Assembly: GCF_002572525.1 (NCBI RefSeq)
Contig: NZ_PDBS01000001.1
Coordinates: 682,001 to 746,000, forward strand
DNA length: 64,000 nucleotides
Reading direction: 5' to 3'
Origin: Natrinema sp. CBA1119
GTDB lineage: Archaea; Halobacteriota; Halobacteria; Halobacteriales; Natrialbaceae
In this document: positions 1-64,000 of the stretch, piece by piece
Layout of the letters: each line of letters opens with the position of its first letter
Numbering within the stretch: position 1 is the first letter of the stretch
Position numbers and translations under genes: made by a program
Notes under the pieces: generated by a model
Told to the model about the DNA's origin: nothing
Seen by the model: only the letters and a program-made list of their open reading frames with translations
The model's database searches: none

Positions 1-895
1 ACAGGCCCTCGGGCCTGACCAACAGGACGAGCACCATCAGGAGGAACGGCACCGCCAACTCGAGTTGCGGGTATTCCGACGTCACGACGCGGCTGGAGAC
101 GCCGACCAGAATCGCGCCGACGAACGCCCCCTTCAGGCTCCCGAGCCCGCCGATAACGATCACGACGAACGACAGTACAAGCCAGTTGAGGCCCATCCCG
201 AGAGAGGCGCTACTCGGCCCGATACTGACCATCGCGCCGCCGAAGCCGGCGAAGAACGCGCCGATGGCGAACACGAGCGTGAACATGCGGTCCGTGCTGA
301 CGCCGATCGCCGTCGACATCTCCCGGTTGATGGCGGTCGCCCGCACGATGCGACCGGTCTTCGTCCGATCGAAGAACCAGACGAGCCAGACGAACACCGC
401 GACGCCGACTAGAATGACGAGGACGTTGTACGAGGGGTAGCTGAAGCCGACGAGTTCCGTCGTCGGAATCTTGTTGATGCCGCTGAAGACCCCCATGTCG
501 ACCGGCGACGGTCCCCAGACGAACTTCATCACGTCGGTGAGGACAAGCAGCAGTCCGTACGTCAGCAGGAGCTGATAGACCTCGTTCCGATCGTAGATCG
601 GTCTAATGAACGTCGCCTCGAGCGCGCCGCCGACCGGCAATAACACGGCCGCGGCCGCGAGCGAGCCGGCGAGGACGACGAGCCCGAAGACGATCGCGGT
701 CGCGGGGCCGGTCGGGGCCGCGACCTGTCCGGCGAAGAAGCCGACGATACTGAAGGCACAGAACGCACCCAGTGCATACAGTTCACCGTGTGCGAGGTTG
801 AGGATGCCGAGGACGCCGAAGATGATCGTCATCCCCGACGCGATCATGAACAGCACCGAGCCGTAGTAGAGCCCGTTGAGTACGTGTTCGAGCAT
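1..895 (-). CDS. livH: Branched-chain amino-acid ABC transporter permease, LivH type (3' end cut by window edge)
   Basis: Reading from the ATG at 895 leftwards gives MLEHVLNGLYYGSVLFMIAS followed by repeated hydrophobic segments and the LivH signature region GVLGILNLAHGELYALGA. This is the inner-membrane permease that, with LivM, LivG, LivF and a binding protein, imports leucine, isoleucine, valine or related substrates using ATP. About 298 codons are visible and the frame runs open off the left edge, so the C-terminus is missing; the family is usually near 290-310 residues, so little is lost. The start lies 28 nt after the stop of the binding-protein gene on the same strand, as in a liv operon. 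Substrate is inferred from family only; urea or amide transporters share this fold. Confidence 0.9.
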   Translation of the reverse strand, partial: MLEHVLNGLYYGSVLFMIASGMTIIFGVLGILNLAHGELYALGAFCAFSIVGFFAGQVAAPTGPATAIVFGLVVLAGSLAAAAVLLPVGGALEATFIRPIYDRNEVYQLLLTYGLLLVLTDVMKFVWGPSPVDMGVFSGINKIPTTELVGFSYPSYNVLVILVGVAVFVWLVWFFDRTKTGRIVRATAINREMSTAIGVSTDRMFTLVFAIGAFFAGFGGAMVSIGPSSASLGMGLNWLVLSFVVIVIGGLGSLKGAFVGAILVGVSSRVVTSEYPQLELAVPFLLMVLVLLVRPEGL

Positions 896-923
896 AGTTA
901 CTGAAAGCGGTTTCGCACGGCGT

Positions 924-2252
924 TCACCAGCTCCCGATCCAGTCGGCAGAGACCTCGCCCGGCGGCGGCGAGACGTTCTTCGCCGCGAAGACGCTCACGT
1001 CAGAGAGCGCCGCCGCGTCGTGTTCGTCCGACCAGGCCAGTTCGCCGAAGTGGGCGTTGGAATAGCCCTGATGGTCTGCGCCGATGGTGTGGTACCCCGC
1101 CGGCGTGAAGAAGCCGTGATTCTCGAGGATCGTCGCGAGTTCCTCCTGTTCCGGCCAGCGGCCGAGGAGACGGACGGCCTTCTCGGCGGCCGTCGCCCAC
1201 GCCGTCACCGCGCCGTAGCCGCTCATGAAGTGGGCCGTCGGAACGACGCCGTACTCGCTCTGAACCTCGTCGACCAGGTCCGCGGCCGGACTCCACCGGT
1301 CGGTCGACGGTTCGCCCCAGTAGAAGTTCCGCGATCCCGAGTAGATCGGCCCCTGAACCAGGTCTTCGCTCATGTCGTTGGCCGAGCCGTAGAGGACCGG
1401 CCCGACCAGCAGGTCGACGTTGTCGAAAATGTCGTTGGCGTGACCCTGCTCGAGCAGCAGCGTCGCGTCGCCGCCCCAGCAACTCGAGAAGACGACGTCG
1501 GGTGCCTGCCCGTTGACCTCGGTGATGTGAGTGGACATGTCGCTGGCACCCAGCTCCGGGAACCCGCTGTACACCTGTTCCGCCCCGGTAAGCTTCTCGA
1601 TCCCCTGCGAGAACAGCTTCATCTCGTCCTGCCCAAACGCGTAGTTGGGGTTGATGCCCGCGTACGTGTCGATGGAGTCCGCACCGAGGACTTCGACCGC
1701 CTGCTCGACCGCCGCGAGCGCCTCCATCACGTCGTGGTTCTGGAACCGGAACGAGTAGGTCACGTCCGGGAAGTCCTCCTCGTAGAGGGTCGTCACCGTC
1801 CCGTCCGTCGAGACGTTGATGACCTCCTGAGCCTCGATCTCCGGGACCATCTCCGCGTGGCCGCTGCTCGAGATCGGGCCGAAGGTAACGTCTTTCCCCT
1901 CGTCAACGAACTGCTGGTAGTTCGTGAGGTACGCCCCGCCCTCCTCAACGACATCGAGATTCATTTCGCGGCCGGCGATCCCGTCGTTCTCGTTGATCCG
2001 ACGAACCGCGGTTTCGGCTCCATACCGGGCCTGGACACCGAGAACCGCCGGTGCGCCCTCGGTGAACGTCTGTAGCCCGGATTCGACCGGTTCGTCCGGA
2101 ACGTCCGCGTTCGCCAGCGAATCGTCCTCGCCCTCGAGCAGTTCCGTACAGCCGGCCAGTGCGACCGCGAGCGCCGAGCCGCCGACGGTTTTCAGTAGCG
2201 TTCGTCTATCGATACCACCCGACTCCGTACCTGCGGTTGATCTACTTATCAT
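924..2252 (-). CDS. Branched-chain amino-acid ABC transporter substrate-binding lipoprotein (LivK family)
   Basis: The 442-residue product starts MISRSTAGTESGG and carries a twin-arginine signal (DRRTLLKTVGGSALAVALAGC) ending in a lipobox Cys, so it should be exported folded through Tat and lipid-anchored outside the membrane. The body is a type 1 periplasmic-binding fold (QARYGAETAVRRINENDGI, TFGPISSSGHAEMVPEI), as in LivK and AmiC-like receptors. The in-frame ATG at 2384 would place 44 extra residues ahead of the Tat signal and read through a repeat element, so the ATG at 2252 is preferred. It is first in the operon with the permease downstream. Ligand is unknown from sequence. Confidence 0.9.
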   Translation of the reverse strand: MISRSTAGTESGGIDRRTLLKTVGGSALAVALAGCTELLEGEDDSLANADVPDEPVESGLQTFTEGAPAVLGVQARYGAETAVRRINENDGIAGREMNLDVVEEGGAYLTNYQQFVDEGKDVTFGPISSSGHAEMVPEIEAQEVINVSTDGTVTTLYEEDFPDVTYSFRFQNHDVMEALAAVEQAVEVLGADSIDTYAGINPNYAFGQDEMKLFSQGIEKLTGAEQVYSGFPELGASDMSTHITEVNGQAPDVVFSSCWGGDATLLLEQGHANDIFDNVDLLVGPVLYGSANDMSEDLVQGPIYSGSRNFYWGEPSTDRWSPAADLVDEVQSEYGVVPTAHFMSGYGAVTAWATAAEKAVRLLGRWPEQEELATILENHGFFTPAGYHTIGADHQGYSNAHFGELAWSDEHDAAALSDVSVFAAKNVSPPPGEVSADWIGSW

Positions 2253-2613
2253 AGCTAGTATACACCGTTCACTGGCTGTTGCGCCATACATATGACACTC
2301 ACTACCAATCCAAATAGGCGAATGTGTACATGTTAACAACGCAGCTGTCATATCGAACTCAATATAGTAGCCACTGAAAGTCATTGCACGCCTGATCGAC
2401 CGACAGCTGTCCGATCTGTGTGTGAATCGTTTCAGTGGCGACTATAGGTCCACGAATCACGACGGCGCTTCGAATCGACGTGCTGTCGCACCGGGATAGT
2501 CGCGAGAGGGTCGGTGGTGACACTCGGTGACAGAGCGGCGGTGTGACCGTGGCGTGTATAACCACCCCAGAGCGACGAGGGGTTTTTTCTTTCTCAGTGC
2601 TTATCGAAAAGTC
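2253..2613. other. Divergent intergenic region between transporter and sensor kinase
   Basis: About 360 nt separate two divergent genes. It holds the first MITE-like copy (2363-2446). On the right, a TATA-like stretch around 2556-2562 and a T-rich run (2583-2592) precede the kinase start. I see no further coding potential or RNA gene. Confidence 0.6.
2363..2446. mobile_element. MITE-like palindromic element, copy 1 (complete, 84 bp)
   Basis: The element begins TATAGTAGCCACTGAAAG and ends TTTCAGTGGCGACTATA, so its ends are inverted repeats of about 17 bp with one mismatch. It has no coding capacity. A second complete copy is at 38213-38294 and a left-half copy at 46161-46222; the left 50 bases of copies 1 and 3 are almost identical. 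Ends reading TATAG/CTATA would fit insertion at TA by an IS630/Tc1-type transposase, but that is inference. It sits about 110 bp upstream of the transporter start. Confidence 0.75.
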
Positions 2614-5600
2614 ATGAGTACTCGAGCGGGCGCGGACGGCGGGGCATTCTGGGGGGATGCCGACGACGACGTTGCGCTCCACCGGTATCGGACACTCGTC
2701 AACACGATCGACGACGGCATTTACCAGGTCGATACGGACGGACGCTTCGTCGCGGTCAACGACGTCATCGTCGAGGCGACCGGCTATACGCGCGACGAAC
2801 TCCTTGGCGAGCACGTCTCGCTCGTGCTCGCCGATAGCGATATCGAACGAATCGAGCGCGAGATTTCGAGCCGAATCGACGCACCCAACGACGACGACAT
2901 CGCGACGTTCGATATCACCGTCAGAACTGTCGACGGTGACACGATACCCTACGAACTGCGGATCAACCTCCTTCTGGAAGACGGCACGTTCCGGGGCTCC
3001 ATCGGCGTCGCCCGCAACCGTACCGAGGAACAGTGCCGACAGGAGTCGCTCGCATCGGCGGTGGAATCGTACGATTCGATCACGAGCATCATCGACAAAG
3101 CAGATATCGGCGTCTGTATCCTCGACGAGAACTGCGAGATCACGTGGGCCGACGAGACCATCGAGCAGTACTTCGCTCTCGATCACGAGCGTCTCATCGG
3201 GCGAAACAACCGGACGGTCATCGACGAGACCCTCAAACACAGGTTTGCCGATGCCGATTCGTTCGCCGAGACTGTCCTCTCGTCGTACGACGACGATCAC
3301 TACGTCGACCGCCTCGAGTGTCGGGTCGTGGACGACGGGACCGACCTCGAGGACCGATGGCTCCGATACCAGAGTAAACCGATCGAATCGGGGGAGTTCT
3401 CCGGCGGCAGAGTTGAATTTTACTACGATATCACCGATCAGAAGCAGTCCGAGGAGGACTTAGAAGAGAACAGGGAAGCGTTTCAGTCCCTGGTCGACGC
3501 CGTCGAGGAGTACGCGATCTTTCGGCTGGACGCGGATGGTCACGTCCTCACCTGGAACAGGGGTGCGCGGACTCTCAAGGGCTACGACCGCGAGGAGATC
3601 GTCGGCGAGCACTTCTCGACGTTTTACACCGATGCGGATCGAGCGGCGAACGTTCCCGAACGAAACCTCGAGCGAGCGCTCGAGACCGGCTCCGCCGAGG
3701 ACGAAGGGTGGCGCGTCCGAGAGGACGGGACGCGGTTCTGGGCGAACGTGACGATCACGCCGGTTCGGGACGGTGACGGCACCCATCGGGGCTATCTGAA
3801 GGTAACTCGCGATATGACGGACCGCTGGGAGCGCGAGCAGGAACTCGAGAGCGAGCTCCAGCGCATTCTCGGGCGGATCTCCGACGCCTTCTACGCGGTC
3901 GATGACGAGTTCCGATTCACGCACGTCAACGAGCGCGCCGCCGAACTCCTCCAGCATACCGAGGAGGAGCTACTCGGCGAACAGCTCTGGGAGGTGTTTC
4001 CGGATCTCCGTGACCTCGACGAGGTCTGGGACGCCTTCCACACGGCACTGGAGACGCAGGAGCCGACCAGCTACGAACTGTACTACGACACGCTTGACTT
4101 CCGTGTCGAAGCGAACCTCTACCCCTCCGAGACCGGGATCTCGGTGTACTTCCGCGACGTCACCGAACGCAGAGAGCGCGAGCAGGAACTCGAGCAGACG
4201 GAGCGGCGCTTCGAAGCGATCTTCGAAGATCCGAACATCCTCGTCGGGCTGCTCGAGCCCGACGGGACTGTGCTGGATATCAACGGGACGGCGATGGAGT
4301 ACATCGACGCCGACCTCGCGGACGTGACCGGCGAGCCGTTCTGGGAGACGCCGTGGTGGGGAGAGGGCGAGGACGTTCGGTCTTCGGTCAGGGAGTGGAC
4401 CGAGCGCGCGGCGGCCGGCGAATACGTCAACTTCGAGGCCGACCTCACGCGACCGGACGGCGAACAGTACACGCTCAACGGCGTCTTCAGGCCCGTCACG
4501 AACGACGAGGGTGACGTCGTGTCGATCGTCGTCTCGGACCGCGACGTCACGGAGCGAAAGAAGCGCGAACGCGAACTCGAGGAGTCCGAGCAGCGCTACC
4601 GTACCCTCGCCGAGCACTTCCCGAACGGCGTCGTCACCCTCTTCGACCACGACCTCGAGTACACGCTGGTCGCGGGGCAGGGCTTCGACAAGATACCCGT
4701 GGATCCGGCAGAAGCCGAGGGGGAACAGTTCGACGACGTCTGGCCCGAAGAAACGAGCGAGATGCTCGAGCCCGCGCTTCGGGCCGCACTCGAGGGAGAG
4801 GAGCGAACGGTCGAACTCGAGTACGCCGGCCGGGAGTGGGTGATCTACTCGGTTCCGATCACCGACACCCGAGGAGACGTTTTCGCCGGCGTGACGATGG
4901 CCCACGACATTACCGAACGCAAGGAGTACCAGCGCAGGCTCGAGGAGACGATCGACCGGCTCGAGGAGTCCAACCGTCGGTTGGAACAGTTCGCCTACGC
5001 GGCCTCCCACGACCTGCAAGAGCCCCTGCGGATGGTCTCGAGTTACCTCCAGCTCATCGAGAGCCGCTACGCCGACGAACTCGACGAGGACGGCGAAGAG
5101 TTCCTCGCGTTCGCGGTCGACGGTGCCGACCGAATGCGCGACATGATCGATGGACTGCTGGCGTACTCTCGAGTCGAGACGCAAGGGGATCCGATCGAAC
5201 CCGTCGACCTCGATTCGGTCCTCGAGAGCGTGCTCGCGGATCTCCAGCTCCAGATCGAGGAGACGGACGCCGAAATAACGACCGACACGCTCCCCCGCGC
5301 CGAGGGCGACGCGGCCCAGTTGCGACAGGTGTTCCAGAACCTGCTGAGTAACGCCCTCGAGTACAGCGGCGACGAGCCGCCGCAGGTTTCCGTCGACGCC
5401 GAACGCCGGGGACGAGAGTGGGTGATTTCGGTGCACGACGAGGGCATCGGGATCGATCCCGACGATCAAGAGCGCGTGTTCGAGGTCTTCCAGCGCCTCC
5501 ACAGCCGCGAGAAGTATTCCGGGACGGGGATCGGCCTCGCGCTCTGTCAGCGAATCATCGAACGCCACGGCGGCGAGATCTGGGTCGACTCCGAACCGGG

Positions 5601-5655
5601 TGAGGGCGCGACGTTCTCCTTCACGCTTCCCGCGGCGGACGATTTCGAGCCGTAA
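2614..5655 (+). CDS. Multi-PAS sensor histidine kinase (about six PAS domains)
   Basis: This soluble 1013-residue kinase has successive PAS units at roughly residues 25-140, 155-275, 285-405, 410-525, 530-650 and 655-770, recognisable from recurring linkers such as ITDQKQSEED, DVTERREREQ and DITERKEYQRR. It then has a HisKA domain with phospho-acceptor His799 (AASHDLQEPLRMV) and a HATPase_c domain with N box (QNLLSNALEY), G1 box (DEGIGIDPDD) and G2 box (GTGIGLALCQ). It should autophosphorylate in response to small-molecule, redox or light cues; no response regulator is adjacent. No membrane segments are seen. The start is ATG 2614; an earlier frame-open start at 2527 would add 29 atypical residues. 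Confidence 0.93.
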   Translation: MSTRAGADGGAFWGDADDDVALHRYRTLVNTIDDGIYQVDTDGRFVAVNDVIVEATGYTRDELLGEHVSLVLADSDIERIEREISSRIDAPNDDDIATFDITVRTVDGDTIPYELRINLLLEDGTFRGSIGVARNRTEEQCRQESLASAVESYDSITSIIDKADIGVCILDENCEITWADETIEQYFALDHERLIGRNNRTVIDETLKHRFADADSFAETVLSSYDDDHYVDRLECRVVDDGTDLEDRWLRYQSKPIESGEFSGGRVEFYYDITDQKQSEEDLEENREAFQSLVDAVEEYAIFRLDADGHVLTWNRGARTLKGYDREEIVGEHFSTFYTDADRAANVPERNLERALETGSAEDEGWRVREDGTRFWANVTITPVRDGDGTHRGYLKVTRDMTDRWEREQELESELQRILGRISDAFYAVDDEFRFTHVNERAAELLQHTEEELLGEQLWEVFPDLRDLDEVWDAFHTALETQEPTSYELYYDTLDFRVEANLYPSETGISVYFRDVTERREREQELEQTERRFEAIFEDPNILVGLLEPDGTVLDINGTAMEYIDADLADVTGEPFWETPWWGEGEDVRSSVREWTERAAAGEYVNFEADLTRPDGEQYTLNGVFRPVTNDEGDVVSIVVSDRDVTERKKRERELEESEQRYRTLAEHFPNGVVTLFDHDLEYTLVAGQGFDKIPVDPAEAEGEQFDDVWPEETSEMLEPALRAALEGEERTVELEYAGREWVIYSVPITDTRGDVFAGVTMAHDITERKEYQRRLEETIDRLEESNRRLEQFAYAASHDLQEPLRMVSSYLQLIESRYADELDEDGEEFLAFAVDGADRMRDMIDGLLAYSRVETQGDPIEPVDLDSVLESVLADLQLQIEETDAEITTDTLPRAEGDAAQLRQVFQNLLSNALEYSGDEPPQVSVDAERRGREWVISVHDEGIGIDPDDQERVFEVFQRLHSREKYSGTGIGLALCQRIIERHGGEIWVDSEPGEGATFSFTLPAADDFEP

Positions 5656-5824
5656 GTCCACCGATCGTCTCGTTTTCACTCGCGATTCGTCACGTCCCTT
5701 CCCGCCGCCACAGTCTGTCTACCTCTCACACTGGCCGTCACAGTCTCTACAGTCATCCCTTTCAGCGGGCGGTCGGTACCGGATCTGCAGCCAGTGCAAA
5801 CGCGGCATGGCCGATATATGTAAA

Positions 5825-5848
5825 ATTTATTATGTACGTCTGACGTAC
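5825..5848 (+). promoter_or_regulatory. Promoter with 15-bp palindromic operator candidate upstream of DUF7518-smc-scpA
   Basis: A TATA-like stretch AATTTATTATG (5824-5834) abuts and slightly overlaps a perfect inverted repeat GTACGTC-T-GACGTAC at 5834-5848. The start codon follows 31 nt later. A protein bound here would lie between the TATA box and the expected transcription start, a position typical of archaeal repressors. The binding factor is unknown. Confidence 0.5.
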
Positions 5849-5879
5849 GTTTATGTGGCCGGACGGGCCCCTAGTTGAT

Positions 5880-6191
5880 ATGTCGAACAACCGCGTCGAG
5901 ACGCTCGAATCGACGGTTGCGGAACTCGAGTCGACGGTAGAGGGTCTGACGGACGAACTTATCGAGGCGAAAGAGCGGATCCGCGTCCTCGAGGCCGAGC
6001 TGGACGCCGACACGCCGACGCGCGTCCCCGAACGTCGCAGCGAGGAGACTGCAGCGACGGCAGACGAGACGCCCGAAGCGGAACCCGACGAGGTCGCCGA
6101 AGCGGCGGCAGACGCCGAAGGGAAGGTCGAGGAAGAAGCGACCGATGACGAAGCGGAAGACTCAGGTAGCGACGACATTATCGTCGCATAA
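5880..6191 (+). CDS. Short coiled-coil acidic protein, DUF7518 family
   Basis: The 103-residue protein starts MSNNRVETLESTVAELESTV. Residues 1-45 form a continuous heptad-like coiled coil; the rest is a disordered acidic tail rich in Glu, Asp and Ala ending GSDDIIVA. I recognise it as the small haloarchaeal protein often found upstream of smc (DUF7518; the number is from memory). It lies 90 nt before smc on the same strand behind the operator candidate at 5834, so a link to chromosome organisation is a reasonable inference but no biochemical role can be read from sequence. The ATG at 5880 is chosen over an in-frame start at 5853 that precedes the conserved N-terminus. Confidence 0.8.
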   Translation: MSNNRVETLESTVAELESTVEGLTDELIEAKERIRVLEAELDADTPTRVPERRSEETAATADETPEAEPDEVAEAAADAEGKVEEEATDDEAEDSGSDDIIVA

Positions 6192-6281
6192 CTGCGGCCG
6201 ACACAACGGAAGGGGGTGCTGCGGAGGGATTGATTCCCTCGTTTCGGCAGCTACTGACGGTATGGAGGTCGCGTAAAGAGA

Positions 6282-9200
6282 ATGTATATCAAAGCGATCG
6301 TCCTCGACAATTTCAAGAGTTTCGGTAGAAAGACGAAGATCCCGTTCTACGAGGATTTCACCGTCGTTACGGGTCCGAACGGCTCCGGGAAGTCGAACAT
6401 CATCGACGCCGTCCTCTTCGCGCTCGGACTGGCCCGCACCCGCGGGATTCGCGCCGAGAAGCTGACGGACCTCATCTACAACCCCGGTCACGAGGGCGAG
6501 GAGACCGCGAGCGGCCCCCGCGAAGCCACCGTCGAGGTGATTCTCGACAACTCCGAGGGCACCCTCGATCGATCGCAGGTCGTCAACGCCGCGGGCAGCG
6601 ACGACGTCGGCGACGTCGACGAGATTCGCATCCGCCGGCGAGTGAAAGAGACCGAGGACAACTACTACTCCTACTACTACCTCAACGACCGCTCGGTCAA
6701 CCTCTCTGACATTCAGGACCTGCTCGCACAGGCCGGGATCACCCCGGAGGGGTACAACGTCGTCATGCAGGGCGACGTCACCGAGATCATCAACATGACG
6801 CCTCACGCCCGCCGAGAGATCATCGACGAGATCGCGGGCGTCGCGGAGTTCGACGCCAAGAAGGAAGACGCCTTCGGCGAACTCGAGACGGTCCAGGAAC
6901 GGATCGACGAGGCCGAACTCCGCATCGAGGAGAAACGCGACCGCCTCGACCAACTCGCGGACGAACGCCGGGAGGCCATGCGATACCGCCGGCTCCGCCG
7001 CGAAAAAGAGGAGTACGAGGGCTACAAGAAAGCCAGCGAACTCGAGGAGAAACGCGCCGAACTCGCGTCGGTCGAGCGCGAGGTCGACGACCTCGAGGAC
7101 GAACTCCGGGAGCTCCAGCGCGAACTCGACGAGCGCGAGGGGACGGTCGTCCGCCTCCAGGAAGACCTCGAGGACCTGAACGCGGACATCGAGCGCAAGG
7201 GCGAGGACGAACAGCTCCGGATCAAAAGCGAGATCGAGGAGATCAAAGGCGACATCTCGCGGCTCGAGGACAAGATCGAGGCCAGCGAGGAGGCGATCGA
7301 GGAGGCCGAATCCAAGCGCCGCGAGGCGTTCGTCCAGATCGACCGCAAGCAGGAGACGATCGACGACCTCACCGACGAGATGCGCGAGCACAAACTCGAG
7401 AAGGCCTCGATCAAGAGCGAGATTCAGGAACGCGAGGCCGAACGCGACGAACTCGAGGCCGAAATCGATGCCGTCGATACCGAGTTCGACGAACTCAAGA
7501 CTGATCTGGCCGAGCGCAAGGAGCAACTGGAGGACGTGAAGATGGAGCGGAACGACCTCCAGCGCGAACAGGACCGCCTGCTCGACGAGGCCCGGCGACG
7601 GTCGAACAACATCAGCGAGAAAGCGCAGACGATCGAGGAGAGACGCGAGGAGCTCCCCGAACTCGAGAGCCAGCGCGGCGACCTCGAGCGGGAACTCGAG
7701 AAGGCCGAGCGGAACCGCGCGAACATCGCGGAGGTCGTCGACGACCTCAAGAGCGAGAAGCGACGGCTGCAGTCCGATATCGACGAGCTCGACGACGAGA
7801 TCCAGGCCAAACAACAGGAGTACGCCGAACTCGAGGCCAACGCGGGCGAGAGCGGCGACTCCTCGTTCGGTCGCGCGGTGACGACGATCCTCAACTCGGG
7901 GATCGATGGCGTTCACGGCGCGGTCGCCCAGTTGGGGACCGTCCCCGGCGAGTACGCGGTCGCCTGCGAGACCGCCGCCGGCGGTCGGCTGGCGAACGTG
8001 ATCGTCGACGACGACGTCATCGGCCAGCAATGTATCGAGCACCTCAAGTCCCGAAACGCGGGGAGAGCGACCTTCCTGCCGCTGACGGACATGAGCCAGC
8101 GTCGACTCCCCAACGCGCCGAGCGATCCGGGGATCGTCGACTTCGCGTACAACCTCGTCGACTTCGATGATGAGTACTCGGGGGTCTTCTCCTACGTCCT
8201 CGGTGACACGCTGGTCGTCGAGGACATCGAGACCGCCCGCTCGTACATGGGCGACTATCGGATGGTCACGCTCGACGGCGACTTAGTCGAGAAGAGCGGG
8301 GCGATGACCGGCGGCTCCGGCGGCGGCTCGCGCTACTCCTTTACCGGCGGCGGCGAGGGCCAACTCGAGCGCGTCGCAAAACAGATCACGGAACTGCAGG
8401 AAGAACGGAAGTCGCTTCGCGAGGACTCCCGCGGCGTCGAGGAGCGACTCGACGACGCCCGCGACCGCAAGAGCGACGCGGCCGACGAAGTTCGGTCGAT
8501 CGAGTCCGAACTCGAGGGCCTCGAGGAGAAACGCGAGGCGATCGAGACGGAGATCGAATCCCTCGAGTCGGACCTCGAGGAGCTCCGCGAGGAGCGCGAA
8601 TCGGTCGACGAGCGGATGAACGAGATCTCCGACGATATCGACGCGAAGACGGCGACGGTCGAGGAACTCGAGGCGGATATTTCCGATCTCGAGCGCGAGC
8701 TCGCGGACTCGAAGATCCCCGAGCTGACCGACCAGATCGAGGCGCTCGAGGCCGAGATCGACGAGCGCGAGGACCGCATTCAGGAACTCGACAATGAACT
8801 CAACGAGCTGAGCCTCGAGAAGGAGTACGCCGAGGACGCCATCGAGGACCTCCACGACGACATCGAGGCCGCGCAAAACCGGACGGCCGAGCACGAAGAC
8901 CGAATCGATGAGTACGAGGCGGAAATCGACGGGAAACGCGAGACGCTCGAGGCGAAACACGAGGCCGTCGCGGAACTCGAAGCAGAGCTCACGGAACTGA
9001 AATCCGAGCGCAGCGACCTCAAGGAGGAACTGTCCGAGGCTCGGACGGACCGCGACAAACAGCAGGATCGGGTCAACACCGTCGAAAGCAAACTCGAGGA
9101 CGCCGGCGAGCGCGCGAGCAGCCTCGAGTGGGAGATCGAGTCCCTCGAATCGGAGGTCGGCGACTACGACCCCGAGGACGTGCCGGATCACGACACCGTC

Positions 9201-9872
9201 CTCGAGATGATCGACTACCTGCAGGCGGATATGGAGGCGATGGAGCCGGTGAACATGCTCGCGATCGACGAGTACGACGAGGTCCGGAGCGATCTCGAGA
9301 CGCTCGAGGAGGGCAGGGAAACGCTGGTCGAAGAGGCCGACGGCATTCGCGAGCGGATCGAGCAGTACGAGACCCAGAAGAAGCAGACGTTCATGGACGC
9401 CTACGACGCGATCGCCGCCCACTTCACCGAGATCTTCGAGAAGCTGTCGGAGGGGACGGGGACGCTCCACCTCGAGGACGAGGACGATCCGTTCGACGGC
9501 GGGCTGACGATGAAGGCACAGCCGGGGGACAAGCCGATCCAGCGCCTGGACGCGATGTCCGGCGGCGAGAAGTCGCTGACCGCGCTCGCCTTCATCTTCG
9601 CGATCCAGCGGCACAACCCGGCCCCGTTCTACGCGCTCGACGAGGTCGACGCCTTCCTCGACGCCGTCAACGCCGATCGGATCGGCGAGATGGTCGACGA
9701 ACTCTCCGACAAGGCCCAGTTCGTCGTCGTCTCCCACCGGTCGGCGATGCTCGATCGCTCCGAGCGGGCGATCGGTGTGACGATGCAACAGGATAACGTG
9801 AGCGCTGTTACTGGAATCGATCTGAGCGACGGCGGCGACGGCAGCGGGGAGGAGGTGCCGGTCAGTGACTAA
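6282..9872 (+). CDS. smc: Chromosome segregation ATPase SMC
   Basis: This 1196-residue protein is the condensin-type SMC that, with kleisin ScpA, extrudes or holds DNA loops for chromosome compaction and segregation. The N-terminal head has Walker A GPNGSGKSN at residues 31-39. Two long coiled-coil arms flank a hinge at about residues 540-675, rich in glycine at its end (TGGSGGGSRYS). The C-terminal head has the signature MSGGEKS (from residue 1092) and Walker B FYALDEVDAF near residue 1119. Length is normal for the family. It follows DUF7518 and overlaps scpA by 8 nt, so the three probably form one operon. Confidence 0.97.
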   Translation: MYIKAIVLDNFKSFGRKTKIPFYEDFTVVTGPNGSGKSNIIDAVLFALGLARTRGIRAEKLTDLIYNPGHEGEETASGPREATVEVILDNSEGTLDRSQVVNAAGSDDVGDVDEIRIRRRVKETEDNYYSYYYLNDRSVNLSDIQDLLAQAGITPEGYNVVMQGDVTEIINMTPHARREIIDEIAGVAEFDAKKEDAFGELETVQERIDEAELRIEEKRDRLDQLADERREAMRYRRLRREKEEYEGYKKASELEEKRAELASVEREVDDLEDELRELQRELDEREGTVVRLQEDLEDLNADIERKGEDEQLRIKSEIEEIKGDISRLEDKIEASEEAIEEAESKRREAFVQIDRKQETIDDLTDEMREHKLEKASIKSEIQEREAERDELEAEIDAVDTEFDELKTDLAERKEQLEDVKMERNDLQREQDRLLDEARRRSNNISEKAQTIEERREELPELESQRGDLERELEKAERNRANIAEVVDDLKSEKRRLQSDIDELDDEIQAKQQEYAELEANAGESGDSSFGRAVTTILNSGIDGVHGAVAQLGTVPGEYAVACETAAGGRLANVIVDDDVIGQQCIEHLKSRNAGRATFLPLTDMSQRRLPNAPSDPGIVDFAYNLVDFDDEYSGVFSYVLGDTLVVEDIETARSYMGDYRMVTLDGDLVEKSGAMTGGSGGGSRYSFTGGGEGQLERVAKQITELQEERKSLREDSRGVEERLDDARDRKSDAADEVRSIESELEGLEEKREAIETEIESLESDLEELREERESVDERMNEISDDIDAKTATVEELEADISDLERELADSKIPELTDQIEALEAEIDEREDRIQELDNELNELSLEKEYAEDAIEDLHDDIEAAQNRTAEHEDRIDEYEAEIDGKRETLEAKHEAVAELEAELTELKSERSDLKEELSEARTDRDKQQDRVNTVESKLEDAGERASSLEWEIESLESEVGDYDPEDVPDHDTVLEMIDYLQADMEAMEPVNMLAIDEYDEVRSDLETLEEGRETLVEEADGIRERIEQYETQKKQTFMDAYDAIAAHFTEIFEKLSEGTGTLHLEDEDDPFDGGLTMKAQPGDKPIQRLDAMSGGEKSLTALAFIFAIQRHNPAPFYALDEVDAFLDAVNADRIGEMVDELSDKAQFVVVSHRSAMLDRSERAIGVTMQQDNVSAVTGIDLSDGGDGSGEEVPVSD
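9851..9857 (+). promoter_or_regulatory. Shine-Dalgarno sequence supporting the GTG start of scpA
   Basis: GGAGGTG within the last codons of smc lies 7 nt before the GTG at 9865. It matches the 3' end of archaeal 16S rRNA and supports translational coupling of scpA to smc and the GTG start. Confidence 0.6.
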
Positions 9873-10899
9873 TCACGACGACTTTTATACTGATGGGGGG
9901 GACGAGATCCCCCTCGACATCGCGGGCCACGAGGACCGCGAGCGCCCCGGGGACGCGGACTCGAGCACGGACGACGATTCCGACGACGAGAGCCCACCGG
10001 TCGGGGCCGACGGTTCCGTCCTCGAGTTCGCGGACGTCGAAACGGCCACGGAGACGTCCGAAGGCGACGAAAACGGCGAAGAGGAGGAGACGGTCGAGCC
10101 CGTCGAATTGCTCGTTCAGCTCGCGAAGGACGGCGACATCGACCCGTGGGACATCGACATCGTCGCGGTCACCGACAAGTTCCTCGAGGCGATCGACGAG
10201 GTCGACCTGCGAACCTCCGGGCGGGCGCTGTTCTACGCGAGCGTCCTCCTGCGGATGAAAAGCGACGAGCTGTTCGCCACCGACGAGCCCGACGAGGAGG
10301 AGCTCCCGCCGTGGGAAGCGCCCTTCGCCGACGACGGGCCGATGGACCCGGCAGACGATGACGGACGGGAGTATCCGCCGGGATTCGATCCCGTCGAGAA
10401 CCTCGAGGAGGAGATGGAGCGCCGCCTCGAGCGAAAGCACGCCCGCGGGAAGCCGGAGACGCTGGACGAACTGGTCCGCGAGCTTCGGACCGCCGAGCGC
10501 GACACCTGGTGGAAGGAGTCGCGAAGTTACGATACGAGCGACTCGCCGAAGGGGTACGATCGTGGCGTGCAGGAGCTGAACTACCACTCGGGCGACGACT
10601 TCCGGGTCGACGACGAGCCGACCAGCGACGACGTGACCCACACGACCCACGAGGAGGACATTGAGGCGGTCATCGACGACGTCGAGACGGAACTCGAAGA
10701 CCGCTACGAGCGAGGCCGCGACGAGGTGCTGTACGCCGAAATCGACGGTGTCGGCGGGACGCGCGTCATGACCTACCTCGCGCTGCTCTTTCTGGCCCAT
10801 CGGGGGACGGTGACGCTCGAGCAGGACGAACTGTTCGGCGACCTCTGGGTCAAGGAGGCTACAGTGGAGGCGGAGGCAAGCGAAGCGATCGCCGACTGA
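9865..10899 (+). CDS. scpA: Kleisin ScpA, SMC partner
   Basis: The 344-residue protein has an acidic low-complexity N-terminus (about 70 residues) before the ScpA domain: EPVELLVQLAKDGDIDPWDI and TDKFLEAIDEVDLRTSGRAL are the classical kleisin start that binds the SMC neck. A linker (residues 140-240) is followed by a C-terminal winged helix (VGGTRVMTYLALLFLAHRGT) expected to bind the SMC head cap. It starts at GTG inside the 3' end of smc with a good ribosome-binding site. ScpB is not next door, as is usual in Halobacteria. The acidic extension is an adaptation commonly seen in halophiles. Confidence 0.93.
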   Translation: MTNHDDFYTDGGDEIPLDIAGHEDRERPGDADSSTDDDSDDESPPVGADGSVLEFADVETATETSEGDENGEEEETVEPVELLVQLAKDGDIDPWDIDIVAVTDKFLEAIDEVDLRTSGRALFYASVLLRMKSDELFATDEPDEEELPPWEAPFADDGPMDPADDDGREYPPGFDPVENLEEEMERRLERKHARGKPETLDELVRELRTAERDTWWKESRSYDTSDSPKGYDRGVQELNYHSGDDFRVDDEPTSDDVTHTTHEEDIEAVIDDVETELEDRYERGRDEVLYAEIDGVGGTRVMTYLALLFLAHRGTVTLEQDELFGDLWVKEATVEAEASEAIAD

Positions 10900-11239
10900 G
10901 TGTTCTGAACCGGTTCGTTGTTCGGCTCGAGTAGCGCTACGTGACGGTTGTCACAGCGCCACGTCTGCCGGCCGCTCAACTGTCCGCTCGATGAATCGGG
11001 ACGATGATCGGAGACCGGGATAGTCGGGAGCGGTCCGATACGGTCGCCGCATCTGTAGACGCCGTTCGTGCAGGCGATACCGATTTAGCTGAATCACGAG
11101 CGCGCCGTCCACGAGTGACCGTCGGAACCGATCGGCTGTTCCGCAGGTGATGATACCGTGCGTCCGTTCACCGACCGTGAAGGTCGAGAGATATTCCGTC
11201 GAGAGAAGATTTATTCCGCTTCGGCTCGACGCAGTAGCT
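10900..11239. other. Intergenic region, promoter only
   Basis: I find no convincing gene in these 340 nt. A TATA-like TTTATT at 11210-11215 lies 25-30 nt before the ATG at 11240, suggesting a leaderless transcript for the downstream pair. A short GTGAC...GTCAC inverted repeat is near 10940. An in-frame start at 11147 would extend the downstream protein but lies before this promoter. Confidence 0.55.
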
Positions 11240-11815
11240 ATGGACGAACCGAACTCGGAACTGACGGCGAGTGCTGAGGAACGCGCAGAATCGCCGGAGT
11301 TCGATTCGCTGACGCCGACTGCGGAAGTCGTTCACGGTGATCGCACGCGCGACGACTTCTTTGATGCGGTTCTCGGACTGGATAGTCCAGCGACGGTCGG
11401 TGATGTCGCCGAGTACGCCGGTCACGGGGTAGACGCGGCACGGGAGTACTTGGAGTGGTTCCACCGGATGGGAATCGTCACACGGGTCACCGAGTCGCCA
11501 GCGACGTATGAGCGGAATCAGGAGTACCTGAACTGGCGGCGCGTCCAGCGACTCCGGGATCGACACACGACTGATGAACTCCTGGACTACCTGGCCGCGG
11601 AGACGGAGCGCGACGAGGAGTACGGTGAGATGTTCAAGGTCGACTCCCCGAACGCGGTTTCGATCGCCGCTCGCGCCTCGGAGACCGGTCGCTCGGTCGA
11701 GGAGGTCTGGGAAGACGTTTCCGCGTGGAAGACGACTCGTCGTCGGATCAGCCTTCTCGAGCGGGCGTTGACGACTGATTCCGGCGATTCAGCTACGGAA
11801 CGAACCGCCGTATGA
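11240..11815 (+). CDS. Winged-helix regulator, DUF7342-like; probable antitoxin of a TumE-type pair
   Basis: The 191-residue product begins MDEPNSELTASAEERAE and has a helix-turn-helix at about residues 40-95 (RTRDDFFDAVLGLDSPATVG ... AREYLEWFHRMGIVTRV), followed by a helical region NRRVQRL-like that resembles the haloarchaeal DUF7342 family of putative regulators. Its stop codon overlaps the ATG of the next gene (ATGA), so the two are translationally coupled. Coupling with a TumE-like protein suggests it neutralises and autoregulates that partner, as antitoxins do; this is inference. The start fits the TATA-like element at 11210. A plain transcriptional regulator is the alternative. Confidence 0.75.
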   Translation: MDEPNSELTASAEERAESPEFDSLTPTAEVVHGDRTRDDFFDAVLGLDSPATVGDVAEYAGHGVDAAREYLEWFHRMGIVTRVTESPATYERNQEYLNWRRVQRLRDRHTTDELLDYLAAETERDEEYGEMFKVDSPNAVSIAARASETGRSVEEVWEDVSAWKTTRRRISLLERALTTDSGDSATERTAV

Positions 11816-12261
11816 CCGACCGAAACGACGGGATGGGAACACCTGAAGACAGCGGCGGAGCACCGGTTGATTTCGACCGGCTCGAGGTCATCGCGGAACG
11901 GTTGTCTACTGACGAACGATTCGACGAGATTAGGGTACAGCCGTCGTTCGCACCGGATCGGGTGGTGGGCGTATACGATTCCAGTTTCTACCCGCGCAGC
12001 GTTCACACGGCCCGCCTGGAGATCGTGTGGTTCGAGAACGGGGACTGTTCGCTTCAGTACCACGAAACGCATGACGAGGGAACGTTCGATCATCGGTGGG
12101 ATCGACATCCGTCCGACCACAACGCACGTGACCACGTGCACCCAGGTCCCGACGCGCCGACACCGGGGACCGACTCGTCACACCCGCCAGATTGGCGCGA
12201 TATCCTCTCGATGGTACTCGCGGAAATCGAAGACCGGCAACGAGCGTTCTGGGTCGAGTGA
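11812..12261 (+). CDS. TumE-like (DUF6516) protein; putative toxin of a toxin-antitoxin pair
   Basis: The 149-residue protein contains YDSSFYPRSVHTARLEIVWF, then SLQYHETHDEGTFDHRWDRH and SDHNARDHVHPGPD, a pattern of an arginine, aromatic and paired histidines that I recognise from the TumE/DUF6516 toxin family, ending in a conserved helix DILSMVLAEIEDRQRAFWVE. The family is described as the toxin of TumE-TumA modules; its molecular target is not established by anything visible here. It overlaps the upstream wHTH gene by 4 nt, matching antitoxin-first order. Full length, no frameshift. The next gene is 160 nt away with its own orientation-matched promoter region. Confidence 0.72.
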   Translation: MTDRNDGMGTPEDSGGAPVDFDRLEVIAERLSTDERFDEIRVQPSFAPDRVVGVYDSSFYPRSVHTARLEIVWFENGDCSLQYHETHDEGTFDHRWDRHPSDHNARDHVHPGPDAPTPGTDSSHPPDWRDILSMVLAEIEDRQRAFWVE

Positions 12262-12421
12262 GTGAAAGAGCGTCAGTTCGTGACTTCGACGGTTCGTACC
12301 CCATTGAACGCCGGATATTCGATACCGCGCTCGGCTATCGACCGGCAGTCGTACTGACTCCCGATTCGGTCTCCTCGAGCGCCCACAAGCGTTTAGCCCG
12401 CACCGGCGAAACCTCGAGTCG

Positions 12422-13081
12422 ATGACGAGGCCGGACGATGTCCTCTTTCGGAGTCGCGTCGAGACGTTCGCGCTGGTTCGGAAGCTGCTGCCAATCGCCC
12501 TCCTCGCGGGGGCCCTGGTCGGGCCGCTGTACCGGTTCGAGCCGACGGTCGCGATGTGGATTTCTGCCGTGAGTTTCCTGGTGGTCCTTGTCGGTCTCCT
12601 CCTCGTAAGCCGCCTCCCGCTGTATCCGGCTCACACCTTCGGGATCGAGTACCGATTCGAGGAGGAGCCGTTCGACACCGGTCGGCGACAGTGCGTCCGC
12701 TGTGGCGTGCTGGCCGAATCCGGCACGCACCGCCGCTACGCTCGACAGATCGTCGTCCTCGGCGTGCCGCTTCACACCCTCGAGTGGGGGAGCAACGACT
12801 TCTGTGGCGACTGCGTCGCGCTCGGGGACGCCATCGACTCGCGTCCCGAGGCCGAGCGAACCGCGGTACCGGATCCGTCGCCGACCCAATCGACGGCGCG
12901 TGAACCGGGCCGAAGTCGAAATGCAGAACAGGAACGGGAACGGGAACGAGAACGAGCAACGGGATCGCCGTCAGGCGACGGGATGCGGTCGGACGAAGAA
13001 CCGCCGCGCCTCGAGCGGGCCCAGCGCATCGACCGAAGCGACGAGACGACCGCGCTGGAGCTCAGGCGCGCGTTCGACTAG
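12422..13081 (+). CDS. Two-helix membrane protein with zinc-binding cysteine pairs, function unknown
   Basis: This 219-residue protein has two membrane segments (about residues 20-38 and 42-62), then a cytoplasmic domain with CVRCG and, 45 residues later, CGDC, a likely zinc site. The C-terminal third is charged and disordered, including an Arg-Glu run (EQERERERERA) encoded by a hexanucleotide repeat near 12931-12957. I do not recognise a characterised family. It converges with mtnP, whose stop lies 3 nt beyond its own. No functional inference beyond membrane location is justified. Confidence 0.8.
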   Translation: MTRPDDVLFRSRVETFALVRKLLPIALLAGALVGPLYRFEPTVAMWISAVSFLVVLVGLLLVSRLPLYPAHTFGIEYRFEEEPFDTGRRQCVRCGVLAESGTHRRYARQIVVLGVPLHTLEWGSNDFCGDCVALGDAIDSRPEAERTAVPDPSPTQSTAREPGRSRNAEQERERERERATGSPSGDGMRSDEEPPRLERAQRIDRSDETTALELRRAFD

Positions 13082-13083
13082 AC

Positions 13084-13944
13084 TCACTCGAGGTAGTCGC
13101 CGGCCAGCAGGTAGACGCGCTCGAGCGTCTCTTCGGGGATCGCCTCCTGTGGCGTGTTGATCGTCCCCTCGAGGGCACTCCAGGCCTCGCTCTCGAAGTC
13201 CTCGGGCATCGTTCGGATGGCGCGTTCGACGACTGCGTTGATCGCGTCCTGATTGGCCGCGGCGTTCTCGAGGACCTCCTCGAGGGTGACCTCGCTGTCT
13301 TGCTTCCAGACGTCGTAATCGGTGACGCCGGCGACGGTGGCGTAGCTCAGCTCGGCCTCGCGGGCGAGTTTGGCCTCCGGGATGGCGGTCATACCGACGA
13401 TGTCCCAGCCCTGGTCGCGGTAGAACTCGCTCTCGGCCCGGGTAGAGTACTGCGGGCCTTCGATGCAGACGTACGTGCCGTCTTCCTGGGTTTTCGTTCC
13501 GCCGTCGGTCGCTTCCCGTGCCGATTCCGCGAGGTGGGAGACCAGTTCGGGACAGTACGGATCGGCAAAGCCCATGTGGACGACCATGCCGTCGCCGAAG
13601 AAGGTGGGCGTGCGGTGTTTGGTTCGGTCGAAGATCTGGTCGGGAATAACCAGCGTTCGCGGCGGCAGGTCCTCGCGCAGGCTCCCGACCGCGTTCGTGG
13701 CGATGACACGGTCGACGCCGACCGATTTGAGCGCGTAGATGTTCGCCCGATAGGCCGCGTCGGTCGGCGGATGCTGATGGTTCTCGCCGTGACGCGGGAG
13801 GAACGCGACGTCTCGCCCAGCGAGTTCACCGCGGGTGACCGCCTCGCTCGGCTCGCCGTACGGTGTCGAGATTTCCTCTTTGCGGGTGTTCTCGAGTGGC
13901 AGTGCGTCGTAGATGCCGCTGCCGCCGATTACGCCGATCGTCAT
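13084..13944 (-). CDS. mtnP: S-methyl-5'-thioadenosine phosphorylase
   Basis: The 286-residue enzyme opens with MTIGVIGGSGIYDALPLE and has the MTAP/PNP-family phosphate and purine motifs FLPRHGENHQHPPT, ATNAVGSLREDL and GMTAIPEAKLAREAELSYA. It cleaves methylthioadenosine with phosphate to adenine and 5-methylthioribose-1-phosphate, recycling the by-product of polyamine and other SAM-dependent reactions. Length is typical for archaeal MTAP. It is a single gene on the minus strand, diverging from the MATE gene. Inosine-preferring MTAP II homologues are similar, so exact purine preference is uncertain. Confidence 0.93.
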   Translation of the reverse strand: MTIGVIGGSGIYDALPLENTRKEEISTPYGEPSEAVTRGELAGRDVAFLPRHGENHQHPPTDAAYRANIYALKSVGVDRVIATNAVGSLREDLPPRTLVIPDQIFDRTKHRTPTFFGDGMVVHMGFADPYCPELVSHLAESAREATDGGTKTQEDGTYVCIEGPQYSTRAESEFYRDQGWDIVGMTAIPEAKLAREAELSYATVAGVTDYDVWKQDSEVTLEEVLENAAANQDAINAVVERAIRTMPEDFESEAWSALEGTINTPQEAIPEETLERVYLLAGDYLE

Positions 13945-14091
13945 GGCGAGAGATGGGCCGAGCAGAACCGTAAACGGACTGGTTCCTCCCGGGCTCGTCG
14001 CGAAGCGGTGATCCGTGCCGGTAGTCGAAACTGATGGCTGTCGCTACCACGGCTCACGAGAACCCAAGTAGCGCCGCCGTCATGTTTCGCT

Positions 14092-15546
14092 ATGGTTGCG
14101 GAATCGGACGATGGAACGCTCACGGACGGCCCTCTCGTTCGACCGATGATCCGGCTCGCGTGGCCGCTCGTGGTCATTCAGCTGTTACAGGTCGCCTACA
14201 ACGTGGGCGACACCTTCTGGCTGGGGGCGCTCTCGCCCGACGCGGTGGGGGCCGTGAGCCTCGCGTTTCCGATCCTCTTCTTGCTGATCGCGATCGGCGG
14301 CGGCTTCACGACGGCCGGCGCGATCCTGATCGCCCAGCACACCGGCGCGAAAAGCGGCGACGCCGGACTGATCGCCGGCCAGACGCTGTCGTTCGTCTCG
14401 CTGGTCGCTGTCGGACTGAGTACGCTGGGCTTTTTCGCCACGGGGCCGCTCCTCGCCGCCCTGCCCGCCGACGCCGCGACGCAAGCCGAGATCATCCCGC
14501 TCGCGGCCGGCTACCTCCGGATCTTCTTCCTCGGGCTTCCCTTCCTGTTTGGCTTTTTCGTCTTCGTCGCGCTCATGCGCGGCTACGGCACCACTCGAGC
14601 GCCGATGCGCGTGATGCTCGTCAGCGTCGTCCTCAATCTCGCGCTCGATCCGCTGTTCATCTTCGGCGTCGGTCCGTTCCCCCGCCTCGAGGTCGAGGGA
14701 GCCGCCGTCGCGACCCTCATCTCGCGGGGGCTCGCGACGGCGATCGGCTTCTACTTGCTGTACTACACCGACGTGGGTCCGGACATCCAGCCGAGCCACC
14801 TCCGGCCGCGATGGGAGTACGTCGCGAAGATCACCCGCTTGGGGGTCCCGACGGCGCTCGAGCAGTCGATGACGGCCCTGGCCCTGGTCGCGATGACGGC
14901 GATCGTCGTGACCTTCCCGCCGGCGGTCGTCGCGGCCTACGGCCTGGGAAATCGACTGATCTCGCTGGCCTTTCTGCCGGCGCTGGGATTGGGACAGGCG
15001 ACTGACTCGATCGTCGGCCAGAATCTGGGTGCGGGGAACCCCGATCGGGCGGCGAGGGCGGTCCGGATCGCCGCGAGCGTGATCGGCGCGGTCATGTTCA
15101 CGGCCAGTATATTCGCGTTCCTCTTTCCGGAGCCGTTCGTTTCGGTGTTCGTCACCGCCGACGCGGCGGGGAAAGCGGCGACGATCGACTACGGCGTGAC
15201 CTACCTCCGGTTCGCCGCGGTCGGCTTCGCCTTCATGGGCGTCCTACAGGTCGTCCAGGGCGCGTTCCGCGGGGCCGGCAACACGAAGACGGCGCTCGCG
15301 TTCGCCGTGCTCGGGCTCTGGATCGTGCGCGTCCCCGTTACCGCCTACCTAGTCTTCGTCGCCGACTGGGGACCGACCGGTATCTGGACGGGCGTCGTAA
15401 TCGGCGATATCGTCGGTGCGATCGCCGCCGTCGCGTGGTTTTCGCGCGGCACGTGGAAGGGCGCGCTGGTCGATGGGGACGACGAAACCGAGGGATCGAC
15501 TGAGGGGGCGACGAAAACGGCGGATACCGAGTCCACGTCGGAGTGA
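14092..15546 (+). CDS. MATE family multidrug or metabolite exporter
   Basis: The 484-residue protein has about twelve membrane helices arranged as two similar halves. The first helix contains PLVVIQLLQVAYNVGDTFWL and the second-half counterpart is GVPTALEQSMTALALVAMTA, matching the MATE duplication. MATE proteins expel organic cations, drugs or metabolites using sodium or proton gradients; in a halophile sodium coupling is plausible. The C-terminus ends in an acidic Thr/Glu tail. It stands alone, divergent from mtnP and convergent with the phosphoribosyltransferase. Substrate cannot be deduced. Confidence 0.92.
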   Translation: MVAESDDGTLTDGPLVRPMIRLAWPLVVIQLLQVAYNVGDTFWLGALSPDAVGAVSLAFPILFLLIAIGGGFTTAGAILIAQHTGAKSGDAGLIAGQTLSFVSLVAVGLSTLGFFATGPLLAALPADAATQAEIIPLAAGYLRIFFLGLPFLFGFFVFVALMRGYGTTRAPMRVMLVSVVLNLALDPLFIFGVGPFPRLEVEGAAVATLISRGLATAIGFYLLYYTDVGPDIQPSHLRPRWEYVAKITRLGVPTALEQSMTALALVAMTAIVVTFPPAVVAAYGLGNRLISLAFLPALGLGQATDSIVGQNLGAGNPDRAARAVRIAASVIGAVMFTASIFAFLFPEPFVSVFVTADAAGKAATIDYGVTYLRFAAVGFAFMGVLQVVQGAFRGAGNTKTALAFAVLGLWIVRVPVTAYLVFVADWGPTGIWTGVVIGDIVGAIAAVAWFSRGTWKGALVDGDDETEGSTEGATKTADTESTSE

Positions 15547-15598
15547 CAAGCGGATGGGGAGACGAGGAGCTACCTCGAGCGGAGAACGAGTCGGACGG

Positions 15599-16297
15599 TC
15601 AGTTCTCGACGAGCGCCCACTCGTCCGAATCGGCCGACTCGAGCACCTCGCGGCGTTCCATCTCGCTGAGGACTTCCGACAGCCGGTCGGGCTGGGCGAT
15701 TTCCATCTCGATGCGCTCGATACCGTGGTGTTCGGTGAGGAAGTGACGGATCTCGTCGTTCGTGAAGCTCTCTTGGTCGGCCTTCTCCATCGCACTGGTG
15801 ATCAGGTCCACCATGTCCTCGATGAAGTTCCACGGGTAGACGACCCAGGTCCACTCCTCGAGGCGTTCGCCGACGTAGTCGGGCTGGAACTCGCTGGTGC
15901 CGAGCAGCTGGAGGGTCGCGGTGCGGACCTCGCCGGCGTCGCGGTCGTCGACGTACTCGTATGCGCGCTCGATCGAGCCGCCGGTGTCGGCGATGTCGTC
16001 GATGATGAGGACGTCCTTGCCCTCGACGCTGCCCTCGGGCATCGGGTAGCGAACGGTCGGCTCGCCGGTCTTCTCGGCGGCGCCGACGTAGTGTTCCATC
16101 TTCAGGCTCGTCAGGTCGTTCAGTCCGAGGAAGTCACAGAGACACCGCCCCGCGAACCAGCCGCCCCGGGCCAGCGCGACGACGACGTCCGGCTCGAACG
16201 CGTCGTCGCGCACGTCGTCGGCGACATCCCGACACAGGCCGTAAATATACTCCCAGTTGGTTATCGTACAGTCGAAATCGTCCGGTAGGTCGGACAT
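15599..16297 (-). CDS. Phosphoribosyltransferase (COG2236-like)
   Basis: The 232-residue protein starts MSDLPDDFDCTITNWEYIYG and has the PRPP-binding motif DVLIIDDIADTGGS at about residues 98-111, plus an upstream flexible part (ALARGGWFAGRCLCDFLG) typical of type I phosphoribosyltransferases. It should transfer phosphoribose to a nucleobase, probably guanine or xanthine as in archaeal homologues, or act as a regulator. The ending is a helical domain (NDEIRHFLTEHHGIERIEME) not needed for catalysis. ATG 16297 is chosen because the region upstream lacks conservation-like composition. It diverges from thiC. Confidence 0.88.
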   Translation of the reverse strand: MSDLPDDFDCTITNWEYIYGLCRDVADDVRDDAFEPDVVVALARGGWFAGRCLCDFLGLNDLTSLKMEHYVGAAEKTGEPTVRYPMPEGSVEGKDVLIIDDIADTGGSIERAYEYVDDRDAGEVRTATLQLLGTSEFQPDYVGERLEEWTWVVYPWNFIEDMVDLITSAMEKADQESFTNDEIRHFLTEHHGIERIEMEIAQPDRLSEVLSEMERREVLESADSDEWALVEN

Positions 16298-16430
16298 CTG
16301 ATGGCCACCTACCCGGTCTCTCGAGCGCGGCCCCCTTAAGTCGGCTGAAACGATTCGCACACCTCGAGCGAGGGGAGCAAGTCCTCGTCCAGCGAACTCG
16401 CCGTCACTGGCGAGGGACCGGCATCCGGCA

Positions 16431-16440
16431 ATTTATAATC
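16431..16440 (+). promoter_or_regulatory. TATA-box promoter of thiC
   Basis: ATTTATAATC lies about 25-30 nt before the thiC ATG, so transcription should begin close to the start codon with almost no leader. That leaves no room for a TPP riboswitch; control by a DNA-binding thiamine regulator is more likely. Confidence 0.55.
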
Positions 16441-16462
16441 AAGTAGTACAACCTAGTTATCG

Positions 16463-17908
16463 ATGCCGCAGACACAGATTCAAGCCGCCCGCGAGGGGAC
16501 GGTGACGCCCGAGATGGAACGCGTCGCCGAACGAGAGAACCGCGATCCGGCGTTCGTCCGCGAGCAGGTCGCCGAGGGACAGGCCGTCGTTCCGGCGAAC
16601 GTCAACCACGACGCGCTCGACGCGATGATCATCGGCCGCGAGTTCGCGACGAAAGTCAACGCCAACATCGGCAACAGCGAGACGACCAGCGACCTCGAGA
16701 CGGAACTCGAGAAGCTCCACACCGCGGTCCACTACGGCGCGGATACGGTGATGGATCTGGGTACCGGGAGCGATCTCGACGAGATCCGAGAAGCCCACGT
16801 CGAGCACTCGCCGGTCCCGATCGGGACGGTGCCGCTGTACGAAGCGGTCAAGCAGGCCGGGAGCCCCGAAGATGTGACGAAAGAACTGCTGCTCGAGATC
16901 ATCGCAAAGCAGGCCGAGCAGGGCGTCGACTACATGACGATCCACGCGGGAATTCTCGCAGAGCACCTGCCGCTGACCGACGGGCGGAAGACGGGAATCG
17001 TCTCGCGGGGCGGCTCGATCATGGCCAAGTGGATGGAAGAGAACGGCGAGCAGAACCCGCTGTACCAGATATTCCCGGAGATCTGCGAGATATTCGCCGA
17101 GCACGACGTTACCTTCAGCCTCGGGGACAGCCTGCGCCCCGGCTGTCTGGCCGACGCCTGCGACGAAGCCCAGTACGCCGAACTCGACACGCTGGGCGAA
17201 CTCACTCGCATCGGCTGGGACCGCGGCGTCCAGGTGATGGTCGAAGGGCCGGGCCACGTTCCGATGCACAGAGTTGCAGAGAACGTCGAGCGCCAGCAGG
17301 AAGTCTGCGACGGCGCGCCCTTCTACGTGCTCGGGCCGCTCGTCACTGATATCGCGCCGGGCTACGACCACATCACCAGTGCCATCGGAGCCGCGATGGC
17401 TGCCCAGGCCGGTGCCGCGATGTTGTGTTACGTCACCCCGAAGGAACACCTCGGCCTCCCCGAGGAGGAAGACGTCCGCGACGGTCTCGCGGCTTACCGG
17501 ATCGCCGCCCACGCCGGCGACGTGGGGAACGAACGCCCCGGCGCTCGCGACTGGGACGACGCCCTCTCGGAGGCCCGCTACGAGTTCGAGTGGCGCGAGC
17601 AGTTCGACCTCGCGCTCGATCCCGACCGCGCCCGGTCGTTCCACGATCAGACGCTCCCCGAGGATAACTACAAAGAAGCCCGATTCTGCTCGATGTGCGG
17701 CGCGGAGTTCTGCTCGATGCGGATCGATCAAGATGCGAGGGAAGGCGGCGAGATGACGGCCATCGAGGGGAACGAGCGGACGGACCTCGAGTCCTCGCCC
17801 GCTGCGGACGTGAACCGGCCGCCCGTGGGGACCCACGAGTCCGGCGACCTGCCGCCGATGGCCGACCACGAGCACGGCGGTCCACTCGAGGAAGCGAGCG
17901 ACGATTGA
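16463..17908 (+). CDS. thiC: Phosphomethylpyrimidine synthase ThiC
   Basis: The 481-residue radical-SAM enzyme converts aminoimidazole ribotide to hydroxymethylpyrimidine phosphate in thiamine biosynthesis. Diagnostic stretches include [55 protein letters not shown] and the C-terminal [4Fe-4S] motif CSMCGAEFC with Cys409, Cys412 and Cys417. A disordered acidic tail of about 60 residues follows the cluster motif, longer than in most bacterial homologues. The TATA element at 16431 suggests a leaderless transcript. No other thiamine genes are adjacent. Confidence 0.96.
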
Positions 17909-18012
17909 TCGAGCGCCGCGCCTAAAGCGGCCCCTTCGTATATCAAACCCAAACACAGTCACAGAGAATCGACCTCGTCTTTATCTGACAGACCGTGGTC
18001 GAGTCGGTATCG

Positions 18013-19353
18013 ATGGCACCTCGACGACGGACCGTTCTGGCAGCGGTATCGACGGCGACAGCAACGGCGGCAGCCGGCTGTACCAATCTGCTCGGGACCG
18101 GCGCTGACGACGAAACCGACGGCTCAACGTCCGCCGACGAGGTAGCGACGGCGTTCGTCGACGACCTCGCGAACGGGCGGTTCGAACGGGCCAGTGAACG
18201 ATTCGTGGAGAACGAACGGGACCGGTACGGCGATCCCGGTCGGCTCGAACGAGTCTGGCTGGCCTTCGAGACGGTCGGCGGCGCGTTCGAGGAAGTCGTT
18301 GAGACGAGCGTGACCGCGAGCAACCGGGGCAAGGTGGTCACCGTGACGCTGGCGTTCGACCGCGACGACCACGACTGCGGCGTCATCGTCGATACCGAGT
18401 CGCGGATCCGCAACTGTGGCATCGCCGACGAGTACGAACGACCGACGTACGTCGATTCAAACGCGTTCGACGAGAGAGACGTCTCGCTCTCGGTTCCGGA
18501 CTGCTCGCTGTCGGGGACCGTCGCGACGCCCACGGACGGCAATGGGGTTCCCGGCATCGTCCTCGTTCACGATGACGGTCCGATGACCGCGGACACTCCT
18601 CGAGGCGCCACGAGGACGTTCGCGGACCTCGCCGAGGGGCTCGCCACGCGGGGCGTTGCGTCCCTCAGATACGACAAACGCGATACTGCCTGCGAGGTCG
18701 CGCTCGACGAGTACACGCTCGATCGCGTCACCGTCGACGACGCCGCGGTCGCGATCGAGCGGCTCCGGGCCGTCGATGGCGTCGACCCGGACCGGATCGT
18801 CGTCGTCGGGCACGGACTCGGCGGCCGAGCCGCGCCAAGGATCGCCGCTCGAGACGGTGATCTCGCCGGCGTCGTCGGGCTGGCCGCACCGGCGCGGCCG
18901 TATCTCGAACTGACCCTCGAGCAACTCGAGCACAAGGCGACGGTCGGAAGCCACGAGTGGGAAGATATGCGCGCCACGTACGAGACCTGGGTCGACGAGA
19001 GCGACCGGGTCCGAGAGGGCGAGTACGAGCCCGACGAACAGCTGCTCGGGAAACCAGGGGCCTTCTGGGACAGCATCACGGCGTACGACCACGTCCAGAC
19101 TGCGGCCGAGGTCGACGTTCCGTTCCGGTTCCTGCAGGGCGAGCGCGACTTTCAGGTGACCGTGACCGATGACCTCGAGCGGTGGGAGCGCGAACTCGAC
19201 GGGAAGTCGGCGACGACGTTCGAGACGTACGAGGGACTCAACCACCTGTTCATGCCGGGCAAAGGGGAGTCGCTGGCGTTCGCGTACGCCGTTCGAAACA
19301 ACGTCGCTGAGGAGGTCGTCGACGACATCGCCTCGTGGATCGGCGAGCTGTGA
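18013..19353 (+). CDS. Lipoprotein with alpha/beta-hydrolase domain lacking the nucleophile serine
   Basis: The 446-residue protein starts MAPRRRTVLAAVSTATATAA ending at a lipobox Cys, so it is probably a surface lipoprotein. Residues 45-150 resemble a DUF3887/NTF2-like domain (DEVATAFVDDLANGRFERAS). Residues 165-446 are an alpha/beta hydrolase (GIVLVHDDGPM, LRYDKRDTA, VVVGHGLGG, YEGLNHLFMPG). At the nucleophile elbow the usual G-x-S-x-G reads GHGLG, with Gly268 in place of Ser, whereas the final His is present. It may be a binding protein or inactive enzyme. ATG 18013 fits a TATA-like TTTATC at 17980-17985; a GTG at 17995 is also in frame. Confidence 0.85.
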   Translation: MAPRRRTVLAAVSTATATAAAGCTNLLGTGADDETDGSTSADEVATAFVDDLANGRFERASERFVENERDRYGDPGRLERVWLAFETVGGAFEEVVETSVTASNRGKVVTVTLAFDRDDHDCGVIVDTESRIRNCGIADEYERPTYVDSNAFDERDVSLSVPDCSLSGTVATPTDGNGVPGIVLVHDDGPMTADTPRGATRTFADLAEGLATRGVASLRYDKRDTACEVALDEYTLDRVTVDDAAVAIERLRAVDGVDPDRIVVVGHGLGGRAAPRIAARDGDLAGVVGLAAPARPYLELTLEQLEHKATVGSHEWEDMRATYETWVDESDRVREGEYEPDEQLLGKPGAFWDSITAYDHVQTAAEVDVPFRFLQGERDFQVTVTDDLERWERELDGKSATTFETYEGLNHLFMPGKGESLAFAYAVRNNVAEEVVDDIASWIGEL

Positions 19354-19414
19354 GTAGGCCGTCCGCCGACGGCGGGACCGAGGATTCATACGCCGGTCGC
19401 ACCACGCACGTCGT

Positions 19415-20314
19415 ATGGAGACGATTCGAGTCTTGCAGGTCGACGCCTTCACCGACGAACCGCTCACCGGGAACCCGGCGGGCGTCGTTCCGAACGCGGA
19501 CGGGCTCTCGGACGACCAGATGCAAGCGATCGCCGCCGAAATGGCCGTCAGCGAGACGGCGTTCCTCCGCTCGAGCGAGGACGCCGACCGTCGCGTGCGG
19601 TACTTTACGCCCACCCAGGAGGTCGATCTCTGCGGTCACGCGACGATCGGGAGCTTCGCTCACCTTCACGACGAGGGCCTCGAGCCCGGAGCGACGACGC
19701 TCGAGACGAACGTCGGTGTCCTCGACATTGAGGTCGCGGCAGACGGCACGGTTTGGATGACGCAGGACGAGCCGTTGATCCGCGAAGTCGACGTGGGCTA
19801 CGACCGCGTCGCGGACGCGCTGGGCGTCGATGCGGCCGCGCTCGAGGGCGCGAGCGCCGACATTCCGCTCGCGGTGTCCTCGACCGGCCTCCCGTTCCTG
19901 ATCGCGCCGATCACGTACCTCTCGGACGTCGGGAATGCAGAGCCCGACATGGCCGCGATCGAGGACCTCACCGACGCGGTCGACGCCGCGGGCGTCTACC
20001 TCTTTTCGTTCGACGCGCTCGAGCCCGAGTCGACGCTCCACGGTCGCATGTTCGCGCCGGGAGCCGGCGTCCCGGAAGATCCGGTCACCGGCACCGCCAG
20101 CGGGGCGGTCTGTGCGTACCTCGATCGCTTCGGGGCGTTCGACGACGACCTGCCCGATGAACTCCGGCTCGAGCAGGGCCACTACGTCGACCGGCCGGGT
20201 CTGGTTCGCGTTCGGCTCGACGACGCGGTACGGGTCGGCGGCCGGGGCGTCACCGTCCTCGACGGCTCGATCGTCGTCCCCGAAGACGCCGAGGACGAGA
20301 TTCTCGAGGCTTGA
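19415..20314 (+). CDS. PhzF-family isomerase/epimerase-like protein
   Basis: The 299-residue protein has the PhzF diaminopimelate-epimerase-like fold: an N-terminal half with FTDEPLTGNPAGVV and the catalytic-Glu region AVSETAFLRSS, the motif VDLCGHATIGSFAHL, and a second half with PEDPVTGTASGAV. In phenazine producers PhzF isomerises a dihydro-anthranilate; most archaeal members have unknown substrates and there are no phenazine genes here. Length is normal. It follows the hydrolase lipoprotein by about 60 nt on the same strand, but a functional link is unproven. Confidence 0.88.
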   Translation: METIRVLQVDAFTDEPLTGNPAGVVPNADGLSDDQMQAIAAEMAVSETAFLRSSEDADRRVRYFTPTQEVDLCGHATIGSFAHLHDEGLEPGATTLETNVGVLDIEVAADGTVWMTQDEPLIREVDVGYDRVADALGVDAAALEGASADIPLAVSSTGLPFLIAPITYLSDVGNAEPDMAAIEDLTDAVDAAGVYLFSFDALEPESTLHGRMFAPGAGVPEDPVTGTASGAVCAYLDRFGAFDDDLPDELRLEQGHYVDRPGLVRVRLDDAVRVGGRGVTVLDGSIVVPEDAEDEILEA

Positions 20315-20690
20315 TATCGGCTTCCTCGATCGTGCGACGGATCACCAGTCCATACTCGCTCGGGAGCCGAGTAGCTGCGGGAACGGATTTCACAGGCAGA
20401 CAGGGAAACAGAGAGACGGAGAGAGAGAGAGAGACTGACAGCGGTGACCGTCTCCGAGACCGTATATTCGCCACAAGAAACAGGTCAGTCGGCGGTACCG
20501 GAGTATGACGATCGAATCTGGATGTACGAGGCCGCCATCTCGAAAAATCAAGCGATTCGCGAGCAGCCGACCCCGATCGGAACGACCCGTCTGACGATAG
20601 AAACGAGAAAGGATCATTCAGTTTCGAGTTAGAATTGATAGCGGCCGTTCGCAACCTTCTTTATTCGTTCCAGTGACCACCTCACTAGAG
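20315..20690. other. Intergenic region with GA simple repeat and ppsA promoter
   Basis: No convincing gene. A purine run with (GA)8 occupies 20419-20434. The segment 20444-20632 stays open on the plus strand but has no family resemblance. A TATA-like TTCTTTATTC at 20657-20666 lies about 25-30 nt before the ppsA ATG at 20691 and supports that start. Confidence 0.55.
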
Positions 20691-23030
20691 ATGGCTGTAC
20701 TCTGGCTGGACGAGATCAGTGCCGGCGACCTCGAGACGGTCGGCGGTAAAGGTGCCTCCCTGGGCGAGCTCACGGGCGCGGGGCTGCCCGTTCCACCGGG
20801 ATTCGTCGTCACCGCTGGGACCTATCGATCGTTTATCGAAGAGGCCGAAATCGACGAGGAGCTGTTCGCGGCCGTCGACGTCGACGTCGACGACTCGGCC
20901 GCGCTGGCCGACGCGGCCGACCGCGCACAGGAACTCATCCTCGAGACGCCGTTCCCCGACGAGTTGCAGACGGAAATCCTCGAGAGCTACCACGAGGTCG
21001 GCAACGGTGAGGCGTTCGTCGCCGTTCGGTCGTCGGCGACGGCCGAGGACCTGCCGGACGCCTCATTCGCGGGCCAACAGGAGACGTTCCTCAACGTGAC
21101 CGAGGAAGCCCTGCTGGACCGCGTCCGGGAGTGTTGGGCCTCGCTGTTCACCCAGCGAGCGATCTACTACCGGCAAGAACAGGGGTTCGATCACTCCGCA
21201 GTGAACATCGCGGTCGTCGTCCAGCAGATGGTCGACGCCGAGAAGTCGGGTGTGATGTTTACGAGCCACCCCTCGACGGGCGACGCGACGATGATCATCG
21301 AGGCCGCGTGGGGGCTGGGCGAGGCCGTCGTCTCCGGTGCCGTCTCGCCGGATAACTACGTCATCGATCGCGATGACCGGTCCATGGACGTCACCATCGC
21401 CGAGAAGAAGGTGATGCACGAGAAAGACGAGGCGACCGGCCAGACCATCGAGCGCGAAGTGCCCGAGGACAAGCGGACCCAACGAGTCGTCTCCGACGAC
21501 GAGATCGACGCGCTCATGGACCTCGGCGAGCGCGTCGAGGACCACTACGGCGAACCCCAGGACGTCGAGTGGGCGATCGTCGACGGTGACGTCTACATGC
21601 TCCAGTCGCGGCCGATCACGACGATCGACGAGGACGGAAGCGATGTCGCGGATCCGACCGGGAGCGTCGACGCCGCGAAGGGCCTGACCGACGGCAGCGG
21701 GAGCGTGCAGGCCGCCGAAGGCGGCAGTACTGACGGGACCGACTCGAGTAGCACTGGCGACGTGCTCGTCGACGGGCTCGGCTCGAGTCCGGGGACGGTC
21801 AGCGGTCCCGCGCGGATCGTCATCAAGCTCGACGACCTCGATAAGGTCAGCGAGGGCGACATCATCGTCACCGAAATGACGATGCCTGACATGGTGCCCG
21901 CGATGAAGCGGGCCTCGGGCATCATCACCGATGAGGGCGGCATGACCAGCCACGCCGCCATCGTCTCGCGCGAACTGGGCGTCCCCGCCATCGTCGGGAC
22001 GACCAACGCCACGACCACCCTCGAGGACGGTCAGGTCGTCACGCTCGACGGTGACAAGGGCGCGGTGCTCGAGGGATCCGAAGTCGAACCCGATGAGGAA
22101 ACCGAACCGGTCGAGGAGGTTCGCCCGCAGTCGCCGGTCAAACCGATGACCGCGACGGAGGTCAAGGTCAACGTCTCCATCCCGGAAGCCGCCGAACGAG
22201 CGGCCGCGACAGGTGCCGACGGCGTCGGCCTGCTCCGTATGGAGCACATGATCCTCTCGCTGAACCAGACGCCCGCGAAATTCATCGCGGAGAACGGCGA
22301 GGACGCCTACATTACGGAACTCGTCGAGGGAATTCGCGGCGTCGCCGACGAGTTCTATCCGCGGCCCGTCCGCGTCCGCACGCTCGACGCGCCGACGGAC
22401 GAGTTCCGCCAGCTCGAGGGCGGCGAGGACGAGCCCGACGAGCACAATCCGATGCTCGGGTACCGGGGCATCCGCCGCTCGCTCGACCGGCCGGGCGTCT
22501 TCGCCCACGAACTCGAGGCGTTCCGTCGCCTCTACGAGCTGGGCTACGACAACGTCGAGATCATGCTCCCGCTGGTCAACGACGCCGAGGACATCTACCA
22601 GACCAAGGAGCTGATGAAGGAGGCGGGAATCGATCCCGAGAGGCGCCGCTGGGGCGCCATGATCGAGACGCCGGCCGCCGCGCTGTCCGTCGAGGGAATG
22701 GCCGAAGCGGGCATCGACTTCGCCTCCTTCGGGACCAACGACCTGACCCAGTACACGCTCGCGGTCGACCGCAACAACGAGCACGTCGCCGACCGCTTCG
22801 ACGAGCTTCACCCCGCCATCCTCCGACTCATCGGTAACGTCATCGAGACGTGTCGCGAACACGACGTCGATACGAGCATCTGCGGACAGGCCGGCTCTAA
22901 ACCCGAGATGGCCCGGTTCCTCGTCAACGAAGGGATCAGTTCGATCTCGGCGAACATCGACGCCGTCCGCGACGTCCAACACGAGGTCAAACGGGTCGAA
23001 CAGAAGCTCCTGCTCGACTCGGTTCGCTAA
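20691..23030 (+). CDS. ppsA: Phosphoenolpyruvate synthase (pyruvate, water dikinase)
   Basis: The 779-residue enzyme makes phosphoenolpyruvate from pyruvate with ATP and water, the entry to gluconeogenesis. The N-terminal ATP-grasp half shows VGGKGASLGELTGAGLPVP and SSATAEDLPDASFAGQQET. The mobile phospho-histidine domain has GGMTSHAAIVSRELGVPA with its catalytic His. The C-terminal TIM barrel has GYRGIRRSLDRP, FGTNDLTQYTLAVDRN and the closing CGQAGS. A Gly/Ser/Thr-rich acidic linker of about 45 residues separates the ATP and His domains, presumably flexible. Start ATG 20691 matches the promoter 25-30 nt upstream. Confidence 0.95.
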   Translation: MAVLWLDEISAGDLETVGGKGASLGELTGAGLPVPPGFVVTAGTYRSFIEEAEIDEELFAAVDVDVDDSAALADAADRAQELILETPFPDELQTEILESYHEVGNGEAFVAVRSSATAEDLPDASFAGQQETFLNVTEEALLDRVRECWASLFTQRAIYYRQEQGFDHSAVNIAVVVQQMVDAEKSGVMFTSHPSTGDATMIIEAAWGLGEAVVSGAVSPDNYVIDRDDRSMDVTIAEKKVMHEKDEATGQTIEREVPEDKRTQRVVSDDEIDALMDLGERVEDHYGEPQDVEWAIVDGDVYMLQSRPITTIDEDGSDVADPTGSVDAAKGLTDGSGSVQAAEGGSTDGTDSSSTGDVLVDGLGSSPGTVSGPARIVIKLDDLDKVSEGDIIVTEMTMPDMVPAMKRASGIITDEGGMTSHAAIVSRELGVPAIVGTTNATTTLEDGQVVTLDGDKGAVLEGSEVEPDEETEPVEEVRPQSPVKPMTATEVKVNVSIPEAAERAAATGADGVGLLRMEHMILSLNQTPAKFIAENGEDAYITELVEGIRGVADEFYPRPVRVRTLDAPTDEFRQLEGGEDEPDEHNPMLGYRGIRRSLDRPGVFAHELEAFRRLYELGYDNVEIMLPLVNDAEDIYQTKELMKEAGIDPERRRWGAMIETPAAALSVEGMAEAGIDFASFGTNDLTQYTLAVDRNNEHVADRFDELHPAILRLIGNVIETCREHDVDTSICGQAGSKPEMARFLVNEGISSISANIDAVRDVQHEVKRVEQKLLLDSVR

Positions 23031-23071
23031 CGGTCGCGTTCACTGATTTTTCGGACGAGCAGCGTTCGACG

Positions 23072-23155
23072 CTGTCGCCACGTGTACACATGCTGTCGCC
23101 ACATGTGCATATACTGTCGCTACATGCTCACACACTGTCACCACGTGTATGCAGA
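23072..23155. repeat. Tandem repeat, 4 x 21 bp
   Basis: Four consecutive 21-bp units each begin CTGTC(G/A)C(C/T)AC and start at 23072, 23093, 23114 and 23135. Units differ mainly in their last ten bases (GTGTACACATG, ATGTGCATATA, ATGCTCACACA, GTGTATGCAGA). The array lies between the convergent ppsA and a small membrane-protein gene; the last unit contains that gene's stop codon. Confidence 0.8.
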
Positions 23156-23347
23156 GCCGGCGGCGACGAGAAAGACCAGACCGATCCCGAGTGCCGCAAC
23201 CGCGATCGCGAGACCGAGGAGTCGAAGCAGGTCCGTCATCAGTTCCGGATACTCGGGCTGGGGCTCGAGGTTCGCCACGAGCACGTAGATGAACGCGCCG
23301 GCCCCGATGGAACAGAGGCCGAACGTAGCTGTCACAGCCCAGGTCAT
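23138..23347 (-). CDS. Small two-helix membrane protein, function unknown
   Basis: The 69-residue product has two hydrophobic segments, about residues 4-25 (AVTATFGLCSIGAGAFIYVL) and 40-65 (LLRLLGLAIAVAALGIGLVF), joined by a short acidic loop. Both the ATG (23347) and stop are clean, and composition is coding-like. The final codons lie in the 21-bp tandem repeat, so its C-terminus (SAYTW) may have been altered by repeat expansion. It diverges from the membrane protein at 23452 and converges with ppsA. No family recognised. Confidence 0.65.
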   Translation of the reverse strand: MTWAVTATFGLCSIGAGAFIYVLVANLEPQPEYPELMTDLLRLLGLAIAVAALGIGLVFLVAAGSAYTW

Positions 23348-23451
23348 AGGATCGATGGGGGTGCCGCCCTCGTATAGCCTGCGGCCGGGCAGGGAATAGT
23401 CTGCGTCCGGACGGGGAAAGGTCCATGATGGAGGCCGGCCTGGATTCGAGT

Positions 23452-24087
23452 ATGAGCGACCGTTCGGACGAGGTGACCGAGAGTCGGGAGCCGGACGCCC
23501 CCGCGACCGACGACCTCCTCGAGGAGACGGATCGCCTGCTCTCGGAGTCGGCCTCCACGGCCGACGACGGGCCGTCCGAGACCGCGGGGAGCACAGCGGG
23601 CGGCGACACCGACGTGGATCCTCTCAGGGGGTTCGATCCGACGCAAGACGCAGGCCTCGAAGGCGACAGTACAGCCGACTCCGGGTCCGACACCGACTCG
23701 TCGCGATCGTGGCTCTCACCGATCACGTCGCGACTCTCGCTCGGGCGATACTTCTCGCCGAAGGAGTACGTCGCGCTCGTCGGCGTGCTCAGCGCCGGCG
23801 TCCTGGCCGGGGCGACCGTACTGCCGTTTGCCGGCCGCATGATCGGCATGTTCGCCGTCGCCTTCATAATCGGGCTCCTCGCGTCGAAGCGGCGCTATCT
23901 CGAGATGAGCGCGGCCGGCGTCTCGGTCGGCGGCGTCGCAGCGGTCATCAGCAACACCGTCCTCATCGCCGTCGGCTCCGGACAGCCGCTCATCGCTGTC
24001 GGCGCGACCGTCGGACTCCTCGCGTCCGTCGTGGGCTACTACTTCGGTCGCGACCTCCGCGACGGGCTCTCGCAGGATATCGACTGA
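23452..24087 (+). CDS. Membrane protein with long acidic N-terminal tail, function unknown
   Basis: The 211-residue protein begins MSDRSDEVTESREPDAPATD. Its first 100 residues are disordered, acidic and serine-rich; then come four hydrophobic segments between about residues 110 and 200 (YVALVGVLSAGVLAGATVLP, MIGMFAVAFIIGLLA, AAGVSVGGVAAVISNTVLIA, LIAVGATVGLLASVVGYYFG). The layout is of a small haloarchaeal integral membrane protein with a cytoplasmic tail. An alternative start at 23425 adds nine residues. It converges with the ArsR gene with one base between stops. Function cannot be stated. Confidence 0.8.
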   Translation: MSDRSDEVTESREPDAPATDDLLEETDRLLSESASTADDGPSETAGSTAGGDTDVDPLRGFDPTQDAGLEGDSTADSGSDTDSSRSWLSPITSRLSLGRYFSPKEYVALVGVLSAGVLAGATVLPFAGRMIGMFAVAFIIGLLASKRRYLEMSAAGVSVGGVAAVISNTVLIAVGSGQPLIAVGATVGLLASVVGYYFGRDLRDGLSQDID

Positions 24088-24088
24088 G

Positions 24089-24748
24089 TTAGCCGTTCGT
24101 CGTCAGTTCCCAGCCGCGTTCCGTCCGGCGAACGACCCCGTTGTCGGCCATCACCTCGAGTAAGTCAGCGACGACTTCGCGGGGAGCGTCGATGTCTTCG
24201 CTGAGTTCGCCGACCGATTTCGGTTCCGAGCGGACGCTGGCGAGCAGGTCGGCGTAGATTCGACTCTCCGGGCCGGCACCGACGGTCTCGGAAATGTTCT
24301 CGAGCACGTCGTAGAGCCGGCCCTGCACCCATCGCTGGGCCAGCGACAGCTCGTTTTCGAGCCGTTCCAGATCTTCTAACACGGCGAGTAACTCGTCGAG
24401 ATTCTCGGTTTCGTCCCACGAGATATCGAGAGAGAGGTGTCGACAGGTCGTGATATCGAAACTACTGTTGGCCGGATAGGCGCTCTTGCTCGCGAACCCG
24501 TACGGCGAGACGTTCACCTCGAGTCGGACGTTCCGGGCGATATGGAAGTACTTCCGCCGCTGGTCGTCGACGCGGCTCTCGATCAGCCCTGCCTCCTCGA
24601 GTTTTCGCAGGTGCTCGATGACCGCCTTGGGACTCACGCCGAGGTATTCAGAAATTTCAGTAACATAACACGGCTTCCGGGCGAGTAACTGGAGAATTCG
24701 CCTCCGGTTTTCGTTCCCGAGTAAATCCAACAGGGCGGCGGAATCCAT
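24089..24748 (-). CDS. ArsR-family winged-helix transcriptional regulator
   Basis: The 219-residue protein starts MDSAALLDLLGNENRRRILQ and has a classical ArsR helix-turn-helix in residues 5-70 (VTEISEYLGVSPKAVIEHLRKLEEAGLI). The middle (residues 75-115) may sense a ligand; a helical stretch (ELLAVLEDLERLENELSLAQ) suggests dimerisation, and a second winged-helix-like region closes the protein (VGELSEDIDAPREVVADLLE), so it may have two DNA-binding modules. No metal-binding Cys cluster typical of metal-sensing ArsR proteins is seen. The secreted protein gene at 24836 lies just upstream on the same strand and could be cotranscribed with it. Confidence 0.85.
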   Translation of the reverse strand: MDSAALLDLLGNENRRRILQLLARKPCYVTEISEYLGVSPKAVIEHLRKLEEAGLIESRVDDQRRKYFHIARNVRLEVNVSPYGFASKSAYPANSSFDITTCRHLSLDISWDETENLDELLAVLEDLERLENELSLAQRWVQGRLYDVLENISETVGAGPESRIYADLLASVRSEPKSVGELSEDIDAPREVVADLLEVMADNGVVRRTERGWELTTNG

Positions 24749-24835
24749 CGAGACAGCGTTAGTGATCGGCGCTGAAAAGCGTGTCTGCTCGCAATACGCG
24801 ACTGATCGACGTGGTTTGAGCCCGGGTGAAGTGGA

Positions 24836-25696
24836 TCAGCTGTCGGCGTCGGCCCCGCTGGGCGTCCCTGAGTCGGTATCCGACCCATCGTTCGATTCGC
24901 CGTCCGGTTCGTCAGGGTCGGTCGACGTCGCGCCGGGCGAGCGCTCATCAGCGCCGTTTCCCGACGAGCGACCGTTGGGATCGGTTCCCGCATCCGAACT
25001 GTTCGATGCGTCAGAACCGTTTCCCGTCGCCGTCTCACCGGGTGCGGATCCCGGCGAGCCGGTCTCGGGACCGGGGTTCGGCGACACGTCGTCATCGGGG
25101 CCGCCGCGATCGGCCGGTGGCCCTGCATCACCGTCGGGGGGTCCGCCGCCGGCCACGCCCCGGGCGACCGCCGCGACATCCGGTCCGGCGTGCTCCGAAG
25201 CGGCCTGGCGGATCGCAGTCGCGTTCCCTCGTAGTTCCGCGAGCCGATCCCTGCCGATGCCGGCCTCGTCGGCACGGGACTCCGTTCGTTCGATCGTCCG
25301 CTCGAGGCTAGCGATTTGAACCGTCAGTCGGGCCATTTGCGATCGGTAGGCCCCAGTGGAGAGCTCCTCGCGTCGAGACTCGAGCGTCTCGCGTTCGTTC
25401 TCGAGTGCAGTTACTTTCGCCTCGAGATCGTCGGTCCGCTCGCTGACGACCGCTGCCCGACTCTCGTTGTCAGCGCGCTCGTAGGCCGCATCGAACATCC
25501 CCGACTCGACCCCGTTTTCCGTATCGGCTGCGCTCGCCTGCATGACCGTCCCGACGGACGCGTTCGTCGAGTCGGACTGGGCACCGCCGGCGTCGGCCGC
25601 GAACGTGTTCGCGACGGCACCGCTCGCGAGCAGCGTAACAGTCAGAGCGACGACGGTGAGGCTCACCAGGAGAGCAACCGATCGCGTGCGTCTCAT
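24836..25696 (-). CDS. Secreted coiled-coil protein with disordered Gly/Pro/Ser tail (DUF7096-like)
   Basis: The 286-residue protein opens with a Sec signal (MRRTRSVALLVSLTVVALTV). Residues 75-150 form a coiled coil (ERTDDLEAKVTALENERETL), and residues 160-286 are a low-complexity region of Gly, Pro, Asp and Ser (GNGSDASNSSDAGTDPNG) without a clear anchor, so it may be released or held by an unknown means. It resembles the N-terminal part of haloarchaeal DUF7096 proteins, from memory. The next gene downstream on the same strand is the ArsR regulator 87 nt away. The promoter lies in the 25697-26229 interval. Confidence 0.78.
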   Translation of the reverse strand: MRRTRSVALLVSLTVVALTVTLLASGAVANTFAADAGGAQSDSTNASVGTVMQASAADTENGVESGMFDAAYERADNESRAAVVSERTDDLEAKVTALENERETLESRREELSTGAYRSQMARLTVQIASLERTIERTESRADEAGIGRDRLAELRGNATAIRQAASEHAGPDVAAVARGVAGGGPPDGDAGPPADRGGPDDDVSPNPGPETGSPGSAPGETATGNGSDASNSSDAGTDPNGRSSGNGADERSPGATSTDPDEPDGESNDGSDTDSGTPSGADADS

Positions 25697-26229
25697 CGTC
25701 TTTCTTCTCCGCGTGAATGTACTAAAAAGACGGAGCTTCGTTCGAATCGTTTAATCGCCCCGGCCGAGCACTGAGATTCGTTTTGAGCGTTCAAGGCGGC
25801 TGGAGTATCCGTCAGCGGACTCGATCAGCTGACGGTTTACGGGCCCGGTTCACCGGTGTTTAGCGGACGGTTCAAATCGTTTCACTCGGAGAGCGGGGTG
25901 TCAATCACTCGCTACTCCGGTCGGAGGTGTCTCACGATTGGTCGCTACTGCGTCCGGCGAGGCGTCATGAGCGCCGATACCGTGATCGGAGAGATGTCAC
26001 AATCACCGCTACTGCAACGGGGACAATCGTGACATCTCCCCCGTTGTGGTGAGGACTCGCGCGAAGCGGCCGCTGACCGGACAGTATCTGAGATCTAATA
26101 GGATCGATCCGGGATCGATCGTTCCGAACATCGCACGAGCGACCGCCGATCGGAGAACACGCTGATAGCGGGTCGTCTTAAACCTACCTGCCAACAGTTA
26201 TATCACTTCGAGCCATGGTATCAAGTACC
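25697..26229. other. Divergent intergenic region with structured element and promoters
   Basis: This 533-nt gap separates divergent genes. It holds an interleaved pair of inverted repeats (25991-26046) and a 9-bp palindrome GATCGATCC-G-GGATCGATC at 26102-26120. A TATA-like AGTTATATCAC (26197-26207) lies 25 nt before the ATG at 26230. An open frame on the minus strand at 26009-26194 has no coding character that I trust. Confidence 0.55.
25991..26046. other. Pseudoknot-shaped inverted-repeat element; candidate noncoding RNA or regulatory structure
   Basis: Two perfect stems are interleaved in order A-B-A'-B'. Stem A is GAGATGTCAC (25991-26000) with GTGACATCTC (26029-26038). Stem B is CAACGGGG (26015-26022) with CCCCGTTG (26039-26046). 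A' and B' are directly adjacent, the geometry of an H-type pseudoknot or of two mutually exclusive hairpins. Strand and transcription are unknown. Confidence 0.4.
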
Positions 26230-26622
26230 ATGTTCGAGGTGTTCTCGCGAAGCTACTATCTCGGACGTCTCTATGTGACCCCGACCAACGGGGAGCACGC
26301 ACTCATGCACAGCGACCAGCACGAACGCATCAACGAGGAAGTGTACGCCACCGGCGACGGCGTCGAGCGACTCGACGCGCCGCTGGTGATGAAACTCGAG
26401 ACCAGTCACTTCCCGGTTCACGGGGCGGACGCCGTCCCGACGAACACGCTCGCGTTGCCGGAATCGATGCTCGAGGGGATCGACGTCCGGAACCCGCCAT
26501 CGCTCCGAGAGGTGTTTCTGGCCAGGCGCGAGCGCGCCCGTCAGCTGCTCTCGTTTGCCGGCGGCTTGCGAGCCGACGACGCGGGGCCGACCGGTGACGA
26601 GCCGCCGAACGCCGGAACCTAG
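26230..26622 (+). CDS. DUF5802 family protein
   Basis: The 130-residue protein starts MFEVFSRSYYLGRLYVTPTN and contains DQHERINEEVYATGDGVERL and MKLETSHFPVHGADAVP, the conserved core of the haloarchaeal DUF5802 family. No catalytic motif is evident and no function is established. The TATA-like element at 26197-26207 puts the transcription start at the ATG 26230, so this start is preferred to 26215. The gene is 29 nt ahead of the Vms1-like gene on the same strand, so the two probably form an operon. Confidence 0.85.
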   Translation: MFEVFSRSYYLGRLYVTPTNGEHALMHSDQHERINEEVYATGDGVERLDAPLVMKLETSHFPVHGADAVPTNTLALPESMLEGIDVRNPPSLREVFLARRERARQLLSFAGGLRADDAGPTGDEPPNAGT

Positions 26623-26651
26623 AAGTAGCCTCGCTTCCCGATTTCGGCCGG

Positions 26652-27581
26652 ATGCTCGATAGGTTGCTCGGCCGCGCCTCGCTCAACGCACGCATCGACG
26701 AACTCGAAGCGGAAAACGAGCGGTTGCGAAAGCGCTATGAGGCCGAATCCGAGCGCCGAGCTGACGCCGCTACGGCACGACAGGACGCCGAAGAGCGGGT
26801 CAACCGGCTCGAGGATCGGATCGCCCAACTCGAGGGTGAACTCGAGCGAGTGGATGCGAACGAAAGCGCGCTGACAGTTCGCCGCCGAGACCAGCTGCGC
26901 GGCCCCCGGCTCGAGGCGGTCCTCGACCGGCTGGCGTCCCTCCGAACGGGAGCCGAGGGTGCGCTGACCGCCAGCGTGGACGACGCGGTGCCAGATTCAG
27001 TCCGTGCGGATCTGGACGACGTGCTCGGCGATCGGGTCGCGCTCGTCGACGAGGCCGCGCCGTGTCTGTGTTGCGTCGACGACGCCGGATTGCTCGCCGT
27101 GACGCTCGAGCCGCCGCTCACGCCGGACGTCGACGCGGCCTGGCGCGATCGGTTCGCCCTCGAGCGCGAGTGGTTCCTGCCGACCGGCCGACACGCCGTT
27201 GCGCTGGTCCGGACCGATCTGTTCGCCCTCGGCGTCTACGAGGACGACGAGCGCGTCGATTATCGCGGCTTCGAGAGCGACGTCAAGGGGAGCCACTCGA
27301 AGGGCGGGTTCTCGCAGGCCAGGTTCGAGCGGATTCGCGACGGGCAGATCGACGACCACCTCGAGCGCTGTCGCGACGCGCTGGCGGCGTACGAACCAGG
27401 GGGCGAACGGGCCGACACGCCGCTCTATCTCGTCGGCCAGCGCGGCACCGTCGACACGCTCGTCGACGAATCGGGGCTCGAGCCGACCGCGACGGCCGCC
27501 GTCGACGCGACCGGCGAACCGAAGGCGGCGCTCGCGGACGCCGTCCGCTCGTTCTGGACGACGGAGCTCCGGGTGCTGTGA
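26652..27581 (+). CDS. Vms1/Ankzf1-like (VLRF1) release factor, ribosome quality control
   Basis: The 309-residue protein has a coiled-coil N-terminus (residues 8-75, RIDELEAENERLRKRYEAES) and then an eRF1-like VLRF1 domain. The diagnostic stretch GSHSKGGFSQARFERIRDGQ (about residues 215-235) has the conserved glycines and catalytic-type Gln of Vms1/ANKZF1, which cleaves peptidyl-tRNA on stalled 60S subunits; archaeal relatives are expected to act on the 50S. The last third has an alpha/beta region (LYLVGQRGTVDTLVDESGLE). Stop codon overlaps the first base of an 81-bp palindromic element, so the natural C-terminus may have been changed. Confidence 0.82.
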   Translation: MLDRLLGRASLNARIDELEAENERLRKRYEAESERRADAATARQDAEERVNRLEDRIAQLEGELERVDANESALTVRRRDQLRGPRLEAVLDRLASLRTGAEGALTASVDDAVPDSVRADLDDVLGDRVALVDEAAPCLCCVDDAGLLAVTLEPPLTPDVDAAWRDRFALEREWFLPTGRHAVALVRTDLFALGVYEDDERVDYRGFESDVKGSHSKGGFSQARFERIRDGQIDDHLERCRDALAAYEPGGERADTPLYLVGQRGTVDTLVDESGLEPTATAAVDATGEPKAALADAVRSFWTTELRVL

Positions 27582-27661
27582 TACGGTTTGCTGTAACGAT
27601 TTACCGGTGCGACCGCGACCGCCCTGCGGTCGCACCGGCAATGACTTACAGGAGACCGTAT
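27581..27661. mobile_element. Palindromic MITE-like element, 81 bp
   Basis: The left end ATACGGTTTGCTGTAA and the right end TTACAGGAGACCGTAT are imperfect inverted repeats, and the inner arms CCGGTGCGACCGC / GCGGTCGCACCGG are perfect 13-bp complements around a short loop. The whole sequence could fold into one long hairpin. It encodes nothing. It is unrelated to the 83-bp element family in this window. It starts at the final base of the Vms1-like stop codon. Transcribed, it could also act as a terminator. Confidence 0.65.
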
Positions 27662-27690
27662 GAGTTCGCGCTTCGGACGATAGCGGCCCG

Positions 27691-27885
27691 TCAGTAGCTG
27701 CCGCCGTCGTCGAAACAGCGACCGCATCTGTTCGCGTCCGCGTCACTGACCGCGCGCTCGACGGGAACCAGTCGGAGGTTGTCGTGAGCGACGTGAGAGG
27801 TCGCCCCGCAGGTCGTTTGGAAGTCGGAACGGCCGGATTCGTGTTGGTGAATCTTGTTCGTCGTCTCGTTCAGGACACCATTCAT
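27691..27885 (-). CDS. Small protein with four cysteines, putative zinc ribbon-like, function unknown
   Basis: The 64-residue product begins MNGVLNETTNKIHQHESGRS, with a single Cys at residue 26, two closely spaced Cys at residues 54 and 57 (RCGRC) and acidic surroundings (SDADANRCGRCFDDGGSY). Halobacteria encode many such mini-proteins of the CPxCG kind. Only three cysteines are seen, with nearby His residues (SHVAHDN) that could complete a metal site. A longer frame upstream to 28179 lacks coding character. It is flanked by an 81-bp element on one side. Confidence 0.6.
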   Translation of the reverse strand: MNGVLNETTNKIHQHESGRSDFQTTCGATSHVAHDNLRLVPVERAVSDADANRCGRCFDDGGSY

Positions 27886-28111
27886 GGTATCGATTAACAC
27901 GGGGCGGCCACATAAGCGCACCGACCGTTGATTTCGGTCTCTCGGGTCGGTCGGCTCCCGGTAGTCGTTGCGGGCAGTGAAACAGTACCGCCAAGAGATG
28001 GCGAGGGCGAAACAATCGGACGAGAGCGGTCCGATACATCGCGATAGCGACGTGAGAGGTCGTGTCGATCCGAGACGTTTTCTGCACTGCGAACGTCCGT
28101 TCGAACCGAGA

Positions 28112-28231
28112 ATGTCCGACTTCGAAACCGTCACGTGCGAACAGTGTGGCGACGCGTTCAGGGCGTACCCCGACGCCAACGCCGCCCAGCGCGGTTTCTG
28201 TCGTCCCGCCTGTGCTCTCGAGGCGAACTGA
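28112..28231 (+). CDS. Tiny zinc-finger protein (39 residues)
   Basis: The product starts MSDFETVTCEQCGDAFRAYP and ends with FCRPACALEAN. Cys pairs CEQC and CRPAC separated by about 18 residues form a plausible treble-clef or zinc-knuckle site. Such one-domain zinc micro-proteins are common and mostly uncharacterised in Halobacteria. The ATG at 28112 is preferred to a start at 27968 because the upstream part is unlike the rest. A 17-bp stretch upstream (28046-28062) recurs at 27787-27803. Confidence 0.65.
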   Translation: MSDFETVTCEQCGDAFRAYPDANAAQRGFCRPACALEAN

Positions 28232-28313
28232 CCGCCGACGAACGTCGCCCCCCTTTCCGTGAGCCGCGGCGTGACCGAGCTGTCTCACCGGCAGCGTAGC
28301 GACTATCGACCCG

Positions 28314-29690
28314 CTACTCGTCGCGGTTCGCCGCCCGCGTCGGAATCTCCTCGCCACCCGTCTCGGTCCCGCCCTCGGGTTCCGGCGGCGCTGTCACGGC
28401 GCGACCGCCGCCCGAAAGCGCCTCGAGCGAGACGACCAGCGCCGCGCCGATTATAACGAGCCCGCCGGCGACGCCGAACGCCACGGCGTAGCCGAGGGTG
28501 GCGGTCCACCCGCCGAGGACGCCGCCGAGCGCGCCGCCCAGTGCCCCCAGCGCGACGTAGGCCCCGAGTACCTCCCCGCGGAGGCCCGGCGGCGCGAGCC
28601 GGGTGACGATCGCCGTCCCGATGACGGCGATCCCCGCCCACGTGATACCTATTAGGGCGAGCACGAGCCCAGCAGCGCCGAAAGCGACGGTCGCAGCCAG
28701 CCCCGCCACGGCGACGGTTGCCGGGAACAGCACCCCTCTCGCGGCGAGAACGCCCGTCTGCAGGAACCGAACGTCGTACCGCCCGGAAAGCCGTCCGGCG
28801 GCCTCGTAACAGACCGCGGAGCCGAGGCTCGAGGCCAGATAGAGCGCGAACACCTGTCCCGAATCGAAGCCGGCGTCGGTCAGAAACAGCGGGAGCGGTG
28901 CCCAGAAGGCGGCCGAGCCGGTGAAAAAGAACGCCCCGGCGACGAAGTACGTGGCCATCGCCGGCTCGAGGTGGGTCGCGAGTCGTCGGGGATCGATTCC
29001 GCGCGTCGACCAGTAGAGCCGAGTTGGTGAGAACGCGACCGTGGCCCCCCTGATACCGCGGCTGGAACTCGCGAGGAGCCGACCGATCCGACGAGCGGCG
29101 CGCCCGTCCGTGACGTGAGTCGACGGTGCGGGACGCGGGAGCGTTCGCGCGGCCAGAATCGCACTCACACCGGCGCAAGCCGCGAGCACCCAGTACAGCG
29201 TCCGCGTGATCTCGTCGGCCGCGAGCAGTCGACTCCCGACGGCCGGCCAGACCGTGCCGATGACGAGGCCGCCGGCCCAGCCGTAGCCCTGATACTTGTT
29301 CACGAGACCGATCCGTTCGTTCCACTGGGATTCCGGGACGTCGTCGACGACGAGCATGGTCAGGACCGGCCCGATCGACGAGGCGAACAGCCAGAGGATC
29401 GCGTTTGCGGCGATAACCGCCGAAATCGAGGTGAGAAAAGGGATCGCGGCCAGCGAAACCGCGACGCCGATCAGGGTCGCGAGCACCAGCAGTCGGCGGT
29501 GGGCGACCCGGTTTGCGAGGCGGCCGAACGCGATCGCCCCGGGCGCGGCGACGCCGGCGGCCGTCGCCGCCAGCACTCCCAGCTGGATCGGCGATGCACC
29601 GAGTTCCACGATGTAGAGCGGTACCAGGAGGGACGCGCCGCCGAACGCGACCGAGCCGAGTCCCCACGCGCCGAGCCAGCGATCCGCCAT
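28314..29690 (-). CDS. Major facilitator superfamily transporter
   Basis: The 458-residue protein starts MADRWLGAWGLGSVAFGGAS and has twelve predicted membrane helices in two halves, with an MFS-type loop after helix 2 (FGRLANRVAHRRLLV) and an equivalent in the second half (GRLSGRYDVRFLQTG). The central loop is about 60 residues, basic and serine-rich. Such proteins export drugs or metabolites or import solutes; nothing identifies the substrate. ATG 29690 is preferred to 29807, which would add 39 hydrophilic residues and lie 9 nt from the divergent dgcN start. The C-terminus is acidic. Confidence 0.9.
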   Translation of the reverse strand: MADRWLGAWGLGSVAFGGASLLVPLYIVELGASPIQLGVLAATAAGVAAPGAIAFGRLANRVAHRRLLVLATLIGVAVSLAAIPFLTSISAVIAANAILWLFASSIGPVLTMLVVDDVPESQWNERIGLVNKYQGYGWAGGLVIGTVWPAVGSRLLAADEITRTLYWVLAACAGVSAILAARTLPRPAPSTHVTDGRAARRIGRLLASSSRGIRGATVAFSPTRLYWSTRGIDPRRLATHLEPAMATYFVAGAFFFTGSAAFWAPLPLFLTDAGFDSGQVFALYLASSLGSAVCYEAAGRLSGRYDVRFLQTGVLAARGVLFPATVAVAGLAATVAFGAAGLVLALIGITWAGIAVIGTAIVTRLAPPGLRGEVLGAYVALGALGGALGGVLGGWTATLGYAVAFGVAGGLVIIGAALVVSLEALSGGGRAVTAPPEPEGGTETGGEEIPTRAANRDE

Positions 29691-29815
29691 GACGCGTCTC
29701 TTGGACGCGAACAGGTAAGTTGTGGCGGTCGTCGATCCCGCCCGGCGTCGATTCGACCCACCGCTTTCGGAGCCGTCAGCCGGACGTTCAAGTACTCCCT
29801 CGTCCATTTCTGGGT

Positions 29816-30835
29816 ATGCGAATCGCGATCCTCGCCCACGAGAAGTTCCCTGACCGGGCCAAGACCGCCCTCGGCGTCCTCCGATACGCCGACCACGACA
29901 TCGTCGCCGTCCTCGACCGGGAGAACGGCGGTCGGCGCGTCTCCGACTTCGTCGCGGACGTGCAGGACGCCCCGATCGTCGCCGGGATGGCCGACATCGA
30001 ATCGGCCGCCGTCGACGCCCTGCTGATCGGCATCGCCCCGATCGGCGGCGGCTTCGACGAGAGCTGGCGCGAAGACGTTCGGACGGCCCTCGAGGACGGC
30101 TGTGACGTGATATCCGGACTGCACACGTTCCTCGCCGACGACGAGGAGTTCGCCCGATTGGCGGCCGAAAACGATTGCGAGATTCGAGACGTTCGGAAGC
30201 CGCCGGCGGATCTCACGGTCAGTCAGAGCGTCGCGAGCGAGGTCGACGCCGAAGTGATCCTCACCGTCGGCACCGACTGCTCGGTCGGCAAGATGACGGC
30301 CACGATGGAACTGGCCCGCGACGCCCGCGCGGCCGGCCACGACGCAGCTGTGATCCCGACGGGCCAGACCGGAATCATGATCGAGGGCTGGGGCAATCCG
30401 ATCGACCGCGTCGTCAGCGACTTCACCGCGGGCGCGGTCGAGGAGATGATTCTCGAAAAGGGCAACGACCACGACTACCTCTTCGTCGAGGGCCAGGGTA
30501 GCATCGTCCATCCGGCGTACTCGCCGGTCACCCTCGGAATCCTCCACGGCTCGATGGCGGATTCGCTCGTGCTCTGTCACGAGGCCGGCCGGGAGGAAAT
30601 CCACGGCTACGAGTCGTTCTCGCTGCCGTCGATCCCCACCTACGTCGATCTCTACGAGAGCGTCGCTCAGCCAGTCGCGGAGAGTACGGTCGTCGCCGGT
30701 GCGCTCAACACGTCCGCTCTCGAGGGCGACGATGCCGCCCGCGAGGCGGTCGCAGCGTACGCCGACGCGCTCGGCGCGCCCGCGAGCGACGTGATCCGCT
30801 TTGGGACGGACGACCTACTCGAGGAGCTCTGCTGA
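29816..30835 (+). CDS. DUF1611 family protein, probable D-glutamate N-acetyltransferase DgcN
   Basis: The 339-residue protein has an N-terminal Rossmann-like part (MRIAILAHEKFPDRAKTALG) and a C-terminal P-loop-like domain with VGTDCSVGKMTATMELARDA, matching DUF1611 proteins. Members characterised as DgcN acetylate D-glutamate in partnership with DgcA. The next gene starts 2 nt after this stop and is a dipeptide-epimerase relative, the same gene pair. The motif GQGSIVHPAYSPVTLGILHG is the family's conserved second signature. The assignment is by family and neighbourhood; specificity is not proven here. ATG 29816 is chosen because the upstream 32 codons are atypical. Confidence 0.85.
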   Translation: MRIAILAHEKFPDRAKTALGVLRYADHDIVAVLDRENGGRRVSDFVADVQDAPIVAGMADIESAAVDALLIGIAPIGGGFDESWREDVRTALEDGCDVISGLHTFLADDEEFARLAAENDCEIRDVRKPPADLTVSQSVASEVDAEVILTVGTDCSVGKMTATMELARDARAAGHDAAVIPTGQTGIMIEGWGNPIDRVVSDFTAGAVEEMILEKGNDHDYLFVEGQGSIVHPAYSPVTLGILHGSMADSLVLCHEAGREEIHGYESFSLPSIPTYVDLYESVAQPVAESTVVAGALNTSALEGDDAAREAVAAYADALGAPASDVIRFGTDDLLEELC

Positions 30836-30836
30836 G

Positions 30837-31895
30837 ATGACCCTCGAGACCTCGTTCGAACGGCGCTCGCTGCCCCTCGAGTACCCCTTCGGGATCGCCC
30901 GCGGGACGACGACCGAGACCGACGTCGTCTTCGTTCGGATCGGAGACGCGGCCGACGACGGTCTGACTGGCATCGGCGCTGCCGCGCCGTCCGCTCACTA
31001 CGGCGAGACCGCCGCGACGGTCGAAGCCGTCCTGCCCGACCTGCTGGCAGTCGTCGAGTCGGTCGGCGATCCACACCAACTCGAGCGAATCGAGCGGGAG
31101 CTGCGCGAGACCGTTCGGCGGAATTCGTCGGCCCGCACCGCGGTGAGCATCGCGCTTCACGACCTCGTCGCGAAACGACTCGAGGAGCCGCTGTATCGCT
31201 ACTGGGGACTCGATCCGGCGGAGACGCTCGAGACGTCGTACACCATCGGCCTCGACAACCGCGAGACGATGCGCGAGAAGACCGAGACGGCGCTCGAACG
31301 CGGGTACGGCACGCTGAAGGTCAAACTCGGCACCGACCGCGATCTCGAGATCGTCCGGACGATTCGGTCGGTCGCCCCAGACGTCGACCTGTTCGTCGAC
31401 GCGAACGAGGCCTGGACGCCCCGCGAGGCGGTCGCGAAGATCGAACGGCTCGCCGAGTTCGATCTCTCGTTCGTCGAACAGCCGGTTCCCGCGGAGAACC
31501 CCGAGGGGCTCCGGTTCGTCTACGAGCACTCGGCGCTGCCGATCGCCGCCGACGAGTCCTGCGTGACGCTCGCGGATATCCCGCGGATCGCCGACCGCTG
31601 TGACATCGCGAACCTGAAACTCATGAAGTGCGGCGGGCTGCTGGAGGCCAAACGGATGATCCACGCGGCCCGCGCCCACGGCCTCGAGGTTATGTGCGGC
31701 TGTATGACCGAATCGAACGCCTCGATCGCGGCGGCCTGTCACCTCGCGCCGCTGCTGGATTACGCCGACCTCGACGGCTCGCTGTTGCTGGCCGACGACC
31801 CCGCGGACGGCGTCCCGATGCCCGACGGCCGGATCGATATCGCCGGCCTCGAGCGACCGGGGACAGGTGCCGTCCTCGAGTCCGAATTCGACTGA
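30837..31895 (+). CDS. Enolase-superfamily epimerase, dipeptide epimerase / N-acetyl-D-glutamate racemase type (DgcA)
   Basis: The 352-residue protein has the muconate-lactonizing-enzyme fold. Acid-base Lys161 and Lys163 (LKVKLGTDRD), metal ligands Asp188 (FVDANEAW), Glu214 (FVEQPVP) and Asp239 (AADESC), and the opposing Lys in NLKLMKCGG (261-264) are all present, so it should be active. Relatives are L-Ala-D/L-Glu epimerases; next to DgcN the better fit is racemisation of N-acetyl-D-glutamate. Archaea lack murein, so the substrate is probably free or environmental D-glutamate or peptides. It begins 2 nt after dgcN ends and is surely cotranscribed. Confidence 0.88.
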   Translation: MTLETSFERRSLPLEYPFGIARGTTTETDVVFVRIGDAADDGLTGIGAAAPSAHYGETAATVEAVLPDLLAVVESVGDPHQLERIERELRETVRRNSSARTAVSIALHDLVAKRLEEPLYRYWGLDPAETLETSYTIGLDNRETMREKTETALERGYGTLKVKLGTDRDLEIVRTIRSVAPDVDLFVDANEAWTPREAVAKIERLAEFDLSFVEQPVPAENPEGLRFVYEHSALPIAADESCVTLADIPRIADRCDIANLKLMKCGGLLEAKRMIHAARAHGLEVMCGCMTESNASIAAACHLAPLLDYADLDGSLLLADDPADGVPMPDGRIDIAGLERPGTGAVLESEFD

Positions 31896-32008
31896 GTTCT
31901 GGAGTCCGCGCGGCCGCCTCCGAGACCGATCGAGTGGTCACTCCTGACGACTGTCAGCGCGACCACCGACGGGGTTTCATATCGGTCGTCGGTGTGGGAG
32001 GTGCTGGT

Positions 32009-32890
32009 ATGCACGACAGCGACGGCGATCGACCCGTATCCCGTCGGGCGCTATTGCGGGCGTCGGCCGGGACAATGGGGCTCTCGGCGGTTGGGAGTGC
32101 ACAAGCCGGTGGGGATGGTGGTGGTGAGCCAGCGGTCGCACCGCGGTTCGATCGGGGATGCCCGGACGCGACCCTCGAGCCCGGGATGACCCACTGCGAG
32201 GGGACGAGTATGGAAGGGTGTGCGGACGATCATCCGGCGACGACCGAACTCCGGTCGGGGGTCGCCGAGAGCCTCGAGAGCCGGTTTCCCGACGTGAACG
32301 CGCTGATCGACGGGGGGTTCAAGCCGTACTTCGACACGCTCGAGACGGGAGACGACAGCTGGTCGCACTGGCTCAGTCCGGAGTTCATCGGTGACGACGA
32401 TATTCTGAACCCGGAGCGGCCGGAATCGGTCCTCGTCGACAACGAATCGTGGCGCTCGATGGGCGTCATGTTCATCGCGACGCGCGGCGGAGAGCCGGTC
32501 GAGCCGCCGGCGGCCTACGGCGAGGACGAGTCCACAGACCGGTGTTCGCCGTGGCACACCCACACCGGGCTTCCGGGGCGATTCGGCTGGTGGTACTACA
32601 AGCAGGCCTACGAACGCGAGTTCGCGGACGGCGACCTCGAGTTCCCCTGTCGAACGCCCTGTATGCTCCACGTCTGGACCGTCGATCACCCCGAGAGCGT
32701 CTACGCACACGACGCGCCGCCACAGGAGAATCGCGAGCTGTCACCGGCCGCCGATCCCGAGTTCGACACCGACGCCGTCCCCGGGGAGGACGAACTCGGC
32801 TGGGACGTGCTTCCGAACGGCCTCGTCCCCGAGCGAACCCCCGACGAGTTCTCCCTGCCCGCTCCCTTCGGCATCGATCTCGGGCTGTGA
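32009..32890 (+). CDS. Tat-exported protein of unknown function
   Basis: The 293-residue protein opens with a twin-arginine signal (SRRALLRASAGTMGLSAVGS) and has no membrane anchor or lipobox, so it is probably released or held loosely at the surface. Conserved-looking features are several Cys (CPDATLEPGMTHCEG, CADD, CSPWHTHTGLPG, CRTPCM) and aromatic runs (GRFGWWYYKQAYERE). The cluster with two His (WHTHTG) could bind metal, but I recognise no family. It follows dgcA by 114 nt on the same strand. Cysteines in an exported halophile protein may form disulfides. Confidence 0.78.
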   Translation: MHDSDGDRPVSRRALLRASAGTMGLSAVGSAQAGGDGGGEPAVAPRFDRGCPDATLEPGMTHCEGTSMEGCADDHPATTELRSGVAESLESRFPDVNALIDGGFKPYFDTLETGDDSWSHWLSPEFIGDDDILNPERPESVLVDNESWRSMGVMFIATRGGEPVEPPAAYGEDESTDRCSPWHTHTGLPGRFGWWYYKQAYEREFADGDLEFPCRTPCMLHVWTVDHPESVYAHDAPPQENRELSPAADPEFDTDAVPGEDELGWDVLPNGLVPERTPDEFSLPAPFGIDLGL

Positions 32891-32970
32891 GCGTCGGTCG
32901 AAAACCGTAGCGACGCAGCGAGCCGTCGAGGACTCCCGCGGACAGTGGCGCACTCGGCCGCGAGGAGCCG

Positions 32971-33417
32971 TCAGTTCAGCCACGACTCGAGGCCGGCCAT
33001 CACCAGATCGACAGTCTCGTCGGGTCCGCACCGCTCGGTATCGATCTCGAGGTCGGGGTCGGGTTCCTCGAACTCCCGGAAGACGACGTGAACGCCCTGT
33101 TCGTCGATCGCATCCGCCCGCTCCCGGTTGCGCTCGAGGCAGGTCTCGAGACTCGCAGTTATGAGGACGAACCGAACGGTACCGAGCGTCCGAAACCGCG
33201 TCTGCCACTCCCGGCGGTAGAACGTGCCGTCGACGAGCGTGATCGCGTCCGCGGGAGCCTCGTCGACTCGTTCGGCCAGTTGCTCGTAGGTCCGACTCGA
33301 GAAGTCGTCGGAGTGGAACAGCCGAACCGGGCGATCCCGCTCCTCGAGTCGGCGGCGAACGCGGGTCGCGACGGTGGTCTTTCCGGCCCCCGGCGGCCCG
33401 CAGATGGCGACGATCAC
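32971..33417 (-). CDS. P-loop kinase-like ATPase
   Basis: The 148-residue protein starts at GTG 33417 with MIVAICGPPGAGKTTVATRV, a Walker A motif at residues 7-14, then SDDF (FHSDDFSSRTYEQ), a YRREWQTR lid region and a basic-acidic C-terminus. It resembles small kinases of the AAA_33/adenylylsulfate-kinase and seryl-tRNA kinase types. Phosphoryl acceptor cannot be told. A start codon other than ATG makes the N-terminus less certain, but the Walker A so near the start fits the family. The 44-residue zinc-finger gene is 66 nt upstream on the same strand. Confidence 0.8.
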   Translation of the reverse strand: MIVAICGPPGAGKTTVATRVRRRLEERDRPVRLFHSDDFSSRTYEQLAERVDEAPADAITLVDGTFYRREWQTRFRTLGTVRFVLITASLETCLERNRERADAIDEQGVHVVFREFEEPDPDLEIDTERCGPDETVDLVMAGLESWLN

Positions 33418-33483
33418 GCACGCCGGTAGCGGCCGGGGCTATATCCGTCGTGGGATTCGCGGCGGAGAGACCGCCCGGAACCC

Positions 33484-33618
33484 TCAGACGATCGACGAAC
33501 CCGTGGTCTTGGCCTCGAGGTCCGCGAGACACTGCTGGCAGTACGAGTAGAAGGAATCGTTTTCGGTCCCGCAGACCGAACACCGCTGTCGCTTCGTCTG
33601 TTCGGATGAAGTGGCCAT
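33484..33618 (-). CDS. Small zinc-finger protein (44 residues)
   Basis: The product starts MATSSEQTKRQRCSVCGTEN and contains CSVCG and CQQC spaced 15 residues apart, a good C4 zinc ribbon, then a short acidic/threonine tail ending SIV. Start ATG 33618 and the TGA at 33484 are clean. Haloarchaeal micro-proteins of this sort (CPxCG-related) are often regulatory or adaptor proteins, but none is assigned here. It lies 66 nt upstream of the P-loop kinase gene. Confidence 0.7.
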   Translation of the reverse strand: MATSSEQTKRQRCSVCGTENDSFYSYCQQCLADLEAKTTGSSIV

Positions 33619-33693
33619 ACCTGCCGCTTAGGGCTGGAGGGGGATAGCCGCTGGGCTACCGTGTGCAAGCGTGCTCGATACGGATCGTCGGCC

Positions 33694-34737
33694 TCACCCG
33701 AGATCATCGTCGCGCGCGGACTCCCGGAGAATGAACGGCCCCATCGCGAGCGTCCGCTTGGCGACGGTCGCGATCCGGAGAATGTAGACGATGAAGATCA
33801 CGAAGGGCGCGATCCCGACGACGAAGCCCGCGCTGGTCAGCCAGACGAGGTTGTCGACCCCCAGCGTCGTCCCCGGAAGCGCGTTGGCGTCGACGTACAT
33901 CAGCATGACCCCCATCACCGTCAGCGCCGGCACCGCCACGTACAGCAGCGCTCGCGAGAGGTTGATCAGCTCCCACTGGAAGTACAGCGTCTTGAAGTGC
34001 TCGCGCGCCGGGCCGAAGAGCTTGAGTACGGTGATCATCTCGTCGATCTCCTCGTCGGCTTCGTCCGAGAGCACCTCGCCGTGATCGGCACGGATCCGGC
34101 GGGCGTCGTAGATCTTCCGCGAGTAGTTGAACGCGAGCGCGTTCCAGATCACCTCGAAGGTGCCGAACTGGGCGTCCTCGAGGTTCTCCTTGACCGTCCG
34201 GGCGTTGCCGATCACGTCGTCGGCGTAGTCGCGGATCCGTTCCTGCAGTTCGTCGCTGAGGTCGGTGTCGCCCGCCACCGCCGACTCGAAGTCGGTCGCT
34301 TCATCCTCGATGCCATCGACGAGCTCGTAGAGGAATCCGGCGGGCTCCGGCGGCGTCACGTCTTCCTCGAGCTTGTCCTCCGTATCCCGGCGGAAGGTCA
34401 TCGCCTCCTCCATGCGCTCGCGCTGGTCGCCGACCGCGCCGAGTTCCTGGGAGAGCACCAGCTGATTGATCGTGACGACGATCGACGTGCCGGTGATGAT
34501 CGCGCCGATGAACGCCGAGAAGATCCAGAAGGTGCCGTTGCTGGACGCGACGATCACGCGCAGCGGCGTGAGGCCGACCTGACTGAGTCCGACGAGGACG
34601 CCGTAGACGATCGCGAGCACGATCCCCGTGAACAGCCAGCGGTTCAGACGCAACAGGAGATAGAGGCGCGGACCGTTCAACTGATCGTGTTCGCCCGATA
34701 CGCCGCTCTCGTCGACGTTCGAATCCGAAGTATCCAT
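33694..34737 (-). CDS. Membrane protein, tandem paralogue B, function unknown
   Basis: This 347-residue protein has two membrane helices near the N-terminus (about residues 35-100, LNRWLFTGIVLAIVYGVLVG and FWIFSAFIGAIITGTSIVVT) and two at the C-terminus (residues 265-335), separated by a cytoplasmic domain of about 150 residues (DYADDVIGNARTVKENLEDA). The upstream neighbour at 34807 has the same architecture and matching motifs (VTINQLVLSQE versus VSVNQLILSQE; FKTLYFQWEL versus FKTTYLQQEL), so the two arose by duplication. No function known. ATG 34737 is used instead of an upstream TTG. Confidence 0.85.
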   Translation of the reverse strand: MDTSDSNVDESGVSGEHDQLNGPRLYLLLRLNRWLFTGIVLAIVYGVLVGLSQVGLTPLRVIVASSNGTFWIFSAFIGAIITGTSIVVTINQLVLSQELGAVGDQRERMEEAMTFRRDTEDKLEEDVTPPEPAGFLYELVDGIEDEATDFESAVAGDTDLSDELQERIRDYADDVIGNARTVKENLEDAQFGTFEVIWNALAFNYSRKIYDARRIRADHGEVLSDEADEEIDEMITVLKLFGPAREHFKTLYFQWELINLSRALLYVAVPALTVMGVMLMYVDANALPGTTLGVDNLVWLTSAGFVVGIAPFVIFIVYILRIATVAKRTLAMGPFILRESARDDDLG

Positions 34738-34806
34738 CCGGCGATCGGAATCGACCACAACGGTGGACAAAAGCGTGTCGCACGACGGCGACGGGCCGAA
34801 CAGCGG

Positions 34807-35859
34807 CTATCGCTGGTCACCGTGACTCACGTCGAACGGTCCCTCATCGGGATCCTTCTGGGGGACCATCGGGCCGACCGACGCGGTCCGGCGCGTGATG
34901 GTCGCGGTCCGGAGAATGTAGGAGACGAGCAAGGCGAGCGGCGAGAGCACGATGAGAATCAGCGCGCTCACGACGTAGGGGAGCACGACGGCGCTGACGC
35001 TCGGTCCGGTCACGTCGGCGTAGAGGAAGCCGACGAGGATCGCCGACAGGATCGACGGCACGCCACAGTACACCGTGAGCTGCGAGAACCGGGTGAGTTC
35101 CTGTTGCAGGTAGGTCGTTTTGAACTGCTCTCGAGCCACGTGGAACAGCTCCAGGGACTCGATCAGGTCGTCGAGTTGCGCCATCGCGGCCGGCGACAGC
35201 GAGTCCGCGTACTCGCCGCGCAGGTGGGTTCCGACGTACAGATGCCAGGACTCGTCGTACGTGATCGCCGCCGAGACGGCCGAGAACGTGTCGAATTTGG
35301 ATTTCTCTATTCGGTCCTCGATCCGGTCCGTCCGTTCCCGAACGCCGTTCGTGTATCGAACGACCGTTTCGCGCAGCTCATCGTCATCGTGCGTCGCGAC
35401 GGCGTCGGCGAACCCGGCAGCGTCGTGATGGATCGATTCGACGATCAACTCGAGCACCCGCGTGGGCGACGCTGGGCTCGCGGGAACGGCCGCGTCGTCC
35501 GCAACGGCCTGCCGGAACTCGATGACCGCGTCGAGTCGCTCGCGGGCCTTGCCCGCCGCGCTGAACTCCTGAGAGAGGATGAGCTGGTTGACCGAGACGA
35601 CCAGCGTCACGAGCGAGAACGTCCCCGCGATCATCCCGCTCGCGACGCGCGTCACGGAGTTCGGGTTGACAAAGGTAATGACGCCGAGTTCGTACAACCC
35701 GACGAGGAGAACGAAGATACCGATCAAAACTGTCGCCGCGACGGTTAACCGATTGCCCTCGACCAGAAACCACTCGCGGAACCGTGTCAACAACCCCGAC
35801 TGCGTCCCGATATCGGCACCGTAGGACTCGAGCGTCTCATCGGTCTCGGAGGACCCCAT
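34807..35859 (-). CDS. Membrane protein, tandem paralogue A, function unknown
   Basis: The 350-residue protein begins MGSSETDETLESYGADIGTQ and has two N-terminal membrane helices, a long soluble domain (residues 120-265), and two C-terminal helices (SQLTVYCGVPSILSAILVGF and following). It matches the downstream gene throughout, including VNQLILSQEFSAAGKARERL and FKTTYLQQEL. Both end with a similar segment (ILRTATITRRTASVGP against ILRIATVAKRTLAMGP). They are 69 nt apart and probably cotranscribed, and may form a heteromer. ATG 35859 is chosen because 16 residues upstream are hydrophobic and atypical. Confidence 0.85.
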   Translation of the reverse strand: MGSSETDETLESYGADIGTQSGLLTRFREWFLVEGNRLTVAATVLIGIFVLLVGLYELGVITFVNPNSVTRVASGMIAGTFSLVTLVVSVNQLILSQEFSAAGKARERLDAVIEFRQAVADDAAVPASPASPTRVLELIVESIHHDAAGFADAVATHDDDELRETVVRYTNGVRERTDRIEDRIEKSKFDTFSAVSAAITYDESWHLYVGTHLRGEYADSLSPAAMAQLDDLIESLELFHVAREQFKTTYLQQELTRFSQLTVYCGVPSILSAILVGFLYADVTGPSVSAVVLPYVVSALILIVLSPLALLVSYILRTATITRRTASVGPMVPQKDPDEGPFDVSHGDQR

Positions 35860-36085
35860 AGCGACACGTTCAACCGACCCGACAATAAGAGCCGTCGTTG
35901 CAGACACCGCCAGCGGGACACGCTTCGTCGGCTCGATACGAGACGCGCAGTATCCGTGAACGACCGGTCCGGTATCGACGGCTGGTGACTCGAGCGCTTC
36001 AAGGCCTACACTGAAATGCGTCCACGGTGTCGAACCGATACATGCACGGTGACGGAACGAACTCGCGGACGAGCGCTCGGCGGCG

Positions 36086-36598
36086 ATGACCGGGGCGGAA
36101 CCGACGAGCAGGCGGCGAGTACTCGCGACACTGGGGTCAGGTATCGCGGCCGCGGCCGCGGGCTGTCTCGGCGGTAACGGCGGTCTCGGCGGCCAACCGA
36201 CCTACGAGGACGGCACCGTTAGCGGGATCAACGAGAGCAACGTCTCCAATCGGTCGGCGAGCGAGATGTCCACGGCAGCGTCGCTCGCCCAACAACAGCC
36301 CAGCAGCGCGGTGACACCGCTCAATCCAATCTCGCTGCGCGGCCACGAGTTCGTCGTCGAGAACGGCTATCTCGGCTCGACGATTCAGGGAACCGTCGAA
36401 AACACGGGAACCGATCGGATCCAGACCGTCGAAGTACGAACGCGCGTCTACGACGACGGCGGCAACATGCTCGGCCGCTATCTCGCCAGCACCGGCGACC
36501 TCAACGGCGGCTCGACCTGGGAGTTTCAGGTGATCGTCCTCGAGGCACCGTCAGACGTCGCCAGCTACGATATTACCGTTCTGGGAACGCCCTCCTGA
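36086..36598 (+). CDS. Tat lipoprotein with FxLYD-like domain
   Basis: The 170-residue protein has a twin-arginine lipoprotein signal (SRRRVLATLGSGIAAAAAGC), so it is exported and lipid-anchored. A Gly/Asn/Ser-rich linker (residues 30-75) leads to a beta-rich domain (HEFVVENGYLGSTIQGTVEN ... VEVRTRVYDDGGNMLG) that resembles the FxLYD/DUF3426 fold, a small Ig-like sandwich. No enzymatic residues are apparent. It lies between two minus-strand genes and is probably monocistronic. Role at the surface is unknown. Confidence 0.82.
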   Translation: MTGAEPTSRRRVLATLGSGIAAAAAGCLGGNGGLGGQPTYEDGTVSGINESNVSNRSASEMSTAASLAQQQPSSAVTPLNPISLRGHEFVVENGYLGSTIQGTVENTGTDRIQTVEVRTRVYDDGGNMLGRYLASTGDLNGGSTWEFQVIVLEAPSDVASYDITVLGTPS

Positions 36599-36676
36599 CG
36601 GCCCTGAGCCGGGCCTCGAGTCGCCCACAGCGGGACGGTCTCATTGAGCTATCGCGCACGAGGGGCCCGAATCGGA

Positions 36677-37024
36677 TCACTCGGGCGACCCGTTCAGTAG
36701 TTCGTCGGCGACTTCCTCGTAGACCATTTCGGCGCTGACAGCGAGCGTGTACGCTGGTCGCCCCTTCCCCGTCGGCGACGTTTCCGCCGGACTGACCTCG
36801 TCGACGAGGCCCTCGTCCTCGAGACGGTACAGCGATCGGATCACGTCGGCCTCGGTGATCGTCCCGACGACCTCCGTGTCGACCTCGGGGAGGTGCCGCT
36901 GGCAGTGCTGTCGCAGTTCGTGCGTCTGAACCGGCGTCTCGTTCTCGCTGGCGAGTTCGGTGACCGCGAGCAGGATTATCTGATTGGTCAGCGAGACTGA
37001 TTCGAACGGCGACTCGTTGCTCAT
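36677..37024 (-). CDS. Small winged-helix regulator downstream of pspA
   Basis: The 115-residue protein starts MSNESPFESVSLTNQIILLA and has a winged helix (TELASENETPVQTHELRQHC ... DVIRSLYRLEDEGLVDEVSP) followed by KGRPAYTLAVSAEMVYEEV, a PadR/MarR-like wing. It lies 152 nt downstream of pspA on the same strand. An inverted repeat ATAGTG-CA-CACTAT straddles its start codon (37023-37036), suggesting autoregulation. It may control the membrane-stress gene pspA; this is inferred from proximity alone. Confidence 0.8.
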   Translation of the reverse strand: MSNESPFESVSLTNQIILLAVTELASENETPVQTHELRQHCQRHLPEVDTEVVGTITEADVIRSLYRLEDEGLVDEVSPAETSPTGKGRPAYTLAVSAEMVYEEVADELLNGSPE

Positions 37025-37036
37025 AGTGCACACTAT
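37023..37036 (-). promoter_or_regulatory. Inverted-repeat operator candidate at the start of the small regulator
   Basis: ATAGTG-CA-CACTAT has perfect 6-bp arms and overlaps the ATG (37022-37024) of the HTH gene. A bound dimer would block transcription or initiation. Consistent with autoregulation; unproven. Confidence 0.4.
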
Positions 37037-37176
37037 ATCATGAACGATGGTAACCGTTTCTCTCCCTCCCAAAGAGACAGAATCGCAGTTCCCAGTCGAG
37101 AACGGGTGTACGCCCCGGTGTCCGGCGGATCGATTCTCGGCCCGTCCGCGGGATCAGCATCGTCAACGAATCCCGT

Positions 37177-38055
37177 TCAGGCGTTCTCTTCGTCCTGTAA
37201 CTCCGCGAGTTCGGCCTCGACGTCTTCCCGATCCTCGCCCTCGAGTTCCGTGAGTTCCTCCTCGTCGACCTCTCCTCCGGCATCGGAATCGGCCGCGGCG
37301 TCGGACCCACCCTCGGATTCGACCGCCGCGTCGGTCTCGCCGGCGGCTTCGGACTCGCCCGCTCCGACCTCGGATTTGAGCGTCTCGAGTTCGGCTTCGA
37401 CGCCGCTGTCGGTCGAGAGCTGCTCGAGTTCGCGGTCGATGGTGTCCTTGTCGGAGAGGACGTCCTCGAACGCGCCGGACTCGTGGAGTTCGTCCATCGC
37501 GGCGGCGCGGGCCTCCATATCCTCGGTCTGCTCCTCGGCGCGCTCGATGGCGCGGCCAACGTCCTCGAACTCCTCGCCGGTAGCCGTCATCGCCTCGGAA
37601 ACCGTTGAACTCGCCTTGGCAGCCTCGTGGCGGGCTTTCATCGTCTCCTTTTTCGTCCGGAACTCCTCGATACGGCTCTGGAGTTCGTCTTTCTGTTCGA
37701 TCAGGCGATCTTGCTGGTTCTGCAGGTCCGAGATCTGGCGCTCCAGGTCCTCGATCTGGTTCATCTTCGTCTTCTTCTTCTCGAGGGCCTGTCGCGCCAG
37801 ATCCTCCCGGCCCTGCTGGACCGCCGTTCGAGCCTGTCCGTTGTGTTTCTCGACGTTTTCCTCGAGGCGGCGTTTTTGCATCTCGAGGCGCTTTTTCTGC
37901 GTGGTCAGATCGGCGATGCCCCGTTTGACCTGCTGGAGCTGGTCGCGCATCTGCTCGTAGGAGTAGTCGAGCGTTTCGGTCGGATCCTCCGCCCGGTTGA
38001 GCACCGAGTTGAGCTTCGACCGGATGACGTAGGAAGTCCGAGAGAGGATGCCCAT
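37177..38055 (-). CDS. pspA: PspA/IM30 family membrane-stress protein
   Basis: The 292-residue protein starts MGILSRTSYVIRSKLNSVLN, the N-terminal amphipathic helix of PspA/IM30, then YSYEQMRDQLQQVKRGIADL and long coiled coils through residue 200. Residues 215-292 are an acidic disordered extension rich in Glu, Asp and Ala, longer than bacterial PspA. PspA and relatives of the ESCRT-III superfamily bind and protect the cytoplasmic membrane during stress. TATA-like TTTTTAA (38081-38088, minus strand) lies 27-33 nt before the ATG, supporting this start; a longer upstream frame crosses the MITE copy and is not used. A small HTH gene follows. Confidence 0.92.
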   Translation of the reverse strand: MGILSRTSYVIRSKLNSVLNRAEDPTETLDYSYEQMRDQLQQVKRGIADLTTQKKRLEMQKRRLEENVEKHNGQARTAVQQGREDLARQALEKKKTKMNQIEDLERQISDLQNQQDRLIEQKDELQSRIEEFRTKKETMKARHEAAKASSTVSEAMTATGEEFEDVGRAIERAEEQTEDMEARAAAMDELHESGAFEDVLSDKDTIDRELEQLSTDSGVEAELETLKSEVGAGESEAAGETDAAVESEGGSDAAADSDAGGEVDEEELTELEGEDREDVEAELAELQDEENA

Positions 38056-38212
38056 ACTCGCAACGTATCGTTCCCCGGCCTTAAAAACATCACTTCGGTA
38101 ACAGTCCGCGACGAACGGAACGAACCCCGCAGTGAGAGCCCGGCGCTGTCCCGGTTCGATCTCGTCTCCGAAGCACCTGAGACGCTGGCGACTCACGTCG
38201 CGCTCGAGGTGA

Positions 38213-38294
38213 TATAGTCGCCACTGAAAGTTACTGCACACCTAATCGCACGACTGCGCTGCGATCAGTGTGTATCGTTTCAGTGGCGACTATA
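38213..38294. mobile_element. MITE-like palindromic element, copy 2 (complete, 82 bp)
   Basis: It begins TATAGTCGCCACTGAAAG and ends TTTCAGTGGCGACTATA, an inverted repeat of 17 bp with a single mismatch. The interior has diverged from copy 1. It lies 5 bp beyond the ArsR-type gene's stop codon and 158 bp upstream of the pspA start, outside the core pspA promoter. No coding capacity. Confidence 0.75.
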
Positions 38295-38298
38295 GTTA

Positions 38299-39153
38299 TC
38301 AGTCAACGGCGACCGACCGAACGGCAAGCGCCTCGTCGACGACGATCGTGGCCGTTCCCGCTTCGTCCTCGACTTCGAGCGCGAGCCGAACGGGGTCCCG
38401 GGATTCGACCCACGTCGTCGGCGTCGGCAACTCCCAGTCTGGACGCTCGAGATCGACGCCGATATCGCCGAGTGCACTGGCGACGCGATCCTCGAACAGC
38501 AACGGTGAGAGCGGTTCCACGCCGACCAGAAACGTGCAGGTGTCGCACGCGATCTCGACTGGAGTATCGTCTGCAATGTCGTCGAGAGGAACGTCGACGG
38601 TTGTCGTTCCCGCACAGAACGGACACTGACCGTCGCGAGCCAGTCCGATATGGTATCTGGCGCGGCGGGCAGTCGCTCGAGCGACTGCCCGAGCGCTTCG
38701 CCCCGCGAACCCGTTTTTCGGGAACGGATACGTGAAGCCGGGCCAGTCATCACACGCCGTACACTCGACGGAGACAAATCCCCGGTCGTACCGCAGGATC
38801 GCCGCCGAGTCGCACCGCGGACACGTCGAGTCGATCGCCGTCGGTTCGTACTCGAGGGATTCGGTCGGGCGATGCGCGAGCACGGCCCGGTACAGCGCCG
38901 TCACGCTCGCCGTCGGAACGTAGCCGTCCTCGACCTGCCGAACGTACACGCCGCGGAGCTTGTCGAGGTGGTAGTTGAACTTCCCGCTGTCGCGCATCCC
39001 GACCGCGTCCATCAGCTCCGCGTACGATTTCGGGGCCGTGTACACCGCGTGCCAGTCCTCGAGCAACGCCAGGAGGATCTCGAGACGGATCTCGTGGTCG
39101 AGCAGCGAGAACGCCTCCCGAACTGCGGCCTCCGTCCGGTCGTCCGGTTCCAT
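38299..39153 (-). CDS. ArsR-type regulator with zinc ribbons (DUF7351-like)
   Basis: The 284-residue protein starts MEPDDRTEAAVREAFSLLDH and has a winged helix in residues 10-90 (DSGKFNYHLDKLRGVYVRQV). Two zinc ribbons follow: CPRCDSAAIL with CTACD (about residues 110-135) and CPFCAGTT with CDTCT (about 176-205). The C-terminus (residues 215-284) is a beta-rich domain. Such proteins resemble haloarchaeal DUF7351 regulators with zinc fingers, from memory. It diverges from the M23 peptidase, and a perfect 16-bp palindrome at 39229-39244 lies between them, a plausible shared operator. Confidence 0.85.
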   Translation of the reverse strand: MEPDDRTEAAVREAFSLLDHEIRLEILLALLEDWHAVYTAPKSYAELMDAVGMRDSGKFNYHLDKLRGVYVRQVEDGYVPTASVTALYRAVLAHRPTESLEYEPTAIDSTCPRCDSAAILRYDRGFVSVECTACDDWPGFTYPFPKNGFAGRSARAVARATARRARYHIGLARDGQCPFCAGTTTVDVPLDDIADDTPVEIACDTCTFLVGVEPLSPLLFEDRVASALGDIGVDLERPDWELPTPTTWVESRDPVRLALEVEDEAGTATIVVDEALAVRSVAVD

Positions 39154-39228
39154 GCGGTACCGTAGTCCCGACGGCCCATTGATCGTTCCGGACGGGCGTG
39201 CGACAATAGAGGTGTGCTAACATAGCTG

Positions 39229-39244
39229 GTGAACTGCAGTTCAC
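39229..39244. promoter_or_regulatory. Perfect 16-bp palindrome between divergent regulator and peptidase genes
   Basis: GTGAACTGCAGTTCAC is fully self-complementary. It lies 76 bp upstream of the ArsR-type gene start and 38 bp upstream of the ATG at 39282. A symmetric dimer-binding site is the simplest reading, with the neighbouring regulator as the likely ligand. Confidence 0.5.
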
Positions 39245-39281
39245 AAAGCGATTACGTGCCTTTCGCCCCATGGTTGTATCA

Positions 39282-40838
39282 ATGACCGAACGGAGGACGA
39301 TAGCCGAATCAACGCTCGCCTCTCGGCTTCGGGGCCGCCTCCGCTCGTTCGAGCCGATATACCTCGCACTACTGGGGGTGCTGGCCCTTCCTAGCTACGT
39401 CTTCGACTCGCTGGCCGTACTCGAGGTCTTCGAAATCTTCTTCCTCTTTTTCCTCTGGCCGTTCGTCTCGCCGCTGCTGGATCTGGCGCTGCGACGCGGG
39501 ACCGACGAGGGGCGCGAGGAGCCGACCGACTGGCTCCACATGGGGAGTTGGCGGGAGTACGCGGCGTGGTTCCTGACGATGCCGCTGACGATTCTCAACC
39601 CGCTCGTACTGGCACAGGACCTCTCGCAGTGGCTCGGGACCGCCGTCGCGTTCGTCCGCCACCGCGGGACGTTCCCCGACGTCGAAAGCTACGATCAGCA
39701 GGTGTCCTACCGGCTCCCGTTCGACGGCACCTGGACCGTCGTCAACGGGAGCTACGACCACGACTACTCCCACTCGTGGCTCCCGGTGACCCAGCGCTAC
39801 GCCTACGACTTCGTGATCACCGACGCGGACCGGCGGACCTCCCCCGACAGCTCCGGATCGGCGGTGGACTCGTACTACTGCTACGACGAACCGATCCTCG
39901 CTCCCGCCGACGGCGTCGTGGTCGACGTCTTCGATACCGACTTCGAGTCGCCCCGTGGCGGCGGCCTCTCCCATCCGCTGAAACGGGACATCCGCGGGAG
40001 CTACGTCGTGATCCAGCACGCCCCCGACGAGTACAGCTGTCTCGCCCATCTGGTCCCCGGCAGCGTGGCGGTCTCCACCGGGGACCGCGTCGAACGCGGA
40101 CGGGAGATCGGCCGCTGTGGCCACTCCGGGAACTCCTCGGAGCCACATCTCCACTTCCAGCTACAGGACCACCCCCGCTTCGAACTCGCGGCGGGGCTCC
40201 CGATCGCCTTCGACGGCGTCGACGCCGAGTGGCCGGGCGCGAAAGCGGCGATCGACGACCCGCAGCCCAGCGGGGCTGGCGACACTACTAACGCTCCACT
40301 CGAGGACGCCCCCGACGCCGGCCGCACGTCCCTCACGGCCGGCCAACGCGTCGCACACGTCGAACCGACCGACGGGGCCTCGAGTCCGGAGCGGGACGAC
40401 ACACTCGATATCACGGCCGAGAGCGACGCAGCGCAATCGACCGCTGGTAGCGGCGGGCGACTCGCCGCAACGCAACGCGCCGCGTTCGGAGCCTGCGTCG
40501 GCGGCGCCGTCGCCGTCCTGGGGCCGATCTTCGTGTCCCGGTCCGCCGTTGCGCTCCTGCTGGTCGCCGGGGTCGCGCTCGCGGTTGGCTGGCGCGGCTG
40601 GGTCGCAGTCCGCTGGAACGCCGCCGAGCGGCGTCCCGGCGGCCTCGGCATCGCGATTGGCCTCGGGCTCGTCGCGGCGACCGTCCGGTTCACCGGGGCC
40701 GGAGCGTCCCTCGAGATCGGAACCCAGACGCTCGGTGCCCTCGCTCTCCTCGCCGGCTTCGTCGCCTACGCCGTCCTCGGCGAGTACGAACGGCACCGCA
40801 TGCGCGAGTCGTTCCCGACCGTTCGGGTCCGGACCTGA
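39282..40838 (+). CDS. M23 family metallopeptidase fused to membrane helices
   Basis: The 518-residue protein starts MTERRTIAESTLASRLRGRL (an ATG at 39270 is also in frame). N-terminal hydrophobic segments (residues 30-75, 110-140) precede a LytM/M23 domain with HAPDEYSCLAHLVPGS and the zinc motif PHLHFQLQ. After a Ser/Thr/Asp-rich linker there are about four more membrane helices (residues 395-500, VGGAVAVLGPIFVSRSAVAL and on). M23 enzymes cut Gly-containing peptides in bacterial murein; in an archaeon the target may be S-layer, pseudomurein-free surface proteins or bacterial rivals. The 16-bp palindrome upstream may control it. Confidence 0.88.
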   Translation: MTERRTIAESTLASRLRGRLRSFEPIYLALLGVLALPSYVFDSLAVLEVFEIFFLFFLWPFVSPLLDLALRRGTDEGREEPTDWLHMGSWREYAAWFLTMPLTILNPLVLAQDLSQWLGTAVAFVRHRGTFPDVESYDQQVSYRLPFDGTWTVVNGSYDHDYSHSWLPVTQRYAYDFVITDADRRTSPDSSGSAVDSYYCYDEPILAPADGVVVDVFDTDFESPRGGGLSHPLKRDIRGSYVVIQHAPDEYSCLAHLVPGSVAVSTGDRVERGREIGRCGHSGNSSEPHLHFQLQDHPRFELAAGLPIAFDGVDAEWPGAKAAIDDPQPSGAGDTTNAPLEDAPDAGRTSLTAGQRVAHVEPTDGASSPERDDTLDITAESDAAQSTAGSGGRLAATQRAAFGACVGGAVAVLGPIFVSRSAVALLLVAGVALAVGWRGWVAVRWNAAERRPGGLGIAIGLGLVAATVRFTGAGASLEIGTQTLGALALLAGFVAYAVLGEYERHRMRESFPTVRVRT

Positions 40839-40913
40839 ACGCGGCTCGGGCCGCCGGCTCGAGTCCGCCCCCGACGGCGGGGATTGATTAGCGCCGGTTC
40901 GGAACGACCAGAC

Positions 40914-41534
40914 ATGAGCGACGTCCTAATACCCGGCGGTCGCGACGTCCGGGGGACGCTCGAGGAACCGACCGACGAGCCGCGGGCGATCGTCGTCGCC
41001 TGTCCGCCTCATCCCCAACAGGGCGGCTCGCGGAGCGACGAGCGGCTCCGTGCGGTCTCGGGGGCGCTTTCCGAGGTGGGCATCGTCTGCCTGCGGTTCG
41101 ATTACGGTTCGTGGGACGAGGGCTACGGCGAGCGGGAAGACGTTCGCAACGCCGTCCGGTGGGCCCGCGAGGAGTACAACGGTGGCGACGACGGGCTTCC
41201 GGTCGGGCTCTTCGGCTACAGCTTCGGCGCGTCCCTGGCCCTGCTCGCCGCGGCCGACACTGACCCCGACGCCGTCGCCGTCCTCGCGCCGACCGCGCGA
41301 CTCGCCGCCGACCTCGACGCGCTCGCGGCACTCGAGTCGCTCGAGGCCCCCGTCCACGTTTGCTACGGCGAACGGGACGCGACCGTCGACTGGGAACCGA
41401 TCGTCGAACGGGCGCGAGAGCGCGGCGACGCGGTCACCGCGCTATCGGGCGATCACTTCTTCGGCGGCGAGCACGACGAAATCGCGGGCGCAGTCGGTGG
41501 GTTTTTCGAGCGGACGCTGCTCGAGTCGGCGTGA
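40914..41534 (+). CDS. Alpha/beta hydrolase, small serine esterase-like
   Basis: The 206-residue protein starts MSDVLIPGGRDVRGTLEEPT and contains the nucleophile elbow GYSFGA with Ser103, an acid candidate in ERDATVD and the catalytic His in SGDHFFGG, so the triad is complete. PPHPQQGGS near the N-terminus and DYGSWDEGYGE are typical of a dienelactone-hydrolase-like or COG2945 alpha/beta hydrolase. It lacks a signal peptide and is cytoplasmic. Substrate is not known. It follows the M23 gene by 75 nt on the same strand. Confidence 0.87.
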   Translation: MSDVLIPGGRDVRGTLEEPTDEPRAIVVACPPHPQQGGSRSDERLRAVSGALSEVGIVCLRFDYGSWDEGYGEREDVRNAVRWAREEYNGGDDGLPVGLFGYSFGASLALLAAADTDPDAVAVLAPTARLAADLDALAALESLEAPVHVCYGERDATVDWEPIVERARERGDAVTALSGDHFFGGEHDEIAGAVGGFFERTLLESA

Positions 41535-41660
41535 CGGCGCGACGACCGGTCACTTACTGAACGTTATTCCCCGTCCTCGAGGGAGTGGCGACCTGGCTCG
41601 AGTAGTAGTAGCAGCCGCAGTCGGGAGAGCGACTCGGGTGGGTGAACGGTGAGAGTACCG

Positions 41661-42083
41661 TTAGTTCCGGAGATCGGTTAGCGCTCCTACGCAAACGACT
41701 GCCGTCGCGACGTGCATCGCGCCGAGGATCGCACCGGCAACGAGGCTGCCACCGGGCTCACTGGGAATAACGGTGAAATCGGGTACCAGCGAGAGGAGAA
41801 GGACGATTGCCGCGACGGCTGCGAACAGTCGATTGGGATCGTCGGCGACTCGCGTGAGGACACCATAGGTCACGGTCGCACCGACGACGCCGAGGGTCGT
41901 GAACAGCGAGACGGGGGCGTAATTCAGTGCCATCAGCTCCGGGGCAATGCCGCCGGTGTTCGCTCCAAACACGATGAGCCAGTTGATCAGCAGTGACAGG
42001 ACGAGCGCTACCGCCCCCGATAGCGCGATATCCCTGTCGGAGGCCGTTCTGGACGATGACAAGAGATTCGTTTCCTGACCCAT
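41661..42083 (-). CDS. Four-helix membrane protein, DUF6069-like
   Basis: The 140-residue protein has about four hydrophobic segments (residues 20-45 AVALVLSLLINWLIVFGA, 57-78, 85-105 and 115-135). It resembles the DUF6069 family of small membrane proteins (from memory), without known function. The start ATG 42083 is clean. It lies between convergent and same-strand genes and is probably expressed alone. Confidence 0.8.
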   Translation of the reverse strand: MGQETNLLSSSRTASDRDIALSGAVALVLSLLINWLIVFGANTGGIAPELMALNYAPVSLFTTLGVVGATVTYGVLTRVADDPNRLFAAVAAIVLLLSLVPDFTVIPSEPGGSLVAGAILGAMHVATAVVCVGALTDLRN

Positions 42084-42300
42084 ATTCGCGTATACAATTC
42101 AGGCGGCGAAAAGCATTCTGACGGTATTCACATATTGATCGACCAGCGAAACGGGAGCGTTCACGAGAGTTGGATGGTGTATTTGCTACTCCGAGACTAC
42201 ATCCCGGAGCGGGCTGAAGCTGGGTTGTCAACGACCAGCCGTTGTGAGCGGCCGTTTGGAGAGTGTTCGTCCGAAGGATCTCTCGACAGCGCCGACACAC

Positions 42301-44154
42301 TCAGTCCCGGCCGTGCCGGGTCAGACACTTCGGAAGCCCGATCAGTTCGACCGGTTCCGAATTATCGGGCGAGTAGACGACCATCTGCCCCTTCTCCATG
42401 TAGGGAACTTTGGACTCGAGGTTGCTGGGAATGTTTACGCTCTTGATGGCCTCCTTGTCGCCGAGGTTCAACACGACGGTGGTGTTGATCTGCTTGAAGA
42501 CCGCGTCGTGGATATCCTGCGGGTCCTGCGTGATGAGAAAGAGGCCGAGACGCTCTTTCCGGCCCTGTTTGGCGGCCTCGGTGAACTTGTTGATGACCTT
42601 CCCCGCCTGCACGGAGTCGGCGTCGGTCAGGAAGTTGTGGGCCTCATCCATCCCGAGGACGAGCGGCGTCTCCTTGATCCGGTCGTGGTCCGGGTCGTTC
42701 GAGAGCTTCTGGTCGATGATGAGCGAGGAGACCGCGAGGACGATGGCCTCCGTGGCTCGAGTATCGTTGATGTGATAGGTCGGGACCACGGTGAGTCCGC
42801 CGGGACGGACGAACTCGTGGACCAGGTCGGTGATCGGCCGGGCGTCCTGATCGAAGACGTGGCCGAAGCCGAGCACGCGCCGCCGGACCGCGTCGAAGGT
42901 CGCCTCGTGGACCCGACCGGACTCGTCGAGCTCCTCGCGCAGCGCGGGGTCGTCGAGGAAGGTGGTGAACTCCTCGTACGTTCCCTCGGGGCCGTACTGC
43001 TTGCGGAACCGCGGCAGGAGCACGCTGACGAGCGCGCCGTACTGGTTATCGTTCAAGCCGCTGCCCGCGACCAGCCACGGATTGTCGTGGACCATCGCGA
43101 ACGGAATCGTGAACTCGACCTGCTGGGCGCGGTGGTGGCCCGCGGCGTACGACGCCGAACTGACCTTCGGAACGAAGGCGGTCGTGTCGTCGTGGCCGCC
43201 GTAGGCGATGTCCTCGCGCTCGAGGCGACGCGCGAACTCGTCGTCCAGATCGGGGTTGTCGTCGTGCATCTGGGCGTACTCGTCCTGCGGATCGAACTGG
43301 ACGACGGCGGGGGTGACCTCGCGGCCGTCGTCCATCGGATAGGTCCGCTCGTCGTCGAGGTACTGACGGAGAATGTTCTTCGCGCCGTGGGTCTTCCCCG
43401 AGCCGGTCCCGCCGGCGATCAGGGAGTGCCGGAAGACGAGGGGATCGCCCGCGTCGTAATCGTCTTTCAGCCGGTAATCGATGGTCGGTGGGGTGGCCGC
43501 GGTCCGCACCTTCTCGCCGCCGACAGAGAGGTGGCCCAGAAAGACGCCGTCGTCGGGCATCTTCAGCCCGGTCTTGATCTCCTCGGTGTCGTCGGCCTGC
43601 CGGATCACCGTCTGCGGTTTCGGCACGCGGTCGGTCATCCGTCGTTTGAGTTCGCCATCATCGTCGTAGAGCACTGCCACGGGCTCGAGGCTCGCGACGA
43701 ACTTGTAATCGGATTCGTCGATTTCGTCGGTACGCATCGCCCGTCGGGCGTGGATCTCCGTCGCGTCGTCGGCGTGGTACTGCTGGGAATACTCAAGGCC
43801 CGTAATGCGACAGAACAGCGTCTCACCGTCGGGATAGGGTGCGAGCAGGTAGCTTCCGATACGAATCGACGAGCGGTTGCCCCGGGTGACGTAGGCGCGT
43901 AGCGTCGTCTCCTCGCCGTCCTCGTCGACGCGCAACCCCTGGGAGACGCAGATCGCGCCGATACCGACGTCGTCGCCGCTCGGTTCGACGGTCGTCGGTT
44001 CGAACTCGTCGACCGTCTCGTCGACGGTCGAACTCGTGCTTCCGGATTCGACGGATCCCGAAGACGACGTCGACGAGCCGGCTCCGTCGGCTGCCGCGCC
44101 GTCTCCGGAGTCGACGTCGCCGTTGAAATCGCCGAAGTCTCCCAGATCGCTCAT
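42301..44154 (-). CDS. herA: HerA-like DNA-translocating ATPase
   Basis: The 617-residue protein has an acidic Ser/Asp-rich N-terminal extension (about residues 1-60), a beta-barrel HAS-like region (residues 62-200), and a RecA-type core: Walker A GGTGSGKTH at 248-256, Walker B in LVLGMDEAHNF near 520, and QVEFTIPFAMVHDN-like sensor areas. HerA forms a hexamer that partners the NurA nuclease to resect DNA ends. nurA lies upstream on the same strand at 48059-49336, separated by accessory genes. The HerA-type C-terminal LITQDPQDIHDAVF and NTTVVLNLG are typical. The name is inferred from motifs and the nurA context. Confidence 0.86.
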   Translation of the reverse strand: MSDLGDFGDFNGDVDSGDGAAADGAGSSTSSSGSVESGSTSSTVDETVDEFEPTTVEPSGDDVGIGAICVSQGLRVDEDGEETTLRAYVTRGNRSSIRIGSYLLAPYPDGETLFCRITGLEYSQQYHADDATEIHARRAMRTDEIDESDYKFVASLEPVAVLYDDDGELKRRMTDRVPKPQTVIRQADDTEEIKTGLKMPDDGVFLGHLSVGGEKVRTAATPPTIDYRLKDDYDAGDPLVFRHSLIAGGTGSGKTHGAKNILRQYLDDERTYPMDDGREVTPAVVQFDPQDEYAQMHDDNPDLDDEFARRLEREDIAYGGHDDTTAFVPKVSSASYAAGHHRAQQVEFTIPFAMVHDNPWLVAGSGLNDNQYGALVSVLLPRFRKQYGPEGTYEEFTTFLDDPALREELDESGRVHEATFDAVRRRVLGFGHVFDQDARPITDLVHEFVRPGGLTVVPTYHINDTRATEAIVLAVSSLIIDQKLSNDPDHDRIKETPLVLGMDEAHNFLTDADSVQAGKVINKFTEAAKQGRKERLGLFLITQDPQDIHDAVFKQINTTVVLNLGDKEAIKSVNIPSNLESKVPYMEKGQMVVYSPDNSEPVELIGLPKCLTRHGRD

Positions 44155-44210
44155 ATGGACTCCATCCGGCCCATCACTGAAACCCGTTTCCCTCCAGCTG
44201 GGCGGAGTGT

Positions 44211-45002
44211 TTATTTGGGGGGACCGTCACGAGCGGCTGTCAACCGGAGCACCGCGAGCGCAATGGCTAGCAGCGTGATCGCGATCGTAAAGCCGGAAAC
44301 GGGCAGATCATCCCCGCTATCGGCCGCTTCAGCGCCGCCACTCGAGTCGTTCTCACTCTCACCCCCCTCGGCCTCGAGGTTCAGCTCGTCGGGATCGGGG
44401 TGGTCGAACGTCTCGAGCGGTTCGTCGCCACCGTCGATCGAGACGGTCACGGATTCGTCGACGACGGCGATCGGCCAGTCGCCCGTGAGAGTGACGTCGG
44501 TCTCGTCGAAGGAAATCGTCGTCTCGCCGGCGGGTGCGTCGTCGGCGACTCGGACGGTCAGGGTCACGATCGTCCCCGCTCCGGTCGTCCCGCCCGCGGC
44601 CGGATCGCGGCGCTGCTCGAGGACCGCCGTCCCCCGTTCGTGAGCGATCCGTTCCGTCGTCCGGATTTCGGTCCCGTCGCCCTCGAGCCACGGTCCCCGT
44701 TCGACACCGGTGATCTCGACGTAGTCGGGATGGTACTGAGCGACCAGCGCGACTCCCGAAACGCCCTCGCCACCGTGGCCGCCCTGACTCCGGAGGATAA
44801 CGTCGATCTCGATCGTCTCGCCGGGCGCGGTCTCGACCGTCCGCTGCTCCGGCGAGAGGATCGCGACCTGATCGATCGCGGCAGCCGTTCCCGCGACCCC
44901 CGTCAGCGAGAGAACGAGCAGGACGGCGAGACCGATACTGACAGCGATGCAAGCCACGCTCGTCGGGAGATCGCGGTCACTGGCCTCGCCTTCGGGAGCC
45001 AT
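44211..45002 (-). CDS. Membrane-anchored cohesin-domain protein
   Basis: The 263-residue protein has an N-terminal signal/TM (residues 17-42, ACIAVSIGLAVLLVLSLTGV) and a cohesin-like beta sandwich at about 45-192 (VETAPGETIEIDVILRS ... ISFDETDVTLTGDWPIAVVD), a low-complexity acidic linker and a C-terminal TM after LPVSGFTIAI (residues 233-256), possibly a variant of the PGF-CTERM anchor (SGF in place of PGF). It may serve as a surface dock for dockerin-bearing proteins, such as the phosphatase at 55776; no direct evidence. It lies between the herA gene and a regulator. Confidence 0.75.
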   Translation of the reverse strand: MAPEGEASDRDLPTSVACIAVSIGLAVLLVLSLTGVAGTAAAIDQVAILSPEQRTVETAPGETIEIDVILRSQGGHGGEGVSGVALVAQYHPDYVEITGVERGPWLEGDGTEIRTTERIAHERGTAVLEQRRDPAAGGTTGAGTIVTLTVRVADDAPAGETTISFDETDVTLTGDWPIAVVDESVTVSIDGGDEPLETFDHPDPDELNLEAEGGESENDSSGGAEAADSGDDLPVSGFTIAITLLAIALAVLRLTAARDGPPK

Positions 45003-45134
45003 TTTGCATTCTTCCTACGCGGGGGAACGGGAACATTGTACCGTTCTGGCGACCGACCCCCGACCAGCGTGCAGACTGGCGGCTCGAGTCACAGCGGGAG
45101 AAGATCGAACGGTCGAGGTTCCCGAAGTCGACGG

Positions 45135-45764
45135 CTACTGAACGATCGAGATGATGTCGTCGGACCGTGTGACTAGCTTCGACTCGTGATCGTAGTCGAC
45201 GACACCGACGTCCGACAGTGCGGGGAGGTGGGAGTGGTGCAGCGCGACCGCCGCCCGATCGGGATCGCGAAACGGCCCCCCATCGTGTGCGCTGAGACGA
45301 GCCGCGAGCTGCTCGAGCGAGAGCGGGCGGCCGTCGTCCTCGAGGGCGGCCAGCAGGCGCATCCGGACGGGGTCGACGATCGTCTCGAGCAGCCCCTCGG
45401 CGCGGTCCGTCTCACATAGCTCGAGGAGGACGGAGAGGTCCGCGGGGTGAACCGGCGATTCGTCCACGAGCGCGACGCCGTCGTCGTCCCAGTCAACGAT
45501 CTCGTCGTCCGCGAGTCGCGGCAGGTGATTGTGGACGAGGGTAATGCGAACGTCGTGTCGCGCCCGTCCATTCGAGCGAGCGGGGTCCGTTCGGTCGATC
45601 AGTTCAGTCGTCAGTTCCGGCAGGGAGAGCCGCGCTCCCCGGGTTCCGAGGACCTCGAGGATCCGAAGTCGGCGGGGATGGCGAAGAATCTCGTAACACT
45701 CCGTCGGAACGTCAGAGAGTGGATCGGGCACGGTGTCGCCGCCGAGGTGTGCGTCCGAACTCAT
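45135..45764 (-). CDS. DUF7344 family two-module winged-helix regulator
   Basis: The 209-residue protein has two related winged-helix modules. The first is PTECYEILRHPRRLRILEVLG at about residues 18-90 and the second is TIVDPVRMRLLAALEDDGRP at 126-200, both ending in HLPRLADDEIVDWDDDGV-like or HLPALSDVGVVDYDHESK-like segments, as in DUF7344 regulators from Halobacteria. It may bind DNA as an internally pseudo-symmetric protein. ATG 45764 gives MSSDAHLGGDTVPDPLSDVP; a second ATG at 45791 would add nine residues. Its targets are unknown, the cohesin gene downstream being a candidate. Confidence 0.83.
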   Translation of the reverse strand: MSSDAHLGGDTVPDPLSDVPTECYEILRHPRRLRILEVLGTRGARLSLPELTTELIDRTDPARSNGRARHDVRITLVHNHLPRLADDEIVDWDDDGVALVDESPVHPADLSVLLELCETDRAEGLLETIVDPVRMRLLAALEDDGRPLSLEQLAARLSAHDGGPFRDPDRAAVALHHSHLPALSDVGVVDYDHESKLVTRSDDIISIVQ

Positions 45765-46303
45765 TACCCTACCAACCTCTGCAATGGGCATAAGATCCTT
45801 TCCAAAACAATTTGGGTCGGAAATCGACGGTTACTCGCTTAACAACTGGGTAACGCAGTGAACTGCCCGTCAACAGCAAACAAAGGAAATTTCCATTGGT
45901 TACGTAAACGGCATTTTATGAGTTATTTTATACTATAGGAATACACATACGTTCGAATACCGCTCCCGTCGTCTTGTACCGTAGAGTACGATCAGGATAC
46001 CGACCACTCGGCGTCGACCGCCATCGGAAATCCGAGCGCATAGTCGGGTGCTTCGATCATCGTGACCGGTTCCGAGGGAGTCCTGACCGAACCGAGCGAA
46101 CGACCGCGGGTCGGCTACCCCGTAGAACCCTCGCTGTCGGCTGGAGACACCGATTACAGATATAGTAGCTACTGAAAGTCATTGCACGCCTGATCGACCG
46201 ACAGCTGTACGACGGGTGTGTGCCGCCGTTCGGCCGCCGCGATGATTCTCGTCGCTCGAGTGATAGCACGGTGTTTTTGCGCCCGCGAGCCGTACACTAA
46301 CGT
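45765..46303. other. Long intergenic region, partly AT-rich, with a truncated MITE copy
   Basis: I see no gene here. The stretch 45880-45960 is markedly AT-rich and contains a perfect 10-bp palindrome GGAAATTTCC at 45885-45894. The truncated third MITE-like copy occupies 46161-46222. The right part carries the promoter region of DUF7113. The lower GC could mark an old insertion. Confidence 0.55.
46161..46222. mobile_element. MITE-like element, copy 3 (left part only)
   Basis: It begins TATAGTAGCTACTGAAAG and follows copy 1 through about 60 bases (one or two substitutions early, more near the end), then diverges at GTGTGTG and lacks the right inverted repeat. It is therefore a truncated remnant. 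No flanking duplication is evident. Confidence 0.65.
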
Positions 46304-46636
46304 ATGCTTATGATACGCGGTTGTGCCGGCGGGACGGAGCTCACCGGTACGCTGTACGAACGGGGCGAACGAGCCCCCTCGTTCCGCGGCGCACCCGACG
46401 AAGACGCCGCGTACGTCTGGGTCTGTGACGAGTTCTACGAGGTCGACAGCGGGGGGTCGACCCAGCTGGTCGACGGCCGGGAGGTGAATCTCGCCTTCGA
46501 GTCACCCATGCCCCGCGGCTTCGACACCCGCGAACGCGCCGTCGAGGGTGCCAAGGAACACGTCCGGACGCAGTTCGCCCGAATCGGAATCGACCCCGAC
46601 GACGTCACCCTCGAGGTCGAGAAAAACGACGACTAA
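46304..46636 (+). CDS. DUF7113 family protein
   Basis: The 110-residue protein begins MLMIRGCAGGTELTGTLYER and contains PDEDAAYVWVCDEFYEVDSG and GREVNLAFESPMPRGFDTRE, the conserved core of the haloarchaeal DUF7113 family. No catalytic motif is evident and its role is unknown. The ATG at 46304 is the first of two near the start (46310 is the other); the family's N-terminus suggests the longer form. It stands alone between the truncated MITE copy and a decayed regulator. Confidence 0.85.
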   Translation: MLMIRGCAGGTELTGTLYERGERAPSFRGAPDEDAAYVWVCDEFYEVDSGGSTQLVDGREVNLAFESPMPRGFDTRERAVEGAKEHVRTQFARIGIDPDDVTLEVEKNDD

Positions 46637-46758
46637 TACTCGGCCGTGGAGTCCGATTTTCGTCTCCTGGCGGCGTCCTCGAGCGATGCGTGGTGTTCCA
46701 GAGTGATACCGTCGCTTGCGTATCGAGGGCCATAGCTCTGCCACTCGCGTGCGTATAA

Positions 46759-47110
46759 ATGCCAATTAGTAGAGGCGAAAACTCGCCGCTCGACGATATC
46801 GAGTTTCTCGCGCGCTCGGATCATCGATCCGCCGCGTGCCGCCAGACATATCCTCTCGACCTACCCGGAGCACTGTTCCGAGCCGCTCGAGAGCGGGGAT
46901 CTCGCGGTTCGAGTCCACGACGACGTGCCGCCGTACGGAACCGCTCTCTTCGATCAGCGAATCGGGATCAGTGGCCACAATCCCGTCAGCGGGACGGTTC
47001 GGGCGTTGATCGATACCGACGCACCGGAAACGTTCGAATGGGCGGAATCGACGTACGAGTCCTACCGGCGCGACTCTCGGCCGCTCGTTCCCGAACCGAC
47101 CGCGGAGTGA
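46759..47110 (+). pseudogene. Decayed winged-helix/FilR1-type regulator, internal deletion and frameshift
   Basis: Frame 1 from the ATG at 46759 gives the family-typical N-terminus NSPLDDIEFLARSDHR, then junk. Another frame, open from about 46820, gives the family-typical C-terminus VHDDVPPYGTALFDQRIGIS followed by IDTDAPETFEWAESTYESYR. In intact homologues these ends are separated by a helix-turn-helix and linker of roughly 130 residues, so most of the protein has been deleted and the remaining parts are out of frame. It should be inactive. It lies in an accessory stretch between herA and nurA. Confidence 0.65.
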
Positions 47111-47216
47111 CCGCCGGTCAGCGTCCGCGCGGCGGTCACCGGTTGCGAAAAACCCATCGGATGCCTACACGACCCTCCGCATCGTAGTCTCTCTCGCCGG
47201 GAGGCGAAACGAGACT

Positions 47217-47474
47217 ATGGCAAACGATCTGCAAACGGAAGACGGGACGACAGCACTAGAAGTAGCGTGTGACACGACGGTTTCGGGCTGTGTCTTCCGC
47301 ATGCGTACCGAGGCGGACGACAGGGAACGCTTGCTCGAAATCACGCGAGAGCACGTGAAAGAACAGCACGGGAAAACGTACTCGCTCGAGGAGATCGACG
47401 ACCAACACGTGAACGAGGTCGCGGTCGAACTCGAGATGGGGGAGACGAATGAGTCTGAAACGAACAACGACTGA
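47217..47474 (+). CDS. DUF1059 family small protein
   Basis: The 85-residue protein begins MANDLQTEDGTTALEVACDT. A Cys pair separated by seven residues (ACDTTVSGCVFRM) and the region ITREHVKEQHGKTYSLEEID match DUF1059, a short alpha/beta fold of unknown function found widely in archaea and actinobacteria. Its 3' end overlaps the next gene (starting 47449) by 26 nt, indicating coupled translation. No enzymatic residues are evident. Confidence 0.82.
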   Translation: MANDLQTEDGTTALEVACDTTVSGCVFRMRTEADDRERLLEITREHVKEQHGKTYSLEEIDDQHVNEVAVELEMGETNESETNND

Positions 47475-47988
47475 GCGACACGGGACCGACTACGTGCCCG
47501 GACGAGGGCTACGGATCGGGTCCCTCATGATGGCGCTCGCGGGCGTCGCGTTCGTCGGGTACGGAGTCGTCTTCCTCGCCAGGACGTTCTTCGGCACCGG
47601 GTTCGAACTCGGCGTCGCGACGTTGAACGGAGTAACCCCGGCGGAGCTCGACGCGATCGATCCCGCGATCATGCACTACATCAACCACCTTCACGTCGCG
47701 ACCGCGGCGTTTATCATCGCCACCGGGATCGCCATCGCGGCGCTCGCGTGGTACGGCGTCCGGAGCGGGCAACTGTGGGCGTGGGCGACGGCGATCGTCG
47801 CCGCGGTGGTCGGGCTGACCCTGGCGCTCCCGATGCACTACGCCGATCTCTTCGCCCACGACTGGGTGACGCACCTCGGGCCGATCTACCTCGCGACGAT
47901 CGTGTTCGTGGCGGGGGCCGCACTCGCTTTCCGGGGAGTGCAATCCGAGTCTCGGACGGCGGAAACCGGCGGGAACACCGAGACCTAG
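47449..47988 (+). CDS. Four-helix membrane protein, function unknown
   Basis: The 179-residue protein has four membrane helices at about residues 23-47, 75-100, 108-130 and 140-165 (LMMALAGVAFVGYGVVFLAR, VATAAFIIATGIAIAALAWY, LWAWATAIVAAVVGLTLALP, HLGPIYLATIVFVAGAALAF). His-rich stretches (MHYINHLHVA, MHYADLFAHDW) near the membrane face could bind metal or heme, but no known family is recognised. It overlaps the DUF1059 gene by 26 nt on the same strand, so the pair acts as one transcription unit. It converges with nurA. Confidence 0.82.
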   Translation: MSLKRTTTERHGTDYVPGRGLRIGSLMMALAGVAFVGYGVVFLARTFFGTGFELGVATLNGVTPAELDAIDPAIMHYINHLHVATAAFIIATGIAIAALAWYGVRSGQLWAWATAIVAAVVGLTLALPMHYADLFAHDWVTHLGPIYLATIVFVAGAALAFRGVQSESRTAETGGNTET

Positions 47989-48058
47989 TGGCCCGTCCGC
48001 TTTTTCGGTACTCGATCGGTCGGGTCGAACTGAACGCCGATCGCAGAACCCGCGTCGT

Positions 48059-49336
48059 TCAGTAGGGCTGTTCGTCCCACCGATGATCGTCGTAGGTCCG
48101 ATCCTGTGCCGCGTCGAAGCGCTCCTCGAGCGTCTCGCGGAGCGACGCCTTCTCGGCGTTGCTGATCCGGGCGAGTTCGTCGGCTTTCGCGACGATCGTC
48201 GGTGGCCCGTGGGCGACGGCAACGTTCTGTAACAGTTGCATCGTCAGCCGCTCGCGTATCTCCGGATCCTTCGTGAACGCATAGGGTGCCTCGATCCGAT
48301 AGCAGAGATCGTCGCGAGGATCGTAGAGGACGAAGAAGGTGACCTCGTAGGCCTCGCGCTCGAGGCGTCGCTCGACGCCCAGCGCGTCGCCTTCGGCCGA
48401 CAGCGGCCGGTCGACGCCGCCTCGAGACCGGAACCAGTTCGTATACGTGAGTGCCGAGGTATCCCGCTCCCAGCGATCTCCCTCGATATCGTCGACGTAC
48501 TCGCCGCGCTCGAGCAGGCGAGTGAACAGCGCCGAGTCGTCGCTCCACGGGACGCTCACATCGATATCGCGTTTGGACTTCAGGGTCCGCGTGAGGACGC
48601 GCGTCGCGGGGTTCTTGACGAAGCCGACGAGCGGGACGCCGCGTTCGACGAAGTTCTCGACCAGCCGGACGTAGTTCTCGAGGACCGTTGTCGGTCGCGG
48701 ATCGTCGAGGAGGAAGTCGGCGAGGTCGGGGTGCTGGTCCGCCCAGCGCAGCAGGCCCCGCGGGTACAGCGGGCCGTCGAGGACCAGCAGGTCCGAGACC
48801 GCTTCGGCGTGATCGAGAGCGTGGGTGCTCTCGGCGAGGTACAGCGCCAGCGCGTGGACGACGCCCTCGGCAAAGCGGGGCAGCGGCGGGATCTTGACCG
48901 CGCGGCTTCGGCTATACCCCTCGTCGAACTTCCCCCACGTCTCGTCGACGGTCATCGTCTCGTCGTTGGAGTGGACCGTCATCACGGTCGTTCGCGACCG
49001 GTGGCAGTCGAGATCGCTCGGGGTTGTGCTCATCGCCGCCTGCGCGATGTCGATGACGAGTCCGTTCTTGAACGTCGTCGGGTTGATCGTCCCCGCATCG
49101 AGGCCGTGTTCGGTCGGGAACTCACGGTCGCGCAATGCGACCGCCTCGCAGTCGACCCGCCGTCGCGCCTGCTCGTCGACCGGCTCAAGGACCGTCCGTC
49201 CGTCATAAACTAGGGGGTCGAGGAACTCCGCCCAGACCGTCTCGGCGAATGCGCGGCGGTCGCGCTCGTCGGTCCCGTGATCGATCCGCCCTGCGAGCCG
49301 CGCGATGCCGTCGAAGTGGACCGGATCGAGCGTCAT
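48059..49336 (-). CDS. nurA: NurA 5'-3' nuclease (DNA double-strand break repair)
   Basis: The 425-residue protein starts MTLDPVHFDGIARLAGRIDH. Conserved NurA elements are present: acidic residues in LVIDIAQAAMST and LLVLDGPLYPR, VPLVGFVKNPATRVLTRTLK, and a final region ITEAPYAFTKD-like (RIEAPYAFTKDPEIRERLTM). NurA works with HerA to resect DNA ends for homologous recombination. It is longer than crenarchaeal NurA (about 330-350 residues) as usual in Halobacteria. The ATG at 49336 fits the family start; upstream codons to 49738 are atypical. herA is downstream on the same strand but 3.9 kb away. Confidence 0.86.
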   Translation of the reverse strand: MTLDPVHFDGIARLAGRIDHGTDERDRRAFAETVWAEFLDPLVYDGRTVLEPVDEQARRRVDCEAVALRDREFPTEHGLDAGTINPTTFKNGLVIDIAQAAMSTTPSDLDCHRSRTTVMTVHSNDETMTVDETWGKFDEGYSRSRAVKIPPLPRFAEGVVHALALYLAESTHALDHAEAVSDLLVLDGPLYPRGLLRWADQHPDLADFLLDDPRPTTVLENYVRLVENFVERGVPLVGFVKNPATRVLTRTLKSKRDIDVSVPWSDDSALFTRLLERGEYVDDIEGDRWERDTSALTYTNWFRSRGGVDRPLSAEGDALGVERRLEREAYEVTFFVLYDPRDDLCYRIEAPYAFTKDPEIRERLTMQLLQNVAVAHGPPTIVAKADELARISNAEKASLRETLEERFDAAQDRTYDDHRWDEQPY

Positions 49337-49462
49337 GACAGGTGGCTCCCACCCGACCCGCAAAAAGCCAGTGGTCGCCGCTCGAGCGAACGGGAACTCG
49401 AGACCGAGTAAATTACTATCAGAAAACGTATGTATGGGCGCATCGAGTCCGGAACTATCTCG

Positions 49463-49741
49463 ATGTCCGAGCGAGAACCGGCAGCCGTCACCCGCGACGA
49501 TCGCGCGACCAACTGGCGACAGGATAGTTCCGGCGTCACTCTCTACGAAGAAGGGAATCGCGACGCCTGGATCCGCGCCGACTTCGAAGCCGGCATCACG
49601 CCGGAACACCGGCTGTACATGATCTGTGACGAGTGCGGTGGCGTGTTCGCACAGCGAGTAAAGCCCGGAAACGGAACGACATGTGGCGACTGCGGTGCGA
49701 CGTTCGAACACGACGAGGACGCAACTCGGTCGTCGCACTAA
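49463..49741 (+). CDS. Small zinc-ribbon protein, haloarchaeal-specific
   Basis: The 92-residue protein starts MSEREPAAVTRDDRATNWRQ and contains CDECGGVFAQRVKPG then CGDCGATFEHDE, two CxxC pairs spaced by about 19 residues, a C4 zinc ribbon. The preceding YEEGNRDAWIRADFEAGI is a shared stretch in a haloarchaeal family that I recall as DUF7129-like; the number is uncertain. Function unknown. ATG 49463 is chosen over 49430 because the first is in line with a TATA-like TAAATTAC near 49410. Confidence 0.78.
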   Translation: MSEREPAAVTRDDRATNWRQDSSGVTLYEEGNRDAWIRADFEAGITPEHRLYMICDECGGVFAQRVKPGNGTTCGDCGATFEHDEDATRSSH

Positions 49742-49879
49742 CGGAACACGGCGGCCGGACTATTTTCGGTCTTCGACCGACAGCGGCGAGCGTGACGGCG
49801 ACCAGAATCGAAGTTTCAGTTAACAACAAACTTATGCCGGTCGGTACGAGACCCGAGAGCGAACGGTCAATAGTAGACG

Positions 49880-51433
49880 ATGTCTCAGGCCTCCTCTACG
49901 AACGCGCGTGATCGAGTGACGGATACACTGGATCGGGCCGCAGGTGCGATCGAGCGGCGATTCGAGATCGATCTCCGAGCGATAGCCGCGTTCCGGATCG
50001 CGGTCGGGACGCTGCTGATCGTCGATCTATTGTTGCGCTCACGGAGCCTCACGGCGTTCTATACCGACAACGGCGTCCTTCCTCGAGAGGCGCTGTTCTC
50101 CGATTACTCGTCGGTCTACTCCCTCCACGCGATTTCCGGCGAGGCGTGGGCACAGATTCTCCTGTTTTTCGTCGCGGGCGCGTTCGCGCTCGCCGTGCTC
50201 GTCGGCTATCGGACCAGGCTCGCGACGATCGTCTCGTGGCTCCTGTTGATCTCGTTGCACGTCCGAAATCCGATGATCCTCAACGGCGGCGACATCATGT
50301 TGCGGATGCTCCTCCTCTGGGGAGTCTTCCTCCCGCTCGGAGAACGGTGGTCGATCGACGCTCGCCGGATCGAACGGGACCGGGCGACGGTGTCTTCGGT
50401 CGGAACGATGGCCGTCCTCACGCAGGTGTTGCTCATGTACGCGACCAACGCCATTCACAAGAGCAGAAGCGACGCGTGGATGTCGGGGAACGCGGTCGTC
50501 GAAATCTTTCAGGCCGATCAGTTCACGATCTTGCTCGGTAACGCCATCGCGGATCAGGTGCCGCTGTTGCGCGCGTTCACCCACCTCTGGATGGTACTCA
50601 TCCTGCTCTCGCCCTTGCTCATCGTACTGGTCGGCTACCGGCGGGCGGTGTTCGCGTCGCTCTTCGTCAGCATGCACCTCGGCATGTTCGTCACGATTCA
50701 GGTCGGCCTCTTCCCACTGATCTCCGTCGCCGGACTCCTCCTGTTCTATCCGTCCGCCGTCTGGGACGACCTGACCGCGATCGCGACTCGAGTCGGGATC
50801 ACGCCGCGACTCCACGGCGGCCTGATCCGGCTCCAGCGAGATTTCCCGCAGTTCTCGCTCCCACTGCTCCGATCGGTTCGGGAGATCGTCCCCTCCCCCG
50901 CCGCGATCACGTCTCGCGGTCGGGTCCTGTTCTCGACGGTCGTGCCGTGGCTCTTCCTCGTTCTCGTCGTCCTCGCCAACGCCCAGGCGGTCGACTACAC
51001 CGAGGTGCCGGACCCCGCCGAACAGGTCCTCGAGACGACCCACGCCGAGCAGAGCTGGCGGATGTTCGCCCCGGACCCGATCTCCAACGCCCGGTGGCTC
51101 GTCGTACCGGGCGAACTCGAGGACGGGACGGAAACCGACGTCCTCCACGGGTCGGCCGTCGACTGGGACAGACCGCCGTCGGTCGACGAGACCTACGAGA
51201 CTTCGCGGTGGCGCAAGTATATCGCGACGATGCGCTACACCAGCAACGAGAACCACCGCTCGTACTTCGCCAACCACCTGTGCGGGCGCTGGAACGCCAC
51301 CCACGAGACCGGCGTCGATCGGCTCACCATCTACGGACTGACCGATCGAGCCGGCCCGTCCGAAGACCCGGACATCGCGAAGTACGAACTGCTCGAGTAC
51401 GACTGCTCGGGCGAGTTCATTCAGAACGACTGA
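49880..51433 (+). CDS. HTTM-domain multi-spanning membrane protein
   Basis: The 517-residue protein has around ten membrane segments (for example FRIAVGTLLIVDLLLRS, LLFFVAGAFALAVLVGYR, MLLLWGVFLPLGERWS). FRIAVGTLLI and NGGDIMLRMLLLWGVFLPLGERWSID mark the HTTM domain shared with vitamin-K-dependent gamma-carboxylase. The carboxylase's catalytic region is not evident, so an enzymatic role is speculative. A soluble C-terminal part (residues 375-517, TTHAEQSWRMFAPDP) is typical of prokaryotic HTTM proteins. It starts about 20 nt after its expected transcription start, with CTTATG near 49833. Confidence 0.88.
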   Translation: MSQASSTNARDRVTDTLDRAAGAIERRFEIDLRAIAAFRIAVGTLLIVDLLLRSRSLTAFYTDNGVLPREALFSDYSSVYSLHAISGEAWAQILLFFVAGAFALAVLVGYRTRLATIVSWLLLISLHVRNPMILNGGDIMLRMLLLWGVFLPLGERWSIDARRIERDRATVSSVGTMAVLTQVLLMYATNAIHKSRSDAWMSGNAVVEIFQADQFTILLGNAIADQVPLLRAFTHLWMVLILLSPLLIVLVGYRRAVFASLFVSMHLGMFVTIQVGLFPLISVAGLLLFYPSAVWDDLTAIATRVGITPRLHGGLIRLQRDFPQFSLPLLRSVREIVPSPAAITSRGRVLFSTVVPWLFLVLVVLANAQAVDYTEVPDPAEQVLETTHAEQSWRMFAPDPISNARWLVVPGELEDGTETDVLHGSAVDWDRPPSVDETYETSRWRKYIATMRYTSNENHRSYFANHLCGRWNATHETGVDRLTIYGLTDRAGPSEDPDIAKYELLEYDCSGEFIQND

Positions 51434-51488
51434 CTGCCATCTTGCGGACAACGACAGCTAGTTAGGCCGCGCCGGAATCCGAACAGAC

Positions 51489-53057
51489 ATGGAAGCTGCG
51501 CTGATCGTCCTCGACGGCTGGGGGCTCGGTAACGGTGGCAGAGATGCGGTCGCCGCGGCCGAGACGCCGGTCTTCGATCGACTGTCGGAATCGGGCGCGT
51601 ACGGACGGCTCGAGGTCGCGGGCCGACGCGTCGGACTGCCCGAGGGCCAGATGGGCAACAGCGAGGTCGGCCACCTCAACATCGGTGCGGGGCGCGTCGT
51701 CTATCAGGAGTACACCCGGATTTCGGACTCGATCGCGGACGGCTCCTTTCGGGAGAACGACGCGATAAACGGGGCGTTCGAGCGGGCTCGCGAGAATAAC
51801 GGGCGCGTCCACTTCGTCGGGCTCGTCAGCGACGGCGGCGTCCACTCCGATCACGAGCACCTCCACGCGCTGATCGAACTGGCGGCCGACCGGGACGTCG
51901 AGGCGGTCACCCACGCGATCACCGACGGGCGGGACACCTCGCCGACCGGCGGTCGAGAGTATCTCGAGACGCTCGAGGAGGTCGTCGCCGACCACGGCAC
52001 GGGCGACGTCGCGACGGTCTCCGGCCGCTACTACGCGATGGACCGCGACCAGAACTGGGAGCGGACGAAGCGGGCCTACGACGCCATCGTGAACCGCGAG
52101 GCCGAGTGGACCGCCGAGTCGGCCGTCGACGCCGTCGAGGAATCGTATGACCGCGGCGAGACCGACGAGTTCGTCGAGCCCACCGTGATAGAGAGCGAGG
52201 CGCTACGCGCCTCGGAGAGCGAACGGCGAAGCCGTGAGCAGGGCGGGCCGGCGCTCGAGGACGGCGATTCGGTCGTCTGGTTCAACTTTCGCTCCGATCG
52301 GGCGCGGCAATTGACTCGGATGCTCGCCGATATCCGGCCCGAAGACTGGGCCGACGAACTCGAGACGCACCCGCCGGACGCAGAAGTCGTGATGCTGACC
52401 CAGTACGACGAGACGTTCGACCTCCCCGTGGCCTACCCGCCGAACCAGCCCGACCAGGTGCTGGGCGAGGTGCTGGCCGACGCGGGCCGGACCCAGCTCC
52501 GGATCGCCGAATCCGAGAAGTACGCCCACGTCACCTACTTCCTCAACGGCGGCCGCGAGGTCGAGTTCGACGGCGAAATCCGGAAAATCGTCAAGAGCCC
52601 CGATGTGCCGACCTACGACCTGCAGCCGGAGATGAGCGCGCCCGAAGTGACGGACACGGCCGTTGAGACTATCGAGTCGGACAACCCCGACGTGCTCGTT
52701 CTCAACTACGCCAATCCGGACATGGTCGGCCACACCGGCGACTACGAGGCCGCGATCGAGGCCGTCGAAGCCGTCGACGCGCAACTGGGTCGCCTGGTGG
52801 AGGCGCTCGAGGACGCCGGCGCACACGTCCTCATCACCGCAGACCACGGCAACGCCGACGATATGGGAACCGAGGAGGATCCCCACACCGCGCACACGTA
52901 CAACGAGGTTCCACTGGTTTACCTCGCTCCCGACGGCACCGCAGGGGGGCGGACGGTCCGCGAGGGCGGCACCCTCGCAGACATCGCGCCGACGATGCTC
53001 GAGGTCATCGACCTCGACCAGCCCCCCGAGATGACCGGCGAGTCGCTGCTCGAGTGA
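51489..53057 (+). CDS. gpmI: 2,3-bisphosphoglycerate-independent phosphoglycerate mutase
   Basis: The 522-residue enzyme interconverts 3- and 2-phosphoglycerate in glycolysis/gluconeogenesis. It starts MEAALIVLDGWGLGNGGRDA; the nucleophile Ser58 lies in QMGNSEVGHLNIGAGRVVYQ. Other metal-binding and substrate motifs are present: LVSDGGVHSDHEH, TDGRDTSPTGGR, YYAMDRDQNWERT, NYANPDMVGHTG and ITADHGNADDMG. Length and order match the bacterial-type enzyme, not the archaeal ApgM family. It stands 55 nt downstream of the HTTM gene. Confidence 0.96.
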   Translation: MEAALIVLDGWGLGNGGRDAVAAAETPVFDRLSESGAYGRLEVAGRRVGLPEGQMGNSEVGHLNIGAGRVVYQEYTRISDSIADGSFRENDAINGAFERARENNGRVHFVGLVSDGGVHSDHEHLHALIELAADRDVEAVTHAITDGRDTSPTGGREYLETLEEVVADHGTGDVATVSGRYYAMDRDQNWERTKRAYDAIVNREAEWTAESAVDAVEESYDRGETDEFVEPTVIESEALRASESERRSREQGGPALEDGDSVVWFNFRSDRARQLTRMLADIRPEDWADELETHPPDAEVVMLTQYDETFDLPVAYPPNQPDQVLGEVLADAGRTQLRIAESEKYAHVTYFLNGGREVEFDGEIRKIVKSPDVPTYDLQPEMSAPEVTDTAVETIESDNPDVLVLNYANPDMVGHTGDYEAAIEAVEAVDAQLGRLVEALEDAGAHVLITADHGNADDMGTEEDPHTAHTYNEVPLVYLAPDGTAGGRTVREGGTLADIAPTMLEVIDLDQPPEMTGESLLE

Positions 53058-53162
53058 GCGGAGCGGGCGCATCGATCGCTTCCGGTTCGACGCGAAACGA
53101 GCGCGGCTCGCGGAACCGACTGGCCGAAACACCGAAGGCGCTGTACTCGTACTCTCGAGTAG

Positions 53163-54902
53163 ATGTGGACGGTTCCGTGGCCGGCAGCCGGCTCTCTCCT
53201 GTCGGGAATCGGAACCCTGCTGTTGCTCTGGTATCTCCGCGAGCACCGCGGAAAACCCGGGGCGAACTGGTTTCTGCTGGCGCTCGTCGCACAGGCGCTG
53301 TGGTGTTTCGCCTACGGGATCGGACTGTTCGTCTTCGACCCCGCGCTCCGCTGGGTCTTCGAGGTCCTGACGTGGATCGGGATCGTCTGGACCGGCGTGC
53401 CGTTTCTGGCCTTCGGCCTCGAGTACACCGGTCGCGGGAGCCTCGTCAGAAGCCCGTGGTTCGGCCTGCTGGTACTCGTCCCGGCGCTCACGACGGGGCT
53501 GGTCGTCACGAACCCGCTGCACGAACTCGTCTGGAGCGGGTTTCGGATCGACCCGGTCTTCGGTGCGGCGACGGTCGCGTACGAACCCAACGCGTGGGCG
53601 TTCTTCGCGATTATGATCGGCGCGGTCTTCGCGGCGTCGGGGACCATGCTCCTGTTCGATACGGTCGTCAGCTACGGCCCGCTCTACCGACGGGAGGCCC
53701 TCGCCGTCGGTCTCAGCACGCTGCCGCCGGGCGTCGCCTTGCTCGTCTGGCTCTTCGAACTCGGCCCCGTTCCCCAGCTCAACCTCTCCGCCGTTCTGTT
53801 CCTCCCGCACGTGGTCCTCGACGCCTACGCGTTCGTCGGCGGCAGCATGTTTACCTACAGCCCGTCGGTCCGGCGCACGGCGGACCAATCGGCCGTCGAA
53901 GACCTCGAGAACCCGTTTCTCGTCGTCGATCCGGACGAGCGGATCGTCGACTGTAACCCGGCGGGCGAGGCCCTGTTCGACGTGGCGGAACCCGCCGTCC
54001 TCGGCGAGCCGCTCGAGTCCGCGACCGGCTTGACCATCGACGACGGGGGGACGACCGTCCGCACGCACGCCGATCGCGGCGACCGACGGGAGCTCGCGGT
54101 CTCGACGTCCCCGCTCCGAGACGAGTCGGAACGGGTCGTTGGACACTCCCTCCTCCTGCAGGATATCACCGACCAGCGGCGACGCGAACAGCGCCTCGAG
54201 ATCCTGAACCGCGTGTTGCGTCACAACCTCCGAAACGACCTGACGGCCGTCCGGGGCTACGTCGGCATCGTCGCCGACCGGACCGACGACGACGAACTCG
54301 GAGACATGCTCGAAACGGCTCGCAACACCGTCAACGGTGTGATCGAAACGAGCGAAAAGGCCCGCAACTTCGAACGGGCGATCGAGACGACGGGCCATTC
54401 GCCCCCATCGCTCTCCGTCCGCGACGCGCTCGAATCGATCGCAACCGACCTCGAGGCCGAGCGGGAGGGACGCGTCGAGATCGACGTCCCCGAAGACCTC
54501 GCGGTACGGGCGAACGAGGACCTGTTCGTCCTCGCGTTCGCGAACCTCATCGAGAACGGGATCGATCACAGCGACGCCGCAGACCCACTCGTTCGGGTCG
54601 AGTTCGACGGCATCGGGCCGGACCGAACGGCCGTTCTCACCGTCAGTGACGACGGACCCGGAATCCCGGACCACGAACTCGCCGTCCTCGAGCGCGGCGA
54701 GGAGACGTCGCTGGAACACGGCAGCGGGCTCGGACTGTGGATCGTTTCCTGGGCTATCACGGCGCTGGGCGGAGAGCTCACGTTTGAGACGGACGAGGAC
54801 GGGACGACCGTCGCCGTTCGCGTCCCGGGGGCCACAGAAGGGCAGTCAGCGGAAGCGGCGGATCGATCCGAGGCGGTGGTGTCGGACGACCGATTTGCCT
54901 GA
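53163..54902 (+). CDS. Membrane histidine kinase with 7TM N-terminal and PAS domains
   Basis: The 579-residue kinase has seven membrane helices in residues 5-235 (histidine-kinase N-terminal 7TM type), then a PAS domain (about 250-345, FLVVDPDERIVDCNPAGEAL), the phospho-acceptor His354 in LRHNLRNDLTAVRGYVGIVA and a HATPase_c with N box (NLIENGIDHS), G1 box (SDDGPGIPDH) and G2 box (GSGLGLWIVSWA). This layout is widespread in Halobacteria. No response regulator is adjacent. The C-terminus ends in an acidic tail. Start ATG 53163 gives MWTVPWPAAGSLLSGIGTLL as the first helix. Confidence 0.92.
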   Translation: MWTVPWPAAGSLLSGIGTLLLLWYLREHRGKPGANWFLLALVAQALWCFAYGIGLFVFDPALRWVFEVLTWIGIVWTGVPFLAFGLEYTGRGSLVRSPWFGLLVLVPALTTGLVVTNPLHELVWSGFRIDPVFGAATVAYEPNAWAFFAIMIGAVFAASGTMLLFDTVVSYGPLYRREALAVGLSTLPPGVALLVWLFELGPVPQLNLSAVLFLPHVVLDAYAFVGGSMFTYSPSVRRTADQSAVEDLENPFLVVDPDERIVDCNPAGEALFDVAEPAVLGEPLESATGLTIDDGGTTVRTHADRGDRRELAVSTSPLRDESERVVGHSLLLQDITDQRRREQRLEILNRVLRHNLRNDLTAVRGYVGIVADRTDDDELGDMLETARNTVNGVIETSEKARNFERAIETTGHSPPSLSVRDALESIATDLEAEREGRVEIDVPEDLAVRANEDLFVLAFANLIENGIDHSDAADPLVRVEFDGIGPDRTAVLTVSDDGPGIPDHELAVLERGEETSLEHGSGLGLWIVSWAITALGGELTFETDEDGTTVAVRVPGATEGQSAEAADRSEAVVSDDRFA

Positions 54903-55029
54903 CCCGGCCGCGGTCGTCGCCGACCGACCGTGGGTCTCGGTACCGGACCGATGGAGTCACGAGTGGTATATACCACACATACGAAGATTCACTATTCAGA
55001 TCGGAGTTGTTCCGTCCGAACCGCTTCAG

Positions 55030-55449
55030 ATGTCCCAGAGTACTTCCACCACCGACGCGGACGAGTCAGTTGTCGACACGTACGTTCTCGGCGTTCGCAT
55101 CATCGAGTCCGAGCCGGCCGACGACGGGCCGCGGTACCGATTCGAGGCACCCGACCACACCGAGATCGCGTTCGATGACCTCGAGACGGCCCGCCTCTAC
55201 GCCGACGTCTACTTCGACGTCAACGGCTTCGTCGAGGAGGGCACCGGCGAGCGCGGCGTCCCGCCGGAAGTCGTCCAGGCCGGTAAGGACACCCTCGCCG
55301 CGTACCTCGTCACCTGCGCCTGGGCGGACGTCAACTGGGTCGCCTCGTTTTACGGCACCACGCCGGACGACATCGAGCGCTACTGCTCGTGGGTTCGCGA
55401 CCGTGCCGACGAGATCCGAGCGCAGGCCGAAGAACACGGTCTCGAGTAG
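55030..55449 (+). CDS. Conserved haloarchaeal hypothetical protein
   Basis: The 139-residue protein starts MSQSTSTTDADESVVDTYVL. A conserved-looking core contains FEAPDHTEIAFDDLETARLY then DVYFDVNGFVEEGTGERGVP, and a C-terminal helical part with WVASFYGTTPDDIERYCSWV. There are no catalytic motifs, membrane segments or zinc ligands. I do not recognise a named family. Translation could have begun upstream but the ATG at 55030 is the first after the kinase's stop. It is on the same strand as the kinase, 127 nt downstream. Confidence 0.72.
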   Translation: MSQSTSTTDADESVVDTYVLGVRIIESEPADDGPRYRFEAPDHTEIAFDDLETARLYADVYFDVNGFVEEGTGERGVPPEVVQAGKDTLAAYLVTCAWADVNWVASFYGTTPDDIERYCSWVRDRADEIRAQAEEHGLE

Positions 55450-55775
55450 GCGCCGCCTCGAGTCGTCCCGACTGCGAATCGATCCTTACGTTTCTCGCCG
55501 CGATGCCGTCGGAGACTCGTCCTCGAATCAGTGGTATGGGTACCGATCGTTCGAGCGACGGATCGATCGCGTTCATAGCGGCTGGGTCCCACCGCTCCCG
55601 ACGGACGAGGACGGTTACCGAAGCTACCAGCACCGTCCGATCGTCACTATATGAATCAATAGACCCACATACTATTCGTAGTACTCCTAGATATAGTATT
55701 ATATAAAATCCGTTAGTTCACCACCATATTACTATTATAAAATCTGACTATGCGACGGTGAGTTGCGCCACTCGC
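55450..55775. other. Intergenic region, AT-rich at its right end, promoter of the phosphatase operon
   Basis: No gene is supported. The right 130 nt are strongly AT-rich. A TATA-like ATTATAAAA near 55734-55742 lies about 34-42 nt before the phosphatase ATG and gives a short leader; an earlier TATA-like TTATATAAAAT near 55700 is an alternative. No obvious palindrome is seen. Confidence 0.5.
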
Positions 55776-58394
55776 ATGGTCGAATTTACCAGACGGAAGC
55801 TGATGGCGACGTCAGCGGCGACTGCGATCGGCATCGGAGCGATCGGAACGGCGAGCGGGGCCGACGGCGACACCCCGGGTGCGCCGACGATACGCGGAGA
55901 TCTCAAACGGCTCGCGACCACGGCTCGCGGAGCCGAGGTCACCGGTCCGTTCGTTTTCGAGAACGGCGAAGTGCTGTTCAGCCTCCAGCATCCGAGCCGG
56001 GACAACCCGGGTCCGTACGACACGGCCGCTGTTGGCGTCCTCGCGGGACACCGCTTCGAGTTCAACGGGAAAAACGACGAGTTCGACGAACTCGAGCCAC
56101 CCCGATCTGCGGACGCACGGGGGCGGGTACAGGTCGCCGGCGGCGAGTACGACATCCTCGTCCAGGAGGGAGAGCCGATCGGCGACGGCGACGCGAAATG
56201 GGGCCATCCCGAAACCCCCGACGGGACGGACATCGCCGAGTTCGCCGGCAGCCGGTACGGCGACGTCGGCTACAACCCCGACATGAACTTCTTCGTTCCG
56301 ACCGACGGCGAGGAACTCGAGGGATACCTCTTCACGAACAACGAGACGAGTCCCGGCGCGATCACGCGGACGCCGATCAGCCGCGACGACGACGGCTGGG
56401 AGGCCGATCCCGAGAACGCCACGAACCTCGAGAACCTCGAGGCGTTCCGCGAGATCGGCGGGACTCGGATCAACTGCTACGGCGATCTGAGCCCCTGGGA
56501 GACCCCGATGTCAGCGGAGGAGGACTACAGTCACCCGCGCGTGTCGGGACCGGCGACCGTGAGCGATGTCGTCGACGCGGAGAGCGGCGTCGGGATTCGC
56601 GGTGCAGCGCCGTTCTGGAACCGACCGAACCCGACGGAGATCGCGGGCGAACTGGACGAGTTGTTCGACGACGGGTGGAGTCCGCAGGGAAGTTGGGCCC
56701 TCAGTGGCGTCGAAATGCTGGCCTACTACCTCGGGGCGGATCCGGTCGATCAGGACGGCGACATGAACACGCTCGAGCCGATCGGGGAGGGCTACCCGAA
56801 CCGCTACCGGTACGGACACATCGTCGAGATCACCGAACCCGCGAACGACGAACCGACGCCTGTCAAACACCACGTCATGGGCCGGGCCGCCTTCGAGTGT
56901 CCCGAGTTCATGCCCGACGAGCGGACCGTCTACCTCTCGTCCGACGGCGCGAACAAGGGCCTCTACAAATTCGTCGCCGAGGACCCGATCACGAGCTACG
57001 ACGACCGGATGGACGTCCGCGGGACGCTGTCCGCCGCCCGCGTGACCAACGACGAGGCCGCGAAGAATCGCCCGCCGGCCGAGGTCGACCTCGAGATCGA
57101 GTGGGTCGAACTCGGCACCGCGAGCAACGCCGAGGTCGAGTCCTGGATCGCCGACTACGACGACGTCACGCAGATCGACTACCTCGAGACCCACGCCGAG
57201 ACCGACTGGGAAGACGATCTCGAGACCGCTCTCGCCGAGGCCGACGAGACGGTCGCGATCGAGGGTAATCGGGACTACATCACCGACGAGGACGTTCTCG
57301 AGTGGGCTCGACAGTACGAGGAACGCGGCCCCGACGGCGTCGACGAGGACCTGCGCCGCGTCCCCTTCCTCGAGACGCGTGCGGCTGCCAAGGAGATCGG
57401 TGCCACCATCGAGTTCCGCAAGGCCGAGGGGATCGACTCGCTCGACGACGCCGAGCCCGGTGATTTCCTCTACATCGGTATCTCGGAGCTCAACGACGGC
57501 ATGACCGACGACGAGGGCGATATTCGGCTGGACCGCGTCGACGGCGGCGTCGTCTACCGGGCCGAACTCGAGTCCGACTACGACGTGTCGACGCTCGAAC
57601 CGGCGGTCGTCGGTCCCGATGCGACCGACTCGGCGTCGGTGCTCGACGCCGCGCCGATCAACGTCGATAACGTGATGGTCCTCGCGGACGGCCGCGTCCT
57701 CCTCTGTGAGGACAAGGGGAGCTTCGGCCGCTCGTATCCCAACGACGCGCTGTGGGTCTACGAGCCGCCGACGTCGCTGCACGTCGACTCCGTCGCCGTC
57801 GGTCAGGGGGAGACAGGAGCCGTCGATCTGACGCTCTCGTCGGTTCCGGACGGCCTCGCCGGCGGTCGCGTCACCGTCTCGCTCGAGCACACCGACGTCG
57901 CCGAAATCGCGGGTGCAACGTACCACGACGCGCTCGAACTCACCGCCGGCCCGACGATCAGCGACGACGGATCGGCGGTCGCGTTCAAGTTCGCCGATCT
58001 CGACGAGGAGATCGAACCCGGCGCGATGGACGTGACGCTGGCGAGCGTCGAACTCGAGGGGGTCGGGACCGGAACGACGGATATCACGGTCGACGTGCAG
58101 GCGCTAGACGACGACGGAGTCGCTATCGAACCTCAGCGCCGTCCCGGCGTGGTGGTTACCGGGCCACCACCGATCGGCGGGCCGGGCGGTTCCAGCAGGG
58201 CACCGACAGATCCGGACGGCGACGGCCGATTCGAGGACGTCAACGGCAACGGCCGACTCGACTACAACGACGTCGTCTTGCTGTTCGATCACATCGAGGA
58301 CGACTCGGTGACGCTCAACGCCGACGCCTACGACTTCAACGAGAACGGCCGCATCGACTACGACGACATCGACGAACTGTACGACGAGCTGTGA
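55776..58394 (+). CDS. PhoX-type (DUF839) phosphatase with C-terminal cohesin and dockerin domains
   Basis: The 872-residue protein has a twin-arginine signal (FTRRKLMATSAATAIGIGAI), so it is exported folded. Residues 40-665 resemble PhoX/DUF839 phosphatases (GDLSPWETPMSAEEDY, VKHHVMGRAAFECPE, YLSSDGANKGLYKFVAED, VMVLADGRVLLCEDKG), which hydrolyse phosphomonoesters with calcium and iron. Residues 668-795 are a cohesin-like sandwich (PDGLAGGRVTVSLEHTDVAE ... GTTDITVDVQALDDDG). Residues 812-872 carry two dockerin-type calcium loops, DVNGNGRLDYNDVVLLF and DFNENGRIDYDDIDELY. Such a fusion is unusual. It is 5 nt upstream of an anchored cohesin gene. Confidence 0.85.
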   Translation: MVEFTRRKLMATSAATAIGIGAIGTASGADGDTPGAPTIRGDLKRLATTARGAEVTGPFVFENGEVLFSLQHPSRDNPGPYDTAAVGVLAGHRFEFNGKNDEFDELEPPRSADARGRVQVAGGEYDILVQEGEPIGDGDAKWGHPETPDGTDIAEFAGSRYGDVGYNPDMNFFVPTDGEELEGYLFTNNETSPGAITRTPISRDDDGWEADPENATNLENLEAFREIGGTRINCYGDLSPWETPMSAEEDYSHPRVSGPATVSDVVDAESGVGIRGAAPFWNRPNPTEIAGELDELFDDGWSPQGSWALSGVEMLAYYLGADPVDQDGDMNTLEPIGEGYPNRYRYGHIVEITEPANDEPTPVKHHVMGRAAFECPEFMPDERTVYLSSDGANKGLYKFVAEDPITSYDDRMDVRGTLSAARVTNDEAAKNRPPAEVDLEIEWVELGTASNAEVESWIADYDDVTQIDYLETHAETDWEDDLETALAEADETVAIEGNRDYITDEDVLEWARQYEERGPDGVDEDLRRVPFLETRAAAKEIGATIEFRKAEGIDSLDDAEPGDFLYIGISELNDGMTDDEGDIRLDRVDGGVVYRAELESDYDVSTLEPAVVGPDATDSASVLDAAPINVDNVMVLADGRVLLCEDKGSFGRSYPNDALWVYEPPTSLHVDSVAVGQGETGAVDLTLSSVPDGLAGGRVTVSLEHTDVAEIAGATYHDALELTAGPTISDDGSAVAFKFADLDEEIEPGAMDVTLASVELEGVGTGTTDITVDVQALDDDGVAIEPQRRPGVVVTGPPPIGGPGGSSRAPTDPDGDGRFEDVNGNGRLDYNDVVLLFDHIEDDSVTLNADAYDFNENGRIDYDDIDELYDEL

Positions 58395-58399
58395 GGCGG

Positions 58400-59203
58400 A
58401 TGGAACGACCGGACACCGATTCGGCCACGACCGCACGGCGGGGCCGAACTGACGAGTCGGCTTCGATCAGGTGGCCGAGATCACGGCGACGGACGGTGAC
58501 GGCGCTCGTCGTCGGGCTCGTGGTCTGTCTGGCAGCCCTTCCGGCTCCGATCGCGGCCGCCAGCGAGGGCCCGCCGTCCGTCTCCGGTGTGGACACCACA
58601 GCGACGACAGCGGCCGAGAGCACGCTCGTCGTCAGCGATTCGACAGTCGAGCCCGGGACCACCGCGACGCACCGGATCGCGCTCACCGACGCGCCGGACG
58701 GCCTCGCCGGCTTCGAGTTCACGCTCGAGCTGTCCGGCGACGCCGCGACGGTCTCGAACGCCAGCTATCCCGACGCGTACGGGCTGACGACCGACCCGAT
58801 CACGAGCGCCGACGGCCGATCGGTGACCGTCGAGGCCGCCGACCTCACCGACGAAGTGACGTCGGGCGCGACCGATGTCACCCTCGCGACCGTCGAGGTG
58901 AACGCCACCGAGACCGCGACCGGTTCGACGACGCTGCGAGTGGCGGAGTCCCAGGTCGACGCCGACGACGGCAGCCGCGTCGAGCCGACGCTCGAGTCGG
59001 GGACGCTCACCGTCGGCGAGGACGGACCGGAAGCCGCCTCGGCACAGAGTGAGGGAACCGGATCGGCGGACGAAACTGCATCCGATGGAGCAGACGAATC
59101 CGATAGATCGGATTCGTCGGAACCGGTTCCCGGCTTCGCCGCCGGATCGGCGATCGGTGCGTTGGCCGTTCTGGCGGCCGCCCTGCTCGCACGGTCTCGC
59201 TGA
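58400..59203 (+). CDS. Surface-anchored cohesin protein with PGF-CTERM
   Basis: The 267-residue protein has a cytoplasmic basic stretch, an export hydrophobic segment (residues 31-53, RTVTALVVGLVVCLAALPAP), a cohesin-like domain at about 75-205 that aligns with that of the upstream phosphatase (PDGLAGFEFTLELSGDAATV, GATDVTLATVEV), a Thr/Ser/Asp-rich linker (likely glycosylated) and a C-terminal VPGFAAGSAIGALAVLAAAL with PGF at 244-246 plus a hydrophobic helix and basic end. That is the PGF-CTERM sorting signal, processed by archaeosortase A and lipid-linked to the membrane. It starts 5 nt after the phosphatase stop and should bind that protein's dockerin. Confidence 0.82.
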   Translation: MERPDTDSATTARRGRTDESASIRWPRSRRRTVTALVVGLVVCLAALPAPIAAASEGPPSVSGVDTTATTAAESTLVVSDSTVEPGTTATHRIALTDAPDGLAGFEFTLELSGDAATVSNASYPDAYGLTTDPITSADGRSVTVEAADLTDEVTSGATDVTLATVEVNATETATGSTTLRVAESQVDADDGSRVEPTLESGTLTVGEDGPEAASAQSEGTGSADETASDGADESDRSDSSEPVPGFAAGSAIGALAVLAAALLARSR

Positions 59204-59352
59204 CGTCCCTCGATCGGTTCGTTTGCTGAACGCCGTTCGAGACGCCGAAAGCGATCGGTCTCGTCCGTTCGATCGAGCGCCCGATTCGCCGGCCGGGACG
59301 CAAAGCACCCCACCGAAAGGGGGGTTCACCGAACCAGTTCGTCCAGTAACTT

Positions 59353-59381
59353 TACCGTATACCGGTTTCTATACCCGGTAT
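59353..59381 (+). promoter_or_regulatory. Inverted-repeat operator candidate over the metY start
   Basis: ATACCGG (59359-59365) and CCGGTAT (59375-59381) are perfect 7-bp inverted arms separated by 9 bp; the right arm overlaps the ATG at 59380. The nearby CTTTACC (59350-59356) is a TATA-like element. A dimeric repressor at this position would block a leaderless transcript. TATACC also recurs as a direct repeat with 12-bp spacing. Confidence 0.4.
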
Positions 59382-60672
59382 GAGCGACGATCCCGATTCG
59401 GACACGCACCGCTTCGCAACGAACAGCGTCCACGCCGGCCAGGAACCGGACTCGGCCACGGGTGCCCGCGCGCCGCCGATCTATCAGACCACGTCCTACG
59501 TCTTCGACGACACGGACCACGCCGCCGCGCTGTTCGGTCTCGAGGAGATGGGCAACATCTACTCGCGGATCATGAACCCGACGAACGCGATGTTAGAGGA
59601 ACGCATCGCGACGCTCGAGGGCGGCGTCGGCGCGCTCGCGACCTCGTCGGGAATGGCCGCGTTCGACCTCGCGACCTTCATCCTCGCGGAGGTCGGCGAT
59701 AACATCGTCTCCTCGTCGGCGCTGTACGGCGGGACGTACACCTACCTCACCCACACCGTCGCCAAGCGCGGCATCGAGACGAAGTTCGTCGACACGCTCG
59801 ACTACGACGCCTACGCGGAGGCCATCGACGACGACACCGCGTTCGTCCACCTCGAGACGATCGGCAACCCCGCGCTCATCACGCCGGACATCGAGCGGAT
59901 CGCCGATATCGCTCACGAGCACGACGTGCCGCTGTTCGTCGACAACACGTTCGCGACGCCGTATCTGTGCCGGCCGCTCGAGCACGGCGCGGACCTCGTC
60001 TGGAACTCGACGACGAAGTGGATCCACGGCGCGGGCTCGACCGTCGGCGGGATCCTTGTCGACGGCGGCTCGTTCCCCTGGGAGGAGGGCGACTACCCCG
60101 AGATCACCGAGCCGAACCCGGCCTATCACGGCGTCAACTTCCGCGAGACGTTCGGCGATATGGCCTTCTCGGTCGTCGCCCGGACCCGCGGGCTTCGGGA
60201 TTTGGGCAACCAGCAGTCGCCGTTCGACGCCTGGACGACCCTGCAGAAACTCGAGTCGCTACCCCTGCGGATGGAAAAGCACTGCGACAACGCGATGGCC
60301 GTCGCGGAGTACCTCGAGGAACATTCGGCGGTCGACTGGGTCAACTACCCCGGCCTCGAGAGCCATGAGACCCACGAGGAAGCCAGCGAGTACCTCGAGG
60401 GAGGCTACGGTGGCATGATCACGTTCGGCCTCGAGGGGGGCTACGACGCCGCCGAGACGGTCTGTAACGAGGTCGACCTCGCGAGCCTGCTGGCGAACGT
60501 CGGCGACGCGAAAACGCTGATCATCCACCCCGCGAGCACGACCCACCAACAGCTCACCGAGGAGGAGAAGCTGGCCGGCGGCGTCACCGACGACCTCGTG
60601 CGCCTCTCGGTCGGGATCGAGGACGTCGACGACGTGATCGCGGACCTCGATCGGGCGATCGAACAGGTGTAG
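59380..60672 (+). CDS. PLP-dependent O-acetylhomoserine sulfhydrylase (MetY-like; Cys/Met metabolism family)
   Basis: The 430-residue enzyme has the fold-I PLP signature: FATNSVHAGQEPDSATGARA at the start, STTKWIHGAGSTVGGILVDG with the Schiff-base lysine of the TKW motif, and the MetY-type ending HPASTTHQQLTEEEKLAGGV. Members convert O-acetyl-L-homoserine and sulfide to homocysteine, or act as cystathionine gamma-synthase/lyase; the length and HPASTTH ending favour O-acetylhomoserine aminocarboxypropyltransferase. A candidate operator covers the start. No metX is adjacent in this window. Confidence 0.92.
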   Translation: MSDDPDSDTHRFATNSVHAGQEPDSATGARAPPIYQTTSYVFDDTDHAAALFGLEEMGNIYSRIMNPTNAMLEERIATLEGGVGALATSSGMAAFDLATFILAEVGDNIVSSSALYGGTYTYLTHTVAKRGIETKFVDTLDYDAYAEAIDDDTAFVHLETIGNPALITPDIERIADIAHEHDVPLFVDNTFATPYLCRPLEHGADLVWNSTTKWIHGAGSTVGGILVDGGSFPWEEGDYPEITEPNPAYHGVNFRETFGDMAFSVVARTRGLRDLGNQQSPFDAWTTLQKLESLPLRMEKHCDNAMAVAEYLEEHSAVDWVNYPGLESHETHEEASEYLEGGYGGMITFGLEGGYDAAETVCNEVDLASLLANVGDAKTLIIHPASTTHQQLTEEEKLAGGVTDDLVRLSVGIEDVDDVIADLDRAIEQV

Positions 60673-60747
60673 GACGGAGCCGCCGCCGGTTTCACCTCGT
60701 TGTGACTATCCCTCGTCGTTAAGGTCGCGGGGATCGACTGGTCAGCT

Positions 60748-61137
60748 ATGCCGACCGGAATACTCACGTCAGAGGCGTCGGAGCAGATCGTCGCGACCTG
60801 CCGAACGGCCATCGGCGACAGCCTCCGTTCGGTCACCTACTTCACGCGCGACGACTACGAGCAGGTTTACCTCCGCGAGGACCTCGAGCGCGACGCCGAC
60901 CTCTCGACGTTTATCGGCCACGAGTGGCGCGGGTTCAAGACCACCCAGACCGCCTACGAGGGCTCGGAGCTCGGTGCGTACGACTACACCATCCGCGTGT
61001 TCGAGAACGGCTTTCTGATCCGCGTGACGAACGACAGCGAGGGCGTCTTCGTCACCACTGACGGACTGACGGTCAAAGACTTCGAAGAGGTCGCGACGGC
61101 ATTGGACGCGTTCCTCAACGAGCGCGAGATTTCGTAG
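60748..61137 (+). CDS. DUF7522 family protein
   Basis: The 129-residue protein starts MPTGILTSEASEQIVATCRT and contains VTYFTRDDYEQVYLREDLER and EGSELGAYDYTIRVFENGFL, recognised as the haloarchaeal DUF7522 family from memory. It may be a small regulatory or adaptor protein; no catalytic motif is seen. ATG 60748 is clean. Its end overlaps the 3' end of a minus-strand small gene (stop at 61115). Confidence 0.82.
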   Translation: MPTGILTSEASEQIVATCRTAIGDSLRSVTYFTRDDYEQVYLREDLERDADLSTFIGHEWRGFKTTQTAYEGSELGAYDYTIRVFENGFLIRVTNDSEGVFVTTDGLTVKDFEEVATALDAFLNEREIS

Positions 61138-61303
61138 CGTCGCCGTCGCTCGAGCGCTCGAGATCGCGGTCGTCATCGTCGTCCGCCTCGGGCTCGTCGT
61201 CGGCGTCTCGGCCACCGATCGGCAGGCCGGAGCCGCGGTCGCCGTCCGTGCCGAGGAGATGAGCGAAGCGACGACGTTCTGCCGCGTGTTTATCCAGACT
61301 CAT
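61115..61303 (-). CDS. Small acidic, disordered protein
   Basis: The 62-residue product starts MSLDKHAAERRRFAHLLGTD and is very rich in Asp, Glu and Arg (DDDDDRDLERSSDGDATKSR). The conserved-looking N-terminus argues that it is real, but the tail overlaps the end of the plus-strand DUF7522 gene by 23 nt and no family is recognised. Low certainty. Confidence 0.4.
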   Translation of the reverse strand: MSLDKHAAERRRFAHLLGTDGDRGSGLPIGGRDADDEPEADDDDDRDLERSSDGDATKSRAR

Positions 61304-61492
61304 ACCCCGGACAGTATCCGGTTTCCCCTGTAGTTATGCAGTTCATTTTCGACAACAACGGATTACTTCCCGTGAAACGGTTCCAACGACTACTGGAGTT
61401 GCCGACGCCAGGCACTGCACAGTGACTTCTCGTTCGGCCAGTGCGATCACCACAACGTAACATCCTTTTCCGCCACGCCCGTGATACGGACA

Positions 61493-62029
61493 ATGACTGA
61501 TCTCCCGACTCCCGTCGAACGCGAACTCGAGTCCCATGACGCCTTCGCCCGGACCGACGACGGCTACGACCTCACGACGACCGTCTTCGAGACGACCGTC
61601 GCGGCCGACGACGCCGAGGGAAAGCGCGACGGCCGCTTTCTGGTCACCGTCGTCCTCCCCACGCTCGACGCCGCCGTCGCCGACGAGGTCGTCGCGGCCC
61701 CCGTCGAAAACGGCTGGTTCGAGACCCTCGAGCGCCGTCTCGAGGACGTCTTCACGGTCGCCCGAACGAGCACGCACGAGGAACCCGTCATCGAACGCGA
61801 CGCCGACGAGGTCCGGGTTCGCCTCGAGTACACCGCGTGGGACGCCGGCGAGGGTGCCGACGACGCCAAGGCACTGATCGAGTTCGTCGAAGGCACCTTC
61901 GCCCAGGGGATCATCCCCGGCTACGACTATCGCGGCGAAGCGGCGACGCTGCTCGAGAACGCCCAGAGCAGGGGCCAGCAGGCTGCGAACGGGGACGGAG
62001 ACGGGAACAGTGGCGGCATGCCACTGTAA
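61493..62029 (+). CDS. DUF5813 family protein
   Basis: The 178-residue protein starts MTDLPTPVERELESHDAFAR and contains GYDLTTTVFETTVAADDAEG and RVRLEYTAWDAGEGADDAKAL, the core of haloarchaeal DUF5813 proteins. A Gly/Asn/Ser tail (NGDGDGNSGGMPL) follows. No active-site motif or export signal is seen. The ATG at 61493 is preferred; an upstream in-frame start at 61481 adds four residues. Function unknown. Confidence 0.86.
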   Translation: MTDLPTPVERELESHDAFARTDDGYDLTTTVFETTVAADDAEGKRDGRFLVTVVLPTLDAAVADEVVAAPVENGWFETLERRLEDVFTVARTSTHEEPVIERDADEVRVRLEYTAWDAGEGADDAKALIEFVEGTFAQGIIPGYDYRGEAATLLENAQSRGQQAANGDGDGNSGGMPL

Positions 62030-62090
62030 TTGCGGTACCGTTTGCTTCACTGGAGATGGGATCGTATCCACCCGATCGGCCGTTCTGCAA

Positions 62091-62264
62091 TCACTGATCC
62101 GCGGTATAGACCTCGGCCCAGAGATACCCGATTCCGAGACAGGAGTAGAGAAGTCCGAAGATCGCGAATACCAAGTCGCTTTGCACGGCGTAGGAACCCA
62201 CCTGAACGAGTCCCAGGAGGATCATCGCGACCCCGATGATCGCTTTGTGTCGTTTCTGGGCCAT
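62091..62264 (-). CDS. Small two-helix membrane protein
   Basis: The 57-residue product starts MAQKRHKAIIGVAMILLGLV and has two hydrophobic helices (residues 8-24 and 32-49), ending WAEVYTADQ. It is compact, the start ATG is clean, and it is typical of the many unannotated haloarchaeal micro-membrane proteins. No known family. Confidence 0.65.
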   Translation of the reverse strand: MAQKRHKAIIGVAMILLGLVQVGSYAVQSDLVFAIFGLLYSCLGIGYLWAEVYTADQ

Positions 62265-62635
62265 ATCGTCCGATAGTCTACTTGAGTGATAAATTCGATC
62301 GATATCGATCGCGTCCGAGCGCAACCATACCAGAGAGACGCGACTGCGGTGGCCGGGAGCGCGGCTCGAGCAGATGCGAGAGCCGCGCGACTCGGGGGAG
62401 GGCAGGCGATTCACCGACAGTCGCCGCGAGCGAACGAAGTGAGCGGAATGGAAGAAGGAGTGCTTTTAATCGAGTTTTTGCCGAGGGGGCGGCTTTGCCG
62501 CGCCCGTAGTTCGAAAGGCGCGTAGCGCCTTTCGTCATCAAGCGAGACCTTTGGTCTTGCGGACCTCGCGAATCTCCGATTCGCTCAGTCACGAGAGAGC
62601 TTCGCTCTCTCGAACGACAGCGCAAAACTTCGTTC
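62265..62635. other. Intergenic region with hairpin cluster
   Basis: No gene is supported. A TATA-like GCTTTTAATC (62462-62471) is on the plus strand, followed by several short hairpins with tiny loops (62380-62612). No coding frame here has family resemblance. Confidence 0.55.
62359..62612. repeat. Cluster of six short inverted repeats with mostly 3-nt loops
   Basis: Stems with exactly 3-nt loops include CGAAAGGCGC-GTA-GCGCCTTTCG (62512-62534, 10 bp), GCGAATC-TCC-GATTCGC (62568-62584), CGAGAGAGC-TTC-GCTCTCTCG (62592-62612), GCGAGACC-TTT-GGTCTTGC (62542-62560, one mismatch) and GGCGGC-TTT-GCCGC near 62488-62503. A further 9-bp stem (62359-62367 with 62380-62388) has a longer loop. They are spaced only a few bases apart. 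Confidence 0.7.
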
Positions 62636-62866
62636 TTAGTCCATCGCAATATACGTCTGCGTATCCTCAACGCCCTCGATAGCCTGAATGCGGGTCGCCG
62701 CGATTTCCTTGACTGCGGCCGGCGACTCGACCTGCGCTTTCGCGATGAGGTCGACGTCGCCGGCGACGATGTGGGCCGATCGAACGCCGTCGATCGATTC
62801 GATGCTGTCTCTGAGTCGATCCGCCTCGCCCGTGTTCGCTTTGATCATGACGAATGCTGTAACCAT
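62636..62866 (-). CDS. Lrp/AsnC-type ligand-binding (RAM) domain protein
   Basis: The 76-residue product begins MVTAFVMIKANTGEADRLRD and ends TQTYIAMD; it is the RAM/ACT-like ligand-binding domain of Lrp/AsnC regulators without the DNA-binding part. It may sense amino acids and partner another Lrp-type protein. Its ATG shares one base with the TrkA-like stop (TGATG), so the two are translationally coupled. A second such domain, partial, is at 63838-64000. Confidence 0.86.
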   Translation of the reverse strand: MVTAFVMIKANTGEADRLRDSIESIDGVRSAHIVAGDVDLIAKAQVESPAAVKEIAATRIQAIEGVEDTQTYIAMD

Positions 62867-63624
62867 CAGTTGACACCTCCCGAATCCGAATCCGTCTCCG
62901 TCCCGCGCTGGAGCTTCGTCGCCGCCGAACTCGAGCCGCCGTCGGCGTTGGCGGCCGCCCGGTTCGGCGTCTCGCCGACCAGAAGCTGGCGGACCTCGCT
63001 CAGGACGTCGAAGTCCGCGAGGACGACGAGTCGGTCGCCGTCGTCGAGCGAGAGGTCCTCGTCGGGGATCCCGAGCGCCTGATCGCGCTTGCCGAAGGCG
63101 AGGACGGTCGCGTCCGCGGGCAGTTGCAGTTCGCTGATCGTGTAGCCGTTGACGGGGGCCGCGTCGGTGATCGTGAGTTCGACGACCTGCAGGTGCGGTG
63201 CGATGTCGGCGATGGCGCGGATCGTCCCGCCGAGCAGGGCGTTTTTCGCGCCGATCGCGCCCAGCCGCTCGGGGTAGATGATCTCGTCGACCTGGTCGGC
63301 GTACTTCCGGTAGATCCCCTCGCGGTAGGCCTCGTCGATCCGCATGACCGTCCGACAGCCGTAGTGGTTGGCAATCATGCAGGCGGTGAAGTTGACGTTG
63401 AGATCGCTGGTCAGCGCACCGACGGCGTCGGCCGCCGCGATACCGGCCTCCTCGAGGATATCCTCGCGAGAGCCGTCGCCCTCGACGGTGGGAAACCCTT
63501 GATCGCGGGCGCGTTTGAGCGTCGGCTCGTCGCGTTCGACCACCGTTACCTCGTGGTCCTCGTCGCGCAGGACACGCGCCGTCCGCAGCCCAACCCGTCC
63601 GGCCCCGATAATGACGAACCGCAT
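62866..63624 (-). CDS. trkA: TrkA-type NAD-binding potassium transport regulator
   Basis: The 252-residue protein has a Rossmann NAD-binding RCK_N domain (MRFVIIGAGRVGLRTARVLR, Gly-rich; VEGDGSREDILEEAGI; VNFTACMIANHYGCR) in residues 1-135 and an RCK_C domain at about 140-222 (LQVVELTITDAAPVNGYTIS, GIPDEDLSLDDGDRLVVLAD). Such proteins bind NAD(H) or nucleotides and gate K+ channels or Trk/Ktr transporters, important in a salt-in haloarchaeon. The C-terminal 30 residues are a Gly/Ser/Asp tail. The stop overlaps the next gene's start by one base. No Trk membrane subunit is adjacent in this window. Confidence 0.92.
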   Translation of the reverse strand: MRFVIIGAGRVGLRTARVLRDEDHEVTVVERDEPTLKRARDQGFPTVEGDGSREDILEEAGIAAADAVGALTSDLNVNFTACMIANHYGCRTVMRIDEAYREGIYRKYADQVDEIIYPERLGAIGAKNALLGGTIRAIADIAPHLQVVELTITDAAPVNGYTISELQLPADATVLAFGKRDQALGIPDEDLSLDDGDRLVVLADFDVLSEVRQLLVGETPNRAAANADGGSSSAATKLQRGTETDSDSGGVN

Positions 63625-63699
63625 GGACAGGGGTACGCTCGCCCCGGTGAATAAGTTTGCCCCCGACTAGCATGGTATTCGTTCGGTCGAGAGTCGACC

Positions 63700-63735
63700 G
63701 ACGCTCGAGTTCGGCGTGACGCTCGAGTTCGGAGA
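63700..63735. repeat. Tandem 18-bp imperfect duplication
   Basis: GACGCTCGAGTTCGGCGT (63700-63717) is followed directly by GACGCTCGAGTTCGGAGA (63718-63735), identical for 15 of 18 bases. It lies in the intergenic region upstream of trkA; function unknown. Confidence 0.65.
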
Positions 63736-63837
63736 CTCGAGTGAATTTCCACGATGGTCGCGTCCGGCGGCTAACGGGTCCGCGAGAACACGCGAGACAA
63801 CGGAGATTGCGGAGAATGCGCACCAGATCCGGTACCG

Positions 63838-64000
63838 TTAGCCCATCGCGATGTACGTCTTCGTCTCGGTGACGCCGTCGAGTCCCTGCATGCTCGAGGA
63901 AACGGTCTGGAGCACCTCGTAGACCTCGGACGCGTCGACCTCCGCGATGATGTCGTAGTTGCCCGCGACGATGTGGGCGCCGGCGACCGACTCCAGATCG
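63838..64000 (-). CDS. Lrp/AsnC-type ligand-binding (RAM) domain protein, N-terminus cut by window edge
   Basis: The minus-strand frame from the right edge to a TAA at 63838 encodes 53 residues ending ETKTYIAMG, including HIVAGNYDIIAEVDASEVYE, the Lrp ligand-binding domain. It is similar to the complete small protein at 62636 (HIVAGDVDLIAKAQ, TQTYIAMD). Whether it carries an N-terminal helix-turn-helix cannot be seen. It lies upstream of trkA on the same strand. Confidence 0.78.
   Translation of the reverse strand, partial: DLESVAGAHIVAGNYDIIAEVDASEVYEVLQTVSSSMQGLDGVTETKTYIAMG

Follow-up and report, generated by a model that had tools for sequence, protein, structure and literature searches.

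Does the small gene that overlaps a winged-helix gene behind scpA in Natrinema sp. CBA1119 belong to a toxin-antitoxin module, and is its product a relative of the toxin TumE? Archaeal pairs of a winged-helix protein and a small protein need not be toxin-antitoxin systems. We examined the pair within a stretch of 64,000 nucleotides (contig NZ_PDBS01000001.1, positions 682,001 to 746,000 of the forward strand; hereafter, the window), in which a preliminary description had seen a resemblance to such a module with a TumE-like second protein. We consider it probable that the pair is a mobile, autoregulated and haloarchaea-specific toxin-antitoxin module composed of a DUF7342 antitoxin/repressor and a remote TumE-superfamily toxin.

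According to the available text of PMC10584680, toxicity of TumE was shown in E. coli for gammaproteobacterial proteins, translation inhibition was also shown in E. coli, and an RNase activity was proposed and is unproven. The available main text of the same paper on TumE-TumA does not contain the name DUF7342. In the literature searched we found no demonstration of toxicity for archaeal TumE proteins, no paper on a DUF7342/TumE-like pair, and none under the name DUF7342.

The gene pair and its promoter

The locus has the following features.

6282-9872, smc (Pfam domains SMC_N and SMC_hinge), upstream of scpA
9865-10899, scpA (Pfam domain SMC_ScpA), upstream of the pair
10900-12360, plus strand, inserted block (approximate ends) that holds pair and leader and separates scpA from the 219-aa gene
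11192-11219, plus strand, predicted operator read from the sequence, a direct repeat TATTCCGT (11192-11199) / TATTCCGC (11212-11219), 20 bp apart
11240-11815, plus strand, first gene, putative antitoxin/autorepressor, winged-helix DUF7342 protein of 191 aa (PF24033 match)
11812-11815, plus strand, ATGA stop/start overlap read from the sequence, with presumed translational coupling
11812-12261, plus strand, second gene, putative toxin of 149 aa, likely remote TumE superfamily (family profile, AF2 topology and motif)
12422-13081, gene for 219 aa without a Pfam match, downstream of the pair
13084-13944, minus strand, phosphorylase-family gene (PNP_UDP_1 domain in Pfam; nucleoside phosphorylase)

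The frame of the first gene runs from ATG 11240 to TGA 11815 and that of the second from ATG 11812 to TGA 12261. The two genes share 4 bp (ATGA), as the preliminary description had stated, and its regulator-first order was also recovered, with the gene for DUF7342, the presumed antitoxin, upstream. Overlapping or adjacent genes, usually with the antitoxin in front, are a generic feature of type II toxin-antitoxin systems and are present here with DUF7342 first. A longer mechanical open reading frame of the first gene starts at GTG 11147. We preferred ATG 11240 because a TATA-like TTTATT (11210-11215) lies about 27 nt upstream and because the starts of relatives lie there; judged from the sequence, this distance would be that expected of a leaderless archaeal transcript.

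The first protein matched DUF7342 (PF24033) with 104.8 bits against a Pfam gathering cut-off of 31.6 and gave weak winged-helix matches as well, in agreement with the winged helix-turn-helix nature assigned to it earlier. The genome of Natrinema sp. CBA1119 contains six DUF7342 matches over the cut-off, and one further match passes only jointly with a neighbouring match. DUF7342 was found over the cut-off in 51 of 59 class-level genomes, with a maximum of 12 matches in one sampled genome, and in 27 of 196 phylum-level genomes. Outside the order, matches occurred in two phylum-level genomes (G403 and G407), both below the cut-off.

The second copy of the direct repeat upstream of the pair overlaps the TATA-like element. 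In the 5.06-Mb genome the repeat pair occurs exactly once, and at 4 more places with one mismatch. Among the 39 promoters of the group to which the window belongs, a repeat spacing of 20 stood out (z = 11.0), and three other promoter groups (15, 16 and 12 promoters) carried different repeats at a spacing of 19-21 (z = 3.8 to 7.2); these z-scores are inflated by relatedness, and the groups were assigned by hand and the start codons automatically, with 4 of 86 promoters falling outside the groups. We read the repeats as a predicted operator because their sequence changes between groups while the spacing is nearly unchanged. Repeats so placed over the TATA box would be a signature of autoregulation.

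Relationship of the second protein to TumE

The second protein of the window is outside the Pfam family PF20126 (TumE, formerly DUF6516). The HMM check for DUF6516 proposed in the preliminary description was run and gave 0 matches up to an E-value of 10, and the protein has no match to any Pfam or NCBIfam model. Judged by the first refuting condition of that description, the TumE assignment of the window protein would fail. PADLOC and PHROGs searches with the putative toxin, and searches of the sequences of solved structures, returned nothing convincing. The predicted pattern of Arg, aromatic and His residues is present (R95-W96-D97-R-H-P ... H108-x-H110) and is conserved among the relatives of the protein.

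Relatives of the second protein came closer to TumE. PF20126 was touched below its cut-off by 5 of 21 members in one scan (best E-value 0.0012) and by 14 of 38 in another (best E-value 0.0024), and was the most frequent family in both. In a class-level search with PF20126, proteins of 158-162 aa that are paired with DUF7342 (L173, L174, L176 and L177) scored close to the cut-off of 23.4 bits. Apart from the borderline L177 (162 aa), with 23.7 bits in the six-frame search and 22.4 bits when the protein itself was scanned, all of the scanned relatives stayed under it. A profile of 86 members (one broken row, L059, was left out) scored 24.1 against 32 haloarchaeal TumE sequences, with a probability of 11%; none of 200 column shuffles reached this score (maximum 22.6).

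The strongest DUF7342 proteins pair with other proteins of about 145-188 aa in 28 of 31 loci (L012 and L013 counted), and the remaining three loci have no adjacent downstream open reading frame of at least 90 aa. These partners, of the type GWHxDxxHPxLGxxHxQ (L012, L013 and L209-L237), likewise have DUF7342 directly upstream. They form a sister branch whose homology to the window family extends along the full length (hhalign probability 98.2%, E-value 3.4e-14; maximum of 200 shuffles, 21.5), although their GWH-x-D...H-x-Q motif differs from the RWDRHP...H-x-H of the window and possibly reflects a different activity. The sister branch alone aligned to the same TumE columns as the window family, with a score of 23.9. 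A merged profile of 119 sequences scored 39.6 against TumE (probability 87.8%, E-value 3.3e-6; maximum of 100 shuffles, 18.2), and the alignment lay on the R-[YW]-D...H-x-H motif. When 4,049 open reading frames were searched with the merged HMM, canonical TumE ranked immediately below the family relatives, and the first match that was neither a relative nor TumE had an E-value of 0.17. Neighbouring open reading frames at L128 and L136, which the first profile had missed, scored as further relatives.

The AF2 model of the window protein (pLDDT 76.6; low confidence in loops 102-107 and 114-124; no clear match among solved folds) has the order H-EEEEEE-H, with helices at 21-32 and 128-145 and strands at 37-43, 50-55, 64-74, 79-87, 91-99 and 106-110. 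That of a canonical TumE (L072; pLDDT 95.2) has the order EEEEEE-H, with strands at 4-12, 18-25, 36-43, 49-54, 66-68 and 74-76 and a helix at 82-101. When element orders were compared, the two models had a C-terminal strand-strand-strand-helix order in common; the strand that bears the R-[YW]-D motif corresponds between the models and is followed in both by the one with the His pair. Foldseek with the window model gave no match below an E-value of 0.1 in BFVD or PDB. The listed structure matches of the TumE model differ from those of the window model (Atg10 and frataxin); we drew no conclusion on function from the latter, because the arrangement is common according to the notes of the tool, VIA-align, despite Z-scores of up to 7.0.

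The profile steps through relatives, sister branch and merged profile, together with the predicted folds, make it likely that the second protein is a remote member of the TumE superfamily. The TumE likeness in the preliminary description thus holds as remote homology through relatives and the merged profile, and not as a PF20126 match of the window protein itself.

With TumE-TumA (PF20126), the pair has in common a two-gene operon with a DNA-binding-type partner, here DUF7342 in the upstream position, a small second protein predicted to be alpha/beta with a C-terminal helix, and the residues Y-x-x-Q/H-Y ... R-[YW]-D ... H-x-H on predicted strands that match. The window protein differs in lacking a Pfam model match, in its motif (RWDRHP instead of RYDN), in the extra N-terminal helix and strand relative to the haloarchaeal TumE model, and in having DUF7342 as the putative antitoxin. 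Canonical haloarchaeal TumE, such as L072, comes from the same archaeal class and has the same core motif, whereas its toxin is about 100 aa long (149 aa in the window) and its partner, at L072, is HVO_A0114 (PF25212), which we take to be a DNA-binding-type protein like that of the window pair. Most of the PF20126 loci that we examined have the toxin gene in front and the next gene within a few bases of it, which is the opposite of the order in the window. A further likeness to TumE, as described in the available text of PMC10584680, is the lack of a clear PDB match.

Pairing, distribution and the insertion behind scpA

From 103 family loci, 101 had a toxin open reading frame (102 frames), and 91 non-redundant copies remained once 11 rows had been removed for being identical in the C-terminal 110 residues; eight duplicate loci of the Natrinema sp. 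CBA1119 genome, and L062 and L165 with no passing toxin frame of at least 50 aa, were left out before counting. In 88 of the 91 copies, the second gene was preceded by a DUF7342-type gene in the same orientation and no more than 60 bp away, with gaps of -4 (42 pairs), +8 (16), -8 (14), 0 (11) and other values (5). Because DUF7342 is directly upstream in nearly all copies, the pairing is not due to chance. Distances among toxins and among antitoxins were correlated (r = 0.973 over 85 pairs), and none of 999 permutations gave as high a value. In a second sample, partly overlapping the first and consisting of 80 named loci, 73 were paired.

All three exceptions among the 91 copies (L056, L070 and L166) are damaged. 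At L070 the toxin is a fragment. The antitoxin of L166 is interrupted by an in-frame stop, and the toxin there has Asp at the position of the conserved His103 of the family, as one would expect, in this one case, of a toxin that has to be inactivated when nothing guards it. At L056, in Natronobiforma cellulositropha, an inserted gene, presumably TnpB-like from its look, separates antitoxin and toxin and cuts off the toxin start codon. We had considered L056 as a toxin that had lost its antitoxin and rejected this reading, because a longer locus of the same organism with the same toxin (L266) shows antitoxin residues 47-185 further upstream, beyond the same inserted gene. The seven unpaired loci of the second sample comprise the L056 locus again, three toxin fragments, one locus cut by an assembly gap, and two in which the antitoxin is present with no in-frame toxin start.

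The second-protein family was found in 78 of 101 family-level genomes by a single-sequence search and in 161 of 194 haloarchaeal class-level genomes with a 21-row profile. It also occurred on 120 plasmid records, at 162 places, and on no phage record; a plasmid pair close to that of the window is E6P09_RS17270 / E6P09_RS20105. For 40 of the plasmid records that were listed, every annotated match was named 'hypothetical protein', and the best 80 named loci had haloarchaeal or unresolved archaeal titles. The Natrinema sp. CBA1119 genome (9 contigs) carries four copies of the pair and, elsewhere, three true TumE matches.

In the window, the pair has been inserted behind scpA. The distance from scpA to the 219-aa gene is 1522 bp in the window and 96 bp in a sister genome (G265) whose ScpA is as close (93%). 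We conclude from this empty site that gain and loss involve the pair with its leader and no other genes. The pair adjoins scpA in 2 of 29 genus genomes, that of the window and G262, with protein identities of 92% and 89% between the two. A classic transposon was rejected as an explanation, since neither a target-site duplication nor a terminal inverted repeat stood out when the junctions were aligned and their repeats listed. A functional link to scpA was likewise dropped, since smc, scpA, the 219-aa gene and the phosphorylase gene were all missing from the surroundings of the 98 family loci examined in other genomes. The empty site and the plasmid records give the patchy, mobile distribution of type II toxin-antitoxin systems. 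In many genomes of the genus, the 219-aa gene stays between scpA and the phosphorylase gene.

Proposed mechanism and alternative readings

In the scheme that we infer for the roles of the two proteins, the winged-helix part of the DUF7342 protein would bind the tandem repeats spaced by 20 bp over the TATA box and shut the promoter, and the same protein would bind and block its TumE-like partner. Translational coupling at the ATGA overlap would tie the two products together. A shortfall of the antitoxin, through loss of the element, stress or infection, would free the partner to stop growth. By analogy with TumE, the target of the freed toxin is probably RNA or translation, on which it would most likely act through the conserved Arg-Trp-Asp and His-x-His residues.

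Strict pairing and co-divergence would equally be expected of a regulatory pair, in which DUF7342, winged-helix-like as it is, would regulate transcription of the pair itself or of other genes, and the second protein would serve it as a ligand-binding or co-regulator subunit. This reading is unlikely in view of the patchy presence, the empty site and plasmid carriage, the several copies per genome, and the remote homology that links the partner to a family of proven toxins. That homology could itself be doubted: the resemblance to TumE may be convergence on a short His-rich motif, the second protein being a toxin or enzyme of other descent. When the sister branch is left out, the alignment covers only about 45-70 residues, at a pairwise profile probability of 4-13%, and the window protein itself has no PF20126 match. 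We nevertheless regard convergence as improbable, given that the merged profile scored far above its shuffles, that TumE came first below the family relatives, that each branch by itself aligns to the same columns of TumE, and that the motif lies at the same place in the predicted folds.

The order of the components alone does not fix their roles, so the second protein could be the antitoxin-like or immunity partner, with DUF7342 or a third gene harmful, or the pair could belong to a larger defence island. Such pairs are clustered at C1:2934120-2941319 of the same genome, which would fit an island, whereas the neighbours in the window are housekeeping genes (smc, scpA and the nucleoside phosphorylase gene), the empty site shows the pair and leader moving without other genes, and the TumE homology is located in the second protein. 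Both forms of this alternative are very improbable. A toxin-antitoxin module with DUF7342 as the antitoxin thus remains our preferred reading. The resemblance noted in the preliminary description is thus supported in part: it is strengthened by strict pairing and mobility, although the window protein has no Pfam TumE match and the module has the reverse gene order of most canonical TumE loci examined and another antitoxin family than the one checked there.

If this reading is correct, one of the commonest haloarchaeal two-gene modules would be a toxin-antitoxin system still unrecognised as such in Pfam and NCBIfam, and a new antitoxin family (DUF7342) would join the TumE superfamily. The pair would also offer a tractable archaeal toxin-antitoxin model with a predicted operator, and would raise the question of how parallel modules in one genome avoid cross-talk. 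For specialists, the value lies in the size of the unannotated haloarchaeal module family and in the predicted subfamily-specific operators. More tentatively, DUF7342 and its partners may constitute a major haloarchaea-specific toxin-antitoxin superfamily with at least two toxin branches (RWDRHP...HxH and GWHxD...HxQ), which would have diverged from TumE with gene order and antitoxin swapped and with its own operator in each subfamily, many modules coexisting without cross-talk, perhaps as an antiviral or plasmid-addiction layer.

Several further loci were observed. Two pairs of different subfamilies occur at one locus (L157). In the Natrinema sp. CBA1119 genome, a region of about 7 kb at C1:2934120-2941319 (L012, L013 and L011) contains a canonical TumE gene besides two DUF7342 pairs whose partners are of the GWHQD type, and so represents a small cluster of putative toxin-antitoxin modules. 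An identical TumE gene lies on two contigs of about 20.45 kb (C5:457-702 and C7:3123-3368; L009 and L010), which may represent two copies of one plasmid. Paired weak winged helix-turn-helix matches at C6:34783-38033 and C6:50364-53614 have identical scores and spacing, which suggests a direct duplication about 15.6 kb apart.

Follow-up and report, generated by a model that had tools for sequence, protein, structure and literature searches.

To our knowledge, cohesin-dockerin assembly is known almost exclusively from polysaccharide breakdown. In cellulosomes, anchoring scaffoldins such as OlpA of C. thermocellum (3ul4) present a surface-anchored cohesin of type I-like fold that holds a dockerin-bearing enzyme. 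Cohesin-dockerin modules are also scattered among archaea, and their role there has been a standing question since Archaeoglobus fulgidus, whose ORF2375 is said, after Bayer in 1999, to carry a cohesin besides its dockerin. The dockerin of ORF2375 (432–506) binds the cohesin of the adjacent ORF2376 (29–162) strongly and specifically (PMC9705933). According to PMC9012536, ANME archaea possess up to five cohesins, and large scaffoldins were missing from archaea that have such domains. We also found that in one ANME-2 MAG (L141) a gene for a subtilase with cohesin and dockerin adjoins a cohesin gene.

Extracellular DNA serves haloarchaea as a source of phosphorus, and in Haloferax volcanii this use requires Hvo_1477, an SNase-type nuclease at the surface (PMC3929857). 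Hvo_1477 is a putative lipoprotein, and the text of that paper names no dockerin; SNase enzymes with cohesin and dockerin occur among the relatives of the locus described here.

The locus lies in a window of 64,000 nucleotides of Natrinema sp. CBA1119, the whole stretch of DNA analysed, and all its features are on the forward strand. Gene 1 encodes a PhoX-cohesin-dockerin protein with an export signal, and gene 2 a single-cohesin protein with a predicted anchor. As in AF2375/AF2376 of A. fulgidus, archaeal dockerin and cohesin genes are adjacent and the cohesins have the same fold (Z 16.1 and 15.2); for Natrinema the binding is predicted. Unlike the A. fulgidus pair, the Natrinema dockerin sits on a PhoX phosphatase, the predicted anchor is of the PGF-CTERM type, and the system occurs widely in Halobacteria, where further phosphorus enzymes belong to it. 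The proposed holding of a dockerin enzyme by an anchored cohesin of type I-like fold resembles that of OlpA, whereas the Natrinema pair comes without a multi-cohesin scaffoldin, CBM or polysaccharide enzyme, and its predicted anchor is archaeosortase-type instead of SLH or sortase. The ANME proteins (PMC9012536) are likewise archaeal cohesin-dockerin proteins, but the common dockerin proteins there are ABC-transporter binding proteins and not the phosphorus set.

The initial annotation regarded such a tight enzyme-anchor pair as little studied. AF2375/AF2376 is the known precedent; since that pair and its binding had already been described, no novelty attaches to the mechanism. The apparent novelty is a guild of phosphorus enzymes sharing cohesin-dockerin tails. 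A literature search that left most subscription papers outside returned nothing relevant on PhoX with a dockerin, on haloarchaeal cohesin-dockerin or on a 'phosphosome', which is weak evidence of novelty.

Domain organization of the two proteins

Gene 1 runs from ATG 55776 to the stop at 58394 and encodes 872 residues; full-length identity to its nearest orthologs is 81–85%. Gene 2 (ATG 58400 to stop 59203) encodes 267 residues and starts after a gap of 5 nt (58395–58399). These coordinates, frames and spacing agree with the initial annotation. In most orthologous pairs the two genes are directly contiguous or have a 4-nt overlap.

The protein of gene 1 begins with a probable Tat signal peptide, MVEFTRRKLMATSAATAIGIGAIGTASGA (55776–55862), whose twin arginines R6 and R7 are invariant in 37 aligned sequences. 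Residues 30–665 (55863–57770) form the PhoX phosphatase domain, as had been recognized at first; it matches most of PF05787 (E 1.4e-26, 94.2 bits, cut-off 24), and the PhoX profile search also retrieves P. fluorescens PhoX 3zwu (E 5e-10). C234, E374 and D390, invariant across 37 sequences, align with C179, E273 and D292 of the P. fluorescens enzyme, numbered by counting along the chain of the aligned 3zwu; of the metal ligands, the alignment covers these three. The two proteins have their family in common and three metal-site positions are conserved, D292 being listed among the PhoX metal-site residues (PMC11098088). These features suggest that gene 1 encodes a Tat-exported PhoX-family phosphatase, with its activity predicted. 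We know of no cohesin or dockerin on the bacterial enzyme, and gene 1 differs in this respect. A putative TATA-box-like element, ATTATAAAAT (55734–55743), lies about 35 nt upstream of the gene 1 start, judging from the letters alone.

Cohesin 1 occupies residues 666–800 of gene 1 (57771–58175) and cohesin 2 residues 73–206 of gene 2 (58616–59017). The Pfam cohesin family PF00963 has no match in either protein, Pfam and NCBIfam scans of the single proteins find no cohesin in them, and a PDB sequence-profile search with cohesin 2 found nothing. PF00963 does match a few relatives, 4 of 53 and 5 of 79 in the cohesin alignments (E ≤ 0.01). Because the searches with the two proteins themselves gave no cohesin, a comparison of folds was needed. 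AlphaFold (AF2) models were built from natural alignments, with pLDDT 90.9 and pTM 0.83 for cohesin 2 and a mean pLDDT of 90.2 for the C-terminal stretch of gene 1 that contains cohesin 1. The cohesin 2 model matches the non-cellulosomal cohesin 2xdh of A. fulgidus with VIA Z 16.1 (rmsd 2.2, 127 residues), and nearly all its top PDB fold matches are cohesins. Cohesin 1 reaches VIA Z 15.2 against 2xdh and 15.3 against 1ohz, a complex from C. thermocellum, and cohesins fill the match list of the gene 1 C-terminal model. Identity to characterized cohesins is low, about 10–22% in the fold alignments. The homology between the two domains (40% over 138 aa, E 1.2e-16) and their predicted folds bear out the earlier reading of a cohesin-like sandwich in both proteins. 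By the beta-sandwich fold of the models both domains are cohesins, and dockerin binding is predicted.

A Pro/Gly linker separates cohesin 1 from the dockerin, which spans residues 808–872 (58197–58391). Its two calcium loops, DVNGNGRLDYND (58236–58271) and DFNENGRIDYDD (58332–58367), align with the CelS dockerin (1daq/2mte) and fit the two F-hand loops of dockerin type I, with the pattern D-x-N-x-N-G-x-[IL]-D-x-x-D. The two loops noticed at first are textbook cases. The key calcium-loop positions are conserved in 24 sequences. The score against PF00404 straddles the cut-off of 22.9, with 20.5 bits when the protein is scanned and 24.1 bits when the genome is. Thus, of the two Pfam families proposed as a check, Dockerin is matched at about its threshold and Cohesin is not matched. 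The dockerin profile of the family itself gives E 9.9e-32, with the gene 1 dockerin as the sole match genome-wide.

The protein of gene 2 starts with a probable signal peptide (residues 1–54, 58400–58561), recognized in the sequence only. Cohesin 2 is followed by an acidic spacer rich in Ser, Thr, Asp and Glu (59018–59122), and the spacer by the tail VPGFAAGSAIGALAVLAAALLARSR (59123–59200), in which VPGF...LLARSR comprises a PGF motif, a hydrophobic stretch and a basic end. The tail matches TIGR04126 (PGF-CTERM) weakly, below the cut-off; it also matches TIGR04281 (E 8e-4) and TIGR04216, in each case at the PGF-CTERM end. One gene 2 ortholog (L095) passes TIGR04126 with 40.6 bits and others come close, and the Natrinema genome encodes archaeosortase A (ArtA; TIGR04125 317 bits, E 1.4e-94). 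The PGF-CTERM anchor of the initial annotation is favored by this tail, the passing ortholog and ArtA, although gene 2 itself does not reach TIGR04126. We infer that the gene 2 protein combines one cohesin with a PGF-CTERM anchor of divergent sequence. The orthologs of Haloarcula and Halorubrum have the C-terminal hydrophobic stretch without the PGF motif; therefore anchoring may differ there.

Conservation of the pair and predicted partners of the dockerin

The Natrinema genome (5.06 Mb, 99.6% complete) was scanned with family-specific cohesin and dockerin profiles. These profiles detect exactly two cohesins and a single dockerin, every one of them within the gene pair. Barring very different partners, the dockerin is therefore left with cohesin 2 and cohesin 1, and must use at least one of them. 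Its partners are nearly forced by this inventory, and the binding is predicted. A true cellulosome is ruled out in this genome, which has only two single cohesins, one dockerin (on PhoX) and no dockerin-bearing polysaccharide enzyme. The term cellulosome-like, used for the pair at first, thus suits the proposed mechanism, but a multi-cohesin scaffoldin and polysaccharide enzymes are absent.

The survey of gene adjacency over Halobacteria that the initial annotation called for shows a pair conserved across families, in Natrinema, Haloterrigena, Natrialba, Halorientalis, Haloarcula, Halomicrobium, Halorubrum, Haloplanus, Salinigranum, Halarchaeum and others. This conservation rules out a chance neighbor pair. 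Among 125 Natrialbaceae genomes, counted by hand from the search tables, about 44 harbor PhoX-cohesin-dockerin, and about 43 of these 44 also harbor the anchored cohesin (the exception is G023). The 16 Natrialbaceae genomes with tail-less PhoX only have no anchored cohesin (0/16). Class-wide, the Halobacteria scan at E ≤ 1e-30 finds cohesin-dockerin tails in 126 of the 391 genomes, with 40 of the 84 genera represented. The cohesin of gene 2 is conserved among orthologs, and cohesin and dockerin occur together in all aligned PhoX members.

In the cohesin tree, a single clade (100/98) unites the 45 anchor cohesins from pair loci. The PhoX cohesins, of which there are 50, group together elsewhere. 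The split is therefore older than these families, and both sockets are old and kept. Archaeoglobaceae and ANME-2 differ, as the two cohesins of a locus cluster together there. Owing to the short length of the domain, the tree leaves many of its forks without resolution.

We consider it likely that the two genes form a surface display and assembly unit for the phosphatase, with mixed anchoring and chaining. The PhoX enzyme would be exported by Tat and fold with an iron-calcium site. Its dockerin, with calcium, would bind cohesin 2 of the neighboring protein, and archaeosortase A would fix that protein to membrane lipid at the S-layer, which would keep the enzyme attached to the cell. Cohesin 1 would provide one more socket of this kind, into which the dockerin of a further enzyme could plug. 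Chains could then grow outward from one anchor, the anchored cohesin fixing the first enzyme and more being added through cohesin 1. By the precedent of A. fulgidus, such a mechanism is probable. Docking on the anchored cohesin, as first suggested, is supported by fold, the solved cohesins that are matched being dockerin binders, and by conservation and genome inventory along with this precedent.

Chaining through the phosphatase's own cohesin was also suggested at first. The enzyme's own cohesin is the only cohesin in five genomes with a cohesin-dockerin enzyme: G023, Halegenticoccus soli, Halocatena marina, Halegenticoccus tardaugens and Halalkalicoccus paucihalophilus. Anchoring is thus not essential everywhere, and the dockerin in these genomes can only use the enzyme's cohesin, of another copy or its own. 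The tail therefore probably also chains enzymes together. At another locus (L086), tandem PhoX-cohesin-dockerin genes are followed by one anchor gene that they share. The mixed model is favored because these five genomes and the tandem genes fit chaining.

The five genomes, and Natronococcus jeotgali (G087) with its PhoD-cohesin-dockerin protein and no other cohesin, also speak for self-assembly only, in which cohesin 1 of other copies is the main target of the dockerin, the products are soluble or S-layer-trapped phosphatase polymers, and the gene 2 protein has a minor accessory role or terminates chains. The retention of gene 2 in nearly all the family genomes with the enzyme, its adjacency across families and its conserved cohesin make this reading unlikely. 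A further reading is an intramolecular lock, in which the dockerin folds onto the cohesin of its own chain and has no role beyond regulating or stabilizing the enzyme. It agrees with the shortness of the linker between the two domains and with their constant company in PhoX members, but it leaves the anchored cohesin next door and the several enzymes per anchor unexplained, and we regard it as improbable. Equally improbable is docking on some other surface protein, either the S-layer or an undetected cohesin, with gene 2 serving another partner: the cohesins of the pair escape Pfam, so more could be missed, but the family-specific profiles detect none besides the two of the pair.

Related tails on other phosphorus enzymes

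Under the mixed anchoring and chaining model, other phosphorus-releasing enzymes with the same tail could join the assembly in relatives of Natrinema. The class was searched with the cohesin and dockerin without PhoX, and 111 matches at E ≤ 1e-57 were counted by hand. Ninety of the 111 are PhoX-sized frames, some confirmed by alignment and the rest judged by frame length, in a search whose mostly PhoX-derived query favors the nearest relatives of PhoX tails. The other 21 comprise PhoD (9), SNase (4), choice-of-anchor I (4), 5'-nucleotidase (2), one GH5 protein and one protein of 230 aa. A GDPD-cohesin-dockerin gene also adjoins a single-cohesin gene (L124). The presence of the closest Halobacteria tails on PhoX, PhoD, 5'-nucleotidase, SNase and GDPD suggests a phosphorus-scavenging surface complex.

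Several genomes combine such enzymes, as many as four, with one PhoX-side anchor. The set of G309 comprises PhoX, PhoD, 5'-nucleotidase and choice-of-anchor I, that of G394 PhoX, PhoD and choice-of-anchor I, and those of G168 and G231 PhoX and PhoD. G309, G233 and G168 each have one additional, more distant single-cohesin frame. In the Natrinema genome analysed, PhoX is the only member of the phosphorus set that is present.

As a tentative proposal, somewhat less probable than its opposite, these enzymes would form a 'phosphosome': PhoX, PhoD, 5'-nucleotidase, SNase and GDPD, with choice-of-anchor I, which has no assigned activity, would carry interchangeable cohesin-dockerin tails, be interlinked, and hang from the PhoX-side anchored cohesin for the stepwise breakdown of extracellular DNA and phosphoesters at the surface. 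Co-membership of the enzymes in one complex is suggested by their shared tails. The phosphorus set fits the known haloarchaeal use of extracellular DNA as a phosphorus source. A conserved Halobacteria set whose cargo is nearly all phosphorus-releasing enzymes provides a testable physiological role for the archaeal modules, and its members may offer salt-stable binding pairs for protein engineering.

The remoter cohesin-dockerin tails, with E from 1e-31 to 1e-51, have less uniform carriers: a 5'-nucleotidase in one genus, PKD-repeat proteins and a GSDH protein. Dockerin identity among the phosphorus enzymes is 49–91%, but only 27–45% when they are compared with the dockerins on cellulases of Halovivax sp. 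KZCA124. This strain holds both dockerin sets, and the cohesins of the two sets separate in the tree.

Descent of the PhoX pair

The PhoX gene and the anchored single-cohesin gene behind it (55776-59203) were compared at the DNA level with the loci L079 and L084 of N. ejinorense and N. zhouii. The PhoX part is nearer to N. ejinorense, mostly with 79-90% DNA identity, and the stretch from the cohesin and dockerin through the second gene is nearer to N. zhouii, with 82-96% identity. The nearer of the two switches around 57000-58000. The locus looks like a mosaic in which the enzyme and docking segments apparently recombine independently of each other.

Cohesin-dockerin tails with a single-cohesin neighbor

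The 5'-nucleotidase is a second enzyme sharing the two-gene layout of the PhoX pair. At six loci of one haloarchaeal genus (L209, L211, L212, L214, L220 and L224), a 5'-nucleotidase with a C-terminal cohesin-dockerin tail directly adjoins its own single-cohesin gene, whose product has an anchor-like C-terminal end. Large SNase proteins with the same tail also adjoin a single-cohesin gene (L126, L129, L135, L152 and L188), the product carrying a membrane helix at its C-terminus. Outside Halobacteria and methanogens, cohesin-dockerin genes were seen in a Thermoproteaceae MAG (L145), with a cohesin gene immediately 3', and in a bacterial MAG, Fraserbacteria (L151).

Multi-cohesin clusters

Halovivax sp. 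KZCA124 harbors a cellulosome-like cluster (L066:2858-19916 and L067:100-4633; contig C1, about 1620000-1643000). It comprises a 2104-residue GH5 protein bearing 10 tandem cohesins, followed by a 262-residue single cohesin with PGF-CTERM and then by GH5 and GH10 enzymes that carry dockerins at their C-termini. The literature examined names dockerins on enzymes of this type and names no cohesin or archaeal scaffoldin. The cluster may be a true archaeal cellulosome.

Similar clusters occur in two other genomes, G007 (L068:673-18709 and L069) and G085 (L070 and L071). The former encodes a 1801-residue protein with 8 cohesins after a GH5-like part and a 278-residue single-cohesin protein; the latter encodes at least 5 cohesins in a protein at the contig edge and a 211-residue single-cohesin protein. 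Many dockerin proteins surround these genes in both.
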